Source: Natronolimnohabitans innermongolicus JCM 12255 (GTDB taxonomy: Archaea > Halobacteriota > Halobacteria > Halobacteriales > Natrialbaceae). Taken from it: a stretch of DNA of 64,000 nt. Both the position numbers and the translations under genes were made by a program. Positions 1 to 64,000 of the stretch are shown here, in pieces (the first letter of the stretch is position 1; the number at the start of each line of letters is the position of its first letter). Under the pieces are notes generated by a model. That model saw nothing but the letters and a program-made list of their open reading frames with translations, ran no database searches and was not told where the DNA came from. Location: NCBI RefSeq assembly GCF_000337215.1, contig NZ_AOHZ01000068.1:1-64000 (forward strand). The letters are read 5' to 3'.

Positions 1-119
1 AGACACGCCCGAACGCTACGCGTCCTCGCCGGCGTCTGTGGGAGACACGCCCGAACTCTACGCGTCCTCGCCGGCGTCTGTGGGAGACACGCCCGAACTC
101 TACGCGTCTTCGCCGGCGT
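1..119. repeat. 42-bp tandem repeat, about 2.8 copies
   Basis: Copies begin at 1, 43 and 85. The first two differ at one base (gctacg versus tctacg) and the third diverges after about 35 bases. The third copy contains the last codons and TAG stop (100-102, minus strand) of the neighbouring membrane protein gene, and every copy carries the same in-frame stop. The array is therefore a duplication of the gene's 3' end lying just downstream of it. The left end may continue outside the window. Confidence 0.9.
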
Positions 120-687
120 TCGAGGCGTCCGGCGTCGACGGCTCGCGGAAGCGCGACCGCGGCAGCGCCAGTCGCTGGGACCGCGTTTCTCGAGCCAGAA
201 TTGCCAGCAACGCGGCGGCAACCCCACTCGAGAGGGCGCTCAGTCCGGCCAGCGACAGGAGATCCATCGGGCCGGGCCCGGCGCTGTCTCCGCCGCCGGT
301 CGCGCCGATGAACACGCCGGCGGCGAAAAGCAGCGCGATCGCGCCGATCAAACACCCGACGCCGACGACGAGTGCGTCGCCGCGGGTCGCGACCCGCCGA
401 CCCTCGACGAATCCGAGGATGCTCCCGACCACCGGGGCGGCGACGGCAGCACCCAGGAGGTACACCAGCGGCGTGTACCCCTCGACGATGAGCGCTTCCG
501 TCCCCTCCTGTTCCGGGAGGATCGACGCTTCGATCCAGATCCAGCTCAGGTAGCTGGTCAGACCGAGGACGAGGCCGACGACCAGCATCGAGGTCGCGAC
601 TCGGCCGAGAACGCGAAGCGAGTGCGGCGACAGCGATCGCGATAGCGCGGGCTCGAGTTGAGCTCGCTGTGAGTCACTCTCAGACAT
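100..687 (-). CDS. four-helix membrane protein, unknown function
   Basis: The protein has 195 residues, with hydrophobic segments near residues 30-50, 75-95, 108-128 and 145-165 and hydrophilic ends, so it is an integral membrane protein. I recognise no catalytic motif. The ATG at 687 follows an AT-rich stretch (about 700-722, gcattattaatg) that can serve as a TATA-type promoter on the minus strand. Its 3' end is tandemly duplicated as a 42-bp repeat. It stands alone, separated by about 290 bases without other recognisable content from the PHP gene. The function is unknown; only the membrane topology is supported. Confidence 0.7.
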   Translation of the reverse strand: MSESDSQRAQLEPALSRSLSPHSLRVLGRVATSMLVVGLVLGLTSYLSWIWIEASILPEQEGTEALIVEGYTPLVYLLGAAVAAPVVGSILGFVEGRRVATRGDALVVGVGCLIGAIALLFAAGVFIGATGGGDSAGPGPMDLLSLAGLSALSSGVAAALLAILARETRSQRLALPRSRFREPSTPDASNAGEDA

Positions 688-980
688 ACACCGCTATTTT
701 CATGAATAGCATTATTAATGTATCGGAAATTGGCCAGTTCAATCGCGGGAGACGGCCGACACAGTCCGCGTCGTCGACGAATCCGCCAAAATCGAAAACC
801 GGCTGCCGGCGTCGGGATTCGCGTCGCTGATTGTACGATTACTGGACCACTCGGTCGCGTCGTTTCCGGTTCGCCGCGTGCTCGCTTCGAACCGCGCCGT
901 CCGGGACGGGGGAGGGGGAGGCCACTCGCCACTCCGCGGCGTCGTTCGCACCAGCCACTCCACTCACGCCAGCCGACGCG

Positions 981-1763
981 TCAGGTCAGCCCGGGCGGCC
1001 GCACCGTCTCGAGGCCGCGCTCGTCGAGGTAGTCCGCGAGAAAGTCGGCTCGCTCGCCGATCTCTCCGGGGCGATGCGAGTCGCTGCCGACGGTGACGGA
1101 GACGTCGTACTCACGGAGCACCTCGAGGAACGTTTCGGAGGGGTGGACGATCGCCATATCGACGGTTGCACGGCCCGCGTTGACCTCCGGAACCGTTCGC
1201 GAGTCCGCGAGCGCCCGCGCGACGCGCTCGTACTGATCGGTTGTCGCCCGGCCGCGAAGCTGTGGCGTTCGCTCGATCAGATCGAGGTGGGCCGCCACGT
1301 CGAACAACTCCGAACCGACAAGCGAGACGAGGTTCTCGAAATAGCCGTCGACGACGGCCTCGAGTTCGGCGTCCGACAGGCCCGTGAAGTTGCTCCGCGC
1401 CTGCACGTTCAGCCCGTCGACGGCGTGGACGCTCCCGATCGAGTAGTCGAAGTCGGCCGTCTCGAGGAAGTCTTCGATCTCGCGCTCGTCGCGGGGGTCG
1501 TAGTCCATCTCGACGCCGTCGTAGATACTGAGCGAAACGTCTTCGCGCTCGCGCTGGGCTTCGATCGCCCGGCGGCGGCGCTCGTAGGTCAGATCCAGAT
1601 TGAAGCCGTAGACCGACCGCATCGTCGTCGGCCGCTCGCGGGACGACACCGCACAGTGGTCGGTGAGCCCGATTCCCTCGAGGCCGGCCGCGTCGGCGGC
1701 GTCGACCATCCCTTTGAGAAAGCCCCCGTCGGAGTAGTTGGTGTGGGCGTGGAAATCCTCCAT
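981..1763 (-). CDS. PHP-domain metal-dependent phosphoesterase
   Basis: This 260-residue PHP (polymerase and histidinol phosphatase) protein starts with the diagnostic HxH motif (FHAHTNYSDG, residues 4-13). Further metal-ligand motifs follow: LTDH near 34, an acidic GVEMDYD, GSVHA, AAHLDL and the terminal GSDSHRP. These clusters build the tri-metal site of PHP hydrolases such as HisK-type histidinol-phosphatase, and the whole domain is present without fusion partners. The substrate cannot be read; histidinol phosphate or another small phosphate ester is possible, and no his gene lies nearby. The start is the ATG immediately before the HxH strand, as is usual for this family. Confidence 0.88.
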   Translation of the reverse strand: MEDFHAHTNYSDGGFLKGMVDAADAAGLEGIGLTDHCAVSSRERPTTMRSVYGFNLDLTYERRRRAIEAQREREDVSLSIYDGVEMDYDPRDEREIEDFLETADFDYSIGSVHAVDGLNVQARSNFTGLSDAELEAVVDGYFENLVSLVGSELFDVAAHLDLIERTPQLRGRATTDQYERVARALADSRTVPEVNAGRATVDMAIVHPSETFLEVLREYDVSVTVGSDSHRPGEIGERADFLADYLDERGLETVRPPGLT

Positions 1764-1847
1764 TGCTATCTATCGACGACGCCGAACGGATAGTTGGGTG
1801 TTTCGCTCGTTTTCGCTCGCTTCTGGCGGACGCGCCGGCGAGTCGCG

Positions 1848-2273
1848 TCAGTGACGACGGCGTCGCGTCGGCAACTGTGCCTGCTCGAGCCAGAACGCCT
1901 GGATCGTCTCGACGACCGCGACGAACTCCTCGTCTGTCTCCGGTTTCGGCAGGTACGCGTTGGCGGTGGCCTGATAGAGCCGTGCGACGTCCTCGTCGGT
2001 CGAGGTGTTCGCGAGGACGATCACGGGAAGGTGGCCGAACACCGGTTCCGAGCGGATCGCCTCGAGTAAGTCGTCGCCATCGTCGGGGTCGTCGAGGTCG
2101 AGGAGGACGAGATCCGGCCCCGACTGGGGCTCGTCGGTCGCGTGTTCGCGCAGATAGTCCAGTCCGTCGTCGCTTCCGATAACCGCCCGACAGGTGATCT
2201 CGACATCGGCCGCGTCGAACGCAGTCTTCGTTCGGCGAACCTCGTCTTCAGTATCGGCGATCAACAGGACCAT
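1848..2273 (-). CDS. stand-alone response-regulator receiver protein
   Basis: The product is 141 residues. The internal ATG at 2273 is preferred over the longer frame because the receiver fold begins immediately (MVLLIADTEDE), and the upstream extension is Arg-rich and atypical. Receiver hallmarks are the acidic pocket in IADTEDE, a phospho-acceptor Asp in LVLLDLDDPDD, the Ser/Thr position in LANTST, and the conserved Lys in YLPKPET. There is no output domain, so it is a CheY/Rcp-like single-domain regulator. No histidine kinase lies beside it; the nearest signalling gene is the divergent PAS-GAF-HTH protein at 2638. Partner and role are unknown. Confidence 0.88.
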   Translation of the reverse strand: MVLLIADTEDEVRRTKTAFDAADVEITCRAVIGSDDGLDYLREHATDEPQSGPDLVLLDLDDPDDGDDLLEAIRSEPVFGHLPVIVLANTSTDEDVARLYQATANAYLPKPETDEEFVAVVETIQAFWLEQAQLPTRRRRH

Positions 2274-2637
2274 GCCGGAGTCCGACGAGCGCCGGTTCGG
2301 CGACGGAACTGTCACGGCGACACCCCGCCGGTTCGGCGTCGGTTCGCGTCGCGATCGGCACGTGGTCGAACGTGGCCGACGCCGATCCCATCGGGGCAAG
2401 CGGTACCGCATCCAGTCGGTCGCTGCGGGGAAGCTGTCATTGTAGTACGTGTGGTCGAACGATAGTATACAGAGCGATGCCGTGCTCTCTTACCTTCGTC
2501 GAGGGAATTGACGGCATAAAGTAGCATACCTAATGACTATGTACTGATCTGGTGTGCAGTGACGTTCAGTGGCTACTACAGCCGCTCGTGCGACAGGCTT
2601 ACTGAACCGGACGCGATAGGAATAGTGTTACCCGCGC
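2274..2637. other. divergent intergenic region, no gene seen
   Basis: This 364-base stretch separates the minus-strand receiver gene from the plus-strand Bat-type regulator. Its right half (about 2455-2545) is AT-richer, with gatagtatac and ataaagtagc elements that could hold promoters. I found no credible open frame or strong inverted repeat. Confidence 0.4.
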
Positions 2638-4329
2638 ATGACCTCGCCAGTTCCCTCGGACTCGAACGATGATTCGTCCCCGCCCCCCACGCAGTCGGGT
2701 ACGGGTACCGACTCGGGGTTCATCGCGGCGGCGTTCGATGCGCTACCAACCCAGATCGCAATTCTCGAGCCGAGCGGCGAGATCGTCTACACCAACGAGG
2801 CCTGGCGACGCTTCGGCGAGGAAAACGACATCACCGAACCGGCCGATACGGTCGGCGTCAACTATCTCGCCGTCTGCGAGGGGAGCGACGGCGAAAACGC
2901 CGCCAACGCCGCAGCGGGAATCAACGCGGTTATCGACGGACGACAGGAGCAATTCAGCTTCGAGTATCCGTGTCATGGTCCCGACGCGGAGCGATGGTTT
3001 ACGATGCGGGCGATTCCATTCGCGTACGACGGGACGTCCTACGTCCTCGTCTTGCACCTGAACATCACCGACCGACGGCGCTCCGAGCGCCGCGTCGCCG
3101 AGCAGAACGCTCAACTCGAGACCTACAACCGGGTCAACACGAGCGTTCGCGACGTGATCGACGCGCTGCTGGCCGGTGAGACCCGCGAGGAGATTACGGC
3201 GGCGGCCTGTGCCGAACTCGCCGACTCGGCACTGTTCGACGCCGCGTACGTCCTCGAGCGCGTCCCCGACGAGCGCGGGATCACGGTGGAGACGGCAGCC
3301 GGCCTCTCTGACGGGTCGGCCGAACGGGTCGCGTCGTTGACGGCGGCGGCGCTACTCGAAAGCGAACTCGAGACCGTCCTCGACGGCGGCGAGTGGTACG
3401 TCGCCGACGAGCCCCAGACGACCGATTCGCTTCCGGAATCGATCGTGAGCGTCGCCGAGCGAGAGGGGTACGAGTCGCTGCTCGTCGTTCCGATCCGCCA
3501 CCGACGAACCGTCTACGGGGCACTCGTGGTGAACGCGACGGAGCCGAACGCGTTTGCCGACCGCGAACCGGCGGCGTTCGACGTTCTCGGTGACGCGATC
3601 GGCTACGCGTTCAACGCCATCGAGAACCGACTGATCCTCCACGCTGACGCGGTAACCGAGCTGACGTTCGAGGCGCCGGCCGCGGCGTCGCTGTTTGCGG
3701 AGCTGTCTGCAACGCTTTCGTGTGCGATCGCACTCGAAGGCGTCGTTCCGGCCGAAAACGGCGCGCTTCGGTGTTACGTAACCGTCAGCGGAACGAGCGC
3801 CGGAACGGTCGTCGACGCACTCGCCGGCGCCGACGACGTCGACGCCGTCCGCGTCGTCAGTGACCGCACGGACGATTTTCTGCTCGAGTGTACGCTTCGC
3901 GGGGGGTCCCCACTCCGTCCGATCGTCGAGTACGGCGCAAGCGTCGAGCGAGCGCACGCCGAGGCGGGAACGCTCCGGCTGACGGCGGTCGTCGCCGCGG
4001 GGACGTCGGTCCGGGACGTCGTCGAAACGGTCCGCGGGACCCATCCGGACGTGCGCCTCGTCTCGAAACGCCGGGCCGAACGGCCGCTTCGCTCGGTTCG
4101 CGGCTTCCGCGGCGAACTCGACGAACGGCTCACCGACCGACAGCGCGACGTTCTCGAGAGCGCCTACTACGCCGGCTACTTCACCCAGCCCAGGGAGAGT
4201 TCCGGCACCGAGATCGCGCCCGGACTCGACATTTCCGGGCCGACGTTCCACCAGCACCTGCAGGCGGGCCTCGAGAAGTTGACACGGCTGGCGATCGATT
4301 CGGACGACCGCCGGGAACCGGAGCGATAG
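2638..4329 (+). CDS. PAS-GAF bacterio-opsin-activator-type (Bat) transcription regulator
   Basis: The 563-residue protein has a PAS domain at about 25-145 (AILEPSGEIVYTNEAWRRFG, ending in LNITDRRRSERR). A short coiled linker and a GAF domain follow at about 165-320 (ESLLVVPIRHRRTVYGALVV). A Bat-specific mixed alpha/beta region spans about 335-480. The C-terminal HTH_10 begins near LTDRQRDVLESAYYAGYF and ends with FHQHLQAGLEKL. This is the standard layout of haloarchaeal Bat-family regulators, in which PAS/GAF sense redox, light or small ligands and the HTH binds DNA. No bacteriorhodopsin gene is present, so the target is unknown. The start ATG follows gttacccgcgc with no clear Shine-Dalgarno, suggesting a leaderless mRNA. 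Confidence 0.9.
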   Translation: MTSPVPSDSNDDSSPPPTQSGTGTDSGFIAAAFDALPTQIAILEPSGEIVYTNEAWRRFGEENDITEPADTVGVNYLAVCEGSDGENAANAAAGINAVIDGRQEQFSFEYPCHGPDAERWFTMRAIPFAYDGTSYVLVLHLNITDRRRSERRVAEQNAQLETYNRVNTSVRDVIDALLAGETREEITAAACAELADSALFDAAYVLERVPDERGITVETAAGLSDGSAERVASLTAAALLESELETVLDGGEWYVADEPQTTDSLPESIVSVAEREGYESLLVVPIRHRRTVYGALVVNATEPNAFADREPAAFDVLGDAIGYAFNAIENRLILHADAVTELTFEAPAAASLFAELSATLSCAIALEGVVPAENGALRCYVTVSGTSAGTVVDALAGADDVDAVRVVSDRTDDFLLECTLRGGSPLRPIVEYGASVERAHAEAGTLRLTAVVAAGTSVRDVVETVRGTHPDVRLVSKRRAERPLRSVRGFRGELDERLTDRQRDVLESAYYAGYFTQPRESSGTEIAPGLDISGPTFHQHLQAGLEKLTRLAIDSDDRREPER

Positions 4330-4382
4330 GACGAGTCGACGCTCGAGTTCGGCAGCAAACGTTTCGCTGTCGCGGCTGGCGA

Positions 4383-5840
4383 TCAGTGATCGTGATCGTG
4401 GTCGTGGTCGTGATCGTGGTCGTGGTCGTGATCGTGATCGTGATCGTGGTCGTGCGAATGCCCACCGTCGCTCGCCTTTCCGAGATCCCCGCCGGCGACG
4501 AGGGCGTCGTGGTCGCCGCCCATCATGTCCATGTTTTTGAGGGTGTCGCGCTCTTCGAACTCTTCGACGGCGTTTAAGAGGTCGTTCTGGGTCAGCGTCG
4601 TTCGGTCCTCGGTTAGCGCCTCGAGGACGGCTTCCCGGAGCACCATCCGAAGGTCGCTGCCGGTCAGCCCTTCGGTGGCCTCGGCGATGAGTTGCGGATC
4701 GAACTCGTCGATGTCCATCTGGCGGGTGATCACCCGGAGGATATCCGCCCGCATGTCGTAGTCGGGCTTGGGGAAGTTGATGATCTCGTCGAACCGCCGC
4801 CAGGCGGCGTCGTCTAACTGATCGGGGTGGTTGGTCGCGCCGATCAGGAGCACGTCGTCTTCGATCAGCGAGATGTTGTCGATGCTCTTGAGCAGGGTGT
4901 TGACCGCGCGCTTGAGCGCGGCGTGTTCGTCGCTGCTGCGCGTTTTGGCGACGAAGTCGAACTCGTCGATAAAGAGGATACACGGCGAGAGCCGCTTTGC
5001 GACCTCGAAGGTTTTGTCGACGTTTTTCGCCGTCTCGCCCAGGTACTGGCTCGTGATCATCGAGAGTTTGACCTCGACGAACGGGAGGTCCATATCCTGA
5101 GCCAGCGCCTGTGCCGTCGACGTCTTCCCGGTGCCCGGCGGGCCGACGAACAGCAACTTACCGATCTCGCGCAGGCCGATGTTCGAGAGGTAATCGCGGT
5201 GTTCGATCGCCTTCGCGATCTTGTCGAGTTCGTTCTCCTGGTCCTGCGTGAGAACGAGTTCGTCGAGCGAGGTTTCGACCTCCTCGGGCGCGCGGACCTC
5301 GACGAGATCGAGCATCTCCTCGTCTTCCTCCTCGTCGAAGTACTGATCGAGCAGTCCGTCGATCCAGACGCGGTCGGCCTGAATCGGTCGGTTCTGCTCG
5401 CGAGCCTCCTCGTGGGTGACGTCGAAGCGGTCGCCGAACTCCTCGTGGCGCGTGAAGTGTTTCGCCAGCGTGGGGTTCTCGCGCAGTCGATCGTCGTCGA
5501 CGCGCTCGGCGTACCACTTCTCGGCCATCTCCTCCTGTGCGAGGGTGATCGTGCCCGAGAACTCGTCTCGCTCGGTGAACATCAGCTCCGAGATAGCGTC
5601 CCAGGGCTGGGCGACCTCCGTCGCCTCGCGGGCCGTCGAGGTCGTTACCGAGAGCGGCCGACTGATTCCGGCGGGTTTTCGCCCGCTCGCGCCGTCCTCG
5701 TCGTCCCCGTCGTCGACGCCGCCGGTCCAGTAGACTCGGCGGAACGACGGCGGAAGGTCGTTCTCGTCCAGCGATCGATCGTCCGAATACACGCTCGCCG
5801 TGAGCAGGAACTCCACGACATCGAGCGCCGCATCACTCAT
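4383..5840 (-). CDS. AAA ATPase with C-terminal His-Asp repeat tail
   Basis: This 485-residue AAA-family ATPase has an unassigned acidic N-terminal part (1-200). The AAA module spans about 205-420, with Walker A GPPGTGKT near 234, Walker B CILFIDEFDF near 288, sensor-1 LLIGATNHPD, and an arginine-rich AAWRRFDEI. A small lid domain with TGSDLRMVLREA follows. The protein ends in a strict HD repeat (about 12 His alternating with Asp), a likely divalent-metal-binding tail that is unusual for this family. The start ATG at 5840 (MSDAALDVVEF) was chosen because the upstream extension is not conserved-looking. It is similar to haloarchaeal CDC48-like single-AAA proteins; the substrate is unknown. The gene is monocistronic. 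Confidence 0.88.
   Translation of the reverse strand: MSDAALDVVEFLLTASVYSDDRSLDENDLPPSFRRVYWTGGVDDGDDEDGASGRKPAGISRPLSVTTSTAREATEVAQPWDAISELMFTERDEFSGTITLAQEEMAEKWYAERVDDDRLRENPTLAKHFTRHEEFGDRFDVTHEEAREQNRPIQADRVWIDGLLDQYFDEEEDEEMLDLVEVRAPEEVETSLDELVLTQDQENELDKIAKAIEHRDYLSNIGLREIGKLLFVGPPGTGKTSTAQALAQDMDLPFVEVKLSMITSQYLGETAKNVDKTFEVAKRLSPCILFIDEFDFVAKTRSSDEHAALKRAVNTLLKSIDNISLIEDDVLLIGATNHPDQLDDAAWRRFDEIINFPKPDYDMRADILRVITRQMDIDEFDPQLIAEATEGLTGSDLRMVLREAVLEALTEDRTTLTQNDLLNAVEEFEERDTLKNMDMMGGDHDALVAGGDLGKASDGGHSHDHDHDHDHDHDHDHDHDHDHDH
4386..4463 (-). repeat. in-frame hexanucleotide repeat encoding (His-Asp)n
   Basis: Eleven His-Asp dipeptide units, with one flanking HSH, are written as alternating CAC and GAT/GAC codons directly before the stop of the AAA ATPase gene. 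His always uses CAC within the run, while Asp alternates GAT and GAC. The tract is a low-complexity repeat that could change length by slippage in 6-base steps without breaking the frame. Confidence 0.92.
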
Positions 5841-6010
5841 TCGGTCAACGTATTCGCCACACGCTCTTAACCCCGTCGTCATCCGCAAGGTCTGCGACAA
5901 TCAATCATGACAGATAGCCACATACGTCGAGCCGGAAAACGGCTCTCGAGACGGAATCGTATCTCAAATGTGGCACAATCGTTTTCGTGCATCGGTACAC
6001 ATGCATGCAT

Positions 6011-6379
6011 ATGAACGTCTTAGTGGGTCTCGTCGGAAGCGACGAATCGATCAAAACGCTCCGACAGACGGTCGACCGAACGAACGAGGTCGGTGACGAC
6101 CTCACCGTCGCCGTCGTCGAAAAGCCCGAGTCGAAGCGCTCGCAAGCCGAAATGGTCGACGAAGCCGAAGCGTTGCTCTCGGAGGCCGAACTCGAGGCCG
6201 AAATCGTCCGGCTCGAGGGCGATCCCGGCAGCGCGCTGGTCGACTACACCGAACAGGGCGAGTTCGATCAGCTGGTAATCGGCGGCGGCACCCTCTCACC
6301 GATGGGGAAAATCCAGCTCGGCCCGATCACCGAGTTCGTCCTCTTGAACGCCCCGACGACCGTCAAACTGGTGCGATAA
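6011..6379 (+). CDS. UspA-like universal stress protein (short form)
   Basis: The 122-residue protein begins MNVLVGLVGSDES, the first strand and nucleotide-loop region of the Usp fold. It ends with the family's glycine loop and last strand (LVIGGGTLSPMGKIQLGP ... APTTVKLVR). The classic G-x2-G-x9-G(S/T) ATP loop is altered (GGGTLSPMGKIQLGPITE), so ATP binding is uncertain. The ATG at 6011 gives the normal Usp N-terminus; the longer frame adds eight odd residues. A perfect palindrome ATGCATGCAT (6001-6010) lies right before it. The downstream acetyltransferase starts 2 bases after its stop, so the two are probably co-transcribed. Confidence 0.85.
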   Translation: MNVLVGLVGSDESIKTLRQTVDRTNEVGDDLTVAVVEKPESKRSQAEMVDEAEALLSEAELEAEIVRLEGDPGSALVDYTEQGEFDQLVIGGGTLSPMGKIQLGPITEFVLLNAPTTVKLVR

Positions 6380-6381
6380 CG

Positions 6382-6945
6382 ATGGCTGGAACGCGACCGT
6401 ACCCGGACGATCCGGCCGGCCCGTTTCCCGCCCCGCCGACGAGCTTCGAGGATCGAGACGGCCGCACGATCGAGATTCAGGCGTCCGACGACTTCGAGAC
6501 GACCCTCGAAGACGTCGTCGAGATGTACGTCGAGTTCGATCCGACCGACCGGGCTCAGGGGATCCCGCCGACCGGCGAGCAGCGCATCCGCAACTGGCTC
6601 GAGACGATCGCAACCCACAGCATCAACGTCGTCGCCTCCCACGACGGAGCCGTCATCGGACACGCGATGCTCGTCCCCGACACGAGCGATCCCGACGCGA
6701 TCGACGACCGCGCCGACGTCGAGTGGGAGCTGGCGATCTTCGTCCTCCAGGAGTACCAGCGCGCCGGCATCGGCACGCAACTGCTCGAGCACCTGCTGGG
6801 CCACGCGAGCGAGATCGGCATCGAGCGAGTGTGGCTCACCGTCGAGCGCTGGAACAATCCGGCGATTGCCCTCTACGAGCGCGTCGGCTTCGAAGCCACC
6901 GGTACCGAGAGCTTCGAACAGGAGATGGCAATACGGCTCGGCTGA
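6382..6945 (+). CDS. GNAT-family N-acetyltransferase
   Basis: The protein has 187 residues. The GNAT fold is visible from about residue 30, with the acetyl-CoA pyrophosphate loop in motif A as VLQEYQRAGIGTQLLEHLL (Q/R-x-x-G-x-G/A). Motif B follows as WLTVERWNNPAIALYERVGF, typical of RimI-like acetyltransferases. The N-terminal 30 residues are Pro-rich. The acceptor substrate cannot be predicted. The gene follows the Usp gene by 2 bases, which suggests translational coupling and a shared stress or post-translational modification role. GNAT-Usp fusions and neighbours are known in other prokaryotes (established), but the link here is inference. Confidence 0.9.
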   Translation: MAGTRPYPDDPAGPFPAPPTSFEDRDGRTIEIQASDDFETTLEDVVEMYVEFDPTDRAQGIPPTGEQRIRNWLETIATHSINVVASHDGAVIGHAMLVPDTSDPDAIDDRADVEWELAIFVLQEYQRAGIGTQLLEHLLGHASEIGIERVWLTVERWNNPAIALYERVGFEATGTESFEQEMAIRLG

Positions 6946-7024
6946 TCGACGGGGCCGCTGTTCTCACTCGAGTACGCGTCTCCGTGTTCGTCCTCGCGCT
7001 CCGAGGGGAGGGAACCGCTTTCAC

Positions 7025-7492
7025 CTACACCGAGAGGACGGGCTGGCTCGCGTAGGAGAGGACGTACTCGGCGGCCTGCTCTAAGACTTCGGGCGCGGGC
7101 GTATCGGTCCCCGGACCGGGCTCTCTGGGTAACACGATGTAGTCGGCGTCGATGGCGTCGGCGGTATCGAGCACGACGTTGCCCGGATGACGGGTCTTTC
7201 GCGTCGGCGAGAAGCCGTCGTCGACGGACGTGACGAGGGGGACCTCGGCGTCGTCTGCGATCAGCTGGATGTCGTCGAAAAAGCCTTGGGTGTCCGCGGC
7301 GACGGCGTCCTCGTCGACGGTCCCGGCGTTCATTTCCTGTACGACGCCCCGTCCGAGCACGAACAGGGCGTGGACTTCGGCGTCGTAGCGATCGGCGACC
7401 GCGACGGCGTACTCGACGGCGGTGGCGGACTCCTCGCTTCCGTCGACCGGAGCGAGCACCGTCTCGACGGTAACCGGCTCACTGGCGTCCAT
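7025..7492 (-). CDS. UspA-family universal stress protein
   Basis: The 155-residue single Usp domain has an N-terminal TVLAPVDGSEESATAVEYAV strand-loop-helix (residues 9-28) and the common DAIDADYIVLPRE segment before the last strand. The usual C-terminal GSV(A/S) ATP loop is replaced by an acidic, Pro-rich PGPGTDTPAPEVLEQAAEYV, so it belongs to the non-canonical haloarchaeal Usp group that may not bind ATP. The final SQPVLSV is the family's last strand. It lies convergent with the GNAT gene and divergent from the next Usp gene. Confidence 0.86.
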   Translation of the reverse strand: MDASEPVTVETVLAPVDGSEESATAVEYAVAVADRYDAEVHALFVLGRGVVQEMNAGTVDEDAVAADTQGFFDDIQLIADDAEVPLVTSVDDGFSPTRKTRHPGNVVLDTADAIDADYIVLPREPGPGTDTPAPEVLEQAAEYVLSYASQPVLSV

Positions 7493-7661
7493 ACCCCGTG
7501 GTGTGTGCCGCGTCGCAAAAAAGCCACCCCCACGGCCTGCAGCGGCCGGGTGAGATCACCACGGTGCCGTCAACTCGTTGTCACGGCCGTCTCCGCGACG
7601 AGACGAGACGAGCCGTCGACCGTCGCCGGTATTTATGACGGCTCGGTCGAAAGTACAGCGC

Positions 7662-8135
7662 ATGTTCGATACGGTCGTAGTCGCCACCGACGGCTCCGAG
7701 AGCGTCAAACGGGCCGTCGACGTCGCGCTCGATCTCGCCGACCGCTTCGACGCCGAGGTCCACGCCCTCTCGGTCGTCGACGCCAGCGAGGTCGACGCCT
7801 CACCCCAGCAACTCCGAGACGAACTGCGGACCGCCCTCGAGACGACCGCCGACGCCGCGCTCGCCACCGTCGAGGAACGCGCGGACGGCGCCGACGTTAT
7901 CACCGCCGTCCGCGAGGGTCGACCGGCCGTCGAACTCTGCGAGTACGCTCGCGAGGTCGACGCCGATCTGATCGCGACCGGAACGCGAGGACGCCACGGC
8001 GAGAATCGGCTCCTGCTCGGCAGCGTCGCCGAGCGCGTCGTCCGCACGTCGCCGGTGCCGGTGTTGACGGTCAGACAACTCGAACCGGCGGCCGCTACCG
8101 ACGACGACGGAGCGCCGGCGAACGCCGGGAACTGA
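7662..8135 (+). CDS. UspA-family universal stress protein (canonical ATP-loop type)
   Basis: The protein has 157 residues and starts at the ATG at 7662 (MFDTVVVATDGSES), which fits the Usp N-terminus; an upstream in-frame extension is discounted. The C-terminal nucleotide loop is intact: GTRGRHGENRLLLGSVAERV matches G-x2-G-x9-G-S, followed by RTSPVPVLTV. It should therefore be the ATP-binding form. The acidic tail (residues 146-157) is typically haloarchaeal. A TATA-like atttatga (about 7631) lies about 30 nt upstream of the ATG, compatible with a leaderless transcript. Confidence 0.9.
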   Translation: MFDTVVVATDGSESVKRAVDVALDLADRFDAEVHALSVVDASEVDASPQQLRDELRTALETTADAALATVEERADGADVITAVREGRPAVELCEYAREVDADLIATGTRGRHGENRLLLGSVAERVVRTSPVPVLTVRQLEPAAATDDDGAPANAGN

Positions 8136-8241
8136 GACGGAGCGTCGTTCGCCCGAACCGAAGATCGACCGCTCGAGAGGGGGCGAAGACCGAACACCGA
8201 AGACCGGCGGTTACTTCCGCCGGCGTGCCGGAGTGGCGTAC

Positions 8242-9489
8242 ATGTACGACGAACTGATCGACAGCGGCGACCTCCCCATCGCCCGCAAGTCGATCCTGCC
8301 GGGCACCGGATTCTTCCTCCCCGACACCCTCGAGGACGACCTCGAGGACGAACAGACCGAAGCCGCCCTCGAGGGGGCCGAGGTCGCCGTCATCGCCGAT
8401 CCCGACGCCGACGGCCTTGCCTGCGTCGCCCTGATTCGCGAGGCCTACGGCGACGTGCAGAACGTTCCGGAACCGGAGCGCGACGACGAGCGCGACGACG
8501 CGTCGGCCGCGGACGCCGTCGACGACGCCGACGAACCGATCGCCGGCCTCGCCGACGAGAGCGAGGCCCCGCTCGCCGACCCCGAGCCGACGCCCCACGA
8601 GGTCGCGCTCGTCCCGGCCAGCCCCCACGACGTCGAGGACGCGCTGGCCCGCGTCGCCGAGTACGGCGACGACGGGATCGACCTCTACGTCTGCGACCTC
8701 GCGCCGGACCGCTACGAGTACGTCGACGAGGAACTCGACGCCGCCCTCGAGACCGCCGCTAGCGTCTCGTGGTACGACCACCACCAGTGGGACGACGAGG
8801 TCGCCGCGGCCGTCCGCGAGGCCGGCGCCGACCTCGAAATCGGCGACTCCGACGAGGAGTGTTCCGCCGACGTCGTCTACCGCTCGCTCGAGTACGACTT
8901 CGACGAGCGCTACGAGGAGCTGGCGGCCGTCACCCGCGATCACGACCTCTGGCTGCGAGAGGACCCCCGCAGCGACGATCTGGCGGATTACTCCTACTGG
9001 ACCGACCCCGCGGAGTACGTCGAAGTAGTCCGCGAGTACGGCGCGGACCTTCCCGACTGGGTCCAGGAGTTCATCGCCGAGCGTCGCGAGGAGAAGGAGG
9101 CGCTAATCGATCGCGCGCTCGCCCGCGCGGAGTTCCGCGAGATCGGCGGCTACACGGTCGGTATCACCTACGGCCGCTGTTCGCAAAACGAGGTCGCCGA
9201 GTCGATGCGCGAGGACGGCGCCGACGCGTCAGTGATCGTCAAGCCCGCCGGCTCGGCGTCGATCCGCGGCACCGACGCCTTCGACCGCTGCCACGAGGTC
9301 GCCGGAAAGGTAAACGGCGGCGGCCACCCCAAGGCCGCGGGCTGCAAACCGGACATCTACGACGACATGCTCGACTACGCGAACCACTGGACCTCCCGCG
9401 GCGCGGTGACGAAGCAGGTGATTCTGGACGCCTTCCGGGACGTCGTCGCGGACGAAGCGGACGAACCGACGGACGAGTCCGACGAATAA
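8242..9489 (+). CDS. DHH-family phosphoesterase (RecJ/NrnA-like)
   Basis: The 415-residue protein carries the DHH superfamily metal motifs: IADPDADGLACV (DxD, about residue 55), DLYVCDLAPD, SWYDHHQW (the DHH motif) and the DHHA1 signature GGGHPKAAG near residue 370. A long acidic insertion (about 80-130) is haloarchaea-specific. Such enzymes hydrolyse phosphodiesters in single-stranded nucleic acids or small nucleotides using Mn; the exact substrate is unknown. The ATG at 8242 (MYDELIDSGD) is preferred over the in-frame GTG at 8233; both are close to a GC-rich leader without a Shine-Dalgarno. It is likely monocistronic. Confidence 0.9.
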   Translation: MYDELIDSGDLPIARKSILPGTGFFLPDTLEDDLEDEQTEAALEGAEVAVIADPDADGLACVALIREAYGDVQNVPEPERDDERDDASAADAVDDADEPIAGLADESEAPLADPEPTPHEVALVPASPHDVEDALARVAEYGDDGIDLYVCDLAPDRYEYVDEELDAALETAASVSWYDHHQWDDEVAAAVREAGADLEIGDSDEECSADVVYRSLEYDFDERYEELAAVTRDHDLWLREDPRSDDLADYSYWTDPAEYVEVVREYGADLPDWVQEFIAERREEKEALIDRALARAEFREIGGYTVGITYGRCSQNEVAESMREDGADASVIVKPAGSASIRGTDAFDRCHEVAGKVNGGGHPKAAGCKPDIYDDMLDYANHWTSRGAVTKQVILDAFRDVVADEADEPTDESDE

Positions 9490-9528
9490 CCCCCTCGAGC
9501 CACCGGCGACCGATGGTTTGCGATCGAC

Positions 9529-10524
9529 TCAACCGAACCGATCCAGTCCCGACTGTCGCCGCCGTTTCCCGTCCGGCTTCGCGACCCACGGCGTACGACG
9601 GTCTCGTTCGCCCTCGAGATCGACGTCCGCTTCGCCGTCCGGACGCTCCTCGTAGCCGCCACACGCCGGTCCGCACTCGGCGCCGGCGTCGATGACGCGC
9701 CCGTTCCACGCGCAGTAGGGAAGCGTCGCACCCATCGCGTCCGCGTCCGTCGCTCGGCAGGCGCCGCAGTCGGGAAACGCGTACGTCCGCCAGCCCTTGC
9801 CGTAGGCCCGTTCGGCGAGCCGGCGTCGTCGTCGCCGCTTGGCGTCGGCGTCCACGACGGCGATATCGGTACGGCCGGCGTGGGACTCGAGTGGTTCGAC
9901 GCCGGGTTCGTCGACGGCCAGCGGCGTCGGTTCGCGGACGATCTCGACCTCGAACTCGAGAGCGGAGCCGGAGTCACGGTGGACGCGCCAGACGCCGACT
10001 TCGTCCGGAATCCGATTCAGGTGCGCCCGCGTCACGTAGCTCTCGGTCGCGAGGATCGCCTCGTCGACGACGCCCAGGCTGACGTCCGTCCGCAGCTGCG
10101 CTTCGAGGTCGCCCGGCCGGCCGAGATCCGGCTTGTTCTCGATGCCGACGATGCGGCCGAACCAGTCGGGGTAGCGAGCGACCTGCCGGACGTACTCGCG
10201 TCCCTTGCGGTGTTCGCGCTCGAAGAAGCCGATCTCGCAGGCTCGTTCCGTCGCCGATCGCGCCCGCTCGGGGTGGCAGTCGAAGGCGTCCTTCCAGTAG
10301 CGCGCCCGGCCGGTTCCCACGTCGGCCTCGATGGCCGCGTCGGGGATCACCGCGCTCGTGATCGCCGCGCGCTCGTCGAACTCGGGGCCCGGCTCGACGG
10401 CGACGATATCGAGGATCCGGCCGCCGGGATCGGCGACGCTGGCCCCGAGCTGGCGGGCGAGCAGGTCGTCGCCGCGGGACTCGAGGTGAGCGCACAACTC
10501 GAGTTCGAACGCGAATTCCGACAC
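9529..10524 (-). CDS. DUF5787-type haloarchaeal protein, nuclease-like
   Basis: This 331-residue protein is recognised as the haloarchaeal DUF5787 family. The central region has IVGIENKPDLG (residues about 128-138), an E-x-K element followed by an amphipathic helix. This resembles the catalytic core of PD-(D/E)xK nucleases; the leading acidic partner is less clear. The C-terminal part has Cys pairs (CGAC, YCAWNGR, CGPAC) that could bind zinc, and ends in a basic tail (GKRRRQSGLDRFG). Start ATG at 10524. The function is unproven. It is divergent from arsR, with a 128-base shared spacer. Confidence 0.8.
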   Translation of the reverse strand: MSEFAFELELCAHLESRGDDLLARQLGASVADPGGRILDIVAVEPGPEFDERAAITSAVIPDAAIEADVGTGRARYWKDAFDCHPERARSATERACEIGFFEREHRKGREYVRQVARYPDWFGRIVGIENKPDLGRPGDLEAQLRTDVSLGVVDEAILATESYVTRAHLNRIPDEVGVWRVHRDSGSALEFEVEIVREPTPLAVDEPGVEPLESHAGRTDIAVVDADAKRRRRRRLAERAYGKGWRTYAFPDCGACRATDADAMGATLPYCAWNGRVIDAGAECGPACGGYEERPDGEADVDLEGERDRRTPWVAKPDGKRRRQSGLDRFG

Positions 10525-10626
10525 GGGCGAAGCGAGGGACCGACTCGAGAAAAGGTCGTCGTCCGTCGCTGCGGCGATATCGAGTCGTCGGGAGTCGACC
10601 GGGTTCGCAGCCGACAGAATCCTTAT

Positions 10627-10648
10627 TTGAATGGCTGTACAATCGAAC
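10627..10648. promoter_or_regulatory. candidate ArsR operator upstream of arsR
   Basis: The site consists of TTGAAT, a 4-base spacer, then GTACAATCGAAC, ending 4 bases before the arsR start. It matches the reverse complement of the ridA-upstream site (TTGAAC, 4-base spacer, GTTCAATTGAAC) at 15 of 18 half-site bases with identical spacing. A TATA-like ccttattt sits just upstream (10621-10628), so binding would cover the start of a leaderless transcript. Confidence 0.6.
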
Positions 10649-10652
10649 TACA

Positions 10653-11042
10653 ATGGCCCAACCGAACGCGCGACTCCGCCGGTATCTCGAGGACGAACTC
10701 GACGAGTGTCGGAACGAAGACCTGCAGGAACGGCTCGACGAACTCGACGAACTCGGTGCGGTGTTCGACGAGGAGGCCGTGGCGAGCGACGTACGGGCGC
10801 TGTCGGCGCTCGGGAACGAGACGCGGTACAGACTCGTCAGGCTGTTAGTTGAAGCCGACAGCGAACTCTGCGTCTGTGAGATTACGCCGCTCGTCGACGT
10901 CAGCGACAGCGCCGTCAGCCACGCGCTCTCGACGCTCGCGGATGCGGGTCTCGTGACCAAACGCAAGGACGGCCGGTGGCGAAAGTATCGGGCAACGACC
11001 CGTGCGAGCGCGCTCTGTACCGTTCTCGACGGCTCGCGGTGA
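10653..11042 (+). CDS. arsR: ArsR-family metalloid-responsive repressor
   Basis: The 129-residue winged-helix protein has an N-terminal acidic helix (1-45) and a domain starting VRALSALGNETRYRLVRLL. The family's metal site in helix 3 is present as SELCVCE (C-x-C), and the recognition helix follows as VSDSAVSHALSTLADAGLV with a wing KRKDGRWRKYRAT. In ArsR homologues the CxC motif binds As(III)/Sb(III) and releases DNA. Context supports this, because ACR3 and ArsC genes follow. It should repress itself and the ridA-acr3 transcript through the repeated half-sites in front of both genes. The start is an ATG directly downstream of the operator-like site. Confidence 0.93.
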   Translation: MAQPNARLRRYLEDELDECRNEDLQERLDELDELGAVFDEEAVASDVRALSALGNETRYRLVRLLVEADSELCVCEITPLVDVSDSAVSHALSTLADAGLVTKRKDGRWRKYRATTRASALCTVLDGSR

Positions 11043-11133
11043 GCCCGAACTCGAGACCCCACGACTCTCGCGTCCGGTTTCGGTAGCGGTACTGCGCGCT
11101 CGATCCGAGGGACGGACTTATGTATGAGGAGTC

Positions 11134-11155
11134 GTTCAATTGAACTATGGTTCAA
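11134..11155. promoter_or_regulatory. candidate ArsR operator overlapping the ridA start
   Basis: The perfect palindrome GTTCAATTGAAC (11134-11145) is followed after 4 bases (TATG) by a third half-site GTTCAA (11150-11155), so the site spans the ATG at 11147. A TATA-like ttatgta (11118-11124) sits about 23-29 nt upstream of the start. The half-sites and spacing mirror those in front of arsR. Confidence 0.65.
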
Positions 11156-11602
11156 TCAGGCGCAGAGCGTGACGACGGAGCGACGGAAGCCGGCGAGACC
11201 GAGTCGATCTCACCACCCCGCGCCAGCACCGCGAGCAAGCGGCAACGAGAGGGGACGGGAACCGTCGGCGCGTTCGGCAAGCGAACGGGCAGCTCCGATC
11301 TCGTCTTTCTCGAGGGAATCCTCCCCGAAACCGACGATCGTGTATTGAGCGATCTCTCAACCGAGCAGCAAACGACGGTGTGTCTCGACAGGCTCGAGTC
11401 GATCCTCTCGTCGCGAGCCGTCCCCCTCGAGAACGTGATGAAAGTCGAGGTCCAGTTGACCGATATCGACGACCGGGCGGCCGTCGACGGCGTGTACCGG
11501 ACCCGATTCGACGGTGCGTATCCACCGCGAACGACCGTCGGCGTCTGCGCGTTGCCCGGCGGGGCCGCCGTCCAACTCGATGTCGTCGCTGTAGACGAGT
11601 AA
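11147..11602 (+). CDS. RidA/YjgF-family protein in the arsenic operon
   Basis: The protein has 151 residues. After a 45-residue polar extension, the RidA fold runs from about residue 46 (SSDLVFLEGILPET) through VPLENVMKVEVQLTDI and PPRTTVGVCALPGGAAVQLD, the C-terminal signature. The Arg in PRTTV corresponds to the substrate-binding Arg of RidA. RidA enzymes deaminate reactive imine/enamine intermediates; other members of the fold have unknown roles. It is the first gene behind the second operator and 11 bases upstream of the small ORF preceding ACR3, so it is likely co-expressed with the efflux pump. A specific arsenic role is inference. Confidence 0.85.
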   Translation: MVQSGAERDDGATEAGETESISPPRASTASKRQREGTGTVGAFGKRTGSSDLVFLEGILPETDDRVLSDLSTEQQTTVCLDRLESILSSRAVPLENVMKVEVQLTDIDDRAAVDGVYRTRFDGAYPPRTTVGVCALPGGAAVQLDVVAVDE

Positions 11603-11613
11603 CGGAGGCCCAG

Positions 11614-11697
11614 ATGACGGAACACTCACTCGAAGATCGTCGACTCGAGCGTTCGACGAACGGTTTTCTCCCGGCGATGGTGACGTGCGATGAGTAA
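11614..11697 (+). CDS. 27-residue small ORF coupled to the ACR3 gene
   Basis: ATG at 11614 is preceded by a good Shine-Dalgarno, GGAGG (11604-11608), with a 5-base spacer, which is unusual among mostly leaderless neighbours. The frame encodes 27 residues (starting MTEHSLEDRR, ending MVTCDE) with one Cys near the end. Its stop overlaps the ACR3 start as ATGAGTAA. The arrangement suggests a small protein or a leader cistron coupling RidA translation to ACR3. No family is recognised. It could be a decayed gene remnant. Confidence 0.45.
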   Translation: MTEHSLEDRRLERSTNGFLPAMVTCDE

Positions 11698-12871
11698 CCG
11701 CGAGCACGACCACGGTTCCGACTGTGCGTGTCCGGACTGCGGCGATCCGCGGTCGATGGACTTTCTCGATAAGTACCTGACCGTCTGGATCTTCCTCGCG
11801 ATGGGGGTAGGTGTCGGCCTGGGGTACGTCGCTCCGGGAGTCGTCGACCCGATTCAGGAGTACTATCTCGTCGAGATCGGCCTCATCGCGATGATGTACC
11901 CGCCGCTGGCGAAGGTCAACTACGGGCAACTGCCGCGGGTGTTCAGCGCCTGGCGCGTGCTCAGTCTGAGCCTGATCCAGAACTGGCTGATCGGGCCGAC
12001 GCTGATGTTCGCGCTCGCGGTGGTCTTCTTCAGTGGCCTCGTGCCGCCGTTTCCGGCACACCCCGAGTACTTCCTCGGACTGATCTTCATCGGGATGGCC
12101 CGGTGTATCGCGATGGTGCTCGTCTGGAACGACCTCGCCGACGGCTCCTCCGAGTACGCCGCCGGACTCGTCGCGTTCAACAGCGTCTTCCAGATCGTTA
12201 CCTACGGCGTGTACGTCTGGTTCTTCGCGCTGTTCCTGCCGCCGTTGCTGGGTATGGACGCACTGGTTGCCGGCATCGGCACGTTCGACATCACGATCGA
12301 ACAGGTGTTCTGGGCGATCGCGATCTTCCTCGGGATTCCGTTCGCGGGCGGCATCCTCACCCGCTTCGGCGGCGTTCGAGCGAAGGGAGAAGCGTGGTAC
12401 GAAGAGCGGTTCGTCCCGACGATCAGCCCAGTGACGCTGCTCGCGTTGCTGTTCACCGTGGTCGTGATGTTCGCCACGCAGGGCGACGCTATCATCGCTC
12501 AACCGACCGACGTACTCTGGATCGCCGTCCCGCTGACGATCTACTTCGTCGTCATGTTCCTCGTGAGCTTCGCGATGGGACGCGGGATCGGGGCCGACTA
12601 CTCGACGACCACGGCGATCGGTTTCACCGCCGCCTCGAACAACTTCGAACTCGCCATCGCCGTCGCCGTCGCCGTCTTCGGCGTCGGCTCCGGCGTCGCG
12701 TTCGCGACCGTCGTCGGTCCGCTCATCGAGGTGCCCGTCCTGCTCGCGCTGGTCAACGTGGCGGTCTACTTCCAGCGCCGGTTCGACTGGGGCGGCTACG
12801 AGACCGGCCGACTCGAGAGTACGAAGCCAGCGAACAACGACGTGGCGCCCTCGAAAACGGACGACGATTGA
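11690..12871 (+). CDS. arsB: ACR3-family arsenite efflux transporter
   Basis: The 393-residue membrane protein has about ten hydrophobic segments and ACR3 signatures: KYLTVWIFLAMGVGVGLGY at the first helix, MMYPPLAKVNY, FIGMARCIAMVLVWNDLA with the essential Cys of ACR3 pumps, and GFTAASNNFELAIAVAVAVFG. It should export As(OH)3/arsenite across the plasma membrane using the ion gradient. An N-terminal cytoplasmic extension contains EHDHGSDCACPDCGD, a His/Cys-rich element that could bind metalloid. Start ATG at 11690 overlaps the small ORF. It is followed 1 base later by a tandem Usp gene. The symbol arsB is used here in the haloarchaeal sense (acr3 class). Confidence 0.93.
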   Translation: MSNREHDHGSDCACPDCGDPRSMDFLDKYLTVWIFLAMGVGVGLGYVAPGVVDPIQEYYLVEIGLIAMMYPPLAKVNYGQLPRVFSAWRVLSLSLIQNWLIGPTLMFALAVVFFSGLVPPFPAHPEYFLGLIFIGMARCIAMVLVWNDLADGSSEYAAGLVAFNSVFQIVTYGVYVWFFALFLPPLLGMDALVAGIGTFDITIEQVFWAIAIFLGIPFAGGILTRFGGVRAKGEAWYEERFVPTISPVTLLALLFTVVVMFATQGDAIIAQPTDVLWIAVPLTIYFVVMFLVSFAMGRGIGADYSTTTAIGFTAASNNFELAIAVAVAVFGVGSGVAFATVVGPLIEVPVLLALVNVAVYFQRRFDWGGYETGRLESTKPANNDVAPSKTDDD

Positions 12872-12872
12872 G

Positions 12873-13784
12873 ATGACTATCGACACACTCCTGATTCCGA
12901 CTGACGGCAGCAATCCGGCCGAAAGCGCGGCCCGACGCGGGTTCGTGCTCGCAGCACAGTGTGACGCGTCGGTCCGCGTCCTCTCCGTAGCGGACAGCAG
13001 CGTCGCGACCGGCGCAGGATACGCAGGCGATTCCCCATCGATCCGCAACCGTCTTCGAGAACGGGCGACCAATCGGGCAACGTCCCTCCGCGACGAGGCC
13101 ACCGAACGCGGACTCGAGGCCACCGCCGCGACCCGTGAGGGAATTCCCGCCAAGGAGATCGTCGCGTACGCGAACGAACACGACATCGATACCATCGCGA
13201 TCGGTACGTCCGGGCGGGGCGGTGTCGCTCGCGCAGTGATCGGCAGCGTCGCTGACAAAGTCGTCCGGACCGCACCGGTTCCCGTCCTGACGATCACGCC
13301 CGACGCGGCCGCCGGCGACGGTGAACCGACCGTCGACTCGATCCTCCTCCCGACCGACGGCAGCGACACCGCGATGACGGCAGCTCGTCGGGGACTCGAG
13401 TTCGCGACCGATCTCCAGGCGACCGTCCACCTCCTCTCAGTGACCGATCACGGCCGTGACGGCGTTCTCTCGACGCTCTCGGGCGACGATCGCGAGGGAT
13501 CGGACGACCGCAGGGAGGCGGTAGCCGACGCCGTCGAGGCGCTGACGGCCGAGGCGCGCTCCCACGGTCTCGAGACCGTGGCCGAAGTTAGAGACGGCGA
13601 CCCGGCCACTGAAATCGTCGATTACGCCGAATCGGCGACAGTCGACCTGATCGCGATGGGCACCGCCGGTCGCGGCGGATTCGAACGGTACCTCCTCGGA
13701 AGCGTGACGGACAAAGTCGTAAGAACGGCGTCGATCCCGGTGATGACGACACGAGCGAACGAACCAGGGGCCGACGGGGAGTAG
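12873..13784 (+). CDS. tandem-domain UspA protein, last gene of the arsenic operon
   Basis: The protein has 303 residues with two complete Usp domains (about 1-147 and 155-300). Each starts with a nucleotide strand (TLLIPTDGSNPAES; SILLPTDGSDTAMT). Each ends with the G-x2-G-x9-G-S ATP loop (GTSGRGGVARAVIGSVADKV; GTAGRGGFERYLLGSVTDKV) and a VVRTAPVPVLTI-like strand. Both ATP loops are intact. The ATG lies 1 base after the ACR3 stop, so the genes are very likely co-transcribed. A role in the response to arsenite stress is inferred from position. Confidence 0.92.
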   Translation: MTIDTLLIPTDGSNPAESAARRGFVLAAQCDASVRVLSVADSSVATGAGYAGDSPSIRNRLRERATNRATSLRDEATERGLEATAATREGIPAKEIVAYANEHDIDTIAIGTSGRGGVARAVIGSVADKVVRTAPVPVLTITPDAAAGDGEPTVDSILLPTDGSDTAMTAARRGLEFATDLQATVHLLSVTDHGRDGVLSTLSGDDREGSDDRREAVADAVEALTAEARSHGLETVAEVRDGDPATEIVDYAESATVDLIAMGTAGRGGFERYLLGSVTDKVVRTASIPVMTTRANEPGADGE

Positions 13785-13803
13785 CTCATCCGACGGGGAT
13801 CGA

Positions 13804-14220
13804 CTACCGCCCCGACTCGAGTTCGTCGAACAGGTCGCGCACTCGAGTCTCGATCTCGTCGCGGATCTCGCGGACCGTCTCGCGGCCCGTTCCGTGCGGA
13901 TCCTCGAGGCCCCAGTCGCGGTTCTCGCCGCTCCAGGTCGCCGGGCAGACCCCCTCGGCTGAACAGCCCATCGTCACCACGTAGTCACAGTCCCGAAGCT
14001 CCTCGGGAGTGATCTCTCGAGGCGTCCGCTCGCTGAGATCGATCTCACGCTCAGCCATGACATCGATGACTTCCTCGTGGACGCGCTCGGCCGGTTGCGT
14101 CCCGCCGGTTACGACAGTGATCTCGCCCTCGAGAGTCCGGTTCACGCGCTCGCGCTCGGCGAAGGCGGCGGCCATCTGACTTCTCCCGGCGTTCTGGACG
14201 CAGACGAACGCGACGTTCAT
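13804..14220 (-). CDS. arsC: arsenate reductase ArsC (LMW-phosphatase type)
   Basis: The 138-residue protein starts at the ATG at 14220 (MNVAFVCVQNAGRSQMA), where the catalytic P-loop C-x5-R is CVQNAGR at residues 7-13. The thioredoxin-linked ArsC family also needs two further cysteines, and they are present as MGCSAEGVC. The general-acid loop is WGLEDPHG. It should reduce arsenate to arsenite for export by the neighbouring ACR3. It lies convergent with the operon and divergent from a second homologue. It could still act as a tyrosine phosphatase, but the cysteine triad favours arsenate reduction. Confidence 0.9.
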   Translation of the reverse strand: MNVAFVCVQNAGRSQMAAAFAERERVNRTLEGEITVVTGGTQPAERVHEEVIDVMAEREIDLSERTPREITPEELRDCDYVVTMGCSAEGVCPATWSGENRDWGLEDPHGTGRETVREIRDEIETRVRDLFDELESGR

Positions 14221-14487
14221 GGTACGAGGGAGGGATGCTCGGTCCAAACGCATTTCGGTAGGACTCGAGTCGTTTTTCCGCCTGTCCTGAGAGAGCCGCT
14301 CGACAGGTTGCTTGGATAGATCACGGTACGTACTGCTACAGCTCGGCATATAGGACTCATATAAACGGTATTTTCGGATCGGCGTAAACGCCCCGTCAGA
14401 TGATACAAAACAACCGTAGATCGGATCGACCGGAACGATCGGAGCCGATTACGGGCGACCTGCTCGCAGGGGCTCGAGGTGGCGGCG

Positions 14488-14970
14488 ATGACTGAGACCG
14501 ACGACGCCGTCCACGTGGGCTTCGTCTGCGTCCAGAACGCCGGCCGCAGCCAGATGGCGACCGCCTTTGCCGAACGTGAACGCGACCGTCGCGGCTGGGA
14601 CGATCGGCTCGAGATCCATACCGGCGGCACCCACCCCGCCGACGAGGTCCATCCGGTCGTCGCCGACGCAATGGACGAGGAAGGGATCGACCTCTCGGGT
14701 CGAACGCCCCGGGAGATCCCCGACGATGAACTGGCCCGCTGCGACGTCGTCGCGACGATGGGCTGTTCGACGCTCGAGCTCGAGGCCGACGGCGTCGACG
14801 TCCGCGACTGGGCCCTCGACGACCCCCACGGCGAGGATCTCGAGCGCGTTTGCGAGATTCGGTCGACGGTCGAGGACCGCGTGCGGGCGCTGTTCGACGA
14901 ACTCGAGTCGCAAGGTGTGGCCGACGAACCGTCGCTCGAGACCGGCCGAACGGGAAGCGACGACGCGTGA
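14488..14970 (+). CDS. LMW protein-tyrosine-phosphatase / ArsC-like paralogue
   Basis: The protein has 160 residues, with ATG at 14488 preferred over the GTG at 14479. It is a close paralogue of the minus-strand ArsC, with the same P-loop CVQNAGRSQM near residue 14, TGGTHPADEVHP, LSGRTPREI and DWALDDPHG. It keeps MGCS but lacks the second resolving Cys seen in the paralogue (MGCSTLELEADGVDVRDW has only one). Either it uses a different thiol relay or it works as a phosphatase. It is divergent from arsC across about 267 bases. Confidence 0.85.
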   Translation: MTETDDAVHVGFVCVQNAGRSQMATAFAERERDRRGWDDRLEIHTGGTHPADEVHPVVADAMDEEGIDLSGRTPREIPDDELARCDVVATMGCSTLELEADGVDVRDWALDDPHGEDLERVCEIRSTVEDRVRALFDELESQGVADEPSLETGRTGSDDA

Positions 14971-15041
14971 CCGTCGGCGCAAATCGGTGACATACGCGGC
15001 GTGAACGCCCGAATCGCACCCACTGTTTTCCGATGTTCCGA

Positions 15042-15824
15042 TCACTTCGGTTCGGGTGCCGCCTTCTGTAACGCCGTCTCCGCGATGTTCCCGCCGTAAT
15101 CGGCGCTCCGGGACAGCGAGTCGAGAACCAGCCCGAGCGACTGGGCCTGGACGGACTCGAGGTCGCGAAGCATATCGTCGATCGTCCGCGTGTGTTCGTC
15201 GATCTCCCGGACGGCGGCGAGCGCGTCGTGGCTGAGATCGGTCGCCTCGTCGCTGTCGTCCGCGAAGAGCGCATCCATCGCTTTTTCGAGAACGGCCGAT
15301 GCGTCGCCGTGAAGTTCGACGAGGGCGTCGGCGACCGCTTCGGGAATCGCCTCGAGATTACGCGCGAGTTGGGCGATCTTGACGGCGTGATCGGCGACGC
15401 GCTCGAGTTGCCGGGCGCTGGAGTGAAAGTCGAAGCAGTCCTCGCGGGAGACGCTGACCCCTTCGACGGCTTGCGGCGAGCAAAGCGTCGCACGGAAGAT
15501 CCGCGAGACGACCAGAAAGAGCCGATCGACGTCGTCGTCGCGGTCGACGACGTTCGCCGCGACGGCGTCGTCGTCCTCGATAAGCGCGGTGACGGCGTCC
15601 TCGAGCATCGAGGTAGCGATCAGTCGCATGCGCGTGATCGCGTTGACGATCGAGAGCTCGGCGGAGTCGAGCAGGTCCTGGACGACGACGTGATCGTCGC
15701 TTTCCTCGACAACCTCGACGCCGACGAGCCCCTGGACGGCGCTGCGGATCGCCCGCCGCTGGTCCGTCGAGATGGCGTTCGCCTCGAGGTGGATGACGTC
15801 GAAGCCGCTGACGTACATCGTCAT
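15042..15824 (-). pseudogene. N-terminally truncated PhoU-family phosphate regulator
   Basis: The readable frame has 260 residues. Two PhoU helical repeats are clear ([50 protein letters not shown]). Haloarchaeal PhoU proteins of this type normally begin with an AbrB-like DNA-binding domain of about 80 residues. Here the homology stops shortly upstream of [10 protein letters not shown] (about 15850), in-frame residues upstream (ADEQLVRAV) still look PhoU-like, and an in-frame TAG follows near 15920. The missing N-terminus coincides exactly with the truncated pstB on the other strand, so it is probably a deletion remnant. The fragment could still be translated from the internal ATG. Confidence 0.75.
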
Positions 15825-15857
15825 GACCGCGCGGACGAGCTGTTCGTCCGCGAGCGC

Positions 15858-16265
15858 GGCGATCTCGACGAGGCAGTAGAGCGAGCGCTGCGCGGTGCGG
15901 CGCTGTGGGACGAGGTGGAGGACAAACTACACTCCTCGGGACTGGATCTTTCGGGCGGGCAGCAACAGCGACTCTGTATCGCGCGATCCATCGCTCCCGA
16001 CCCGGAAGTCATCTTGATGGACGAACCGGCGTCGGCGCTCGACCCCATCGCCACGTCGAAGATCGAGGATCTCATCGCCGACCTCGCACAGGACTATACG
16101 GTCGTCATCGTCACCCACAACATGCAGCAGGCGGCCCGCATCTCCGACAAAACCGCCGTCTTCCTCACCGGGGGCGAACTCGTCGAGTTCGGCGACACGA
16201 ACGAGATCTTCCAGAACCCAGAAGACGACCGCGTCGAGGACTACATCACCGGTAAATTCGGCTAA
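15858..16265 (+). pseudogene. pstB: C-terminal half of PstB phosphate ABC ATPase
   Basis: Homology begins around [19 protein letters not shown] and continues with the ABC signature [15 protein letters not shown], Walker [13 protein letters not shown], the D-loop/H-loop [20 protein letters not shown] and the family's C-terminus [10 protein letters not shown]. Walker A and the Q-loop (about 130 residues) are missing, as are pstS, pstC and pstA, which normally precede it. The remnant cannot hydrolyse ATP. It abuts the truncated divergent PhoU gene with only a few bases between the two homologies, which marks a deletion junction near 15850-15862. An intact phoU follows 2 bases after its stop. Confidence 0.85.
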
Positions 16266-16267
16266 CC

Positions 16268-16945
16268 ATGGCACGAAACGAGTACCAACAGCAACTCGAG
16301 ACACTTCGCGAGGACGTCCTCGAACTGGGCGAACTCGTCTGCCAGCGGCTCCGAAAGGCTCTCGAGGCGCTCGAGTCGAAAGACGACGACCTCGCCGAGG
16401 CGATCGTCGCTGGCGACGACGAGGTAAACGAGTTGTACCTCGAACTCGAGGGACAGTGTATTGACCTGCTCGCGCTCCAACAACCCGTCGCCGGCGACCT
16501 GCGATTTATCGCCTCGTCGTTCAAGATCACGACCGACCTCGAGCGGATCGGGGATCTCGCGGTGAACCTGGGAAAGTACACCCTCGAGGCCGAACGGGAC
16601 CGGTACCCCGACGTCGACGTCGTGTATATCGGCGAGCGGACGCTCGAGATGATCGAAACGGCGATCGAGGCCTACGCCGAGGACGACGCCGAAACGTCCT
16701 ACGACGTGGCGGCAACTGACGACGAGATCGACGCCCTCTGTGCGAATGCCAGCGAGATCGTCGCCCGGGATTTGCTCGAGGTCGACACGGCCGGGGCCGT
16801 TCAGGTGGACGACGATGCCCTCCTCGAGGACGTCCGACGGACGTTGCTGACGATCCGCGACTTAGAGCGCGTCGGCGACCACGCGGTCAACGTCGCTGCG
16901 CGAACGTTGTACATGGTCGAGACCGACGACGCGCTGATCTACTGA
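16268..16945 (+). CDS. phoU: PhoU phosphate-signalling protein
   Basis: This is a 225-residue, full-length classical PhoU of two three-helix bundles. Each bundle has the metal-binding E/D-x3-D motif: ITTDLERIGDLAVNLGKYT near residue 80 and TIRDLERVGDHAVNVAART near residue 195. PhoU normally restrains the PstSCAB transporter and its regulation. Here it sits 2 bases after the pstB remnant, so its operon promoter, which would lie before pstS, has probably been lost with the deletion; expression is uncertain. The gene itself shows no defect. Confidence 0.92.
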   Translation: MARNEYQQQLETLREDVLELGELVCQRLRKALEALESKDDDLAEAIVAGDDEVNELYLELEGQCIDLLALQQPVAGDLRFIASSFKITTDLERIGDLAVNLGKYTLEAERDRYPDVDVVYIGERTLEMIETAIEAYAEDDAETSYDVAATDDEIDALCANASEIVARDLLEVDTAGAVQVDDDALLEDVRRTLLTIRDLERVGDHAVNVAARTLYMVETDDALIY

Positions 16946-17357
16946 GACGGACTACTGTACCACTATCGGCGTGCCAGCTCGATACTGCCTTTTTCGGGCG
17001 ATCGGTCGACGGCCGGCCACGGTGCAACCGCCGATCGCGCGAGCGACTGCGTCCGTCATCCGAGGGACGGCCGCGATTTCGCGACCGACGGTGTGCTGAC
17101 TGCTGTCCGGCAGTCTCACCAGCTACCGAAAGCGTCGGATCAGCAAACTGCTCCTCGAGTGGCTGCCGACCGAGACGAGCCGATAGCTCACCGGACGGTC
17201 CCGTGATCGCACCGTCTTTCCCATGGGTCCGCTGTAACGAGACCCGGTATCGCTGCTTACGTCGTGGCGGTGGTCGATCGCTCGGTCAGTGTGTGGCGAT
17301 AGTTCGATCGTCGAATTTCGGCGAAGCATTATCGTCGGCGTCTCCGTACGATCGAAC
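16946..17357. other. intergenic region without recognisable genes
   Basis: This 412-base stretch lies between phoU and the lipoprotein gene. It includes a short inverted repeat (ACTGC/GCAGT, about 17099-17114) and, at its right edge, the likely promoter of the lipoprotein gene (cattatcg around 17328). Small frames here have no credible start context or family features. Confidence 0.4.
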
Positions 17358-17807
17358 ATGGTCAACCGCCGGACGTTCGTCGGTGCAGTCTGTACGACGG
17401 CTGTTCTCGCCGGCTGTCTCGGAGACGATACCGACGATGGAGACGACGGGGAGACGGACGACGAAACGGGAGCCGACAGTGAGGACGAAACCGACCTCGA
17501 GGAACGAATCGATGAGTACGACCCCGTCGATCGAACGGGAGAGTCGTCGGTCCACATCCAGGTCGCACCGGACGGCGAACCACGGTTCGATCCGGATCCC
17601 GTGATGGTCGACAGCATGGCGGAGATCAGGTGGACTGGCGACGCTGACTACGAAATCTACCCCATCGATATTCCGGACGGCTGTCAGTGGTCGGGCGTCG
17701 AAGGCGGTGCAGACCACGAGTGGGAGTTCCCGTTCGAAGGAGCGTACGAACTCGGCTGTCGGCTCCCGGACGGCACGGAGTTTACCGGCATGATGTTCGT
17801 CGTGTGA
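17358..17807 (+). CDS. Tat-type lipoprotein with cupredoxin-like C-terminus
   Basis: The protein has 149 residues with start ATG at 17358. It begins MVNRRTFVGAVCTTAVLAGC, a twin-arginine signal ending in a lipobox, so it should be exported folded and lipid-anchored outside the membrane. An Asp/Glu-rich linker (about 22-55) is followed by a beta domain with IQVAPDGEPRFDPDPVMV, IRWTGD, HEWEFPFEGAYELGC and FTGMMFVV. This resembles halocyanin-type cupredoxins. The type-1 copper pattern after the Cys (C-x2-H-x4-M) is not intact: a Met is present but the expected His is missing. Copper binding is therefore doubtful. Confidence 0.75.
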   Translation: MVNRRTFVGAVCTTAVLAGCLGDDTDDGDDGETDDETGADSEDETDLEERIDEYDPVDRTGESSVHIQVAPDGEPRFDPDPVMVDSMAEIRWTGDADYEIYPIDIPDGCQWSGVEGGADHEWEFPFEGAYELGCRLPDGTEFTGMMFVV

Positions 17808-17882
17808 CGCCAGAGCCGGTCCCAGAACAGTAGGTTTATCAAGCGCACGGCGGAACCACTACCTAAGATTACTCATCGTCTT

Positions 17883-19115
17883 ATGGTAGGAAATCGACAA
17901 CCGGAGGTGAACATCGGGCTCGTCGGCCACGTCGACCACGGCAAGACGACGCTGGTGCAAGCGTTGAGCGGCTCGTGGACGGACCAACACAGCGAGGAGA
18001 TGAAACGCGGAATCTCCATTCGGCTTGGATACGCGGACGCCACGTTCCGTCACTGCGAGGGACTCGAGGAACCCAAATGTTACACCGTCGAAGAGGAGTG
18101 TCCGGACGGCTCGGAAAGCGAGCCGCTTCGGACCGTGTCGTTCGTCGACGCGCCGGGTCACGAGACCCTAATGGCGACAATGCTCTCGGGCGCCTCGCTG
18201 ATGGACGGAGCGGTGCTGGTCGTCAGCGCCAACGAGCCCGTCCCCCAGCCCCAGACCGAAGAGCACCTGATGGCGCTCGACATCATCGGCATCGACAACA
18301 TCGTCATCGCCCAGAACAAGGTCGACCTCGTCAGCACCGACCAGGCTCGACAGAACTACGAGGAGATCCAGGAGTTCGTCGAGGGGACCGTCGCCGAAGG
18401 CGCGCCCGTCGTTCCGGTTTCGGCCGGCCAGGAGGTCAACCTCGACCTGCTGATCCAGGCGATCGAGGAGGAGATCCCGACCCCCGAACGCGACCCCGAC
18501 ACCGACGCGCGACTCCACGTCGCCCGCAGTTTCGACATCAACAAGCCGGGTACCACCGCCGACTCGCTGGCTGGCGGCGTCCTCGGCGGCAGCCTGGTCG
18601 AGGGCCAACTCGAGGTCGGTGACGAAATCGAGATCCGTCCCGGCCGCGAGATCGAGGAGGGCGGCCAGACCGAGTACGTCCCGATCGAGACGTCGGTACG
18701 CTCGCTGCAGGCCGGCGGCGAGACCGTCGACACCGTCACGCCGGGCGGCCTGCTCGGCGTCGGTACCGGACTCGACCCGTCGCTGACGAAAGGCGACGCG
18801 CTCGCCGGCCGACTCGCCGGTCCGATCGGCTCGCTTCCGCCGACCTGGCAGTCCTTTACGATGGACGTCGATCTGCTCGACCGCGTCGTCGGCGCTGAAA
18901 GCGGCGAGACGGTCGACGAGATCAGCACGGGCGAGCCGCTGATGATGACCGTCGGCACGGCGACGACCGTCGGCGCCGTCACCAGCGCCCGCGAGGGCGA
19001 GTGCGAGGTCAACCTCAAACGCCCCGTCGCCGCCGAACCCGGCGCGAAGATCGCGATCAACCGCCGGATCGGCGCGCGCTGGCGGCTGATCGGACTGGGA
19101 ACGCTGAAGGACTAA
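17883..19115 (+). CDS. eif2g: translation initiation factor aIF2 gamma subunit
   Basis: This 410-residue GTPase has G1 [10 protein letters not shown] (residues 14-23), G3 VDAPGHE, G4 AQNKVDL and G5 [12 protein letters not shown] Cys pair (CEGLEEPKC) and further Cys mark the zinc-ribbon insertion of archaeal/eukaryal eIF2-gamma. Domains II and III ([13 protein letters not shown]... and [19 protein letters not shown]) are complete. With the alpha and beta subunits it delivers initiator Met-tRNA to the small ribosomal subunit. The gene heads the conserved archaeal block with the PIN, Rpo7 and Spt4 genes. A tttatc element near 17836 may be the promoter. Confidence 0.97.
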
Positions 19116-19142
19116 GACGATCGACGAGGACGAGACACACGA

Positions 19143-19586
19143 ATGTCTACCCCGACGCGGGTCGCCCTCGATACGAGCGCGCTCATGATGCCGGTCGAAC
19201 TCGACGTGCGGCTGTTCGACGAACTCGACCGGCTGCTGGGCGGTGTGCCACGCACGCCGGGCTCAGCGAGCGGCGATCAGCCGCGAGCCGATGCGCTCGA
19301 GCCGACGGCCCCACAGGCCGTCATCGAGGAGCTTCGCCGCCTCTCCGAGAAAGGCGGCACCGAGGGAACCGCCGCGAACGTGGGCCACGATCTGGCGACC
19401 GAGCGCTGTCTCGTCGTCGACACCGAGGCATCGTACGCCGACGACGCGCTGGTCGAACTCGCCCGCGAAGGGACCGTCGACTACGTCGTCACGAACGACC
19501 GCCCGCTGCGCGACCGAGTGCTCGAAACGAGTACACCGGTAATTGCATTACGCGGGAGAAACAAGTTAGCGATCACTCAACCATAG
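19143..19586 (+). CDS. PIN-domain ribonuclease-like protein
   Basis: The protein has 147 residues. The first PIN acidic motif is ALDTSALMMPVELDVRLFDEL (Asp near residue 9), and Glu near 62 (VIEELRRLSE) and YVVTNDRPLRDRVL near 120 provide the remaining acidic residues. It ends PVIALRGRNKL. A haloarchaeal insertion (PRTPGSASGDQPRADALEP) separates the first elements. The archaeal gene order aIF2-gamma, PIN, Rpo7, Spt4 is conserved, so this is likely the FAF1/UPF0129-type PIN protein linked to RNA processing rather than a toxin. It ends 1 base before the Rpo7 start. Confidence 0.88.
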   Translation: MSTPTRVALDTSALMMPVELDVRLFDELDRLLGGVPRTPGSASGDQPRADALEPTAPQAVIEELRRLSEKGGTEGTAANVGHDLATERCLVVDTEASYADDALVELAREGTVDYVVTNDRPLRDRVLETSTPVIALRGRNKLAITQP

Positions 19587-19587
19587 A

Positions 19588-20163
19588 ATGTACAAACGGG
19601 TCAGACTGAAAGACACAGTCGAAGTACCGCCGGAGGAACTCGGCGACGTCTCGCCGGACCTCGTGAAGAAACTGCTCCAGGACAAACTCGAGGGGCGCAT
19701 GGACGAGGAGGTCGGCAGCGTCGTCTCCGTCACCAACGTCGAGGACATCGGCGAGGGGACGGTCCTGCCGAACCGACCGGGCGTCTACTACGAGGCCGAG
19801 TTCGACGCCGTCACCTTCGATCCGCAGATGCAGGAGGTCGTCGACGGCACCGTCGTCGAAGTCGTCGAGTTCGGCGCCTTCGTCGGCATCGGTCCCGTCG
19901 ACGGGTTGCTCCACGTCTCGCAGATCTCCGACGAGTATCTCGCCTTCGACGGCGAGAACCAGCAACTCGCCTCGAACGAGTCCAACCGCACGCTCGGCGT
20001 CGACGACGCCGTCCGCGCCCGTATCGTCACCAAGAGCATCGACGAGCGCAACCCGCGGGACTCGAAGATCGGCCTCACCGCCAAACAGCCCGGCCTGGGC
20101 AAACACGGCTGGCTCGAGGAAGACCACGAGAAGCGGGAAGCGACCACGGCAGAGGGTGAGTAA
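19588..20163 (+). CDS. rpoE1: DNA-directed RNA polymerase subunit Rpo7 (E')
   Basis: The 191-residue protein has an N-terminal RNP-like tip domain (MYKRVRLKDTVEVPPEELG... to about 80) and a C-terminal S1/OB domain (VVDGTVVEVVEFGAFVGIGPVDGLLHVSQI) that binds emerging RNA. This is the archaeal counterpart of Rpb7, forming the stalk with Rpo4. The acidic tail is haloarchaeal. It is tightly packed between the PIN gene and spt4 (2-base gap), indicating one operon. Confidence 0.97.
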   Translation: MYKRVRLKDTVEVPPEELGDVSPDLVKKLLQDKLEGRMDEEVGSVVSVTNVEDIGEGTVLPNRPGVYYEAEFDAVTFDPQMQEVVDGTVVEVVEFGAFVGIGPVDGLLHVSQISDEYLAFDGENQQLASNESNRTLGVDDAVRARIVTKSIDERNPRDSKIGLTAKQPGLGKHGWLEEDHEKREATTAEGE

Positions 20164-20165
20164 CG

Positions 20166-20363
20166 ATGGCATCGGATCGACTCGTCTGTCGGGAGTGCCA
20201 CCGGGTCAACGACCCCGATGCCGACACCTGCGACGCCTGTAACTCCTCGTCGCTGACCGAGGACTGGGCCGGCTACGTCGTCATCGCCCACCCCGAAGAC
20301 AGCGAAATCGCAACCGAGATGCAGGTCACCGAACCCGGCGCGTACGCGCTGAAGGTTCGCTAA
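20166..20363 (+). CDS. spt4: transcription elongation factor Spt4 (RpoE'')
   Basis: The 65-residue zinc protein has the two Cys pairs expected of Spt4: LVCRECHRV and DTCDACNSS (C-x2-C and C-x2-C, 13 residues apart). The IVIxxPExSxIA-like strand (VVIAHPEDSEIATEM) and YALKVR follow. It pairs with Spt5 to increase RNA polymerase processivity. Length and order match the archaeal family. It begins 2 bases after rpoE1. Confidence 0.96.
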   Translation: MASDRLVCRECHRVNDPDADTCDACNSSSLTEDWAGYVVIAHPEDSEIATEMQVTEPGAYALKVR

Positions 20364-20374
20364 CGTCCGCACAC

Positions 20375-20983
20375 GTGACTCGAGACGATCACACTGCGGA
20401 CGACGACGCCGAGGCCGACGCCGAGGTCGACGTCGAGAGCGGTGCCGAGCAGCTACTGGTCCTTCCCGAGGACCTTCGCCACGAACTCAAGGACCCGATG
20501 GGTCCAATCGAGACCGACGCCGACGTTCTTCTGGAGGCCGTCGACGGACCGCTGATCGCCGTCGGCGACGTCGTCACCTACCACTTCCTCGAGGCCGGGC
20601 GCCCGCCGGACCTCGCGGTCGTCGACGAGCGGACCAAGCGATCCGCCGTCGACGACGACGTTCGCGAGACCGTTACCGAGTCGACTCACCTCGAGGCGGT
20701 CAACCCGCCCGCGGAGCTCTCGACCGAGATGATCGACGCCTTGCTCGAGGGACTCGAGCGCGAGGAGCCGACGACGATCCTGGTCGAGGGCGAGGAGGAC
20801 CTCGTCGCGCTGCCGGCGATCGTCGCCGCGCCCGAGGGGGCGAGCGTCGTCTACGGCCAGCCCGACGAGGGGATGGTCCACGTGAAAGTTACCGACGAGC
20901 ACCGACGGGACATGCGGGACCTGCTCGATCGGTTCGAGGGCGACGTCGACCGGTTCTGGGAACTGGTCGACGCCGAACGCTGA
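20375..20983 (+). CDS. GTP-dependent dephospho-CoA kinase (DUF359 family)
   Basis: The protein has 202 residues. Family motifs are GPIETDADVLLEAV, LIAVGDVVTYHFLEAG, LAVVDERTKR and the C-terminal ILVEGEEDLVALPAIVAAP followed by VVYGQPDEGMV. This archaeal enzyme (established for the Thermococcus homologue) phosphorylates dephospho-CoA with GTP in the last step of CoA synthesis. The start is a GTG at 20375, giving an acidic 30-residue extension typical of haloarchaea. Its position directly after spt4 is a common archaeal arrangement, so co-transcription is expected. Confidence 0.9.
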   Translation: MTRDDHTADDDAEADAEVDVESGAEQLLVLPEDLRHELKDPMGPIETDADVLLEAVDGPLIAVGDVVTYHFLEAGRPPDLAVVDERTKRSAVDDDVRETVTESTHLEAVNPPAELSTEMIDALLEGLEREEPTTILVEGEEDLVALPAIVAAPEGASVVYGQPDEGMVHVKVTDEHRRDMRDLLDRFEGDVDRFWELVDAER

Positions 20984-21083
20984 ACGCCGTCCTGTTTGTC
21001 GCCTCATACGTACGCGTCAGTTCTGTGCGAGTGCACACGCGACCGTCCCCAGAGCTATCCGCTCGCCCGTGTTCTGTTCGAGC

Positions 21084-21479
21084 ATGCCACACCTGCAGTT
21101 CGAGACGACCGTTTCCCTCGAGAGCGCCGAGAAGCGCGCGTTCAGCGACGAGATCGCCGATCTGTACGCCGAGCACATGGAGACCGGAACCGACCACGTC
21201 GCGGTCACGGTTCGGACGCGTACGGACGGCGGCTTCTATCTGGGCCGTCTCGAGGCCGGCGACGACGCGGTGATGCTCAACGCGGACATCCGCGAGGGGC
21301 GGCCGTTCGACCAGCGGCGGGCGTTCGTCCGGGCCGCGTTCGAGACGGCCTGTGACCGCTGGGACGTTCCGATCGAGAACATGTACGGCGTCCTCACCGA
21401 GCACGGCGGCGAGCACTTCCACGAGTACGATCGGGTCCTCTCCTCGTGGGGCGATCACGAGACGGAGGAAGGTGTCTGA
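21084..21479 (+). CDS. tautomerase-like (4-OT/MIF fold) conserved protein
   Basis: The 131-residue protein starts MPHLQFETTVSLES, placing Pro at position 2 as in tautomerases, where the N-terminal proline is the base after Met removal. Features in the rest (EIADLYAEHMETGTDHVAVTV, RRAFVRAAFETACDRWDVPI, MYGVLTEHGGEHFHEY) fit a doubled beta-alpha-beta tautomerase-like fold. No substrate can be assigned. The ATG at 21084 was chosen to give MPHL; the longer frame adds five residues. It faces the convergent FAH gene. Confidence 0.75.
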   Translation: MPHLQFETTVSLESAEKRAFSDEIADLYAEHMETGTDHVAVTVRTRTDGGFYLGRLEAGDDAVMLNADIREGRPFDQRRAFVRAAFETACDRWDVPIENMYGVLTEHGGEHFHEYDRVLSSWGDHETEEGV

Positions 21480-21506
21480 ACGTCAGATGGAACTGCTCGA
21501 GAACCG

Positions 21507-22502
21507 CTACTCGACGACCGTGTGCTCGAGCACGCCGATCCCTTCGATCTCGAGTTCGACCGTCGAGCCGTCCTCGAGCCACTGCCCTAACTCGAGTCCG
21601 CAGCCGCCGCCGACGGTCCCGCTGCCGATGACGTCGCCCGGGTGGAGCGTCTCGGACTGGGAAACGTGTTCGATGATCTCGGGGAAGGAGTGGTACATCT
21701 CGTCGACGGTGCCCTCCGACCAGACCTCGCCGTCGACGCGGGCGGTCATGGGCGCCTCGAGGACGTCGATATCCTCGGCGGGCACGAAGTAGGGGCCGAG
21801 CCCGTTGGCGAAATCTTTCCCTTTCGCGGGGCCGAGACGGCCCTCCATCTCTTTACCCTGGATGTCGCGGGCGCTGAAGTCGTTGAAGACGGTGTAGCCG
21901 ACGACGTATTTCTCGGCCTCGTCGGCGGGGATGTCGCGTCCTCGTTTACCGATCACCGCGGCGATCTCGAGTTCGTAGTCCATGATACTCGAGTAGTCGG
22001 GCCACCGGATCGTCTCGCCGGGCGCGACGACGCTGTCGGCGTTGCCCTTGTAGTAGACCGGCAGCTCGTACCAGACGTCGTCGATCTCGCCGTCCATGCT
22101 GTTTTGTACGTGCTCCTCGATGGCCATGAAATCGCGCAACGAGTTCGGACGCGGGAGGGGTGCGAGCAGATCGTACTCGCCGGGCTCGTACCGGAGTTTC
22201 GCCCCGCCGGGTCCGCGCTCGGCGTCCGTCTCGGCGGCGTATTCGAGGGCCTCTCGCGCGTCTGCGATGGCTCGATCGCCGCGCTCGAGGAAGGCGATCA
22301 TCTCAGGCGGGACGTGGGCGCGGGCGAGGTCGGCCGGCGCGGGTTCGCCCTCCGCCTCGAGGGCAGCGCCGTATGCCGCGGTGAGGTCGACGAGGGTGGC
22401 CTCTCCGGCCGGTGTGGTCTCGGCTTCGGTGGCTTCGGCGACGGCTCCGATTCGTTCGACCGGGCCGACAGGCGTCTGGATTTCGAAGGTAGCGAGTTTC
22501 AC
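21507..22502 (-). CDS. fumarylacetoacetate hydrolase family protein
   Basis: The 331-residue protein has the FAH C-terminal domain from about residue 95. It shows FMAIEEHVQNS, the metal-ligand E-x-E motif as DYELEIAAVIGKRGRDIP, YTVFNDFSARDIQ, KGKDFANGLGPYFVP and the SETLHPGDVIGSGTVGGG signature. Members cleave C-C bonds of diketo acids (acylpyruvase, FAH, aromatic meta-pathway enzymes) with Mg/Ca. The start is GTG at 22502, overlapping the stop of the upstream cyclase-family gene, so translation is coupled. With the cyclase it suggests degradation of an aromatic or tryptophan-derived compound; the exact substrate is unresolved. Confidence 0.92.
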   Translation of the reverse strand: MKLATFEIQTPVGPVERIGAVAEATEAETTPAGEATLVDLTAAYGAALEAEGEPAPADLARAHVPPEMIAFLERGDRAIADAREALEYAAETDAERGPGGAKLRYEPGEYDLLAPLPRPNSLRDFMAIEEHVQNSMDGEIDDVWYELPVYYKGNADSVVAPGETIRWPDYSSIMDYELEIAAVIGKRGRDIPADEAEKYVVGYTVFNDFSARDIQGKEMEGRLGPAKGKDFANGLGPYFVPAEDIDVLEAPMTARVDGEVWSEGTVDEMYHSFPEIIEHVSQSETLHPGDVIGSGTVGGGCGLELGQWLEDGSTVELEIEGIGVLEHTVVE

Positions 22503-23359
22503 GCGTCGTCACCCCAAATTTCGTCGCTCGCGCCGTCCACAGCGTCGTCCGCAGCGCCGTCCTCGACGAACGCGACCGGCCGTACCCAGCCACCGCTTCC
22601 GTCTTCGATCGAGATCGGGACGGCGACGATCGGCACGTCGGTTTTCCGCGGGAGCGCGTCGAGGTTGGCCATCTTCTCGATCTGGCAGTACTCGACCTCG
22701 CGACCCGCGAAGTGAGCCGGCCACAGCTCGTCCTCGTCGCCGGACTCGACGTAGCGCTCGCCCATCGCGGTAAAGGGTTTGTCGAAGCCGTAGGCGTCCG
22801 TTCCGATCACTTTGACGCCCTGTTCGACGAGGAATTTCGTCCCCTCGGCGCTCATCCCCGGGAACTGGGTGAGATACTCGGGCGTCCCCCACAGCTCGTC
22901 GGCGCCCGTCTGAATCAGGACGATCTCGCCCGGCGAGAGCTCGTGATCCAGTTCGTCGAGGGTGTCCTCGAGGTCCGCCACGGAAATCTCCTCGCCGGGT
23001 TCCTTCGATCGGAAATCGAGGACGACCGCATTTCCTCGACACCACTCGAGGGGAACCTCGTCGATCGTCTTCGCGGGCTCGTCGTCGACCTCGGGGCCGT
23101 AGTGCCAGGGCGCGTCCATGTGCGTTCCCGCGTGGGGGATCACTTCGAGGTCCTCCCAGGCGAGGCCCATCCCGTCGGGGAAGTCGCTCGCCTCGACATC
23201 GTGGCCGAGTTCGCGGAGGTTCTCGGCGAGGCGCTCGGCGCCGGCCTCGTGGCCGAAGTGGTCGATCGACGGCGGCATCGGCTCGCTCGGCGGGCCGTCC
23301 TCGAGGCCGATGCTCAGGTCGATCAGCGTCGCATCGTCGAATGGCACCAATCCACTCAT
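22499..23359 (-). CDS. cyclase-family (kynurenine-formamidase-like) hydrolase
   Basis: The protein has 286 residues. The metal-binding signature of the cyclase/KynB fold is HAGTHMDAPWHYGP (H-x-G-T-H-x-D-x-P-x-H) near residue 88. LSIGLEDGPPSEP and QTGADELWGTPEYL are further family elements. Such enzymes hydrolyse N-formylkynurenine or related amides/isatin using Zn or Mn. Its stop overlaps the start of the FAH-family gene by 4 bases, so the two form an operon with this gene first. Start ATG at 23359. The substrate is unknown. Confidence 0.9.
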   Translation of the reverse strand: MSGLVPFDDATLIDLSIGLEDGPPSEPMPPSIDHFGHEAGAERLAENLRELGHDVEASDFPDGMGLAWEDLEVIPHAGTHMDAPWHYGPEVDDEPAKTIDEVPLEWCRGNAVVLDFRSKEPGEEISVADLEDTLDELDHELSPGEIVLIQTGADELWGTPEYLTQFPGMSAEGTKFLVEQGVKVIGTDAYGFDKPFTAMGERYVESGDEDELWPAHFAGREVEYCQIEKMANLDALPRKTDVPIVAVPISIEDGSGGWVRPVAFVEDGAADDAVDGASDEIWGDDA

Positions 23360-23464
23360 AGTACCGACGACTGCGGGAAGTCATTTCAAACTGACTACGG
23401 GCGACGAAAGTGCCGGCTCTCGTGTCGAGCGTATCCCGAAACGGTCGCGGACGACTCGAGTCCG

Positions 23465-24160
23465 TCAGTCTTGCGAGGCGAGATACCGCAAGACGAGCTG
23501 GAGAATGTGGACGAAGACGCCGGCGACGGCGATGTAGACGCCGATGGTCTGCAGCGCCACGGAGGCGTCGCGGTGGTCTCGGACCTGCCAGATCTCGTAC
23601 CCGAGCCGGAAGACGAACCCGAGGAAGATCAGGACGAACGCGACCGGCAGGACGACGGGGACGAACGTCCCGACCAGCAGCGCGACGAGGCCGCCGATGA
23701 ATCCGATTCCGGCGTACGTCCCCCAGTTCTCGAACGTCTTCGAGCGAGCGTAGATGTAGCCCGCGACGAGCGCGGTTAGCAGCGCCGTGATGACCGCGGT
23801 GATTCCGAGCAGCGTCAGATGGGTCTCCGGCGGCGCGAATCGAAGCACGCCCGCACCGAAGATCCCGAACGCGAGCTGTAAGACGACCATGCCGACGAAG
23901 GCGATCCCCATGTCGCCGCCGGTGACGCCCCGCTCGGCGATCAGTTCGCCGCCCATGATCGCCGCCCCGTAGGCGACGGCGCCGAGGATCGGATACGTAA
24001 ACAGATAGGCGTTAATTTCCTGCAGCGGCGTCATCGCGACGGCGTACATCACCGCCACGTTGATCGCCATCAGCAGGCTCGCGCCGCCGATCACCTGCAC
24101 CTCGCGACTCGAGAGACCGAACCCGCGGCTGGTCTCGTGTGGTGTTTCGAAGGAACTCAC
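23465..24160 (-). CDS. Bax inhibitor-1 (BI-1/YccA) family membrane protein
   Basis: The 231-residue protein has seven hydrophobic segments from residue 20 onward (VQVIGGASLLMAINVAVMYA; YLFTYPILGAVAYGAAIMGG; IAFVGMVVLQLAFGIFGAGV; and others) and a C-terminal LFVHILQLVLRYLASQD-type end. Size, topology and helix features match the BI-1/LFG family, whose bacterial members are pH-sensitive calcium leak channels. The start is a GTG at 24160 directly before the polar N-terminus (SSFETPHETSRG). No operon partner is evident. Confidence 0.85.
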   Translation of the reverse strand: MSSFETPHETSRGFGLSSREVQVIGGASLLMAINVAVMYAVAMTPLQEINAYLFTYPILGAVAYGAAIMGGELIAERGVTGGDMGIAFVGMVVLQLAFGIFGAGVLRFAPPETHLTLLGITAVITALLTALVAGYIYARSKTFENWGTYAGIGFIGGLVALLVGTFVPVVLPVAFVLIFLGFVFRLGYEIWQVRDHRDASVALQTIGVYIAVAGVFVHILQLVLRYLASQD

Positions 24161-24250
24161 TGAGCGCTAGTAGCGCGTCCGATCGCAAAAGCGTAGTGCC
24201 AACGGCAGAATCGGCGGCCCGCAGTCGTCTCGTCCGTCAGGTTCGATCGC

Positions 24251-24679
24251 TCACTGTTCGCGGGCGTTCCACTTGTCGGAGTACGCCGCCCCACAGGTAC
24301 ACTTCGCGTAGGCGTGGATCACGTCGCCGTCGGCGTAGAGGCCGCCGATATCCTCGTTTTGCTCCTCCGCGAAGGCGAAGACGAACTGGACCTCGTGGTC
24401 GTCGGACCCGTCGTCCTCCGGACAGTTCCCGCCGGCGAGATCGTCGTCGACGTCGCCCTCGAGTTCCATCGCGGTTTTGGCGAACTGCATCGCTTCGGTA
24501 CCGGTCGCGGCTTCGAACGCGCCGCGGCCGCGCTCGCCGCCGACGACGATCACGACGCCGTCCTCGACGCGTTCGCCGAACTGTTTGAATCGGTCGTCGG
24601 AGACGTACGAATCGGCCAGAAACAGCGCCACGTCCTCGGGCCGATCGCCAGCCATAAATTCCGCGCGTACATCGGTCAT
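24251..24679 (-). CDS. DUF5807-type haloarchaeal protein
   Basis: The protein has 142 residues, with ATG at 24679 (MTDVRAEFMAGDRPEDVALF). Features are a short alpha/beta half (EDGVVIVVGGERGRGAFEAA), an acidic Asp-rich middle, and a C-terminal FVFAFAEEQNE followed by YAKCTCGAAYSDKW, where C-x-C could be part of a metal site. It is recognised as a haloarchaeal family of unknown function (DUF5807). Nothing in the neighbourhood suggests a role. Confidence 0.78.
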   Translation of the reverse strand: MTDVRAEFMAGDRPEDVALFLADSYVSDDRFKQFGERVEDGVVIVVGGERGRGAFEAATGTEAMQFAKTAMELEGDVDDDLAGGNCPEDDGSDDHEVQFVFAFAEEQNEDIGGLYADGDVIHAYAKCTCGAAYSDKWNAREQ

Positions 24680-24794
24680 ACCTCGTGTTCGTTGCTCGAG
24701 GTGGAAAAAGGGCGCGTCATCGGGTTGGGGGGACGATTCGAATGACTCCGCTCGCTGTCGATCTTTGCCGACCAGTTGGTTCAGACGGTTACAT

Positions 24795-25166
24795 ATGGTA
24801 CTCTCACAGTCAATGGGTATTGATTCCGAAGTGATGACGGTGACATCGGAAGAACAGATCACGTCCTCGAGTCGACTCTGCGAGCAGTTCGGGATCGAAG
24901 CCGGCACAGAAGTGATGGTCGCACCGACCGATAACGGCCTCGTCGTGAAGAAGGCCGACTGCTCTTCGGCAGCAGAATTTCGGGGAGCGAGTCGAACAAC
25001 GCGTCGAAGCGACTGCGCTCTCGAGTGCAGACGTGGATCGACTCGTACACGACACACGGCGCACAGACAAACAAGAGCTGCTCTCGGTACGTACTTCGAG
25101 ACCGGGCACAGCCAACATGACTTGCAGCGCCTCGCTCGAGGAATGTCTTCCTCGAGTTGCCTTGTG
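24795..25166 (+). pseudogene. frameshifted AbrB/VapB-type antitoxin relic
   Basis: Frame 1 encodes an AbrB-like swapped-hairpin domain (SEVMTVTSEEQITSSSRLCEQF, then GIEAGTEVMVAPTDNGLVV). Its normally conserved KGQ(I/V)TIPK segment is degraded to EEQITSSSR. After AAEF a run of four G (24982-24985) shifts the frame. Removing one G restores a sensible antitoxin tail (ERVEQR, ADVDRLVHDTRRTDKQELLS) ending at TGA 25164-25166. The gene is therefore a +1 frameshifted relic. No cognate PIN toxin remains beside it; an intact VapBC pair follows about 160 bases downstream. Confidence 0.7.
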
Positions 25167-25296
25167 AACCGTGATAGATGGCAGATCGAAACCCCGTGCA
25201 TCTGTTACGGTTGTCGCTCAGGGTGAGAAACGAGGTATTATCGGTAATTGAATAAGCAACCTACGTTACAGCGGCCGAGCGTTCAAATTAGGGGCC

Positions 25297-25306
25297 AAAT
25301 TATTTT
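25297..25306 (+). promoter_or_regulatory. TATA-like promoter of the VapBC pair
   Basis: aaattatttt lies 23-32 bases before the ATG at 25329, the spacing expected for a leaderless haloarchaeal transcript starting near the initiation codon. Confidence 0.55.
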
Positions 25307-25328
25307 GCTCGCGAGTGCGTATCGTTCG

Positions 25329-25580
25329 ATGATGACACAGAGTGTCGAGGATGAAACGACGATCAACGATAGCTACTCGGTCACAGTACCGGCAGCAGTC
25401 CGACGAGCGGCCGATATCGAGTCCGGTGACAAGCTTCGCTGGCAGGTCGACGACGACGGAGCGCTTTCAGTAGAAATCGTCAAGCAACGATATGGTGCGT
25501 TCTCGGAACTCCAACCGGTAGATATCGATGAGGAAACGAATGCGGCCGACGATCACGATCTTATCGCTGGTGATCCGTAG
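25329..25580 (+). CDS. AbrB-family antitoxin (VapB-like)
   Basis: The 83-residue protein shows the AbrB/MazE hairpin as TTINDSYSVTVPAAVRRAADIESGDKLRWQVDDDG, with the V-P-A-A-V-R core, followed by an acidic C-terminal toxin-binding tail. The stop (TAG 25578-25580) overlaps the GTG start of the PIN gene, the classical antitoxin-first arrangement. It should bind and neutralise the downstream PIN RNase and autoregulate. ATGs at 25329 and 25332 are both possible. Base composition is lower in GC than the neighbours, which hints at mobility. Confidence 0.88.
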   Translation: MMTQSVEDETTINDSYSVTVPAAVRRAADIESGDKLRWQVDDDGALSVEIVKQRYGAFSELQPVDIDEETNAADDHDLIAGDP

Positions 25581-26005
25581 TGGCTCGTGTCGTGGTGGAC
25601 GCAAACGTACTCATCGCTGCACGACTATCGCGTGACCAGAACCACGAGCGAGCCCGTGCCATTTCACAGGCGTTCGATCAGAACGACCTCCCGACCGCAT
25701 ACGTGCTGAGCGACGTTCTCACAGAAGTCATCAATTATCTGCAAGCGAGGAGCACACACGACGTTGCGATCCGAACGCTTGATGCACTCATCGAAAGCAG
25801 TGGCTTCGAAATCGTTCAAACTCCAAAAAGTGATTACGATGCTGGGCGATCGCTGTTTCGGCGATACGAATCGCTCTCACTGACGGATGCGATCATCGTT
25901 GCTGCGATGCAGCGACTCGAACTGGAGCCTCTCTACTCGTTCGATGACGGCTTCGATGCTGTCGACGACATCACTCGGCTGACGACTGCAGACGATCCGT
26001 TCTAG
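25580..26005 (+). CDS. PIN-domain toxin (VapC-like)
   Basis: The 141-residue PIN nuclease has acidic positions in VVVDANVLIAARLSRDQNH (Asp 6), VLSDVLTEVINYL (Glu near 49), SLTDAIIVAAMQRL (Asp near 101) and SFDDGFDAV (near 120), together forming the Mg site. It starts with GTG and overlaps its antitoxin by 1 base. VapC-type toxins cleave tRNA or rRNA; the target here is unknown. It is intact, in contrast to the relic antitoxin upstream. Confidence 0.88.
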   Translation: MARVVVDANVLIAARLSRDQNHERARAISQAFDQNDLPTAYVLSDVLTEVINYLQARSTHDVAIRTLDALIESSGFEIVQTPKSDYDAGRSLFRRYESLSLTDAIIVAAMQRLELEPLYSFDDGFDAVDDITRLTTADDPF

Positions 26006-26163
26006 CCATCTACTGGCCGTCTCGTTCGGAACGAGTCTCCACCTGATCTCGACTGTAGGCACGTTCTCCGATATCGAGTTGACGGGCACAGAAACGGAAC
26101 CGATCGCCCACCCCTCGTCGAACGACGGGCGGAACGACTCCGGTCCAGACCAGTTCGGTTCGA

Positions 26164-26850
26164 TCAGGTATCGTCGGTCTCGTTCTCGAGTTCGAGCGGT
26201 TCGTCCTCGAGGTCGTCGTTGTCGAATTCTTCGTCGCCGTCGTCACCGTCACCGTAGACCTTCGAGTTCATGATGTTGGTCCAGATAATGATCGCGCCCA
26301 TATCGTCGTCGTCGTCGGCCTCCGTGACGTTTTCGTCGTCGGGCGTTTCGTTGCCGGCGTCGACCTCGACGTCCTCGTCTCCATCGTCGTCCACCTCCCC
26401 GTCGGTGTACGCGGCGTCGTAGTCGTGGATCCACTCCGAGTTGATCCCCCAGCCGTGAGCCTGGCCGTCGAACGGATTCTCGATCTCGGTGTAGAGAAAT
26501 TCGACGTCCGAGCCGCGGTGGATCAGCGCCTGTCGGTAGACCTGGTAGGCCGTCATAATCTCGTCGTCGGACTCCTCGACCGTTTCGGCCTCGGAGCGGT
26601 AGGTCAGATAGAGTTCGTCGTCGTCGTACAGGAGTTCGGTAACCTCGATACCGTTCTCTTCGAGGAAGTAGTAGAATTCCTCGGGGGATCCCTCGCGGGG
26701 TTCGGACGGCGCTTCGGGCTCGATCTCGGTCGCCGACGAGGTGCCGACGAGCGAGCCGAGACAGCCGGCGGTCGCGACGGCCGCAACCGTTCCGGCGGCG
26801 GCGCCGAGGAAGTGACGCCGCGACGGACGCTCTGGAGAGTTGCGTGACAT
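26164..26850 (-). CDS. Tat-exported acidic lipoprotein
   Basis: The 228-residue protein starts MSRNSPERPSRRHFLGAAAG with the twin-arginine motif RRHFLG and lipobox ATAGC, so it should be translocated folded and anchored as a lipoprotein. The mature part has a small mixed domain (EEFYYFLEENGIEVTELLYD; ELYLTYRS; IMTAYQVYRQALIHRGSDVE; GWGINSEWIHDYDAAY) followed by an Asp/Glu-rich C-terminus (after 150). Its function is unknown; it resembles other haloarchaeal secreted solute-exposed proteins only in composition. The start at 26850 is chosen for the signal peptide; the longer frame is discounted. Confidence 0.8.
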   Translation of the reverse strand: MSRNSPERPSRRHFLGAAAGTVAAVATAGCLGSLVGTSSATEIEPEAPSEPREGSPEEFYYFLEENGIEVTELLYDDDELYLTYRSEAETVEESDDEIMTAYQVYRQALIHRGSDVEFLYTEIENPFDGQAHGWGINSEWIHDYDAAYTDGEVDDDGDEDVEVDAGNETPDDENVTEADDDDDMGAIIIWTNIMNSKVYGDGDDGDEEFDNDDLEDEPLELENETDDT

Positions 26851-26996
26851 ACCGTTCAGTCGCCGCGGTACTCGTAAAAACATCCGGACGATATCGAACG
26901 GTGAGTCGTGATCGAACGGCGCTCCGATCGCGTCGCGGCGACGTGACCGTATCACGACGGCCCGGAACTGATGCGGCCGTCATCGACGTATCACCG

Positions 26997-27302
26997 TCAC
27001 ACCAGCGTGGATTCGGCCTCGTGGACGTAGACCGTTCCGTCCCGCCTGACGACAACGCCGTACTCGTCGACGGCGAACTCGACGGCGACGTCGGCACCAC
27101 ACCGGTCGGCGTGCTCGAGCAACGCAGCGAGCGCCTCGGGATCGACGCGTTCGTAGAGGGGCTCGAGTTCCGCACTCGAATGCCCGTCGATCGCCGTCAA
27201 CGCCCGGACGACCACCTCGAGGACCGACTCGTCTGGGTATCGCTGGACTCGCGTCACGATCGCGTCGTCGGCGAGCGGGATGGAGTGGGCTGAACGATCC
27301 AT
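26997..27302 (-). CDS. HalOD1 output-domain protein
   Basis: The 101-residue small protein has the HalOD1 pattern: VLEVVVRALTAIDGHSSAELEPLYERVDPEALAALL, then VEFAVDEYGVVVRRDGTVYV. HalOD1 domains occur alone or on haloarchaeal signalling proteins, and their biochemical role is not established. It is monocistronic; an inverted repeat (TTCCAA/TTGGAA) sits 35 bases upstream of its start. Confidence 0.87.
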   Translation of the reverse strand: MDRSAHSIPLADDAIVTRVQRYPDESVLEVVVRALTAIDGHSSAELEPLYERVDPEALAALLEHADRCGADVAVEFAVDEYGVVVRRDGTVYVHEAESTLV

Positions 27303-27336
27303 ACCCGACGTTCTCCCCGTCTCCGGATTAGCTTGA

Positions 27337-27354
27337 TTCCAAAAGATATTGGAA
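27337..27354. promoter_or_regulatory. inverted repeat upstream of the HalOD1 gene
   Basis: TTCCAA-(6)-TTGGAA is perfect and lies in an AT-rich stretch where the minus-strand promoter is expected, 35 bases before the start. It is a possible operator; no regulator can be named. Confidence 0.4.
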
Positions 27355-27531
27355 CAGAAGATAGTATCGATACTTGTTTAATCGCCGTTCGACGCTTCTC
27401 TCGCCGGTTTTGGTGCGATGCCTACCGCAGCGATCGAAATTGCCGGCAATATGCAGATCTGATTAGCAATAGATATCGATCGGCAGCTCGCGGTGCAGCG
27501 GTGTCGCTCAGTGTAGTGGTGACACCCGCGT

Positions 27532-27562
27532 CGCGAAAACGGCGGAGCACCCAGCTCCGCCG
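27532..27562 (-). terminator. hairpin plus T-run downstream of the archaellin operon
   Basis: Read on the minus strand, the 8-bp stem CGGCGGAG/CTCCGCCG with a 7-base loop (27540-27562) is directly followed by GTTTTCGCG. It lies 60-90 bases after the stop at 27625, consistent with termination of the archaellin-accessory transcript. Archaeal termination depends mainly on T-runs, so the hairpin may instead stabilise the RNA end. Confidence 0.45.
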
Positions 27563-27624
27563 AGAGCGAACCACGCCGGATTCCTGTATTCCCACTCCGT
27601 GGCGTGTGTCCGACGGTCGACGGC

Positions 27625-28098
27625 TCAGACCTCGAGATCGGACGCGGCCAGCATAACCTGCAGCGCCTCTTCGGGCGACACGTCGTCGTCGAGCTGGTCT
27701 GCGTACCAGGTCAGGAGGTCGACGAACACCTCGCGAACGTCGTTCGACGTTGCGTAGTGGTGTGCGATCTCCCCGTCGGTCTTCAACGTGATATCGACCC
27801 CGTGCGGTTCGGGGGCGGCGGCGAGGCCGTCCGTCGCGCGTGCGCGGTCGAATTGATCCTGATCCGACTCGAGTCGCGTCGGGCGACTCGCGTCGTCGGT
27901 CGCCGTCTCGGTATCGACGTCGGCGTCGATCACCGAAGACGCCGCCGCCGCCGCAGCCGACTCGCTCGAGTCGTCCCGGTCCATCCGTTCCGGACGGACG
28001 AGATAGCGGTTCTCACCCAGCGCGTCGACGCGATCGTCGGTCAACTGCAACTCGTCGGGGGCGAGGACGCCGTCATCGTCTGTCGGTTCCGGGGTCAT
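27625..28098 (-). CDS. haloarchaeal archaellum-cluster accessory protein, unknown function
   Basis: The protein has 157 residues with a hydrophilic, disordered N-terminal half (LAPDELQLTDDRVDALGENR; RYLVRPERM; an Ala-rich run). The compact C-terminal half (VDITLKTDGEIAHHYATSND, REVFVDLLTWYADQLDD, SPEEALQVMLAASDLEV) looks folded. It is located 50 bases after the second archaellin on the same strand, a place often taken by a haloarchaeal conserved protein (possibly the DUF7500 type). No enzymatic motif is visible. It could regulate or assist archaellin synthesis (inference from context). Confidence 0.72.
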   Translation of the reverse strand: MTPEPTDDDGVLAPDELQLTDDRVDALGENRYLVRPERMDRDDSSESAAAAAASSVIDADVDTETATDDASRPTRLESDQDQFDRARATDGLAAAPEPHGVDITLKTDGEIAHHYATSNDVREVFVDLLTWYADQLDDDVSPEEALQVMLAASDLEV

Positions 28099-28148
28099 GG
28101 TTCTGCGTTGTGCCTCGAGCGAGAGGGTTGTGAGTCTATGGGTTCGCG

Positions 28149-28739
28149 TTAGACTTCGACAACCGTTCGGTCGTCGATCGTCGACGGCACGCTCACACCG
28201 TAGCTGAACTGTGCACCGGACTGGTCGACGAGACGGATCGTTGCGCTATCGCCGCCTCCAAGACCATCTTCTTCCAGAGCATCAACGTCAATTACAACTG
28301 CGACGCGGTCTTCAGCATTTGTCAGTGAGCCACTGTTGGTTCCGTATACGCTGTGCGTTGCGAATTCACTGTCATCAGCTTCGTTGTTCTCGGCATCATA
28401 TGTCAGAGTTTCATCAACAGACGAGCTCGTGTACTGAACAGTCATTGACTCAAGATCAATGACATCAGAGCCAGCGGACTTCATGACCGTTAGGTTAAGT
28501 TCACTGATGTTGTCCTCTGGTGAGTCTTTCTCTCCAACAGCGTGCACTACCTCAATCTGATTCGCGACTTGTTCTTGCGTTTCGGAACCAGTATCAGAGG
28601 CTTGACTCTGCAGGTCTCCAGCTGTGTTAATCAGTACGCCCGCTGCAATTGCGGCAACAAGCACCATTGCAATGAATACAATGAGAGTACCGATACCTAC
28701 CTGACCACGTTCGTCGTTATCTGTTATAGTTTCGAACAT
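28149..28739 (-). CDS. arlB: archaellin, second copy
   Basis: The 196-residue pre-archaellin has a short charged leader ([12 protein letters not shown]), and cleavage by the prepilin-type peptidase is expected before [19 protein letters not shown], the hydrophobic assembly helix. The N-terminal about 67 residues are identical to the upstream paralogue; the middle differs; the last 35 ([20 protein letters not shown]) are again nearly identical. N-linked sequons NIS and NLT are present. The central part has lower GC than the surrounding genes. It is 6 bases after the first archaellin gene, so the two form one operon. Archaellins polymerise into the rotating filament. Confidence 0.95.
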
Positions 28740-28745
28740 TATACA

Positions 28746-29351
28746 TTAGACCTCCACAACTTCGTAATCGTCGATCGTCGAGGGCACGCTCACACCGTAG
28801 CTGAACTGTGCACCGGACTGATCAACGAGACGTACAGTTGCACTCTCACCGCCTTCGAGACCATCCTCGTCACCAACCTCTAAGCCTTCAGCCGAAAGAT
28901 CGAGAGAGAGTTTGACTCTGTCTTCACTGTTAGTAAGTGAGTTCTCGTCACCAACGATTTCTTCAGTAGTGAATTCACCGTCAGCGTCACTTTCCGATTC
29001 ACTGTGTGCAAGTGTAAGATCATCGTGTGCACCAGTGAACTGGACCGTCATCGATTGCAAGTCAATAACATCCGATCCAGCCGACTTCATCAGTGTGAAA
29101 TTGAGTTGGTCGACAACAGCGGTATCCTGACTGTCATCTACGCTGCCAGTCGCGTGAACGACCTCAATCTGGTTCGCAACCTGCTCCTGCGTTTCGGATC
29201 CGGTATCGGAGGCCTGACTCTGCAGATCTCCGGCCGTATTGATCAGTACACCTGCCGCGATCGCTGCGACCAGCACCATCGCGATAAACACGATGAGGGT
29301 ACCGATACCCACCTGACCGCGTTCGTCGTTGTCTGTTATAGTTTCGAACAT
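28746..29351 (-). CDS. arlA: archaellin, first copy
   Basis: This is a 201-residue pre-archaellin with the same leader and assembly helix as its paralogue ([12 protein letters not shown] then [10 protein letters not shown]). Its surface-exposed middle is distinct, with [19 protein letters not shown] and an acidic insertion ([17 protein letters not shown]), and one NFT sequon. The C-terminus [17 protein letters not shown] matches the paralogue. It is first in the minus-strand archaellin operon, whose promoter lies in 29352-29600. Two archaellins often form composite filaments or act as alternates in haloarchaea (established in Halobacterium, Halorubrum and Haloarcula). Confidence 0.95.
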
Positions 29352-29704
29352 AGTGCGTACACCCTGCGTGCCGTCGTCGCCAGCGCCGCGTCGTCACGCG
29401 TTCGCGTGAGACGCTCGAGATGGCCGTCCCCTCGGACGGCGACCGCCGACTCGACGAGCCGAGCCCGTCGCTCCCGCGATGGGCGTGGCGACGGGACAGC
29501 GGTTGCGTCCCGTCGAAGGTCGGCGTGTGGCGACGTCGTTGGCATCACAGTATCTGGGGATGCACCCCGGTCGGCACAATGAATAGTTAGACTATCAAGC
29601 TCCGTACCATTTCAGACGGCGTATCGAAACTCGACTCACGGTTCGAAACGCGGACCGAACTCGAGGCTAGACCTTTAGGACCCTACTCTCTACAGTGGAG
29701 TAGC
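29352..29704. promoter_or_regulatory. divergent archaellum promoter region
   Basis: 353 bases separate the archaellin operon (minus) from the arl machinery operon (plus). An AT-rich block around 29579-29596 (gaatagttagactatcaag) could be the archaellin promoter, though it would leave a long leader. cctttagg (29669-29676), about 30 bases before the ATG at 29705, could drive the plus operon. Frames inside this stretch look like chance high-GC ORFs. Confidence 0.45.
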
Positions 29705-29908
29705 ATGAGTCTGCGACGTGTCCCCGGGGAAGCGCCGCCCGTTTTCGTCGGCGCAGCCGAGCCGGCGTCCGCACTCGAGTCGCGTGTCGGGACGGGCGGG
29801 TGTCTCACCGTCTCGTTCGACCGCGACCGCGATTTCGACTTCGATTTCGACCTCGAGTGCGAGCCCGACGAACGCGCCGGCCAACGACGGATCGGTGTAG
29901 GTGCCTAA
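29705..29908 (+). CDS. 67-residue small ORF at the head of the arl operon
   Basis: ATG at 29705 has a TATA-like box about 30 bases upstream (cctttagg), consistent with a leaderless mRNA. The protein is polar with one Cys, an alternating RDRDFDFDFDL stretch (about residues 40-50), and a basic end. Its stop (TAA) lies 4 bases before the arlCE ATG. No family is recognised. It may be a genuine small protein, a leader cistron, or chance coding in high-GC DNA. Confidence 0.4.
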   Translation: MSLRRVPGEAPPVFVGAAEPASALESRVGTGGCLTVSFDRDRDFDFDFDLECEPDERAGQRRIGVGA

Positions 29909-29912
29909 CGCG

Positions 29913-31145
29913 ATGAATTTCGGACTCGCAACCTTCCGCGAACTCATCGAAGATTTCCTCACGAACAGCGGCGGCCGACGCGGGAACGACCGCGAGGCGC
30001 GACGGAACAGCGACGAGTTCGACGGCGAGGCCGCGTCCGAGACCGACCTCGGCGACGGCACCGACGGCGACGAGTCGTCGGGATCGAGCCTCAACATGAA
30101 CGCCGACGCGATAAGCGCGGCCGCCGAGGACGAAGACGACGACGACGATGACGACGACGGCAGCGGCGGCGGTGGCTTCTTCAGCCGGGGCTCGAAGAGC
30201 GACGACGACATCGACGACCTCCACTACCGAATCGAAGAACTCGAGGAGGAACTCGAGGACAAGAAATCGGAGCTGGGATCGGTACAGGACTCCCAGCAAC
30301 ACGTCGCCGATCAGGTCGAAGAGGTCAACGAACGCGTCCAGCAGCTGGTCGGGATGTACGACCAGGTGACCGACAACGTGAACCCGTTCACCGGAGAGGG
30401 CGAGGCCCAGAACGGCTTCGGCGTCTTCGGCGAGGACGAGATGGCCGCCGAGGACGGCCCCGAGGACGACGCCGAACTCGGCGCCGGCATTCAGGCCGCC
30501 GTCGAGGCGACGGAGGAAGACGAGACGGTCTCGTTCAGCGATCTCAAGGGCGTGATCGAGGACGCGGCGGCCGCCCAATCCGAAGGCGGCGAGACGATCA
30601 CGTTCGACGAGGACGACGCGGCCGACGACACCCGCGTCGAGGTGCAGGCGACCGAGAGCGTCGACGGGAGCGACGATGCGTCCGACGACGCTCGAGCGCA
30701 GGCGGACGCCGACGCGGCCGATGGCGAGGAGGGGACGACCGACGACGACTCGACCGACGTGACCCTCACCGGGCTCGCAGACACGTACGCGACGGACATC
30801 ATCGTCTTCGAGTGGCTCACCCAGTTGGTTCGGACGGGCGGCTCGGCCGCGACGCTGCGGGCGATCTCCTACTACGCCGAGATCGGCTGGATCAACGACG
30901 ACGTCAAGGAGCACCTCGAGCACGTCCTGAGCGGTCCCGACCTCGACATACACGTCGATCCGGGCACGACACCCGAAGAACTAACTGCCGAGGATCACGC
31001 CGATAGCTACACGTACATTATGAAGCTCCAGGAGATTCACGAGACGAAACAGGAAGTCGATCCCGACCGGAGCGCGGACGCGGCGTCGCCATCGGCGACC
31101 GCGCCGGGACCGACGGCAGAGCCGGAGCCGGAGCCGGAACTGTGA
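29913..31145 (+). CDS. arlCE: archaellum protein ArlCE (FlaC-FlaE fusion)
   Basis: The protein has 410 residues, with ATG at 29913 (MNFGLATFRELIEDF) preferred over the GTG at 29901. It has an acidic, low-complexity N-terminal part (25-95), a coiled coil (DDLHYRIEELEEELEDKKSE, about 105-150) and the FlaC region QVTDNVNPFTG. A second acidic linker leads to the C-terminal FlaD/E domain (about 290-375: DIIVFEWLTQLVRTGGSAATLRAISYYAEIGWI). The tail is Pro-Glu-rich. ArlC/D/E link the archaellum motor to the chemotaxis proteins (CheF/CheY) in haloarchaea. First machinery gene of the operon. Confidence 0.93.
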   Translation: MNFGLATFRELIEDFLTNSGGRRGNDREARRNSDEFDGEAASETDLGDGTDGDESSGSSLNMNADAISAAAEDEDDDDDDDDGSGGGGFFSRGSKSDDDIDDLHYRIEELEEELEDKKSELGSVQDSQQHVADQVEEVNERVQQLVGMYDQVTDNVNPFTGEGEAQNGFGVFGEDEMAAEDGPEDDAELGAGIQAAVEATEEDETVSFSDLKGVIEDAAAAQSEGGETITFDEDDAADDTRVEVQATESVDGSDDASDDARAQADADAADGEEGTTDDDSTDVTLTGLADTYATDIIVFEWLTQLVRTGGSAATLRAISYYAEIGWINDDVKEHLEHVLSGPDLDIHVDPGTTPEELTAEDHADSYTYIMKLQEIHETKQEVDPDRSADAASPSATAPGPTAEPEPEPEL

Positions 31146-31168
31146 TCGACCGCGAGAGGTGACCGGAC

Positions 31169-31624
31169 GTGGGATTCAGTACCAGTGGCGCGACCGCGAT
31201 CATCTTCGTCGGCGTTCTCATCGCCGTCGGACTCGCCTACCCGGTGGTACAGACGGCCCACGACAACCGGATGACCGCGATCGACGACCGCGACGACCGG
31301 ATGCTCGACCTTCGGAACGCCGATTTTGCCCTCGAGGAGGCGACCTACGAGGCCGGCGACGAGTCCGGAACGCTCACCGTGACCGCGACCAACACGGGTT
31401 CGACGACGCTGTCGGTGCCGGCGACGGATCTCTTGATCGACGGCCAGTACACGGCGCTGTCCGGCGACGACACGCGCGTCGACGGCAGTGTGGACCGCGA
31501 GACCTGGCAGCCCGGCGAGGAGCTCTCGATTACGGTCGCAGCCGACGACCACCCCGATCGAATCAAACTCGTGACCGAGCACGGACTCGCGATAACCGAG
31601 ACGGAGGTAGACGATGTCGAGTGA
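31169..31624 (+). CDS. arlF: archaellum stator protein ArlF
   Basis: The 151-residue protein has an N-terminal membrane helix (TSGATAIIFVGVLIAVGLAYPV, residues 5-26), a short coiled stretch (AIDDRDDRMLDLRNADF) and a beta-rich external domain (SGTLTVTATNTGSTTLSVPA). ArlF with ArlG forms the extracellular stator that binds the S-layer. The start is GTG at 31169. Its end overlaps arlG by 11 bases. Confidence 0.93.
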   Translation: MGFSTSGATAIIFVGVLIAVGLAYPVVQTAHDNRMTAIDDRDDRMLDLRNADFALEEATYEAGDESGTLTVTATNTGSTTLSVPATDLLIDGQYTALSGDDTRVDGSVDRETWQPGEELSITVAADDHPDRIKLVTEHGLAITETEVDDVE

Positions 31625-32096
31625 GTCCGTCTCGACGCTGGTCCTGTTCATCGCGGCGATGCTCGTCGCGGCGGGCGTCGCCGGGACGCTCGTGACGAAC
31701 GTCAACGATATCAGCGGCTCGATCGAGACCCAGAGCGGCGACGTCAGAGAAAAGATCGACACCGACATCGAGATCATCAGCGATCCGGGAAGCGACGCGG
31801 TCTACGACGGCGAGGGGACCGTCTCGATCCTCGTCAAGAACACCGGCGACCGAACGCTCTCCGGCGACGGGAGCGACCTCGACGTTCTGATAAACGGCGA
31901 GTACCGCACGAACGGCGAGTTCTCGACCGAACTCCACGGCAGCGACGCGGACTCCTCGGCCTGGCGCAGCGGCGAGGTTCTCGAGATTCGCCTCGACGGA
32001 GCGGACCTCGACTCGGGAACCGAGCACCGCATCGCCGTGTTGACCAACGGCGACGACGAGACGTTCGAATTCTACGTCCCATCCACCAATGACTGA
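31614..32096 (+). CDS. arlG: archaellum stator protein ArlG
   Basis: The protein has 160 residues: a membrane helix (VSTLVLFIAAMLVAAGVAG, residues 4-23), a linker (TNVNDISGSIETQSGDVREK) and a beta-sandwich typical of ArlG (VSILVKNTGDRTLSGDGSDL; FEFYVPS). The start overlaps arlF and its stop overlaps arlH (ATGACTGA), so translation is coupled. It is the partner of ArlF in the periplasmic stator. Confidence 0.93.
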   Translation: MSSESVSTLVLFIAAMLVAAGVAGTLVTNVNDISGSIETQSGDVREKIDTDIEIISDPGSDAVYDGEGTVSILVKNTGDRTLSGDGSDLDVLINGEYRTNGEFSTELHGSDADSSAWRSGEVLEIRLDGADLDSGTEHRIAVLTNGDDETFEFYVPSTND

Positions 32097-32817
32097 CTAC
32101 CACTCCATCGGACTGACCGGGCGAGATCGCGTGAACAACGCCATCGGCGGCGGCTTCCCGACGGGAAGCGTCGTCCTCATCGAGGGCGAAGACGGCGCCG
32201 GCAAGAGCGCCCTCTCCCAGCGGTTTTCCTACGGGATGGCGACCGAAGACGCCTACGTAACGTACATCTCGACCGAACTCGAGTCCTGGGAGTTCGTCCA
32301 GCAGATGGACTCGCTGTCCTACGACGTCGTCGACTTGCTGTTAAACGAGCAACTGCTGTTCCTCCACGCCGACGTTGACACTCACGACGAGGGGACGAAG
32401 CGCCAGTTGCTGGCTCGATTCGCCGGCGCGAAGACGCTCTGGAAGGCCGACGTCGTCTTCGTCGACACCCTCTCGGCGCTGTTGCGCAACGATCCGAACT
32501 ACGAGGCCGTCATCGACGACGGCAACGAAGACCACGTGATTCAGCGGCTAGTGACGTTCCTCCGGCAGGTGACGATGGCCGACAAGACGGTCGTCCTGAC
32601 GGTCGACCCGACGAGCGTTCGCGACGACGCGTTGCGCCCGCTGCGGAACGTAGCCGACATCTATTTCCAGATCGAGACGAACACCGTCGGGCAGGAGATC
32701 CGCCGGAACATCCTGGTTCGACGATTCCAGAACATGAAGTCGCCGGTCGACGACTCCATCGGCTTCAGCGTCCAGCAGGGACGCGGCATCTCGATCGTCA
32801 GCAGGACGGTGGCATAA
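32089..32817 (+). CDS. arlH: archaellum regulatory ATPase ArlH
   Basis: The 242-residue RecA/KaiC-like protein has Walker A IEGEDGAGKSALSQRF near residue 26 and Walker B DVVFVDTLSAL near 122. In ArlH, nucleotide binding rather than fast turnover is thought to switch ArlI between assembly and rotation. The fold is complete. ATG overlaps the arlG stop; arlI begins 3 bases after its end. Confidence 0.95.
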   Translation: MTDYHSIGLTGRDRVNNAIGGGFPTGSVVLIEGEDGAGKSALSQRFSYGMATEDAYVTYISTELESWEFVQQMDSLSYDVVDLLLNEQLLFLHADVDTHDEGTKRQLLARFAGAKTLWKADVVFVDTLSALLRNDPNYEAVIDDGNEDHVIQRLVTFLRQVTMADKTVVLTVDPTSVRDDALRPLRNVADIYFQIETNTVGQEIRRNILVRRFQNMKSPVDDSIGFSVQQGRGISIVSRTVA

Positions 32818-32820
32818 CGC

Positions 32821-34500
32821 ATGGCAGACTTCGGGACCAACCGACTCGAGACCGAACTCGACGCGCTGGCCGACGAGTATCCCCACCTCCGACAACACCT
32901 GGAGTGGTTCTACGCGGAGTACGGCGAGTATCCGAAGCTCATCGACGAACCCTCGAGCGAGTGGGAGTCCCACCGGCCGAACGTCATCTACGAGGCGGAG
33001 GAACCGATCTTCTGTCACGTCTACGGCGACATGGGGATCAGTACGACCTACTACTGCGTCGAGCCCACCCTCGAGGAGGAAGATCAGGAACTGTACGATC
33101 GGATCCGTCGCCGAATCCTCGACCGGAGCGTCACGCGACCGGCGCCCGGCGACAGCGAGGAGTTCGAGGTCCACCTCGACGAACTGCTCGACGACGTCGT
33201 CACCGTGAGTTCGGGAATCGCGAGCCAGTCGGTCGGTCGACTGACCTCCTTCGGCTCGAGCAAGATCTCGCTCTCGCAGGATCAGTTCGACCGACTGCGC
33301 TATCAGCTCCAGCGCGACATCGTCGGCCTCGGTCCGCTCGAGCCCGTGATGACGGACCCGGCTAACGAGGACATTCACGTCATCGGCCCCAAGCAGTGTT
33401 ACCTCGACCACGGCACCTACGGGATGATCGAGGCGACCGTCGACTTCGGGGAGCCCGAGGAGTTCGAGCAGTGGCTGCGCAACATGGGCGAGCGGATGAA
33501 CCCCCCCGTCAGCGACTCCGATCCGGTGATCGACGCGACGCTGCCCGACGGCTCGCGTATCAACATCATCTACTCCGACGACGTCTCCGTCCAGGGCCCC
33601 TCGCTGACGATCCGCCAGGGCGAGGACATTCCGCTGTCGGTCTTCCAGATCACGAAGTGGGGAACCCTCAGCCCGGAGCTGGCGGCCTACCTCTGGCTCT
33701 GTCTCGAGAACGAGCAGACGGTGTTCGTCGTCGGCGAGACGGCGTCGGGGAAGACGACGACGCTGAACGCCGCCCTCTCGTTTATCCCGCGGGATGCAAA
33801 GATCTACACCGCGGAGGACACGGCGGAGGTTATTCCGCCCCACGACACCTGGCAGCAACTGCTCACGCGCGAGGGATCGGGCGACGAGTCGGCGGACGTC
33901 GACATGTTCGACCTCGTCGCGGCCGCGCTGCGTTCGCGTCCCGACTACATCATCGTGGGTGAGGTTCGTGGCGCGGAAGGACAGATGGCGTTCCAGGCGG
34001 CCCAGACGGGCCACCCCGTCATGCTGACGTTCCACGCCAGCGACATCGTCTCGATGATCCAGCGCTTTACCGGGAACCCGATCAACGTCCCCGAGACGTT
34101 CATGGACAACTGCGACGTCGCGCTGTTCCAGAATCGGGTCAAGCAGGGCGACGACGTCCTCCGTCGGGTCACCTCGGTTCAGGAGATCGAAGGCTACTCC
34201 GACTACGAGGGCGGGGTCGTCACCCGGCAGGCGTTCAAGTGGGATCCGCGGGACGACGAGGTCGCCTTCACGGGCCGCAACAACTCCTACGTGTTAGAAG
34301 AACAGATCGCGACCTTGCTCGGCTACGAGGACACGCGAGAGATCTACGACGAACTCGACCGTCGCGCCGAGATCATCCGCCAGCTCATCGACGCCGACGT
34401 GCTCGGCTACCACGAGGTCAACAAGGCGATCTCCGACTTCCAGCGGGACGGGATCGAAGGATTGCCGATCCGGATCAGCGGTATCAACCAGTTCGCCTGA
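32821..34500 (+). CDS. arlI: archaellum assembly/rotation ATPase ArlI
   Basis: The 559-residue type II/IV secretion superfamily ATPase has an N-terminal domain (1-250), Walker A VVGETASGKTTTLNA near residue 305, and the Asp box IYTAEDTAEV. The Walker B region is RPDYIIVGEVRGAEGQMAFQ, and the His box is PVMLTFHASDIVSMIQR. It powers both filament assembly and rotation with ArlJ. The long N-terminal acidic part is normal for haloarchaea. It is spaced 3 bases from arlH and 25 from arlJ. Confidence 0.97.
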   Translation: MADFGTNRLETELDALADEYPHLRQHLEWFYAEYGEYPKLIDEPSSEWESHRPNVIYEAEEPIFCHVYGDMGISTTYYCVEPTLEEEDQELYDRIRRRILDRSVTRPAPGDSEEFEVHLDELLDDVVTVSSGIASQSVGRLTSFGSSKISLSQDQFDRLRYQLQRDIVGLGPLEPVMTDPANEDIHVIGPKQCYLDHGTYGMIEATVDFGEPEEFEQWLRNMGERMNPPVSDSDPVIDATLPDGSRINIIYSDDVSVQGPSLTIRQGEDIPLSVFQITKWGTLSPELAAYLWLCLENEQTVFVVGETASGKTTTLNAALSFIPRDAKIYTAEDTAEVIPPHDTWQQLLTREGSGDESADVDMFDLVAAALRSRPDYIIVGEVRGAEGQMAFQAAQTGHPVMLTFHASDIVSMIQRFTGNPINVPETFMDNCDVALFQNRVKQGDDVLRRVTSVQEIEGYSDYEGGVVTRQAFKWDPRDDEVAFTGRNNSYVLEEQIATLLGYEDTREIYDELDRRAEIIRQLIDADVLGYHEVNKAISDFQRDGIEGLPIRISGINQFA

Positions 34501-34525
34501 CGAACGCGTTCCCTTCACTACGACC

Positions 34526-36283
34526 ATGTCGACGAACACCGACTCTCCGCCGTCGCCCGATATGAGCGCTCGAGCGGTGCTCAAGTCGTTACACAGCGCG
34601 TACGCGGAGATGGAGATGTCGACGGGACGGTATCTCCTGCTCGCCATTGCGCCGGCGTTTCTCTTCTTCGTCGTCGCGACGGTCGCGGTGATCGTCATCG
34701 GATTCCCGCTGTTCGTCGTCGTCCCCGTGATGCTCCTTGGACTCTTGTTGATGGGCGTCGCCATCATCTACCCGAAGCTGCTGCGAGACCGGAAACGAAA
34801 GCAGGTGCGCCAGCGGTTTCACCTCTTTCTGACGCACATCACCGTCCTCTCGATGACGAACATCAACCGCGTGGAGGTGTTCCGGATCCTCGCCGAGGAA
34901 GACGAGTACGACGCGATCGCCGAGGAGATGGGCCACCTCGTCGCGCTCGTCGACACCTGGAATCAGAGCCTCGACGACGCCTGCCGTCTGCGGGCCAAAC
35001 AGACGACGAGTCCGCTGTTGACGGACTTCCTCGAGCGACTGGCGTACACGGTCGGCGGCGGCCAGCAGATCGACGAGTTCCTCATCGACGAACAGGACAC
35101 GATCATCCAGCAGTTCGTCACGCGCTACGAGGCGGATCTGGCCAAACTCGACGTGATGAAAGAGCTGTACATGTCGATGATGCTCTCGGTCGCGTTCGTT
35201 CTCGTGTTCGCGATCGTCCTGCCGATCCTGACCGGCGTCAGTCCGACGCTGCTCATCGGCGGGACGATCGTCATGTTCGCGATCGTTCAGATCGGGTTCG
35301 TGTACGCGATCCACGTCGTCGCGCCGTACGACCCGCTCTGGTACATCGAGGAGACGGCGGGAACCGGGCCGCTCTCACGCATCCCTCGAGCGCTCGTGAT
35401 CGGTGTCGGCGCCAGCATCGTTCTCGCGGCGCTCGTCCTGGTCACACTGCTTGGCTACGTGCCGATCGCGAGCGACCGGATTCCGCTGCCGATCATGGCG
35501 GCGATTCCGGTGACGCCGCTGTTGTACCCCGGCTGGAAGATGCGACAGGAAGAAGAGCGCGTCAAGGTGCGAGACGGCGAGTTCCCGAGTTTCATCCGCG
35601 CGCTCGGCGCCGTCGAGAGCGTCAAACAGACGTCGACGGGCAGCGTACTGGAGAGTCTGCGAAAGAAGGACTTCGGCGCGTTGACGCCGAACATCGACGC
35701 CCTGTACAAACGGCTCAACATGCGGATCGACAACATCCGCTCGTGGCGACTGTTCGCCGCCGAAACCGGCTCCTACCTCATCCAGAAGTTCGGCGACATG
35801 TACGTCGTCGGTCGGCAGATGGGCGGCGATCCGCAGGTGCTTGGCAACGTCATCAGCAAGAACCAAAACGAGGTGCTCAAGGTTCGCGAGAAGCGCCAGC
35901 AGGCGACGACGACGCTGCTCGGCGTCCTCTACGGCATCACCGCGGCGAGCGTCTTCGCCTTCTTCATCGGCCTCGAGGTCGTCGACATCATGATGGATAT
36001 CACGACCGAGATGGAGCTCGGCCAGGAAGCCGCGGGCGAGGGAACGGGTGTAAGCGGCGGCAACGTCGCAAACAGCCTCATGCACACCGAGCAGTACAAC
36101 ATCGTCGCCATCGAATACCTGCTCATCGTTACGGTGTTGATCAACGCGATGCTGTCGGCGATCATGATCCGGATCACCGACCGCGGTCACATGATCAGTT
36201 CGCTCGTCCACTTCGTCCTCCTGACCTGGCTGGGCGCGATCATCGCGACGGCCACGCAGTACGTCGTCAATTTCGTGATGTGA
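34526..36283 (+). CDS. arlJ: archaellum platform membrane protein ArlJ
   Basis: The 585-residue polytopic protein resembles TadC/GspF. It has membrane helices at about 35-80 (FLFFVVATVAVIVIGF; VPVMLLGLLLMGVAIIY), at 225-275, 300-345 and near the end (FAFFIGLEVVDIMMDI; YLLIVTVLINAMLSAIMI; LGAIIATATQYVVNFV). Two cytoplasmic T2SF domains are present (MTNINRVEVFRILAEEDEYD; MRIDNIRSWRLFAAETGSYL). It anchors the ArlI motor. An ATG at 34562 is an alternative start. Confidence 0.96.
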   Translation: MSTNTDSPPSPDMSARAVLKSLHSAYAEMEMSTGRYLLLAIAPAFLFFVVATVAVIVIGFPLFVVVPVMLLGLLLMGVAIIYPKLLRDRKRKQVRQRFHLFLTHITVLSMTNINRVEVFRILAEEDEYDAIAEEMGHLVALVDTWNQSLDDACRLRAKQTTSPLLTDFLERLAYTVGGGQQIDEFLIDEQDTIIQQFVTRYEADLAKLDVMKELYMSMMLSVAFVLVFAIVLPILTGVSPTLLIGGTIVMFAIVQIGFVYAIHVVAPYDPLWYIEETAGTGPLSRIPRALVIGVGASIVLAALVLVTLLGYVPIASDRIPLPIMAAIPVTPLLYPGWKMRQEEERVKVRDGEFPSFIRALGAVESVKQTSTGSVLESLRKKDFGALTPNIDALYKRLNMRIDNIRSWRLFAAETGSYLIQKFGDMYVVGRQMGGDPQVLGNVISKNQNEVLKVREKRQQATTTLLGVLYGITAASVFAFFIGLEVVDIMMDITTEMELGQEAAGEGTGVSGGNVANSLMHTEQYNIVAIEYLLIVTVLINAMLSAIMIRITDRGHMISSLVHFVLLTWLGAIIATATQYVVNFVM

Positions 36284-36410
36284 CCCGTCTCCGGCGCCAC
36301 CGCCTTCCGGCGGGGCGAACGCGAGCGACTCACCGCTCGTAATCGGACGAACCTTCTTGATACTTCCACGACTGCTATCGGTATAGTCCGGAGAGACCGG
36401 TCACCCCACC

Positions 36411-36869
36411 ATGTCACGATCGAAACCGTATCTCGAGACGCTCGAACGATCAGCCGGACGAACCGACGCGACCATCCGATGGGCGCGGTTTCTCGGCGAA
36501 ACGTTCGGAACGACGGGCGCGCTCAACTGCCTGCGCTACTACGAGGACCTCGGCTGGATCAGCCCGCTCGTCCGCGAGCAGATGACCTCGTATCTCCGCG
36601 GCCTCTCGCTCGGCGAGATTCACAACAAGCGCTACGACGAACCGACCTCCCTCGAGTATCCCCTCGAATCGCTCAGCGGAACGCTGTTTAGCGCCCACGC
36701 CCAGAGCCTCGAGTACATCGCCACCATTCGCGGCGACGACCTCGAGGAACACGTTATGATCGCGCGCATGGCAGAACGGCGAGTCGAACGCCGGATCGAC
36801 GATCAAGAGGAGTCCGACGAACCGGACGAGATGGTGAGCGTCATCCGCGACGAATCACCGAGCTACTGA
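36411..36869 (+). CDS. arlD: FlaD/E-domain archaellum protein (ArlD-like)
   Basis: The 152-residue protein has the FlaD/E domain also found at the C-terminus of ArlCE: TIRWARFLGETFGTTGALNC, LRYYEDLGWISPLVREQMTSY, and YEPTSLEYPLESLSGTLFSA-like LEYIATI. It follows arlJ by 127 bases, so it may have its own promoter (gctatcggtatagtc near 36373-36388). In Haloferax and Halobacterium ArlD forms complexes with ArlCE and CheF at the motor. The symbol is by homology and position. Confidence 0.87.
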   Translation: MSRSKPYLETLERSAGRTDATIRWARFLGETFGTTGALNCLRYYEDLGWISPLVREQMTSYLRGLSLGEIHNKRYDEPTSLEYPLESLSGTLFSAHAQSLEYIATIRGDDLEEHVMIARMAERRVERRIDDQEESDEPDEMVSVIRDESPSY

Positions 36870-37200
36870 TCATTCATTGGTGGGGATGGCCATAACACTT
36901 ATCGGACTGAATCCATGGGTCGTATATATTTCAGAATAAGAACTATGTGCCCCTATATGGTTGAAGAATTGTGGTTACGAGGTTGATCGTGTTTGGAGCC
37001 TCGGTCACCGCTAAACTCTCTTTTTATTTTATAAATCTAGAACGCTTTTAATTATTGAAAACTGTTCTGTTCGGTTCCCTGTTGTTTAATATCTGTTAGT
37101 CCCAGGGACTTACTAGTCGTGGTTGGTATCAGTCTTCCGTCGGCAGTGTGTGGCCGACAGGTATCGATACCTTTCACGAACCCCCCACTGGTGATCGTCA
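36870..37200. other. AT-rich intergenic stretch between arlD and PadR-like gene
   Basis: These 331 bases are clearly richer in A/T than the genes around them. They contain a T-rich run (37017-37034), a promoter-like gtttaatat (37083-37091), and a perfect palindrome AGTCCC-A-GGGACT (37098-37110) about 90 bases before the next ATG. No coding frame is apparent. Confidence 0.5.
37017..37034 (+). terminator. T-rich terminator downstream of the arl operon
   Basis: ctctctttttattttata is the longest T-rich run in the region. It lies about 150 bases beyond the last arl gene on the coding strand, matching archaeal T-run termination. Confidence 0.5.
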
Positions 37201-37701
37201 ATGCGTGAGGAAACCCCCAATACAGAGTCCGTCTTCGACGAACTGTCGAGGGCGGCGACTGCGAACGAACAGTCGGAATCGTACGATATTACCCTCGGAA
37301 CGACGGCAGAGTCGACCAAGGATATCGAGCGCGAGCTCGACGAACTGATGGAACAGGTCAACGAGGCGCTACCGACCGAGAACGTCCAGTTCGACGAGGC
37401 GATAATCAAAGAGAATCTGGACGAGATCCTGCTGATGCTCATTGCCTTGCACGAGGAGACGCACGGAAAGGAGCTCCTGTCGGATCTGACCCATCTCTTC
37501 GGCGCCCAGCTCAGCCCGGGCACCGTCTATCCGAGCCTGCACAACCTGGAAGAAGAGGACGTGCTCTCGATGCACGCGAAGGTTCGGACCAAAGAGTACT
37601 CCATCGCCGACGAAGAGTACGTTCGAGCGAACGTCGAGCGAACGATGGTCCAGCATCTGGCGTTCGGTCTCCTGCTGTACGCGTTTCTCCCACGGCTCTG
37701 A
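37201..37701 (+). CDS. PadR-family winged-helix regulator next to the archaellum cluster
   Basis: The protein has 166 residues. An acidic N-terminal segment with a coiled stretch (DIERELDELMEQVNEALP, about 41-60) precedes a PadR-like winged helix (NLDEILLMLIALHEETHGKEL, then LSPGTVYPSLHNLEEEDVLSM). The C-terminal RTMVQHLAFGLLLYAFLPRL is hydrophobic and may dimerise or touch the membrane. Its place directly after the arl operon suggests control of motility genes (inference). A promoter-like AT-rich region with a palindrome precedes it. Confidence 0.82.
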   Translation: MREETPNTESVFDELSRAATANEQSESYDITLGTTAESTKDIERELDELMEQVNEALPTENVQFDEAIIKENLDEILLMLIALHEETHGKELLSDLTHLFGAQLSPGTVYPSLHNLEEEDVLSMHAKVRTKEYSIADEEYVRANVERTMVQHLAFGLLLYAFLPRL

Positions 37702-38037
37702 GAGCGCTCGCGAGACAACTCGCGGCATCGCGCCTTCGGTTATCGTCGGTCACACGCCACGACCGAGAGATTGCGTTCACTTCTTTGTGCCCGTGGATCA
37801 ATACGTCATCGCCGCCAGCACCCGCTATCAGCCAGCAACGACCATGTCTGAGATACCGACTCTCCAACAGTCGCTCGCTCGCGTCTCGAGTCGCGACGAA
37901 CCACAACGAGTCACGACGAGCCGCACTCGAGTTCCCGTCGGCTCCATCGCTACTGGCTCGTGTCTGGGGCCACTACAGGCGCTCTCGAACCGCTTCGTAG
38001 CCTCGAGCCGGCGCAGGTGTTACCGGTGTCTTGCCCG
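37702..38037. other. intergenic region, no supported gene
   Basis: These 336 bases lie between the convergent PadR-like and minus-strand genes. A 66-codon frame starting at ATG 37844 exists but has a composition typical of chance frames in CTCGAG-rich DNA (Arg/Ser-rich) and no promoter or family features. Confidence 0.4.
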
Positions 38038-38475
38038 CTACTGATCTTCGAGATCCTTCGCGATATCGCTCAAGCTCTCGCTTGGCGGCTCTCGAGCGTC
38101 GTAGAAGGTCGTCTCGCCCGGTTCGCGAAGTCCGTAGAGAAACTCGGGTTCGATGACGTCGATGAGGACCGATCCGCCCGCCGCGACGTCGTGGGCGTCG
38201 GTCCACTCGAGGAGTCGGTCGGTCGCGCCGCTCGGATCGCGGGCTGCGTCCGGCGTGTCGTAGACGCCCGGAACGAATCGATCCTCGCCGGTCAGCGCTC
38301 GCTCGATGCGACCGAACAGTTCGTCACCGTCGCAGACGATTCGGACGACCTCATCGGTCGGAAACGCCTCGCGGTCGTCGGCCGGCACCTCGAGTCGAAC
38401 GCCGGTTGCTGTCTCCGCACACGTGGCCCGGACCGTCTGCACTGACGGGTGGTCACTCGGGATTCGATCTGCCAT
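38038..38475 (-). CDS. conserved haloarchaeal protein downstream of S6e
   Basis: The protein has 145 residues. It starts with a beta domain (PSVQTVRATCAETATGVRLE; VVRIVCDGDELFGRIERALT) that reads like a small RNA/nucleotide-binding barrel. A segment follows with RFVPGVYDTPDAARD, TDRLLEWTDAHDVAAGGSVL and FLYGLREPGETTFY. It is probably a haloarchaea-only family of unknown function (possibly DUF7112). It follows rps6e by 21 bases on the same strand, so it is likely co-transcribed and may serve translation. Confidence 0.75.
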   Translation of the reverse strand: MADRIPSDHPSVQTVRATCAETATGVRLEVPADDREAFPTDEVVRIVCDGDELFGRIERALTGEDRFVPGVYDTPDAARDPSGATDRLLEWTDAHDVAAGGSVLIDVIEPEFLYGLREPGETTFYDAREPPSESLSDIAKDLEDQ

Positions 38476-38496
38476 GACAATGAAAACGGGGCGTCG

Positions 38497-38901
38497 TTAC
38501 TCGTCGTCCTCGGCGTCGCCCTCACCGAGCAGTTCGTCGACGTCGGCGCTGCCGCGCTCGACGATCGAGGCGTTGATCTGGGCCACCGCGTCCGAGACCT
38601 CGCTGCCGCGGACCGTGATCCGGCGTCGCTCGCCGTCGCGGGCCGGCTTGTAGCCCGTCTGGCGGCCCTGCATCAGGACTTCCTTCAGGTTCGCGCCCGC
38701 GACGTCGGAGTTGAGCGGGCGGCCGGCGTCGTCGGAGCCGCCGGTGATCTCGAGCGTGTAGCCGTCGAGGCCAACGGCGCCACCGTCGACTTCCTCGCCG
38801 ATCGATTTGCCGATGAATCGGTTCGCATCCTGTGCTTCCGCCTCGAGCTGGTAGGACGACCCGGAGTCTGGGTCGCCGACGACGACAGTGAAACTTGCCA
38901 T
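38497..38901 (-). CDS. rps6e: 30S ribosomal protein S6e
   Basis: The 134-residue protein starts at the ATG at 38901 ([18 protein letters not shown]). S6e features are [37 protein letters not shown] and [21 protein letters not shown], ending in an acidic tail. The length fits archaeal S6e. A TATA-like ttcttttgag on the minus strand (about 38925-38934) lies about 25-33 bases upstream. Longer in-frame starts are discounted. Confidence 0.95.
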
Positions 38902-38951
38902 ACCCGACGAAAGCGCGTCGTCGCTCAAAAGAACATCGATCACGACCCAAC

Positions 38952-39090
38952 TTTTGCGCTGCGGGCCACCGAAGGTGGCCCTCGGCAAAACTTGGATGAA
39001 AAGCGCTCCTCCCTCCGTGTCAGGCGCTCGAGAGCGCCTTTCACATCGGTCGTCGGCCCACTCGTTCGGCCTTCGGCCTCACTCGTGGTG
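38952..39090. other. structured non-coding element with nested hairpins
   Basis: An outer stem TTTTGC/GCAAAA (38952-38957, 38985-38990) encloses a perfect 8-bp stem GGGCCACC-gaa-GGTGGCCC (38963-38981). It is followed by AGGCGCTC-ga-GAGCGCCT (39022-39039) and a CGGCC-ttc-GGCC hairpin near 39065-39080. No coding frame fits. The density of perfect stems suggests a dispersed haloarchaeal palindromic element or structured RNA rather than a simple promoter spacer. Confidence 0.5.
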
Positions 39091-39257
39091 AAATTACGGG
39101 TACTGGCCTGCCCTCCCCCGGGTCGGACGGCTCTCGCGTTGCTCGAGCCGTCCTCTCGGCCACTACGATCGACCACTGTCTCCGTTCTGATCGGGGTGTT
39201 CGAAATCGTCTCGTCTTTCTCGAGTCGCTCCGCTATCGCTGGTGCTCGAAGAGTAAA

Positions 39258-39274
39258 GTAGGTCGGCGACCTAC
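39258..39274. promoter_or_regulatory. perfect inverted repeat before the 94-residue gene
   Basis: GTAGGTC-ggc-GACCTAC ends 8 bases before the GTG start at 39283, where the transcription start would be expected. It is a candidate operator or a 5'-terminal hairpin. Confidence 0.5.
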
Positions 39275-39282
39275 GTTCGGTC

Positions 39283-39567
39283 GTGTTCATCGATCCCGGG
39301 CGACTCGAGGTGCGGCTGCGCGACGAGTTCGGCGGCACGATGGGCCAGTCCCGCGTCGTCGTCCGGCAGGCCGTCGACCTCGCCGACTCCGGCCAGTACG
39401 AGGACGACGTCGGCGCGACGCTGACGAACGACGTCGTCGTCGAGGAGCTGTCGGACGCCCCCGAGGGGCCGCCGACCGATCGCTGGAACTGGTGGATCGG
39501 CTCGCTCGAACTCGCCTACGGCGGCTACGGCCAGTTCGGAATCAGACGGTATCGAACCGAAGAGTGA
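39283..39567 (+). CDS. conserved haloarchaeal small protein, unknown function
   Basis: The 94-residue protein has GTG start at 39283. It reads RLEVRLRDEFGGTMGQSRVV, DLADSGQYEDDVGATLTNDV, VVVEELSDA and a Trp-rich PPTDRWNWWIGSLELAYGG. The compact, well-spaced hydrophobics indicate a real folded protein, but I do not recognise the family with confidence. An inverted repeat lies immediately upstream; the TetR gene follows 56 bases later. Confidence 0.7.
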   Translation: MFIDPGRLEVRLRDEFGGTMGQSRVVVRQAVDLADSGQYEDDVGATLTNDVVVEELSDAPEGPPTDRWNWWIGSLELAYGGYGQFGIRRYRTEE

Positions 39568-39608
39568 CGATCGACCGGTCGAACCGAAACGACTTTTGCT
39601 CGTTCTAG

Positions 39609-39624
39609 CTGACTACTCGGTCAG
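39609..39624. promoter_or_regulatory. candidate TetR operator at the regulator's own start
   Basis: CTGAC-tactcg-GTCAG is an inverted repeat whose last base is the first base of the GTG start codon. Its place on the presumed transcription start of a leaderless mRNA fits autorepression. Confidence 0.5.
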
Positions 39625-40325
39625 TGACCAGTCCCGACATTCGCGACGCGATCATGCGCGCGACGTACGAAGCGCTCTGTGAGGAGGGGTACAGCGATCT
39701 CACCGCACAGGCGATCGCGGACCGAACGGAGCGGAGCAAGTCCGCGCTGTTCTATCACTACGACTCGCTCGAGTCGCTCGTCGCCGACTTCGTCGAGTAC
39801 CTGATCGAGGGATTCGACGCGCGAATCGAGCAGACGCGCGACCGGCCGGCGCTCGAGCGCCTCGCGATGTTCGTCGACTGGTTTCTCTCCGAGCCGGAGG
39901 ACGAACACCTCGGCTTTCATACGGCACTGCTCGAGCTCCGCGCGCAAGCGCCGTACAACGACGTCTATCGCGAGCAGCTTCGCAAGAGCGACGATCGGCT
40001 CCGCGCAGCCCTCGAGGACATCCTCGAGGACGGAATCGAGGAGGAGGTGTTCCGAGACCACGATTCGGAGTCGGTCGCCGCCCTGTTGCTCGCGACGTTC
40101 GACGGCGCGCGGATTCGACAGGTTACGCTCGATCGCGACGAATACCTCGAGACGGTCGAAGCGGGCGCCACCGAGCGAATACTTGCGGACCTGCTCGCAC
40201 CGGGCGTCGAGTTCCCTACCGACGTCGACACCGAGTTCCCCGCCGACGATCGACTACTCGAGGACGACGAGTCAGCAATTGGATCGGAATCGAACGCGGA
40301 CGAAAACGGAGCGTCCTCCGGATGA
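39624..40325 (+). CDS. TetR/AcrR-family transcription regulator
   Basis: The protein has 233 residues. The HTH is in the first 55: IRDAIMRATYEALCEEGYSD, LTAQAIADRTERSKSALFYH, YYDSLESLVADFVEYL. The ligand-binding helical domain follows (ERLAMFVDWFLSEPEDEHLG; FHTALLELRAQAPYNDVY; AALLLATFDGARIRQ) and the tail after 195 is acidic. TetR regulators usually repress a neighbouring efflux or lipid gene and release on ligand binding; the 353-residue gene 42 bases downstream is a candidate target. GTG start. Confidence 0.9.
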   Translation: MTSPDIRDAIMRATYEALCEEGYSDLTAQAIADRTERSKSALFYHYDSLESLVADFVEYLIEGFDARIEQTRDRPALERLAMFVDWFLSEPEDEHLGFHTALLELRAQAPYNDVYREQLRKSDDRLRAALEDILEDGIEEEVFRDHDSESVAALLLATFDGARIRQVTLDRDEYLETVEAGATERILADLLAPGVEFPTDVDTEFPADDRLLEDDESAIGSESNADENGASSG

Positions 40326-40367
40326 TTGCGCATCGTTCGCCGGATGCGATCCGCATGAGGTGATTCG

Positions 40368-41429
40368 ATGACTCGACACGACATCGCCGACGCCGTTCGG
40401 GACGACCGGCCAGCACAGATCGCGGACTCGCTGTCCGGGCTTGCACCGACGGTCCGAACCGTCGCCTCCGCGTCGCTTCCGCGGTGGGATCGGTCGCTTC
40501 CCGTCGCGCTGTGTACGGCCGCCGGTACGGTCGGTTTCGAGGCCGTCGACCGCGACGATCCGACGCGCCCGGGTCCGACCAGCGTCGAACACCTGCTCGA
40601 GCCCGTGGCCGGCGCGACCGCGCTCCTCGAGGGATACGTCCGACTTCGACTCGCACTGGTTGTTGGCGATGACGACGGCGATACCGATACTGCTGTCCGA
40701 GACGGATCGACGGCGCTGGCGGCGTCTCGATCGGACTGGCTTCCCCCGCTGCTCGAGCGGATTCAATCGCCGACCGACCGCGATACGGCCATTCTGGCGA
40801 GCGACCACCTCCACGCCAGCGCGTATACGATGATCGCCGACGCCCCCGTTTCCGACCGGACTCGCCTCGATCTGTACCGCGCGCTGACGTCGGGATCGAC
40901 GGCGCTCGCTCGAGGCTGTCTTCGAGGGGACGGAGACGGGGGCGGCGTCGGCGACATCGACGTCGACGGAGACCGGTCCAGTTCGAGCCCGAAACAGCGT
41001 GGCGAGTCTCGAACGCCGGACGTGATCGGCGTCGAAGCGACGCTCGCGAAAACGGCCGGCCGACTCGGGGCTGCGGTCGTCGGCGCGCCGGCCGAAACAC
41101 GGACGGCGCTCGGAACCTATAGTCACGCACTGATGAGCGCACTCGCCTCATGGACGGCCGTCGAAACCACCGTCAGCCACCGATCGGACGCCGTCGAGGC
41201 CCTCGTCGGCGAGCCGACTCGAGAGTCGGGCACGGCAAACCGCGAGACGGCCGACGCCGAGGTGGACCCGCTCGTCGAACGCCACCTCGAGCGCGCTCGC
41301 GATGCGATCGCCTCACTCGCCGATGCGATCGGAACCGATGCACCGGCGGCCGAGGAGCGAGCGACCGACCCGGCGCCGCTCGAGCGCCTCGAGCGCGCGA
41401 CGCGGCTGTCGGGTGGCCGACGAGGGTGA
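40368..41429 (+). CDS. conserved haloarchaeal all-helical protein, isoprenoid-synthase-like
   Basis: The 353-residue protein is rich in Ala/Leu helices. Segments such as VEHLLEPVAGATALLEGYVRLRLALVV, AILASDHLHASAYTMIADAP and LYRALTSGSTALARG resemble the helical core of polyprenyl synthetase-fold proteins, but the two DDxxD motifs are absent. It could thus be a non-catalytic relative, or the similarity may be superficial. A Gly/Asp-rich insertion (about 188-215) is variable. It follows the TetR gene and is 7 bases from a small membrane-protein gene, suggesting an operon. Confidence 0.65.
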   Translation: MTRHDIADAVRDDRPAQIADSLSGLAPTVRTVASASLPRWDRSLPVALCTAAGTVGFEAVDRDDPTRPGPTSVEHLLEPVAGATALLEGYVRLRLALVVGDDDGDTDTAVRDGSTALAASRSDWLPPLLERIQSPTDRDTAILASDHLHASAYTMIADAPVSDRTRLDLYRALTSGSTALARGCLRGDGDGGGVGDIDVDGDRSSSSPKQRGESRTPDVIGVEATLAKTAGRLGAAVVGAPAETRTALGTYSHALMSALASWTAVETTVSHRSDAVEALVGEPTRESGTANRETADAEVDPLVERHLERARDAIASLADAIGTDAPAAEERATDPAPLERLERATRLSGGRRG

Positions 41430-41436
41430 CCCACCG

Positions 41437-41781
41437 ATGAGTGACCTCTCGAGACCGATCTGGCCGGCCTATCCCCTGTCGGTGTTCGTCGCCGGACTGG
41501 GACACTGCTATCTCGGCGAGTGGAAACGCGGGGCGATCTGGTTCGGGCTCTACGTGCTCGCGCTCGCCTTCCTCTCCGCGCGGACGCTGTCGGGCGCGTT
41601 CGATCTGAGCGAACCCTTCCTGGTGACCGCGCTCCAGTTCGAGTCCGTCAGTTACGTCGACGTCGCGATCCCGCTTGCGATCATGGTGAGTTGTCTCCTC
41701 GACGTCTACCTCATCGGTCTCACGAAACGGCCCGGCTCGATCGCGGCCGCATCGAACGACGCACACTCGAACGGCTCCTGA
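41437..41781 (+). CDS. small membrane protein with three hydrophobic segments
   Basis: The 114-residue protein shows segments PAYPLSVFVAGLGHCYLGEW, GAIWFGLYVLALAFLSA and YVDVAIPLAIMVSCLLDVYL, the last followed by positively charged TKRPG, implying a cytoplasmic C-terminus. The GLGHCYLGEWKRGAIWF part resembles TM2-like membrane proteins. The start ATG lies 7 bases after the preceding stop. Function unknown. Confidence 0.72.
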   Translation: MSDLSRPIWPAYPLSVFVAGLGHCYLGEWKRGAIWFGLYVLALAFLSARTLSGAFDLSEPFLVTALQFESVSYVDVAIPLAIMVSCLLDVYLIGLTKRPGSIAAASNDAHSNGS

Positions 41782-41865
41782 TCCGAGTCGTTGCGTCTTC
41801 GAACCGGTAGCCCCCTGTTGGGGCAGCCTGGGTGACTTTTTGTGCGTGTACCCCGAACAACACGT

Positions 41866-42294
41866 ATGGCACGCCTCGGACCACTCCTCTTGAAGGGCGT
41901 CGGCGCCCTCGTCCTCGCGGTGATCGTCCTCAGTGTAATCGCGACGATTATCGGGATCGTCTTCTCGATCGTCGCCACCGTCGTCGCGGCGGCCATCACC
42001 CTGGCAGTCATCGCCGGCCTCGTGTTCGCCGCGTACGGACTCGTCTCGTTTCTCGGCAGCGACGATGAGGCCGACGGGGTCGGCAGCGACGCGTACCGCA
42101 CCGACACAGCGAGCACTGAGGCGTCTGCAGACGCCTCGTCGACACCGGCTTCGCTTCAGTCGAAGTACGTCGAAGGGGAACTCACTGAGGCCGAGTTCGA
42201 ACGCGAACTCGATCGTCTCTTCGACGGGGACGGGAGCGAGATGAAAGACGACGTCGAGACCGGTCGGTCGCGCCATCGACACAGAGAACGATAG
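41866..42294 (+). CDS. membrane protein with SHOCT domain
   Basis: The protein has 142 residues, with ATG at 41866 (MARLGPLLLKGVGALVLAVI). Two hydrophobic helices (about 10-45 and 47-68) are followed by an acidic linker and a C-terminal SHOCT motif (LQSKYVEGELTEAEFERELD, about 104-124). SHOCT domains are short oligomerisation modules on membrane proteins. The longer frame starting at GTG 41842 is discounted. Role unknown. Confidence 0.8.
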   Translation: MARLGPLLLKGVGALVLAVIVLSVIATIIGIVFSIVATVVAAAITLAVIAGLVFAAYGLVSFLGSDDEADGVGSDAYRTDTASTEASADASSTPASLQSKYVEGELTEAEFERELDRLFDGDGSEMKDDVETGRSRHRHRER

Positions 42295-42352
42295 CGGAGA
42301 CGAACGGAAACAGAAGTTCGGGTGCGGTCTCGAGTCTGTCGTGAACCGGCTG

Positions 42353-43759
42353 TCAATCGTCCAGTGCCTCTATTCTGCTCACCACTTCGTCTGCCGTTTC
42401 GACCGACGTATCGCCCGAGAGTGCGTACAGTACGAGACCGAGGACACACCATCCGAGGACGATGAGCCACTCGTAGGGCCACAGCAGTGCCGATTGACCG
42501 CCCGGCAGATAGAGTGTGATGAAAATCGCCGTCGCCACGAAGCCGAGGATCCCGACGACGGATCCCCCCGGGACTTTGTACGGCCGGTCCATGTCGGGTT
42601 CACGATAGCGCAGGACCAGGAACGAGACGGGGACGATGAACCAGGCGACGACGATGCCGAGTCCGCCCGCGTTGACGATCCACGTGAGCATCTGGTGGCC
42701 GAAAAACGGTGCGAGCGCGGACAGACCGCCGATCAGCAGGATTGCGTTGCTCGGGGTATTGTGTTCCGGGTGGACCTTCGAGAGCGTCTTTGGCAACATT
42801 CCGGACTCAGCGAGAGCAAAGAGGGCTCGACTGCCGCCGATGATGAACGCGTTCCAACTCGTGAGAATCCCCGCGATGCCCGCGAGAGCCATGATTTGGC
42901 CGGCGGTCGGACTGTTGTACAGCTCGGCCATCGCCGACGCTGCGGGGAGCGAACTCCCGACGAGGGCGCTACCCGAGAGCGCGCGACTCGAGCCCCAGAT
43001 GACGGCCATATAGAACAGCGCCGCCAATCCAACGGAGAGAACGATCAACAGCCCCAGTGTCCGCGCCGGAATGTCGGCTTCTTCGGCCGACTGCGGGATG
43101 ACGTCGAAGCCAACGAACATGAACGGCGTCATCAACACGACGGCGAAGATGCCGGCGGTCCCGCCACCGAACGAGCTATCCGGCGACGGTTGCCCGTTCG
43201 TAATCGCCCCGGCGATCAGGACGACGCCGGCGAACGCGATAACGACGGTCATGATTATCTGGAACTGTGCGGCGATCCGGATTCCGATGTAGTTCAGGTA
43301 CGTAATCCCGAGCGTGCCGAGTACGCCGACGACGACCCAGGTCGCGTACACCGGCTCGCCGGCAACGTTCCAGAGCGGGACGGCATCGAAGCCGGGAATG
43401 ATGAACGCCATCGCGGACGGGAGCGCGACGGCCTCGAACGCGGCAACGGTAACGTACCCGAAGATGATCGCCCAGGTACAGACGAACGAACCGACCGGCC
43501 CGAGCGCCCGAAGACTGTAGACGTGTTCACCCCCGACTAACGGCATCGAAGCGGCGAGTTCGCTGTAAATCAGTGCGACGATGCCGACGACGACCGCGCC
43601 GCCGAGGAACGCGACGATCGCACCCAGTGGTCCCCCGTCGTTGATCCAATCGCCAGCGAGGATGATCCATCCCCACCCGATCATCGCGCCGAACGCCAGA
43701 ATGAGCATCTCTTTTCTTCCCAGTGCCTTCTCGAGGCCGCTCTGTGTGGTCTCTGACAT
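42353..43759 (-). CDS. APC-family amino acid permease
   Basis: The 468-residue protein has about 12 membrane helices. The family's first-helix motif is present as MLILAFGAMIGWGWIILAGD. Further features are VVGIVALIYSELAASMPLVG and a C-terminal LVLRYREPDMDRPYKVPGG, the YRxPxxxRPYKVP motif of APC transporters. It should import an amino acid or related amine by ion coupling. It is divergent from a class III aminotransferase across a 340-base AT-rich region with long palindromes, so the two are probably co-regulated and the substrate may be lysine, 5-aminovalerate or GABA-like (inference). Confidence 0.92.
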   Translation of the reverse strand: MSETTQSGLEKALGRKEMLILAFGAMIGWGWIILAGDWINDGGPLGAIVAFLGGAVVVGIVALIYSELAASMPLVGGEHVYSLRALGPVGSFVCTWAIIFGYVTVAAFEAVALPSAMAFIIPGFDAVPLWNVAGEPVYATWVVVGVLGTLGITYLNYIGIRIAAQFQIIMTVVIAFAGVVLIAGAITNGQPSPDSSFGGGTAGIFAVVLMTPFMFVGFDVIPQSAEEADIPARTLGLLIVLSVGLAALFYMAVIWGSSRALSGSALVGSSLPAASAMAELYNSPTAGQIMALAGIAGILTSWNAFIIGGSRALFALAESGMLPKTLSKVHPEHNTPSNAILLIGGLSALAPFFGHQMLTWIVNAGGLGIVVAWFIVPVSFLVLRYREPDMDRPYKVPGGSVVGILGFVATAIFITLYLPGGQSALLWPYEWLIVLGWCVLGLVLYALSGDTSVETADEVVSRIEALDD

Positions 43760-43854
43760 GGTTTCTCTTGTGATTGCGTAGCATATATCGCATAAATACG
43801 ATTGCTCTTATATCTTCCGTACATTTTGCACTAGTTCCAGCATCAAACCAGATT

Positions 43855-43893
43855 ATTGGCTAATATCCAATCTATATACACCATATTGTATGG
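43855..43893. promoter_or_regulatory. permease-side palindromes
   Basis: ATTGG-(7)-CCAAT (43855-43871) and CCATA-ttg-TATGG (43881-43893) lie about 95-135 bases from the permease start. The TATTGG/CCAAT core is shared with the large palindrome at 44008, consistent with a multi-site operator. Confidence 0.5.
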
Positions 43894-44007
43894 ACTACAG
43901 ATTTGTGCAGCTGGTCGTGGTACTGTTAGTAAGTGGCAACCGTGGTCACTCGAAAGCGCTGTTCGAGTACCGTTTCTCGGGCGGTCGCTTACGGCTTGTT
44001 AGATATT

Positions 44008-44033
44008 ATCCAATATAAAATTCTATATTGGAT
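44008..44033. promoter_or_regulatory. perfect 10-bp-arm operator palindrome (Lrp-type candidate)
   Basis: ATCCAATATA-aaattc-TATATTGGAT is perfect over 10 bp per arm. It lies about 45 bases upstream of the TATA-like element (ccaatatatt, 44069-44078) of the aminotransferase gene, a position expected for an archaeal activator or repressor of the Lrp/AsnC family. Confidence 0.7.
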
Positions 44034-44068
44034 GTAATGCTACTATGGGCGATACAGTAGGATCCAAA

Positions 44069-44078
44069 CCAATATATT
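44069..44078 (+). promoter_or_regulatory. TATA box of the aminotransferase-gcdH operon
   Basis: ccaatatatt sits 22-31 bases before the ATG at 44100, fitting a leaderless transcript. It also repeats the CCAATATA half-site of the neighbouring palindrome. Confidence 0.6.
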
Positions 44079-44099
44079 CCTGGAGTGTGATTATGACCC

Positions 44100-45470
44100 A
44101 TGGCCGTAGGCCCATCGATCGGCGACCTTCACTTCGCGACCGAACCATCGGTCGACGAGGTGCCGGGACCGAACTCACGGCGACTACTGAAGCGACAACG
44201 AGAGATCGACAGCAACGCAGTGGCGTATCCGCGCCGAGTCCCCATCGCGCTCGAGGAGGCGCGAGGGGCGACGGTTCGTGACGTCGACGGAAACACCTTC
44301 CTCGACTTCTTTGCGGGGATCGGCGTTCTGAACGTCGGTCACTCCAACCCCTACGTCCTCGAGGGAACGCAGGAGCAACTCGAGTCGGTCGCACACACGA
44401 TCGATTTCCCGACCGAGGCGCGAGTCGACCTCATCGAGAAACTGCGAACGATCGCTCCTGGGGGCCTGGCTGGCTCGAGCAACGTCGTGTTCGGCGGCCC
44501 GAGCGGGAGCGACGCGATCGAGGGATCGATCAAACTCGCCAAACACAATACGGGTCGCCACGGGCTCTTGGGCTTCGAGGGTGCCTACCACGGGACGACC
44601 GCTGGGGCACTCAGTCTCACTGCGGGCAAGAAGTACAAAGCGGGATACGGCCCGCTACTGGCGGATGCCGTTCACGTCCCCTATCCGATGCGGAACGCGG
44701 GCGTAGGCGGTCAGGACGCCTGTGAGCGGTGTCTCGACGCCGTCAAGCGGAAGTTCGAGGCGCCCTACGGCGGTCACGAGACGCCAGCCGGCATCTGGGT
44801 CGAGCCGATTCAGGGCGAGGGTGGCGTCGTCGTTCCCCCGGAAGGCTTTCTCCAGGGGCTTCGCGATATCGCAGACGACAACGACGCGATGTTGATCGTC
44901 GACGAGATTCAGACCGGACTGGGTCGAACCGGCGAGTGGTTCGCGACCGACCACTTCGACATGACCCCTGACGCGATCACGATGGCGAAGGCACTCGGCG
45001 GGACCGGACTGCCGATCGGGGCGATGCTCTATCACGAGGAGTTCGATACGTGGGGGCCCGGCGGCCACGTCGGGACCTTCCGCGGCAACGCGCCGGCGAT
45101 GGTCGGCGGACTGCGAGCGATCGAATACATCGAATCCCACGACCTGCTGTCACACGCGACGACGCTCGGGCAGTACCTCCGCGATCGGCTCCACGAAGTC
45201 GCGGAGACGACACCGGAGGTCGTCGACGTACGGGGCAAGGGACTGTTCGTCGGCGCTGAGTTCGTCGACGACGGCGAGCCCGACGCCGATCTGGTCGAGG
45301 CGATCCAGACCCGCTGTTACGAAAACGGGCTCCTCGTCTGGAACGCCGGCCGGCACGGAAACGTACTGCGACTGATACCGCCGCTCGTCCTTACCCGTGA
45401 ACAGGCGGCGGTCGGGATGGATATCCTCTGTAACGCGATTCGAGCGAGTACCGCGGAGGGACGCAACTGA
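44100..45470 (+). CDS. class III PLP-dependent aminotransferase
   Basis: The 456-residue protein carries class III features: [20 protein letters not shown] near 60, [36 protein letters not shown], the Asp-box [15 protein letters not shown], and the PLP lysine in [16 protein letters not shown]. The set matches omega-amino acid/ornithine/4-aminobutyrate-type aminotransferases. Its stop overlaps the start of a glutaryl-CoA dehydrogenase by 1 base, pointing to 5-aminovalerate or lysine as amino donor en route to glutarate; a GABA or diaminobutyrate role cannot be excluded. It probably works in the cytoplasm with 2-oxoglutarate as acceptor. Confidence 0.93.
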
Positions 45471-46633
45471 TGTTCGACTTCCTCGACCTCGAGTCGGAGC
45501 TCACGGACGAAGAACGCCTGATTCGGGACACGGCCCGGGAGTTCGTCGACGAGCGGGTGCGCCCGGACATCGGCGACCACTTCGAGAACGGGACCTTCCC
45601 CACCGAGTTGATTCCCGAGATGGGCGACATGGGGTTTTATGCCCCGAACCTCGAGGGGTACGGCTCGCCGAACGTCTCCGAGACGGCGTACGGCCTCCTG
45701 ATGCGAGAGCTCGAGGCGTGTGACTCGGGGCTGCGCTCGATGGCCTCGGTCCAGGGAGCGCTCGTGATGTATCCGATTCACGCCTACGGGAGCGAAGAGC
45801 AGAAAACGGAGTGGCTGCCGAAACTGGGTAGCGGCGAGGCCGTCGGCTGTTTCGGCCTCACGGAGCCCGAACACGGCTCGAACCCGTCGGCGATGGAGAC
45901 CCGCGCGGAGGAAGACGGCGACGGCTACGTAATAAACGGCTCGAAGACCTGGATCACGAACTCGCCGATCTCGGACGTCGCCGTCGTCTGGGCGCGCGAC
46001 CAGTCCGACCCCGACGCGCCGGTTCGGGGCTTCCTCGTCGAGACCGACCGCGACGGCGTCACGACCAACAAAATCTCCGAAAAGCTCTCACTGCGGGCTT
46101 CAATTACGGGCGAGATCGGGCTGAACGGCGTTCACGTGCCCGAGGAGAACGTTCTCCCCGGCGTCTCCGGGATGAAAGGGCCGCTGTCCTGTCTCACGCA
46201 GGCTCGGTTCGGCATCGCCTGGGGTGCCGTCGGCGCCGCGCGCGACTGCTTCGAGGAGGCCCGCCAGTACGCGAAAGATCGCGACCAGTTCGGCGGTCCG
46301 ATCGGCCGGTTCCAGCTTCAACAGCGCAAGCTCGCGGAGATGGGCACCCAGATCACCCTCGCCCAGCTGCTCGTCTCCCGCCTCACCGAACTGAAAGCAC
46401 GCGGGGAGCTGCGTCCCCAGCACGTCTCGATGGCCAAGCGAAACAACGTCCGCATGGCCCGCGACCAGTCACGGATCGCCCGCGAGATGCTCGGCGGGAA
46501 CGGCATCACGACGGACTACTCGCCGATGCGTCACATGGCCAACCTCGAGACGGTCTACACCTACGAGGGCACCCACGACATCCACACCCTCGTCCTCGGC
46601 GAGGCGTTCACGGGAATCCCGGCCTACGAATGA
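45470..46633 (+). CDS. gcdH: glutaryl-CoA dehydrogenase
   Basis: The 387-residue acyl-CoA dehydrogenase has the glutaryl-specific pattern: [20 protein letters not shown] (the Arg that binds the glutaryl carboxylate), [50 protein letters not shown], and the catalytic Glu in [16 protein letters not shown]. It oxidises and decarboxylates glutaryl-CoA to crotonyl-CoA using FAD, passing electrons to ETF (an EtfAB pair lies at 54-56 kb). The 1-base overlap (TGATG) couples it to the aminotransferase. The assignment is stronger than a generic acyl-CoA dehydrogenase because of the conserved Arg and YEGTHDIH. Confidence 0.92.
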
Positions 46634-46792
46634 GCGGACAGCGGTGGCGGAGACGCCGCCGTCGAGCGCTTCGGTATCGTCGGCTGTCGACGCTGACCGT
46701 GCCCGTCGAAACGCGAACCCTCGTCGGCACCCAGTAGCGACGAGCCTGGCGTCCCGGCGACAGGGGACGATACGCGAGCGGTCGGCCGGTGG

Positions 46793-47311
46793 CTATTCCG
46801 CATCGTCGGCGAAACCGTGTGCCTCGAGAAATGACGCCTGATCGTAGTTACGCAGCGTCCCGATCCCCTCGCTCGTCTTGATCGTCGAGATGACGAACTT
46901 CGAACTCGTCCGGTTGATCTCGTCGATCGATTCGTACTCCTCGACGAGTTTCTCGACCATATCCCGCGAGGTCAGCCGCCCGAGAAGGACGAAGTCGGTA
47001 TCGCCCATCGTGAAATACACCTGGTTAACGCCCTCGATATCGGCGAGCTGTTCGCCGACTCGTTCGTGATACCCCTCGTCGAACTCCGCCCAGACCTCGG
47101 AGATGATGGTCAGTCCCAGGCCGACTTTGTCGAGATCGAGTTCGTACAGATCGTTCGTGATAACTCCCTCCTCCTTGAGGTTCTGCAAGCGGTAGTGAAC
47201 CGTCGACTTCGGAATGTCGGTCTCTTCGTGGATGACTTCCGTGTTGTCGGTCTCCCGATCGGCGATCGCAAAGAGAATCTTGATGTCCCGCTCGTCGAGT
47301 GAGTTGTACAT
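46793..47311 (-). CDS. Lrp/AsnC-family transcription regulator
   Basis: The protein has 172 residues. The N-terminal HTH is MYNSLDERDIKILFAIADRE, then VIHEETDIPKSTVHYRLQNLKEEGVI. The C-terminal RAM domain follows (TIISEVWAEFDEGYHERVGE; IEGVNQVYFTMGDTDFVLLG). A start at 47311 gives the normal Lrp N-terminus; seven more residues are possible. It is convergent with gcdH and is the obvious candidate to bind the palindromes between the permease and aminotransferase genes, with an amino acid as effector (inference). Confidence 0.92.
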   Translation of the reverse strand: MYNSLDERDIKILFAIADRETDNTEVIHEETDIPKSTVHYRLQNLKEEGVITNDLYELDLDKVGLGLTIISEVWAEFDEGYHERVGEQLADIEGVNQVYFTMGDTDFVLLGRLTSRDMVEKLVEEYESIDEINRTSSKFVISTIKTSEGIGTLRNYDQASFLEAHGFADDAE

Positions 47312-47504
47312 CCGTGCGTTCGTTTGACGCACCCGATCCTATGCTTTTCTGATACCGCGTCCGTCGGCGCTGGGCCTCGAGAGGGATTCGAACCGGTTGC
47401 GCCCCTCGAGTCCAGTAGTTCGACCACACCTCGGGCTGTGATCTCACACTTCGGACGCCGGTCAATCGACGTTGTCAAACAGCACGAACGACAACCGATC
47501 GCTA

Positions 47505-48743
47505 ATGGATATTCGGTTTCTGGGCGGTGCAGGGGAGGTCGGCCGCAGCGCGATCGTCGTAAACGACGCCCTGTTGCTCGACTTCGGGATGCTGACGGCG
47601 AACCCGCCGCAGTTCCCCGTCGAAACGCCCGACCCCGAAGCGATCGTCGTCTCCCACGGCCACCTCGACCACGTCGGGGCGGTCCCCGCCCTGCTATCGG
47701 GCGACGCGCGGCCGTCGATCCACTGGACGCCGCCGACGTACGAACTGACGCTGACGCTGGCTCGAGACACCCTGAAACTCCACGGCGGATCGTTTCACTG
47801 CCCCTTTACCGAGACCGACGTCAAGCGAGTGACGCAGGTCTCGGAGACCCACGGCTACCGAGAGTCCTTCGAGGCGGCCGGCCACGAGGTGACGTTTTTC
47901 AACGCCGGCCACATCCCCGGCAGCGCGCACGTGCTCGTCGACGACGGCGAGACCCGACTGCTCTATACGGGCGACTTCCACACCGACGATCAACGCCTCG
48001 TTTCGGGAACGACCGCGCGGCCCGACGCCGATATCGTCGTCTGCGAGAGCACCTACTCCGACGTCGAACACGAGGATCGCGCCGTCGTCGAGGAGCGGTT
48101 TGCCGAGAGCGTCGAGACGACCCTCTGGGAGGGCGGCACGGTCGTCGTTCCCGCCTTCGCGATCGGCCGCACACAGGAGATGCTGCTCGTCTGTGAGGCC
48201 CACGACGTTCCCTGTTACGTCGACGGGATGGGAAAATCGGTGACCCGAATGCTGCGTCAGTACCCCGAGTTCGTCCGCGACGCCGACGCGCTCCAGCGAG
48301 CGATCTCGAGCGCGCGATTCGTCACGGGTCGCGACGGCCAGCGCAAGCGCATTACGGACCAAAAGGCCGCGATCATCACTACCAGCGGGATGCTCTCCGG
48401 CGGGCCGGCGATGACCTACATCCCCGAGATTCGGGCGAACCCGACGAACAAGATCGCCATGACCGGCTATCAGGTCGAGGGAACGCCCGGCCGGGACCTC
48501 TTAGAGACCGGGAGCGCCGAGATCGACGGGCGGATGATGCCCGTCAGCGCGCGGGTCGAACAGTACGACTTCTCGGCCCACGCCGACCGCGACGGGATCC
48601 TCGAGTTCCTCGAGTCCTACCGGGACAGCGAGGTACTGATCAACCACGGCGACCGCTGCGAGGCCTTCGCCGAAGAGCTGCGAGGCGAGGGATTCGACTC
48701 GAGCGCGCCCGAACTGGGCGACGTCGTGACCGTGTCCGGGTAG
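47505..48743 (+). CDS. beta-CASP metallo-beta-lactamase ribonuclease
   Basis: This 412-residue protein has MBL metal motifs VVSHGHLDHVGAVP (HxHxDH, about 56), the downstream His in FNAGHIPGSAHVL and Asp in LLYTGDFH. Beta-CASP motifs follow: VVCESTYSD, GGTVVVPAFAIGRTQEMLLV, IITTSGMLSGGPAMTYI and FSAHADRDGILEFL. The set defines the archaeal aRNase J/CPSF-like family acting on RNA ends. It lacks the N-terminal KH domains of aCPSF1, so it is a shorter paralogue of CPSF2/RNase J type. Start ATG at 47505 (MDIRFLGGAGEVGRS). Confidence 0.93.
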   Translation: MDIRFLGGAGEVGRSAIVVNDALLLDFGMLTANPPQFPVETPDPEAIVVSHGHLDHVGAVPALLSGDARPSIHWTPPTYELTLTLARDTLKLHGGSFHCPFTETDVKRVTQVSETHGYRESFEAAGHEVTFFNAGHIPGSAHVLVDDGETRLLYTGDFHTDDQRLVSGTTARPDADIVVCESTYSDVEHEDRAVVEERFAESVETTLWEGGTVVVPAFAIGRTQEMLLVCEAHDVPCYVDGMGKSVTRMLRQYPEFVRDADALQRAISSARFVTGRDGQRKRITDQKAAIITTSGMLSGGPAMTYIPEIRANPTNKIAMTGYQVEGTPGRDLLETGSAEIDGRMMPVSARVEQYDFSAHADRDGILEFLESYRDSEVLINHGDRCEAFAEELRGEGFDSSAPELGDVVTVSG

Positions 48744-48804
48744 CGGCTGATAGCTCTCGCGGTCGGCGTCGCTGTCGTCGTGGACGTCGCACTCGAGCGG
48801 GGTC

Positions 48805-49401
48805 CTAATCGCCGTCGCCGTCGCTGTCGCCGTCGCCGTCGACCCGCCCGCGGTAGGTCTCGCCCGCTCGAGCGGCCACGCTCGCGACTCGAATCGGCTC
48901 CGGACGGCCACCCTCCGGCGTGAACGCGCGGACGACCGCCTGGGCCGTGTCCCACGAACACCCGACGTGGCGCACGTAGACGGTCTCGTCGTTGACCGTC
49001 AGTTCCCGGCGTTCGGGCAGCGAGCGGTAGGTCTCGAGTCGCGCCTCGAGTTCCGCGCCGGAGAAGGCGTCCCGGAGGCCGGCCTCGAGTCCGTTGCTCG
49101 CTTCGAACGTGACCGCGAGAACCGGCCGGTCGGCGGCCATCTGGATCCGCTCGAGATCGAGCAGATTGTACCACGCGGGGGCGACGGCTCCCAGAAGGAG
49201 GTACCGGACGTCGGGCCGACCGAGGTCGTCGACGAGCGCCACGACGGCGTCGGTCGCGTCGGTTCCGCCGACCGTACACCGTCGGTAGGCGAGTCCGTCG
49301 AGAACGCGGTCGGCGCGGACGACGGCACCCGCGACCGTGCTTTGGCTGTCGCTGTCAGCCGTCGATTCAGCGATACCCAACCCCCGCGCCCCGGATTTCA
49401 T
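48805..49401 (-). CDS. DUF99 family protein (endonuclease V-like fold)
   Basis: The 198-residue protein has the UPF0215/DUF99 pattern: GLGIAESTADSDSQSTVAGA (Asp near 17), RADRVLDGLAYRRCTVGGTD, VRYLLLGAVAPAWYNLLDL and RPVLAVTFEASNGLE. The family has an endonuclease V-like fold, and activity is not established. A GD-rich tail (DGDGDSDGDGD) is encoded by a short repeat at 48807-48840. It is followed (in transcription) by nothing recognisable; it starts 9 bases after the DUF5786 stop, so both probably share an mRNA. Confidence 0.88.
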   Translation of the reverse strand: MKSGARGLGIAESTADSDSQSTVAGAVVRADRVLDGLAYRRCTVGGTDATDAVVALVDDLGRPDVRYLLLGAVAPAWYNLLDLERIQMAADRPVLAVTFEASNGLEAGLRDAFSGAELEARLETYRSLPERRELTVNDETVYVRHVGCSWDTAQAVVRAFTPEGGRPEPIRVASVAARAGETYRGRVDGDGDSDGDGD

Positions 49402-49410
49402 CCGGATCGA

Positions 49411-49584
49411 TCAACTCTCGTCTTTGATCTCCTGGAGGCGATCGAGTAACTCGTCGCTCGAGGCGCCGTTTTCGAACTCGATCGTTCCGTCGTGGTTGGT
49501 CTCGTCGGACTGTACCGCATCGTCGTCGTCAAAATCAGCGTCGACTTCTTGCTGTTCGGATTCGTCGTAGCTCCCGAATCCCAT
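49411..49584 (-). CDS. DUF5786 small acidic haloarchaeal protein
   Basis: The 57-residue protein MGFGSYDESEQQEVDADFDD... is very acidic, ending ENGASSDELLDRLQEIKDES with a predicted helix. It is recognised as the haloarchaeal DUF5786 family, highly conserved and often abundant, function unknown. Start ATG at 49584 rather than 49596 because the family begins MGFGSYDES. It precedes the DUF99 gene in a likely two-gene operon. Confidence 0.85.
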   Translation of the reverse strand: MGFGSYDESEQQEVDADFDDDDAVQSDETNHDGTIEFENGASSDELLDRLQEIKDES

Positions 49585-49779
49585 ACAGTGTTCCATTGGG
49601 GATCGGAAGTGAAAAATCTCGTGGTGATTGGTTTACAATTGGATATCTCACCGTTCCCAACTGGTTCTGTCGCCAAGATGATAGCAAAGAGTCGGGGACG
49701 GCGGCGGATCGAGAACCCCGAAACGCCGCCCGCAATCGCGGACAGCACTGTTTTGGGCCCGGCTCACGAGCTAGGTGGT

Positions 49780-50397
49780 ATGGAGGTCCACCACGTCACC
49801 GAAGACGCCGAGACGTTCACCTGTAACGCCTTCCTCGCGATCGGCGAGGACGGAACGACGACCCTGGTCGACGCCGGCGGCTGGGACGGCGTCGTCGACG
49901 AGATCCGTAGCCACACCGACGACGTCGACAGCGTCGTGATGACCCACCAGCACGGCGACCACGTCGCCCAGCTCGAGGCCGTCGCCGAGGCGTTCGACCC
50001 CGACGTCTACGCCTACGACGACCATGCGACGCGCACCCACGAACTCGCGGACGGCGATACCGTGACGATCGGCGACGAAGCGTTCGACGTGGTCTACACG
50101 CCCGGCCACGCCGACGACCACGTCTCGTTCGTCTCCGACTCGTCGCTGTTCTCGGGCGACGTGGTCGTCCACGACGACGGCGCCTTCGACTACGGCAGCT
50201 TCGGCCGGACCGACATGGCCGGCCAGTCGCGCGACCGACTCATCGAGAGCATCGAGGAACTGCTCGAGCGGATGCCCGAGGGCGTCGAGCACATGTACGC
50301 GGGTCACGGTAGCGTCTTCCACGGGAACGTCCAGGACGTCGTCAAAACGTCGCTCGAGCGGGCCAAAGAGCGAACGCCGAAGTATCCGGACGAGTAG
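49780..50397 (+). CDS. metallo-beta-lactamase-fold hydrolase (glyoxalase II-like)
   Basis: This compact 205-residue MBL protein has MTHQHGDHVAQL (HxHxDH) at about 48, TPGHADDHVSF, FSGDVVVH and MYAGHGS, all zinc ligands of the family. The overall size suits small thioester hydrolases such as glyoxalase II-like enzymes; the substrate is unknown. ATG at 49780 (MEVHHVTEDAETF) fits the first beta-strand; the longer frame is discounted. Monocistronic. Confidence 0.9.
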   Translation: MEVHHVTEDAETFTCNAFLAIGEDGTTTLVDAGGWDGVVDEIRSHTDDVDSVVMTHQHGDHVAQLEAVAEAFDPDVYAYDDHATRTHELADGDTVTIGDEAFDVVYTPGHADDHVSFVSDSSLFSGDVVVHDDGAFDYGSFGRTDMAGQSRDRLIESIEELLERMPEGVEHMYAGHGSVFHGNVQDVVKTSLERAKERTPKYPDE

Positions 50398-50517
50398 CGA
50401 GAGCGTCCCGAAGACGGCGAACGGAATCGGACCGGCGTCGACTCGCCGCTCGAGCGCCGGGTCCGCATTTTGTCGTCCCCAGAAGATGGAAATACCCGGC
50501 GCTCGAACGGTCGATAG

Positions 50518-51639
50518 ATGCTGCTGGTCCTCTGTGTCGACTTAGACGACGACCTCGGTCGCAAGACCGGCTTTTCGACGCCAGTCATCGGCCGCGAACC
50601 CGTCGAGGAGGCGGCCGTCGCCCTCGCGACGGCGGACCCGGAGGACTCCGACGTCAACGTAATTTTCCAGGGGCTGCACGTCTACGACGACCTGGCCGAC
50701 CGAAACGAGAGCGTCGAGGTCGCCGTCGTCACCGGCAACGACGAGGGTGACGTCAACGCTAACCGCGAGGTCGGCGACGAGGTCGACACCGTTCTCGCGA
50801 GCCTCTCGACGGCCGAGGACGTGACCGCGCTCGTGATCACCGACGGCGCACAGGACGAGTCCGTCATCCCGATCATCCGCTCGCGGGTCCCCATCGACGG
50901 CGTCCGCCGCGTCGTCGTCCGGCAGGCCCAGAACCTGGAGTCGATGTACTACACGTTCAAACAGGTGCTGAACGATCCGGAGACGCGCGGCACGGTCCTC
51001 ATCCCGCTCGGCATCCTCCTGTTGATCTACCCGCTCGCGCTGATCGGCAGCGCCCTCGAGATGCCGGGGTTCGTCATCGGGACGACCTCCGCGCTGCTCG
51101 GGCTCTATCTGATCTCGCGGGGGCTCGGCCTGGGCGAGCGCCTAGACGAGGCCGTCGAGCGCGCCCGCCGATCGCTGTACGCCGGCCGGACGACGCTGCT
51201 CGCCTACGTCGTCGCCGCCGCGCTGTTCGTACTGGGCGGCGTCAGCGGTATGAACACCCTCGAGTCGGTCCAGGAGTCGGCCTCGGGCGACGTCGGCGCT
51301 CCCGTCGTAGTGGCGGCGCTCGTCTACGGCTCGATTCAGTGGATTGCCGCAGCCGGAATCACCACCAGCCTCGGCCAGATCACCGACGAGTACATCGCAG
51401 GCAGACTCGAGTGGCGCTATCTCAACGCGCCCTTTTACGTAATCTCGATTGCAGTCGTCCTCTACGCGGTGAGCGCGTACTTCCTGGACGAGGTCGGGAT
51501 CAACGTTCTGGCGGCGGCGCTGACCGTGGGTACGCTGCTCGGGATCGCCAGTACGCTCACGTTCGCCGTCCTCGAATCGCGGTACGCGGACGAGGAACCG
51601 GAGGACGCCAGCAGCGCCCGCTCGACCGACCGGCTCTGA
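50518..51639 (+). CDS. DUF373 family membrane protein
   Basis: The 373-residue protein has an N-terminal soluble alpha/beta domain (1-155: MLLVLCVDLDDDLGRKTGFS; VAVVTGNDEGDVNANREVGD; IPIIRSRVPIDGVRRVVVRQ; LESMYYTFKQVL). Five or so membrane helices follow (VLIPLGILLLIYPLALIG; LLAYVVAAALFVLGGV; FYVISIAVVLYAVSAYF; AALTVGTLLGIASTL). This matches the archaeal DUF373 family, and the function is unknown. The ATG at 50518 sits at the first strand. A 68-bp repeat begins 11 bases after its stop. Confidence 0.88.
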   Translation: MLLVLCVDLDDDLGRKTGFSTPVIGREPVEEAAVALATADPEDSDVNVIFQGLHVYDDLADRNESVEVAVVTGNDEGDVNANREVGDEVDTVLASLSTAEDVTALVITDGAQDESVIPIIRSRVPIDGVRRVVVRQAQNLESMYYTFKQVLNDPETRGTVLIPLGILLLIYPLALIGSALEMPGFVIGTTSALLGLYLISRGLGLGERLDEAVERARRSLYAGRTTLLAYVVAAALFVLGGVSGMNTLESVQESASGDVGAPVVVAALVYGSIQWIAAAGITTSLGQITDEYIAGRLEWRYLNAPFYVISIAVVLYAVSAYFLDEVGINVLAAALTVGTLLGIASTLTFAVLESRYADEEPEDASSARSTDRL

Positions 51640-51650
51640 TACGATTTCCC

Positions 51651-51718
51651 GTCCGTCAGGTCCGGCGCACCCGCGACCCGGGCGGCGGTTGCGCCGGGAC
51701 ATCGGGACAGCAATCCGT
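51651..51718. repeat. 68-bp dispersed hairpin repeat, copy 1
   Basis: It is identical to 63656-63723 apart from one C/T difference, in the same orientation. The unit contains CCGGCGCA ... TGCGCCGG, an 8-bp perfect stem extendable with one bulge to GTCCGGCGCA/TGCGCCGGGAC, around a 20-base loop region. It lies directly after the DUF373 gene. Confidence 0.9.
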
Positions 51719-51804
51719 ACGAGGCCGCGTTCGTTTTGACACCCTGACTCGAGACCCGCGTCGACCCCAAAGCTTCATCTCGACGGTTGGTAACAGAAGA
51801 CAGT

Positions 51805-52920
51805 ATGGAGATCGACGCAGCGGTCGTTTCTGAAGAGGGCGGAGCGTTCGAGATCGAAACCGTCGACCTCGAGGAACCCCAGACGGGAGAGGTGCTCGTC
51901 CGCATCGTCGGCACCGGCGTCTGTCACACGGATCTGATCGTCCGCGACCAGTTGTACCCGACACCCCTGCCCGCGGTGTTGGGCCACGAGGGCTCCGGCG
52001 TGGTCGAAGCCGTCGGCGACGGCGTGAGCAACGTCGAAGCCGGCGATCACGTGGTGTTGAGCTTCGACTACGACGACGACTGCCACAGCTGTCACGCGGG
52101 GCAGCCGGCCTACTGCGAGTCGTTCTTCGAGCACAACTTCGGCGGCCAGCGTCCCGACGGCACCTCGCCGCTGTCGGCGGACGGCGACCGACTCAGCGGC
52201 CGCTTTTTCGGCCAGTCGTCGTTCGCGACTCACGCGATCGCAACCGAGCGCAACGTGGTTCCGGTCGAGACTGGAGACGACGTCCCGCTGGAGTTGCTCG
52301 GCCCGCTCGGCTGTGGGATCCAGACCGGCGCGGGCGCCGTCATCAACTCGCTCGACCCGCAGGCCGGCTCCTCGATCGCGATCTTCGGCGCCGGCTCCGT
52401 CGGACTCTCAGCCGTTATGGCCGCCGATCTCAAGGGGTGTGCCGAGGTCGTCTCGATCGACTTAAAGGAGAACCGACTCGAGATGGCCGCCGAGCTCGGC
52501 GCGACCGAGACGATTAACCCGGAGTCGGTCGACGACGTGGTCGACGCGGTCCGGGAGTACACCGACGGCGGCGTCGACTACGCCCTCGAGTCGACGGGCG
52601 TCCCAGACGTCGCCGAACAGGCCGTTCAGACGCTTACCCAGCGGGGAACGATGGGAATCGTCGGCGCGCCAGCGCTCGGAACCGAGGCGAGCTACGACGT
52701 CAACGACCTCCTCATCAACGGCCGGACGATCACCGGTATCGTCGAGGGCGATTCGATGCCACAGGAGTTCATCCCGGATCTGGTCGACCTCTATCGGCAG
52801 GGGAAGTTCCCGTTCGACGAACTCGTCACCTACTACGACTTCGAGGAGATCGAACAGGCCGTCGAGGACTCCGAGAGCGGCGATACGATCAAGCCGATCC
52901 TGCGAATGGGCGAGCCCTGA
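51805..52920 (+). CDS. zinc-dependent alcohol dehydrogenase (AdhC/aryl-alcohol type)
   Basis: The 371-residue medium-chain dehydrogenase has catalytic zinc ligands in IVGTGVCHTDLIVRDQ (Cys) and VLGHEGSGVVEAVGDG (His), and the Rossmann loop FGAGSVGLSAVMAAD. It matches the benzyl/aryl alcohol and class III-like ADH group. The structural-zinc lobe reads DDDCHSCHAGQPAYC with three cysteines; the first of the usual four appears replaced, so structural zinc may be altered. Start ATG at 51805 (MEIDAAVVSEEGGAF). The substrate is probably a primary or aromatic alcohol, oxidised with NAD. Confidence 0.9.
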   Translation: MEIDAAVVSEEGGAFEIETVDLEEPQTGEVLVRIVGTGVCHTDLIVRDQLYPTPLPAVLGHEGSGVVEAVGDGVSNVEAGDHVVLSFDYDDDCHSCHAGQPAYCESFFEHNFGGQRPDGTSPLSADGDRLSGRFFGQSSFATHAIATERNVVPVETGDDVPLELLGPLGCGIQTGAGAVINSLDPQAGSSIAIFGAGSVGLSAVMAADLKGCAEVVSIDLKENRLEMAAELGATETINPESVDDVVDAVREYTDGGVDYALESTGVPDVAEQAVQTLTQRGTMGIVGAPALGTEASYDVNDLLINGRTITGIVEGDSMPQEFIPDLVDLYRQGKFPFDELVTYYDFEEIEQAVEDSESGDTIKPILRMGEP

Positions 52921-52950
52921 GACACCGCCCTCAACCGCCCTTCTCGTCGC

Positions 52951-53793
52951 TTACCGCTCCCGTTCGACGACGAACTCGGCCAGCTCGAGCAGGTACTCTC
53001 TCGCCGTCGGATCGACCACCTCCACGCGGTCGAGCGCGTCGAGCGCGCGGTCGGACTCGGCTCGAGCGCGGGCGTTTGCCTCCTCGGGCGTGAGATCGGT
53101 CACCTGGACGACCGACGGCCGCTCAAGGGCGGCGTCGTGGCCGGTCGGCTTCCCCAGTTCGCCGGGCTCGGCGATCGCGTCGAGGACGTCGTCTCTGATC
53201 TGGAAGGCGACACCGACCCGTTCGGCGTACTCGCCGAGCGCCTCGACGGTCCGCGGGTCCGAGTCGGCCGCGATGGCACCCAACTCCGCGGCGGCGCGAA
53301 ACAGCGCACCGGTCTTGCGCCGGGCCAGCGTCATGTACTCGTCTTCGGTTTCGGGTTCGGCCGACAGCTCCGTCGCCTCGCCGACGCCGAGTTCGACCAT
53401 CGCTTCGGCGACGACCTGCGTGGCCTGCGGGTCCGAGGAAAAGAGCGCGAACGCTTCGCCGAGTAGGCCGTCGCTCGAGACGATCGCCGGGCCGTAGCCG
53501 AACTCGGCCCACGCGCTGGTGGTTCCGCGGCGCAGCTCCGAGCGGTCGATGATGTCGTCGATCACGAGCGAGGCGCTGTGGACGAGTTCGATGCCGACGC
53601 CGAAATCAACCGCGTCCTCGGCCGATCCGCCGACGGTCTCGCAGGTCAACAGCGTCACCATCGGTCGGACGCGCTTGCCGCCCGAGAGGGCCGTGTGTCG
53701 GACCTCCTCGCGCAGCGCGTCCGGCTCGAGGCCGTCGACCACCTCGACGAGGCGCTCCTCGATCAGCGCTCGACGGCGCTCCAGACGATCCAT
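52951..53793 (-). CDS. polyprenyl (geranylgeranyl-type) diphosphate synthase
   Basis: The 280-residue trans-prenyltransferase has both aspartate-rich motifs: LVIDDIIDRSELRRG (first, DDxxD) and AFQIRDDVLDA (second), plus GGKRVRP at the start. It condenses isopentenyl diphosphate units to short/medium chain products, probably geranylgeranyl diphosphate for archaeal lipids or an analogue. The length (280) is shorter than many haloarchaeal IdsA (about 350), so it may be a second paralogue. Monocistronic, convergent with the ADH gene. Confidence 0.92.
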   Translation of the reverse strand: MDRLERRRALIEERLVEVVDGLEPDALREEVRHTALSGGKRVRPMVTLLTCETVGGSAEDAVDFGVGIELVHSASLVIDDIIDRSELRRGTTSAWAEFGYGPAIVSSDGLLGEAFALFSSDPQATQVVAEAMVELGVGEATELSAEPETEDEYMTLARRKTGALFRAAAELGAIAADSDPRTVEALGEYAERVGVAFQIRDDVLDAIAEPGELGKPTGHDAALERPSVVQVTDLTPEEANARARAESDRALDALDRVEVVDPTAREYLLELAEFVVERER

Positions 53794-53901
53794 TACCCGC
53801 GGTTAGGATGGGGACGAAAAGTACGTGACGGTTGCGACCGGCTCGTCGAGGTTGCGACCGACGGCAACAGCGTTATTTTCACACGCATCGCTCCGGATCG
53901 T

Positions 53902-54111
53902 ATGGCAGACCTCGGGAATCCCTTCGGCGTCGACCTCGCGACGATGATCTTCGGAGCCGGTCTCTCGTTGCTCCTCTCGGCGAGCGTCATGAGCTACGAA
54001 GACGAGATCACGGGCTGGACCGCCCCGGAGTTACTCGGGGCGATCGGCGCCGCGTTCGTCGCCGTCGGGACGCTTCTGGGTATCACGCTGGTGATCGTCG
54101 GACTTCGGTAG
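53902..54111 (+). CDS. two-helix small membrane protein
   Basis: The 69-residue protein MADLGNPFGVDLATMIFG... has hydrophobic segments ATMIFGAGLSLLLSASVMSY and LLGAIGAAFVAVGTLLGITL, with an acidic turn between (EDEITGWTAPE). The ATG at 53902 lies about 28 bases after an AT-rich cgttattttc (53870-53879), suggesting a leaderless transcript. Family unknown. Confidence 0.7.
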   Translation: MADLGNPFGVDLATMIFGAGLSLLLSASVMSYEDEITGWTAPELLGAIGAAFVAVGTLLGITLVIVGLR

Positions 54112-54211
54112 CTCGCGGTCGGCGACTGTGCGGATCGCTATCGTGTTCCTGTCGCTGTCGCTCGAAGGGATTCGAGCTGCGACAAAAAAACCGAAAGTAA
54201 ACGTCGAACCG

Positions 54212-55165
54212 CTACTGGAACTCTTCGGTCAGCGCAGGAACGACGTCGAAGAGGTCGTCGTGGATCGCGTAGTCGGCGATGTCCATGATCGGGGCGTTGG
54301 GGTCGGTGTTGATCGCGACGATCGTATCCGAACCCTTCATGCCGGCGACGTGCTGGACGGCGCCGGAGATACCGATCGCGATGTAGACGTCGGGCGTGAC
54401 GACCTTCCCGGACTGGCCGACCTGGCGGTTTTTGGGCAGCCAGCCGTTGTCGACGATCGGGCGCGACGAGGAAATCGTTGCGTCGAGGGCGTCCGCGAGC
54501 TCCTCGATGAGTGGGAGGTTATCCTCTTCTTCGATCCCGCGGCCGACGGAGACGAGTACGTCGGCCTCGCTGATGTCGACGTCGCCGCCGCCGACTTCCT
54601 CGAATCCAGTTACCGTGGAGCCGACGGCGTCCTCGTCGATGTCGGCGTCGAAGGCCTCGACCGAGGCGTCGCCGGTGCCCTCAGCGGCGGGCCACTCGGC
54701 GCCGCGGATCGTCGCGACGGCCTCGCCGGAGAGTTCGTTGGTCGTCTCGACCTTGCCGCCGTACATCTCGCGGGTGGCCACGAGCGTGTCGCCGTCGGTC
54801 TCGAGGCCGACGGTGTCGGTGACGACGGGGAGATCGAGCGCCTTGGCGACGGCGGGCGCGTAGTCGAGGCCGTTGACGCTGTTCGGCGTCAGGACGAACT
54901 GCGGGGCGAGCTCGTCGTAGAGCTGGGTGATCGCCTGCGTGTAGACGTCGTGGTTGAACTCCTCACCGTGGGAAACGGTGTGGATGGCGTCGACGCCCTC
55001 GCGGTTGAGTTTCTCCGCGAAGTCGTCGACGGTGCCGCTGATGACGGCGAGGTGGAGGTCGCCGCCCGTCTCGTCGGCGAGCTGGCGGCCAGCGGTGATA
55101 ATCTCGTAGCTGACGTCGCGCAGTTCGCCGCGGCGGTGGTCGGCGACGGCGAGAACGTCACTCAT
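54212..55165 (-). CDS. etfA: electron transfer flavoprotein alpha subunit
   Basis: This 317-residue EtfA has a C-terminal FAD-binding domain with [80 protein letters not shown] and [16 protein letters not shown], all diagnostic. It takes electrons from acyl-CoA dehydrogenases (such as the glutaryl-CoA dehydrogenase at 45.5 kb) and passes them to the membrane. Its ATG overlaps the etfB stop by 4 bases; the pair is one operon. Confidence 0.97.
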
Positions 55166-55953
55166 GGTGCCACCCCCTTGTCGCGGAGCAGGTCACCTAA
55201 CTCGGCGGCGGTCTCCTCGGCGCCGCCCTCCCAGACGGTGACGTCGCTCTCGCTTTCTGGCTCGTACATGTCGGTGAGCTCGAGGTCGGAGTCGACGGCG
55301 CTGTCGTCGACGCCGAGGTCGTCGAGACCCTGGACGTCGAGCGGTTTGCGCTGGGCCTGGCGGATGCCGCGCAGGCTGGCGTAGCGGGGCTCGTTGATCC
55401 CCGTCTGGATCGTCAGGACGGCCGGGAGCTCGACGTCGGTCAGCTCCTCGACGCCGCCCTCGAGTTCGCGTCGCACCGACGCGACGCCATCGTCGAGGTC
55501 GTGCTCGAGGTGGTTGACGACGGCGCCCCACTGGTAGCCGAGGTGTTCGGCGACGGAGACGCCGGTGGCGCCGAAGCTGTCGTCGCCGGCCTGGACGCCC
55601 GTCAGCACGAGGTCGGGGTCTTCCTCCTCGATGACGGCGCTCAGGATCTCGGTTTTGGCGTTGACGTCCAGCAGGTCGACGCCCTCGAGGGAGTCGTCCC
55701 AGATGCGGACGGCGCGGTCGGCACCCTTCGCGAGTGCCTGGCGGATTGTCTGTTCACAGTCTTCGGGTCCGATCGTGACCGTGACGACTTCGTCAGCGAT
55801 CCCGTCCTCCTGGAGCTGGACGGCCTCTTCGATGGCGTAGTCGTCCCACTCGTTGAGGTCGGCACCAAGGTACTGGTCGGCGATTGCAGTACCCTCGATT
55901 TCGAACTCGTCTTCAACGGTCGCGACTTCTTTGACCGTAACGAGGATTTTCAT
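55162..55953 (-). CDS. etfB: electron transfer flavoprotein beta subunit
   Basis: The protein has 263 residues. Features are MKILVTVKEVATVEDEFE at the start, LNEWDDYAIEEAVQLQEDG, VTVTIGPEDCEQTIRQALAK, LTGVQAGDDSFGATGVSVAE, and LTIQTGINEPRYASLRGI with QAQRKPL, the EtfB signature. It binds AMP and pairs with EtfA. Two ATGs are adjacent (55953, 55956). A promoter-like cgtttatttaaca (56011-56023) lies upstream on the other strand, so the minus promoter is in the same 200-base spacer. Confidence 0.96.
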   Translation of the reverse strand: MKILVTVKEVATVEDEFEIEGTAIADQYLGADLNEWDDYAIEEAVQLQEDGIADEVVTVTIGPEDCEQTIRQALAKGADRAVRIWDDSLEGVDLLDVNAKTEILSAVIEEEDPDLVLTGVQAGDDSFGATGVSVAEHLGYQWGAVVNHLEHDLDDGVASVRRELEGGVEELTDVELPAVLTIQTGINEPRYASLRGIRQAQRKPLDVQGLDDLGVDDSAVDSDLELTDMYEPESESDVTVWEGGAEETAAELGDLLRDKGVAP

Positions 55954-56157
55954 CATCTATCACTGCTACGTCCGTACCGTAAACCTTTTCGAAACGCGCT
56001 TTCAGGCCAGCCTCGTTTATTTAACACATGTGCGGTTGCGAACGGTTGGTGTTACGATGGTAGCGGCCCGCTCGGGGCCAGCTACCAGCGTTTTTCACGC
56101 AGCGGTACGGGATCACGAGACGGAAACGGTTTAACGCCGCCGCTGATAGTGCGTAGT

Positions 56158-56634
56158 ATGGCAGACTGTCCGCTCGCCGACGACTGTCCGAGCTTCTCCG
56201 AGCGAATCTCGGGAATGGGGTGTCAGCACTACGGCGACCGCGGTGGAAAAGAGTGGTGCAATCATTACAGCCAGCCCATCGAGGATCTCAAAACCCAGCC
56301 TGTGAAACCCGGCGAGGAGATCGTCGTCGACGTCGTCGACATGCACGAGAGCGGCGCCGGCGTCGGCCGCACCGAAGATGGCTTCATCGTCATGGTCGAC
56401 GGCGTATTGCCGGAGGCGCGCGCCCGCGTCGAGGTCACGCGGGTCCACAGCAACCACGCTCGAGCCGAGGAACTCGAGTTGCTGCCGATGGACGGTGACG
56501 AGGACGACGACGACGACGCGTCCGATGACGCGGAATCGACGGACGAGAGTGAGAGTGAGAGCGAGGGTGCGGACGAGGGGCCGTCCAGCCGCCGCGAGCG
56601 ACTCGGCAGCCGAGAGAACTTCTGGGGCTCGTAG
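56158..56634 (+). CDS. TRAM-domain protein with N-terminal Cys cluster
   Basis: The 158-residue protein begins MADCPLADDCPSFSERISGM, then GCQHYGDRGGKEWCNHY, giving four to five Cys and two His that may form a small metal site. A TRAM (beta-barrel RNA-binding) domain follows at about 45-108 (PVKPGEEIVVDVVDMHESGA; GVLPEARARVEVTRVHSNHA). The tail is strongly acidic then basic. Haloarchaeal stand-alone TRAM proteins are thought to act as RNA chaperones. Start ATG at 56158 is set by the Cys motif. Monocistronic. Confidence 0.85.
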   Translation: MADCPLADDCPSFSERISGMGCQHYGDRGGKEWCNHYSQPIEDLKTQPVKPGEEIVVDVVDMHESGAGVGRTEDGFIVMVDGVLPEARARVEVTRVHSNHARAEELELLPMDGDEDDDDDASDDAESTDESESESEGADEGPSSRRERLGSRENFWGS

Positions 56635-56750
56635 ACGTCGCCCCTCGAGTGGACAGTGGACAGTCGTCGACCGACCGCGTTTTTCACAGCAGTTTCGCCG
56701 TTCGTGGCAACAAGACGTAAATACCACTTCGAACGACTGTTAGGCAATCG

Positions 56751-58343
56751 ATGGCTGCAGGTTCGGGGAGTGGACGACGGCTCCTCGCGGTCGGTGCAGT
56801 TTGCTGTGCGATCGTCGGTCTCGTGCTCGCGGCGAGTGCGATGCCGATGCTCGCGTCGGAGTCGCCGGGTTCGGGCGTGTTCGATGGCGACTCACAGACC
56901 GACCTCGAGGACGGAGAGGCACAGTCAGAGCCGCCGCTGGCCCCTGACGGGGCCGATCAGGGTGACGGTGGTTCTGACGGCAGCGACCGAAACGGCGGCA
57001 GTGGAACGGGCGGCGAGTTCGGAGACGACTCGCTCAGCGGCGCCCTCGCAGACCGCGCCGCCGGCGCCGATAACTCGCTCGTCGAAGGCGCGCTCTACGG
57101 GTTCGCATCGGTGCTGTCGCTGTTCGACGACACCGGCGGTATCGACGGGGAGTTCGGGTCGGAACTCGAGTCGGACGACCTCGAGGACCTCGAGGAACAG
57201 GACGATATCGATCCGCCTGAGGACGCCGACGAATTCGACGACCTCGACGAGTCGGACGTCGATCTCGACGACGATGCGGGCGGAAGCGACGGAGCAACCG
57301 ACGCTGACGGCGACGACGGAGACGATATCGAGACCGGTGACGACGCCGAGTACGGGAACGGCGACGACGATGTAGACGGCGATAATGGATCCGCCGACGG
57401 TACAGACGGCGGCGATGGCGACGGCGAAAGCGGTGACGGCTCAGATACCGACGACGGCCAGACGGACGACGTCGACGGCTCCGATGAAGTGGGTGATACC
57501 GACGCCGAATCCGGCGATACCGACGACGATCCGCTCGAAGCACCCGATCACTCGAGTGCCGATCAGGACGGCAGCGACGACGACGCAGACGACGAGAGCG
57601 ACGACGGCGCCGGCGGAACCGAAGACGGCGGTGACGAGTCGTCCCTCGAGGACGCCGTTCCCGGTCTCTCCGGAGACGGACTGACGGCCGCGATAGTCGC
57701 CATCGTGCTCCTGTCTCTCGGATATATTTTCTACACGCGCGAGAATCCGATCGAGGTGATTCTCTCGCTTCCGGGACGGGTCGTCTCGCTCGCGCTGTCG
57801 GCCGTTATCGCCTGCTCGCAGGCTCTCGAGCGAGCGCTCGGGAGATTGCGAGAGCTTCGGTCGCTCGCCGAACTTCCGGGTCTCGTGCTGGCAGCGCTGA
57901 CCGGCGCGGTGCGGTCGGCGTCGGACCGCGTGACCAGCGCCAGCGCGTCGCTGTTCGGCCGCGGAGCGACGGCCGACGAGGACGAAATCGAGCCGACGCA
58001 GACCCCTGCGCGCGAGCGCATCCGACGGGCGTTCGAAAGCGTGATCGACGCCGCGCCCATGTACCGCGGTCGCGTCGCGACGGCGACGCCGGCCGAGGTC
58101 GCCAGCCGAGCCACCGAGGCCGGCGCACCATCGAAGCCGGTCGAGACGATTACGGACTCCTTCCGCGACGTGGAGTACGGCGACCGCGACCCCGAGACCT
58201 ACCTCGAGCCGACGGCGACGGCCCACGACGAGTTGCGGTCGGCGCTCGAGAACGAGGCGAGCGACGGCGGCGGTGACGGCGACGACGCCGACGACGACCA
58301 CTCGAGTGGGAGCGTGTCGAACGGAGGCGAGTGCGATGAGTAG
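56751..58343 (+). CDS. secreted/membrane DUF4129-domain protein
   Basis: The 530-residue protein has a signal-like N-terminal helix (RLLAVGAVCCAIVGLVLAAS, residues 9-28), a long Asp/Gly/Ser-rich extracytoplasmic region (about 40-300, low complexity) and one membrane helix (LTAAIVAIVLLSLGYIFY, about 310-327). The C-terminal cytoplasmic DUF4129-type domain (about 420-520) reads AEVASRATEAGAPSKPVETI and FRDVEYGDRDPETYLEPTA. In bacteria DUF4129 is coupled to transglutaminase/DUF58/MoxR sets. Its end overlaps the next ATG, so the operon is translationally coupled. Confidence 0.85.
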   Translation: MAAGSGSGRRLLAVGAVCCAIVGLVLAASAMPMLASESPGSGVFDGDSQTDLEDGEAQSEPPLAPDGADQGDGGSDGSDRNGGSGTGGEFGDDSLSGALADRAAGADNSLVEGALYGFASVLSLFDDTGGIDGEFGSELESDDLEDLEEQDDIDPPEDADEFDDLDESDVDLDDDAGGSDGATDADGDDGDDIETGDDAEYGNGDDDVDGDNGSADGTDGGDGDGESGDGSDTDDGQTDDVDGSDEVGDTDAESGDTDDDPLEAPDHSSADQDGSDDDADDESDDGAGGTEDGGDESSLEDAVPGLSGDGLTAAIVAIVLLSLGYIFYTRENPIEVILSLPGRVVSLALSAVIACSQALERALGRLRELRSLAELPGLVLAALTGAVRSASDRVTSASASLFGRGATADEDEIEPTQTPARERIRRAFESVIDAAPMYRGRVATATPAEVASRATEAGAPSKPVETITDSFRDVEYGDRDPETYLEPTATAHDELRSALENEASDGGGDGDDADDDHSSGSVSNGGECDE

Positions 58344-59115
58344 AACGCCGTCGACCGTCGGGCTCGCACTCCTGACGGTCCCCGCAGTCGCGTTAGTCGC
58401 CGCCGGCGGGCTGATTCTCTTTCGGCCGGCGCTGGTCCTCGAGACCGTGCCGGAGCTGGAACCGGTCGTCGCGTCACTCGAGCCCGAGACGGTCGTGCTC
58501 GCGCTCGTACTGTTGCTCGTCGCGTTCGCGCCGACGGTCGGAATCGCGAGCCGACTCCGGCCGTCGGCGACGTCGGCGCTCGTCGATGACGGCTCGTCGG
58601 ATCGGTCGTGGACGCCGGTCGATCCTCGCGACTCGAGTGCTCGGTCGACCGTCGTCGGCGCGTCGATCGACGAACAAATTTCGCTCGCGACGGCCTACGA
58701 GGACGAGCCTCGAGACGTTCGCGAGGCGGCGCGCGAATCGCTCTGCGAGACGCTGCGGCCGGTCGCGGCGACGGCGTACGCGAACCGCGCCGGCGTCGCC
58801 GACGACGACGCTCGAGCGGCGGTCGAGGCCGGCGTCTGGACCGACGACCCGCGGGCTCGCGCGTTCCTCGCGGGGCCCGACGGACCGTCGACGCCGCTGT
58901 GGTGCTGGCTCGTCGACCTGCTGACCACGTCCGACCCGTTCGGCCGGCACCTCGAGGCGACGCTCGACGAAATCGACCGCTTGCAGTCCGCGGCGACGAT
59001 CGAGCGGCCCGAGACGACGACCGACGCGACGGCGGCACGCTCGAGCGCGGACTCGGGGGACGACTCGAGCGCCGACGATCGAACTGCGGCGTCGGCCGCG
59101 GAGGTGTCGGCGTGA
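58336..59115 (+). CDS. DUF7269-like membrane protein of the DUF58 operon
   Basis: The 259-residue protein has two N-terminal helices (GLALLTVPAVALVAAGGLIL; TVVLALVLLLVAFAPTVGIA) followed by a cytoplasmic helical domain (ISLATAYEDEPRDVREAARE; RAVVEAGVWTDDPRARAFLA-like AAVEAGVWTDDPRARAFLAG; LWCWLVDLLTTSDPFGRHLE). It resembles the haloarchaeal DUF7269 family (hedged), always next to DUF58 genes. ATG overlaps the DUF4129 stop (ATGAGTAG); its stop overlaps the DUF58 GTG start. Role unknown. Confidence 0.8.
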   Translation: MSRTPSTVGLALLTVPAVALVAAGGLILFRPALVLETVPELEPVVASLEPETVVLALVLLLVAFAPTVGIASRLRPSATSALVDDGSSDRSWTPVDPRDSSARSTVVGASIDEQISLATAYEDEPRDVREAARESLCETLRPVAATAYANRAGVADDDARAAVEAGVWTDDPRARAFLAGPDGPSTPLWCWLVDLLTTSDPFGRHLEATLDEIDRLQSAATIERPETTTDATAARSSADSGDDSSADDRTAASAAEVSA

Positions 59116-60557
59116 GCGACCGCGGCCGACAGGCTCGCTGGCAGGTCGCGCTCGTGGTCGCGCTGGTGACGTGTCTCGTCGCCGTCGCGCTGGGGTTGCC
59201 GGCGCTGTTTTTCCTCGCGATCGTCGCGCTGGGATTCGTCCTCGTCGGCGAAGCGAGCCGAACGCCGGCGCTTTCGGCGACGGAGCCGGCGGCCGAATCT
59301 GGAAGCGCATCCGCGCCCGGTGCCGAGTCCGCGAACGACGGCGACGACGAACGATCGGACGCCGAGGACGGAGCGCGCGTCGAGACCGCCGATGGACTCC
59401 GATTCGAACGCACACTCGAGGAGACGCGCGTTCGCCCGGGACGGTCGGTGACGGTGACGATCGCGGTGACGAACGAGTCGTCGCGGGTGGTCCCCGACGT
59501 TCGCGTCGTCGACGAACCGCCGGCCGAGGTTCCGGTGACGCGGGGCTCGCCCGCGTTCGCGACGGCCGTCCAGCCGGGCGAGACCGTCGCACACGAGTAC
59601 GAACTCACGCCGCCCCGCGGCGAGTACGCGTTCGGGTCGATGACGGTTCGGGCGCGGTCGCTTCCCGCGACGGCCCTCGCGACCGTCGAGCGCGAGCCGG
59701 CGGGGGACGCCGAGTTCACCTGCGAGACGCTGCTCGACGCCTTCCCCTTTCAGGATCGGACGATTCAGTTCGTCGGGCAGGCGCCGACCGACGACGGCGG
59801 CAGCGGCATCGAGTTCTTCTCGACGCGGGAGTATCGCCGCGGCGATCCGATCAACCGAATCGACTGGCACCGGTACGCTCGCACGCGCGAACTCACGACC
59901 GTCGAGTACCGCGAGGAGCGAGCCGTCACTATCGTCTTCGTCGTCGACGACCGCCGCGACGCCCACCGGGAGCGTCCCGAAGGCGGCCCCGACTCGTTCG
60001 ATCTCACCCTCTACGCCGCCTCCCGAGGCGTCGTGGCCTCGATCGAAGACGGCAACCGGACCGGTCTGGCGTCGCTGTCGGGCGAGTGGGTCGATCCCGG
60101 CGCCGACGGCGGCGTTCGCCGTCGGGTCGAGGAGACGCTCGAGGACGTCTCCGCCGGAACCAAAACTGAGACCGCCGGAAACCGGGGCTCGAGGCGATCG
60201 CGGACGGGCTCGGCGGTCGCCGACGGCGGCTCGCTGGCGGTCGACCTCGAGCGACGACTGCCGAACCGCGCGCAGGTCGCGTTCTGCACGCCGCTGCTCG
60301 ACGACGCGGGCGTCGAACTCGTCGAAACGCTGCGAACCCACGGTCGCGCCGTCACGGTCGTCAGCCCCGACGTGACCGCCGCGACCGAGACGGGCGATCC
60401 GTCGGCGGGAATGCGGGCCGTCGGACTCGAGCGAACCAACCGAATCGACGCGCTCCGCGGCGTCGGCGCCGTCGTCGTCGACTGGAACCTGACGGAGCCG
60501 GTGTCGGTCGGGCTCGCACGAGCGTTTCGCGCGCAGAACGGAGGCGGATCGCCGTGA
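59112..60557 (+). CDS. DUF58 domain protein (vWA-like), membrane-anchored
   Basis: The 481-residue protein has a membrane hairpin at 10-45 (WQVALVVALVTCLVAVALGL; LFFLAIVALGFVLVGE), a beta-sandwich region (DGLRFERTLEETRVRPGRSV; VTIAVTNESSRVVPDVRVVD) and then the DUF58 core (FFSTREYRRGDPINRIDWHR, YARTRELTTVEYREERAV). A vWA-like fold follows with VTIVFVVDDRRDAHRE. DUF58 proteins act with MoxR ATPases on membrane-bound complexes. The start is GTG overlapping the previous stop (GTGA), and its end overlaps the next gene by 4 bases. Confidence 0.92.
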   Translation: MSDRGRQARWQVALVVALVTCLVAVALGLPALFFLAIVALGFVLVGEASRTPALSATEPAAESGSASAPGAESANDGDDERSDAEDGARVETADGLRFERTLEETRVRPGRSVTVTIAVTNESSRVVPDVRVVDEPPAEVPVTRGSPAFATAVQPGETVAHEYELTPPRGEYAFGSMTVRARSLPATALATVEREPAGDAEFTCETLLDAFPFQDRTIQFVGQAPTDDGGSGIEFFSTREYRRGDPINRIDWHRYARTRELTTVEYREERAVTIVFVVDDRRDAHRERPEGGPDSFDLTLYAASRGVVASIEDGNRTGLASLSGEWVDPGADGGVRRRVEETLEDVSAGTKTETAGNRGSRRSRTGSAVADGGSLAVDLERRLPNRAQVAFCTPLLDDAGVELVETLRTHGRAVTVVSPDVTAATETGDPSAGMRAVGLERTNRIDALRGVGAVVVDWNLTEPVSVGLARAFRAQNGGGSP

Positions 60558-62230
60558 GTTCCGATTCTGCGGCCGGAAGTGTCGGCGACTCCGCGTTCGG
60601 TTCGCGCTCCGAGTCCGATCGATCGTGGCGTGCGGTCGCCCTCGAGACTGCGAAAGAAACCCTCGGGGTGCTCGAGCGCGCCTGCTGGCGGGCGCTGGCG
60701 CGGCCGACGGCGAGCGACGTCGCGATGGTCGTCGCGACGCTGTCGATCGGTGTCGTCGTCGGCTCGCAACTCGTCGGGACCGAACTGGCGGCGCTCGCGA
60801 TCGTCGCCGGCCTCGGCGCGGCGACGGGTGCGCGATTGCTCGCGAGCGATCGGCCGATCGTCCGCGGGTTCGGCGGCGCGGTCGCCGTTCCGGTCGCGAT
60901 TCTGGTCGCGTCGCCGCTACTGGTGGCCGGTGCGCTGGTGCTTACGTCCTCTGAGGTCGGACTCTTCGCCGGACTTTCGGTCTGGGCGCTGGTCGTCGCG
61001 GCGCTCGCTGCGGGGCTCGTTTCCTGGGACCGACTCGGCGACGGCGGCGTTCGCCGGGGCGCGACGGGGACGACGCTGGCCGCGGTCGGCGTCGTCGGGG
61101 TCCTCGTCCTCCGACTCGTTCCCGAATCCGGCGTCCGCGAACACGCCGGTACGGCGGCGACGGACCTCCTCGGAGCCGCCGGAACCGTCGTCGTTGCGGC
61201 CGACGGTTCGTGGGCGGTCCTCACCTTCGCCGGACTGCTGTTCGCGACGGCGGTTGCGACGCGGCTGACGCTCGGCTACCTCCCCCTCGAGCGGCTCGTT
61301 CCGCCGGACGGCCGGCGAACGTTCGTCGATGCGGTCGCGCGAACGCGCTGGTCGTGTTCGATGGTGACTCGCATCGCGCTCGCGGGCGGACTCGCGGCGG
61401 TCGCCGCAGCACCGGCTCTCGAGTCGGTCGATTCGGTTCCGATAACGCCCGCAGAGCTTCGGGGAACGGTCCCGGCGCCCGCCGGCGACGCGCTCGCGAC
61501 GCTCGTCACGGCGCCGGGGCTGCGAGTCGCACTCGTCGTGTTGTTCGGTACTCTGGTGTCGCTGGCTGCCCTCGAGTGGTGTCGGCGCGCCCTCGGGCGG
61601 AGCGTCGCCCGGATTCTCGCGCGGCTGCTCGCCCCGATCGCCGGCGGTGCGCTCGTCGCGCTCGTCCTCGCCCGCGCGCTCTCGGAGACGGCCCTCGAGG
61701 CCGATCTCGCGGGGCTGCTCGAGGGGACGGCGCCGCCGTCGGTCGTCGACCTGATCGGCGCGTTTCCGCCGTTCGCGCTGGCGGCGGTGCTCCTTGTCGC
61801 CGTGCTCGGCGTGCTCTCGGCGCTGTTCTGGACGGTCACGATCCTGCGCGTCGTTCGGATCCTGCCACCGCGGGCGATCGGGGCGGCGCTGGCCGCTGGC
61901 TCGATCTTCCTGCTGGCCGTCGGACTCGCGGTCGTCGGACAGGTCGAGACCGCCGTCGTGACGGCCGCGGGGTCGTTCGTGTTGTGGGATATCGGCGAGT
62001 ACGCGGACGGCGTGCGGCGGGAACTCGGCCGAGAGGCGGCGACGTTGCGAGCCGAACTCGTCCACGTCGGCGGCTCGCTGCTGACCGGCGCGTTCGTCGC
62101 CGGGAGCGTCGTCGCGCTCTACCGGTGGATCACGGCCGACGTCCCGGTCACCGACCCAGCCTACGCGGCGATCGCGGTCGGTTCGGGGCTGCTCGCGCTC
62201 GTGCTCGTGACGTGGGCGCTTCGCGGGTGA
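60554..62230 (+). CDS. large polytopic membrane protein, DUF7519-like
   Basis: The 558-residue protein has about twelve hydrophobic helices in an Ala/Val/Leu-rich sequence (VAMVVATLSIGVVVGSQLVG; FGGAVAVPVAILVASPLLVA; LFAGLSVWALVVAALAAGLV; FALAAVLLVAVLGVLSALFW; IFLLAVGLAVVGQVETAVV). No transporter motif is visible. It probably corresponds to the haloarchaeal DUF7519 family (hedged), found with DUF58 and DUF4129 proteins. GTG start overlapping the DUF58 stop; last gene of the coupled four-gene set. Confidence 0.8.
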   Translation: MSSDSAAGSVGDSAFGSRSESDRSWRAVALETAKETLGVLERACWRALARPTASDVAMVVATLSIGVVVGSQLVGTELAALAIVAGLGAATGARLLASDRPIVRGFGGAVAVPVAILVASPLLVAGALVLTSSEVGLFAGLSVWALVVAALAAGLVSWDRLGDGGVRRGATGTTLAAVGVVGVLVLRLVPESGVREHAGTAATDLLGAAGTVVVAADGSWAVLTFAGLLFATAVATRLTLGYLPLERLVPPDGRRTFVDAVARTRWSCSMVTRIALAGGLAAVAAAPALESVDSVPITPAELRGTVPAPAGDALATLVTAPGLRVALVVLFGTLVSLAALEWCRRALGRSVARILARLLAPIAGGALVALVLARALSETALEADLAGLLEGTAPPSVVDLIGAFPPFALAAVLLVAVLGVLSALFWTVTILRVVRILPPRAIGAALAAGSIFLLAVGLAVVGQVETAVVTAAGSFVLWDIGEYADGVRRELGREAATLRAELVHVGGSLLTGAFVAGSVVALYRWITADVPVTDPAYAAIAVGSGLLALVLVTWALRG

Positions 62231-62297
62231 GTCCGCGATCAGGCGTTGACTTCCGCGGACCGAAGCGTTTTGTCAGTCCACCGTGTCTACCGGTACC

Positions 62298-63290
62298 ATG
62301 GAACGACTTTCGTTGTCGAACTCTGCGTTCGAAGGGGACAACAACACCTACCTCTTCGCTGACGAGCGGGAGGTAACCATGATCGATACCGGCGACGGCA
62401 TGCCGGGAACGCGCGAGCAACTCGAGTCGGCCTTCGCGGAGCGCGGCCTCACGTTCGCCGACGTCGACCGGATCTTTCTCACCCACTGGCACGGCGACCA
62501 CACCGGGCTGGCTGGCGAGATTCAGTCCGAAAGCGGCGCCGAGGTCTACGTCCACGAATCGGACGCGCCGCTCGTCGAGGACGACGAGGACGCTTGGGCG
62601 GCGATGCACGACCGGCAGGAACAGTACTTCGAGGAGTGGGGGATGCCGGAGGCCAAGCGGGAGGTCCTCCGGGAGCGGATGGCCGGCAGCGAGACGTCGA
62701 ACGCGACCCCAACCGTGACGACGTTCGAGGGCGGCGAGACGTTCTCGGTCGGCGACCGCGACCTCGAGGTCGTCCACGCCTCGGGCCACGCCGCGGGACT
62801 CAGCATGTTCGAGACGACCATCGACGGCGAGGACGCGGTCTTCTCCGGCGACGCGCTCCTCCCGGTCTACACGCCGAACGTCGGCGGCGCCGACGTCCGC
62901 GTCGACCACCCGCTCGAGAAGTATCTGCGGGCCCTCCAGCGCATCGTCGACGCCGACTACGACCGCGCGTGGCCGGGCCACCGCGATCCGATCGCGGAGC
63001 CGGCCGCCCGCGCCCAGCACATCATCGACCACCACGAGGAACGATCCTGGCGCGTCCTCGACGCGCTCGATCGAAAGGGGCCCTGTAACACCTGGACCGT
63101 CAGCGACGACCTCTTCGGCGACCTCGAGAGCATCCACATCCTCCACGGGCCCGGCGAATCGTACGCCCACCTCGAGCACCTGGAACGGGCGGGGACGGTC
63201 GTCCGCGAGGGCGACGAGTATCGGCTGGCCGACGGCGTCGCGGACGAACTCGCCGCGGCGGACGAAGAACGCTGGGAACTCGAGTACTGA
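62298..63290 (+). CDS. metallo-beta-lactamase-fold hydrolase (LACTB2-like)
   Basis: The 330-residue protein has FLTHWHGDHTGLAG (HxHxDH near residue 60), VVHASGHAAGLSMF, VFSGDALLPV and the AWPGHRDPI metal His. A C-terminal winged-helix-like region (about 245-320: CNTWTVSDDLFGDL; YAHLEHLERAGTVVREGDEY) is typical of the LACTB2/BLACT_WH group. Its role may be hydrolysis of thioester or RNA; substrate unknown. ATG at 62298 chosen over the GTG at 62283. Confidence 0.9.
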   Translation: MERLSLSNSAFEGDNNTYLFADEREVTMIDTGDGMPGTREQLESAFAERGLTFADVDRIFLTHWHGDHTGLAGEIQSESGAEVYVHESDAPLVEDDEDAWAAMHDRQEQYFEEWGMPEAKREVLRERMAGSETSNATPTVTTFEGGETFSVGDRDLEVVHASGHAAGLSMFETTIDGEDAVFSGDALLPVYTPNVGGADVRVDHPLEKYLRALQRIVDADYDRAWPGHRDPIAEPAARAQHIIDHHEERSWRVLDALDRKGPCNTWTVSDDLFGDLESIHILHGPGESYAHLEHLERAGTVVREGDEYRLADGVADELAAADEERWELEY

Positions 63291-63555
63291 GTCGTTCCCG
63301 GCGTCGGAGCCGCCTCGCTCGGCGCCGTCACCGTCTCCGTCGCGATATGACGGTTCGTCTCGACAGCGACGCGTCATCGCACGTCGTAGTGCTATCGACG
63401 CATCGCTCGAGTAGAAGTGGACGCTCGACTCCGAAAGAGCACCCCCCAAGGTGACTCTCGTTCCCACGAGGGGAACTTCGCGACGTGAGGCACGGAGCAC
63501 GTGTCACGGACACTGCACTTCGTGGCGCACTGTTCGCGCGGGTGCAGCTTCCACA

Positions 63556-63579
63556 AACCAGTTGATATAGCTACTGGTT
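63556..63579. promoter_or_regulatory. 7-bp inverted repeat AACCAGT/ACTGGTT
   Basis: This perfect inverted repeat has a 10-base AT-rich centre, in a gene-free stretch between two convergent genes. It could be a protein-binding site, an insertion scar or a terminator stem; none can be preferred from sequence alone. Confidence 0.35.
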
Positions 63580-63655
63580 AGCGAAGAAATCGAGAGACGA
63601 CGATGAGGTAGGGTATCGAAACGCGTCGTCGCAATCGCGTCTCGTACGGGTTACT

Positions 63656-63723
63656 GTCCGTCAGGTCCGGCGCACCCGCGACCCGGGCGGCGGTTGTGCC
63701 GGGACATCGGGACAGCAATCCGT
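63656..63723. repeat. 68-bp dispersed hairpin repeat, copy 2
   Basis: It differs from copy 1 (51651-51718) by a single C-to-T at the 3' side of the stem, which turns a G-C pair into a G-U wobble and keeps the hairpin. The repeat ends 1 base before the stop codon of the minus-strand MoxR gene. Confidence 0.9.
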
Positions 63724-63724
63724 C

Positions 63725-64000
63725 TCAGTCGTCCATCGACGGGACCGGCACGCTCTCGAGCGCACTCTCGACGACCGTCCGCGGATCGACGCCGCGGACG
63801 TCGGCCTCCGTCGTCAGGACGAGCCGATGGTCCAACACGGGGTGGACGACCGCGCGGACGTCCTCTGGGGCGACGTAGTCGCGCCCGGAGAGCGTCGCGC
63901 GGGCGCGACTCGCCTCGAAGAGCCGCTGGAGACCGCGCGGCGAGATGCCGACGTCGACGCGCTCGTCGTCGCGCGTCGCCCGACAGACGTCGACGAGGTA
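63725..64000 (-). CDS. MoxR-family AAA ATPase, C-terminal part (truncated by window end)
   Basis: The last 91 residues are visible: VDVCRATRDDERVDVGISPR, GLQRLFEASRARATLSGRDY, VAPEDVRAVVHPVLDHRLVL, ending VPSMDD. This is the lid domain of MoxR ATPases, with the GxSPRG and DYVxPEDV signatures. The ATPase core lies beyond position 64000. MoxR proteins act as chaperones with DUF58/vWA partners, and the DUF58 operon ends about 1.5 kb away on the opposite strand, separated by an MBL gene. Confidence 0.9.
   Translation of the reverse strand, partial: YLVDVCRATRDDERVDVGISPRGLQRLFEASRARATLSGRDYVAPEDVRAVVHPVLDHRLVLTTEADVRGVDPRTVVESALESVPVPSMDD

Follow-up and report, generated by a model that had tools for sequence, protein, structure and literature searches.

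In the ArsR/SmtB family of repressors, imperfect 12-2-12 inverted repeats usually occur near the start site, as one or two copies per regulated gene, copies within genes being also mentioned, and the repeat listed at alr7622/aztA reads TACAATTGAATA-GT-TGTTCAATTGTT (PMC8790569). For SmtB, sites consisting of either a full repeat or half of one have been described (PMC5658604), and the bacterial arsRBC/cadCA-type operators follow the consensus TAxAxTCAAATAxxTATTTGAxTxTA (PMC6555750). As regards the sensing of the metalloid, the types of As(III) site described include R773, AfArsR, and CgArsR (PMC11868830).

Here, we analyzed a stretch of 64,000 nucleotides (hereafter the window) from a haloarchaeal genome of 4.59 Mb, in which an arsR gene is followed by ridA and acr3. 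Our observations suggest that arsR and ridA–acr3 very probably constitute an arsenite-resistance unit controlled by ArsR, which would act through sites at the two promoters and through a further site within ridA, and would let go of them in the presence of As(III). The features on which this reading is built are all on the forward strand and are given below in the order in which they occur.

10623..10630, + strand: TATA-like element TTATTTGA of arsR, which shares bases with the left operator arm; its core is near-invariant in close arsR promoters.
10627..10642, + strand: putative arsR operator TTGAATGGCTGTACAA, TTGAA-TGGCTG-TACAA, a single 12-2-12-type site; TTGAR-N6-YNCAA is conserved across arsR promoters.
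10643..10648, + strand: TCGAAC, proposed in a preliminary description of this DNA as an extra arsR half-site; not conserved.
10653..11042, + strand: arsR, encoding an ArsR/SmtB metalloregulator of 129 aa with invariant Cys19, Cys73, and Cys75.
11118..11125, + strand: TATA-like element of ridA, TTATGTAT.
11124..11139, + strand: putative ridA operator site 1, ATGAG-GAGTCG-TTCAA, which most ridA orthologs carry next to the TATA-like element.
11140..11155, + strand: putative ridA operator site 2, TTGAA-CTATGG-TTCAA, a perfect match that spans the start codon and abuts site 1.
11147..11602, + strand: ridA, encoding a RidA/YjgF family protein of the ars-linked subfamily, 151 aa.
11345..11360, + strand: candidate intragenic operator site 3, TTGAGCGATCTCTCAA, TTGAG-CGATCT-CTCAA, a perfect match over ridA codons 67-72.
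11690..12871, + strand: acr3, encoding an As(III) efflux permease (ACR3; TIGR00832, 377 bits).

The regulator encoded at 10653-11042 passes both PF01022 (HTH_5; 44.6 bits for a cut-off of 22) and NF033788 (metalloregulator ArsR/SmtB; 77.6 bits for a cut-off of 55), and the nearest relatives of its gene are mostly found in Natrialbaceae. All 73 haloarchaeal homologs share its Cys19, Cys73, and Cys75; the Cys-x-Cys-x-x-Cys of ArsR type 1 (R773) is absent from the ELCVC box, where ELCVCEITP offers a CxC only. This combination of an N-terminal cysteine with a CxC presumably recalls CadC, and CadC figures among the solved relatives in the sequence matches of ArsR. As(III) would accordingly be predicted to bind through Cys73-x-Cys75 and the invariant N-terminal Cys19, upon which all sites would be released.

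Downstream of the regulator, ridA and acr3 are probably cotranscribed. A WTGAR-N6-YTCAA scan gave acr3 no operator of its own within the window, and inspection of the sequence upstream of it gave no evident TATA-like element, so that repression of ridA would repress the pump too. The RidA proteins of ars clusters resemble a separate subfamily, whose best matches (E < ~1e-28) adjoin arsR where checked, generic RidA proteins scoring only ~1e-23 and weaker, and in the open-access literature that we searched, we came across no account of RidA as a member of ars operons. Two divergent arsenate-reductase-like genes (LMWPc; arsC-like) also adjoin the cluster, at 13804-14349 on the minus strand and 14479-14970 on the plus strand; regulation of these neighbors by the same motif was rejected, no match to an ArsR-type site being found at either.

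The preliminary description had read the promoters of arsR and ridA as sharing an unusual operator, composed of a dimer site plus a half-site and arranged in reversed order at the two genes. The strings that it quoted are exactly where it placed them, namely GTTCAATTGAAC (11134-11145), 4 bases, and GTTCAA (11150-11155) at ridA, and TTGAAT (10627-10632), 4 bases, and GTACAATCGAAC (10637-10648) at arsR, whose ATG is at 10653. The reverse-complement match that it reported between them, 15 of 18 positions with identical spacing, is correct as well. When the 22-bp pattern was searched with up to 3 mismatches, the window held 3 matches versus 0 in 100 dinucleotide shuffles, and the same three were the only ones in the 4.59-Mb genome, which excludes chance. 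The third of these matches (11124-11145) falls on the ridA site itself, and reveals a fourth half-site, ATGAG (11124-11128), that had been missed. What had been described at ridA as three half-sites is a pair of full tandem sites with four half-sites, in which GTTCAATTGAAC corresponds to the right arm of site 1 and the left arm of site 2, touching each other, and in which GTTCAA forms codons 2-3 of RidA (ATG at 11147). Taken alone with 2 mismatches, the 12-bp palindrome GTTCAATTGAAC occurs at 51 places in the genome and is too loose to use. At arsR, there is one 16-bp copy, fused to the TATA-like element and with TACAA as its right arm. The reversed order arises because this single site had been matched to ridA site 2; when the TATA-like elements are superimposed, the arsR and ridA promoters have the same orientation. 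The TATA-like elements of both genes start 29-30 bases before the start codons, positions that fit leaderless mRNAs, and the arsR site as well as ridA sites 1 and 2 sit near the promoter, between TATA-like element and start codon, which is not the case of site 3. The inverted-repeat core is of the 12-2-12 kind (TTGAA-N6-TTCAA type).

When upstream regions from haloarchaeal loci were compared (76 for arsR, 33 for ridA), the conserved unit emerged as a 16-bp inverted repeat, TTGAR-N6-YTCAA, and the distance from TTGA/TGA to TCAA/TCA in these promoters forms one dominant sharp peak at 8. In close relatives of arsR, a near-invariant TTATTTGA is followed by A/G, 6 bases, and NNCAA, such that the TATA-like element runs directly into the left arm of the repeat; many more distant relatives display TTAATTGAG-N6-CTCAA at the same place. 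In ridA promoters, TGAR-N6-YTCA is found just past the TATA-like element, site 2 being present in a subset of the orthologs. The geometry that is conserved is thus the published ArsR/SmtB 12-2-12 core and not an unusual dimer-plus-half-site layout: the arrangement is canonical for the family, set on an archaeal promoter.

That these sites define an ArsR regulon, as had also been proposed, is by contrast well supported, for the element recurs at the arsR, ridA, and acr3 promoters of many haloarchaea and is rare at control promoters: TGAR-N7-[TA]CAA is found in 37 of 76 arsR and 17 of 33 ridA promoters versus 2 of 287 control upstream regions, the controls being taken from the remaining genes of these loci. 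Across differing gene orders, the site accompanies arsR, ridA, and acr3: it precedes acr3 where this gene directly follows arsR (loci L021 and L060) and is also present at the divergent ridA of Natrinema-type clusters. One of the two control promoters with the motif, in Halorubrum yunnanense (L090), carries TTATAATTGTATGAGAGTTTGTTCAAATG and looks like a genuine further target. In another locus (L128, 1501-1828), a small ORF of 96 aa located after arsR has its own TATA-like element and TGAATAAAGCCTCAATTGA, and is a possible further target of ArsR.

Within the genome, the composite pattern TTAT-N(0-4)-TGAR-N6-YNCAA occurs at three places, which are arsR, ridA, and the inside of unrelated overlapping ORFs (contig C35). 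Perfect copies of TTGAR-N6-YTCAA number four, two of which are in ridA; of the others, one falls within an ORF and one follows an ORF end and has no adjacent TATA-like element. In the window, the three places that match WTGAR-N6-YTCAA are all at ridA, versus 0.10 matches expected. Across 61 genomes of the family, the composite pattern is no commoner than its reversed control, so the argument rests on the location of the matches rather than on their number, and match counts across these genomes were dropped as proof.

In a scan from -420 to +700 around ridA, no strong matches other than sites 1, 2, and 3 recurred widely, and the coding sequences of 76 arsR and 49 acr3 genes contained no full-score match. 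All 21 of the close ars-linked ridA orthologs retain site 3, differing from WTGAR-N6-YTCAA at no more than one position; more distant ridA copies are without it. Among 72 conserved columns with a synonymous choice, Ser71 is the sole codon-fixed one, being TCA, a minority codon, in all 21 sequences. CTC, the preferred codon, is never used for Leu67, and the third position of codon 70 is invariably T or C, including where this codon specifies Arg, Leu, or Pro. These 21 orthologs are related rather than independent, and it is the other serine columns (Ser27, Ser30, Ser50, and Ser135, which vary in codon) that serve as an internal control. An internal promoter at site 3 was rejected, since inspection of the orthologs revealed no conserved TATA-like element upstream of it. 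In Natronorubrum sulfidifaciens (L050 and L022), a strongly diverged RidA copy, in which the conserved PPRT motif has become PSGT, retains site 3 as a perfect match (TTGAATGGTCGTTCAA), as though the enzyme had been outlasted by the DNA site.

Several other readings of these sites can be weighed against the one that we favor. The layout of the preliminary description, in which ArsR would read a dimer site, GTTCAATTGAAC, together with a half-site at a distance of 4 bp, reversed at arsR relative to ridA, can draw on the 15/18 match, real and beyond chance, and on the recurrence of the tripartite string TTCAATTGAA..ATGGTTCAA in several ridA orthologs. Two abutting 16-bp sites, however, fully explain this tripartite string; next to the TATA-like element, many ridA promoters show TGAR-N6-YTCA alone, and the arsR promoters of close relatives lack the GTTCAATTGAAC palindrome. 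Allowing one mismatch, the extra half-site TCGAAC was recovered in no more than 2 of the 24 other close orthologs, and a minority of the more distant ones display an extra half-site. On the strength of this conservation in arsR and ridA promoters, the three-half-site operator was rejected, and we regard it as highly improbable. We consider it very unlikely that the repeat within ridA does not serve as an operator and owes its conservation to the RidA peptide or an RNA hairpin. A conserved peptide, L/M-N/S-x-x-S-I, does overlie site 3 and could drive part of the conservation of its left arm, and an inverted repeat could in principle form a stem; yet Ser71 is TCA throughout when other conserved serines vary. 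Moreover, covariation between the arms is absent (Fisher p = 0.67 for the R/Y pair; the first pair is often mismatched), and the predicted RNA leaves them unpaired, with a stability not above that of shuffles (z = 0.05). The hairpin was rejected on these grounds, and site 3 is better viewed as a DNA site.

What selection acts on at site 3 is the DNA, and for the sequence that is also found in the promoters; read most simply, site 3 would be a further ArsR operator, the third one of the unit leading into acr3, and this is its most likely role. Finally, the binder could be another ArsR/SmtB-family paralog or some other regulator, the ArsR encoded at 10653 not being the main one. Haloarchaea have many winged-helix paralogs, and similar 12-2-12 sites are recognized by more than one family member, as exemplified by AztR and AzuR (PMC8790569). 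We nevertheless consider this unlikely, because a site lies at the own promoter of arsR and stays with this gene across many genera and gene orders, from which we infer that ArsR is the binder.

Sites located at the TATA-like element or at the start region allow archaeal repressors to block the recruitment of TBP/TFB or of the polymerase. On the reading that ArsR occupies the sites described here, its dimers would bind the 16-bp TTGAR-N6-YTCAA cores when arsenite is lacking. The single site fused to the TATA-like element of arsR would then give rise to simple autorepression, the two abutting ridA sites, which span the interval from TATA-like element to start codon, would block promoter assembly or initiation, and site 3, some ~205 to 220 bp downstream, would add a second level of repression to the pump unit. 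For site 3, the likeliest mode of action would be a roadblock in the path of RNA polymerase, and a loop joining it to the promoter sites comes second. Center-to-center distances from site 3 are 221 bp to site 1 and 205 bp to site 2, and the distances between site 1 and site 3 in orthologs are 221, 215, 213, 212, 188, and 185 bp; as these do not all share one helical phase, they give no clear support to a tight loop. Overall, we find it reasonably probable that ArsR controls the pump unit through an operator in the ridA coding sequence in addition to two tandem promoter operators, by roadblock or loop, and that selection at the DNA level has frozen a minority serine codon in the 21 close orthologs, which belong to several genera.

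These sites provide a precise and testable candidate code for ArsR operators in haloarchaea, in which the regulator has one site and the pump unit several, together with a clean case of a putative regulatory site within an archaeal gene that is visible in codon usage. Since the intragenic site shows at the level of codons, repression by roadblock or looping can be tested by synonymous mutations, and the way in which a bacterial-type repressor may act, by either of these means, on the eukaryote-like transcription machinery of archaea becomes testable too.

With regard to described systems, the closest likeness is with the ArsR/SmtB 12-2-12 operators (smt, zia, nmtA, and azt): the core TTGAA-N6-TTCAA equals the listed azt repeat, and it is likewise found near or over the transcription start. 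Unlike in these systems, the promoters are here archaeal, with the left arm of the arsR site fused to the TATA-like element and a start that is probably leaderless; the two ridA cores abut without a spacer, and a third copy is located in coding sequence, where it is conserved at the codon level. The arsRBC/cadCA-type operators are also inverted repeats for the same repressor family (PMC6555750), but their arms are TCAA-N8-TTGA, when those found here are TTGA-N8-TCAA. The arrangement of Cys19 with Cys73-x-Cys75 differs from the R773, AfArsR, and CgArsR types (PMC11868830). Lastly, like arsADRC and arsR2M of Halobacterium NRC-1 (PMC3600143), the locus represents haloarchaeal arsenite resistance with an ArsR repressor, from which it differs by its gene content, arsR-ridA-acr3, that is to say by an ACR3 pump accompanied by a RidA-family protein.
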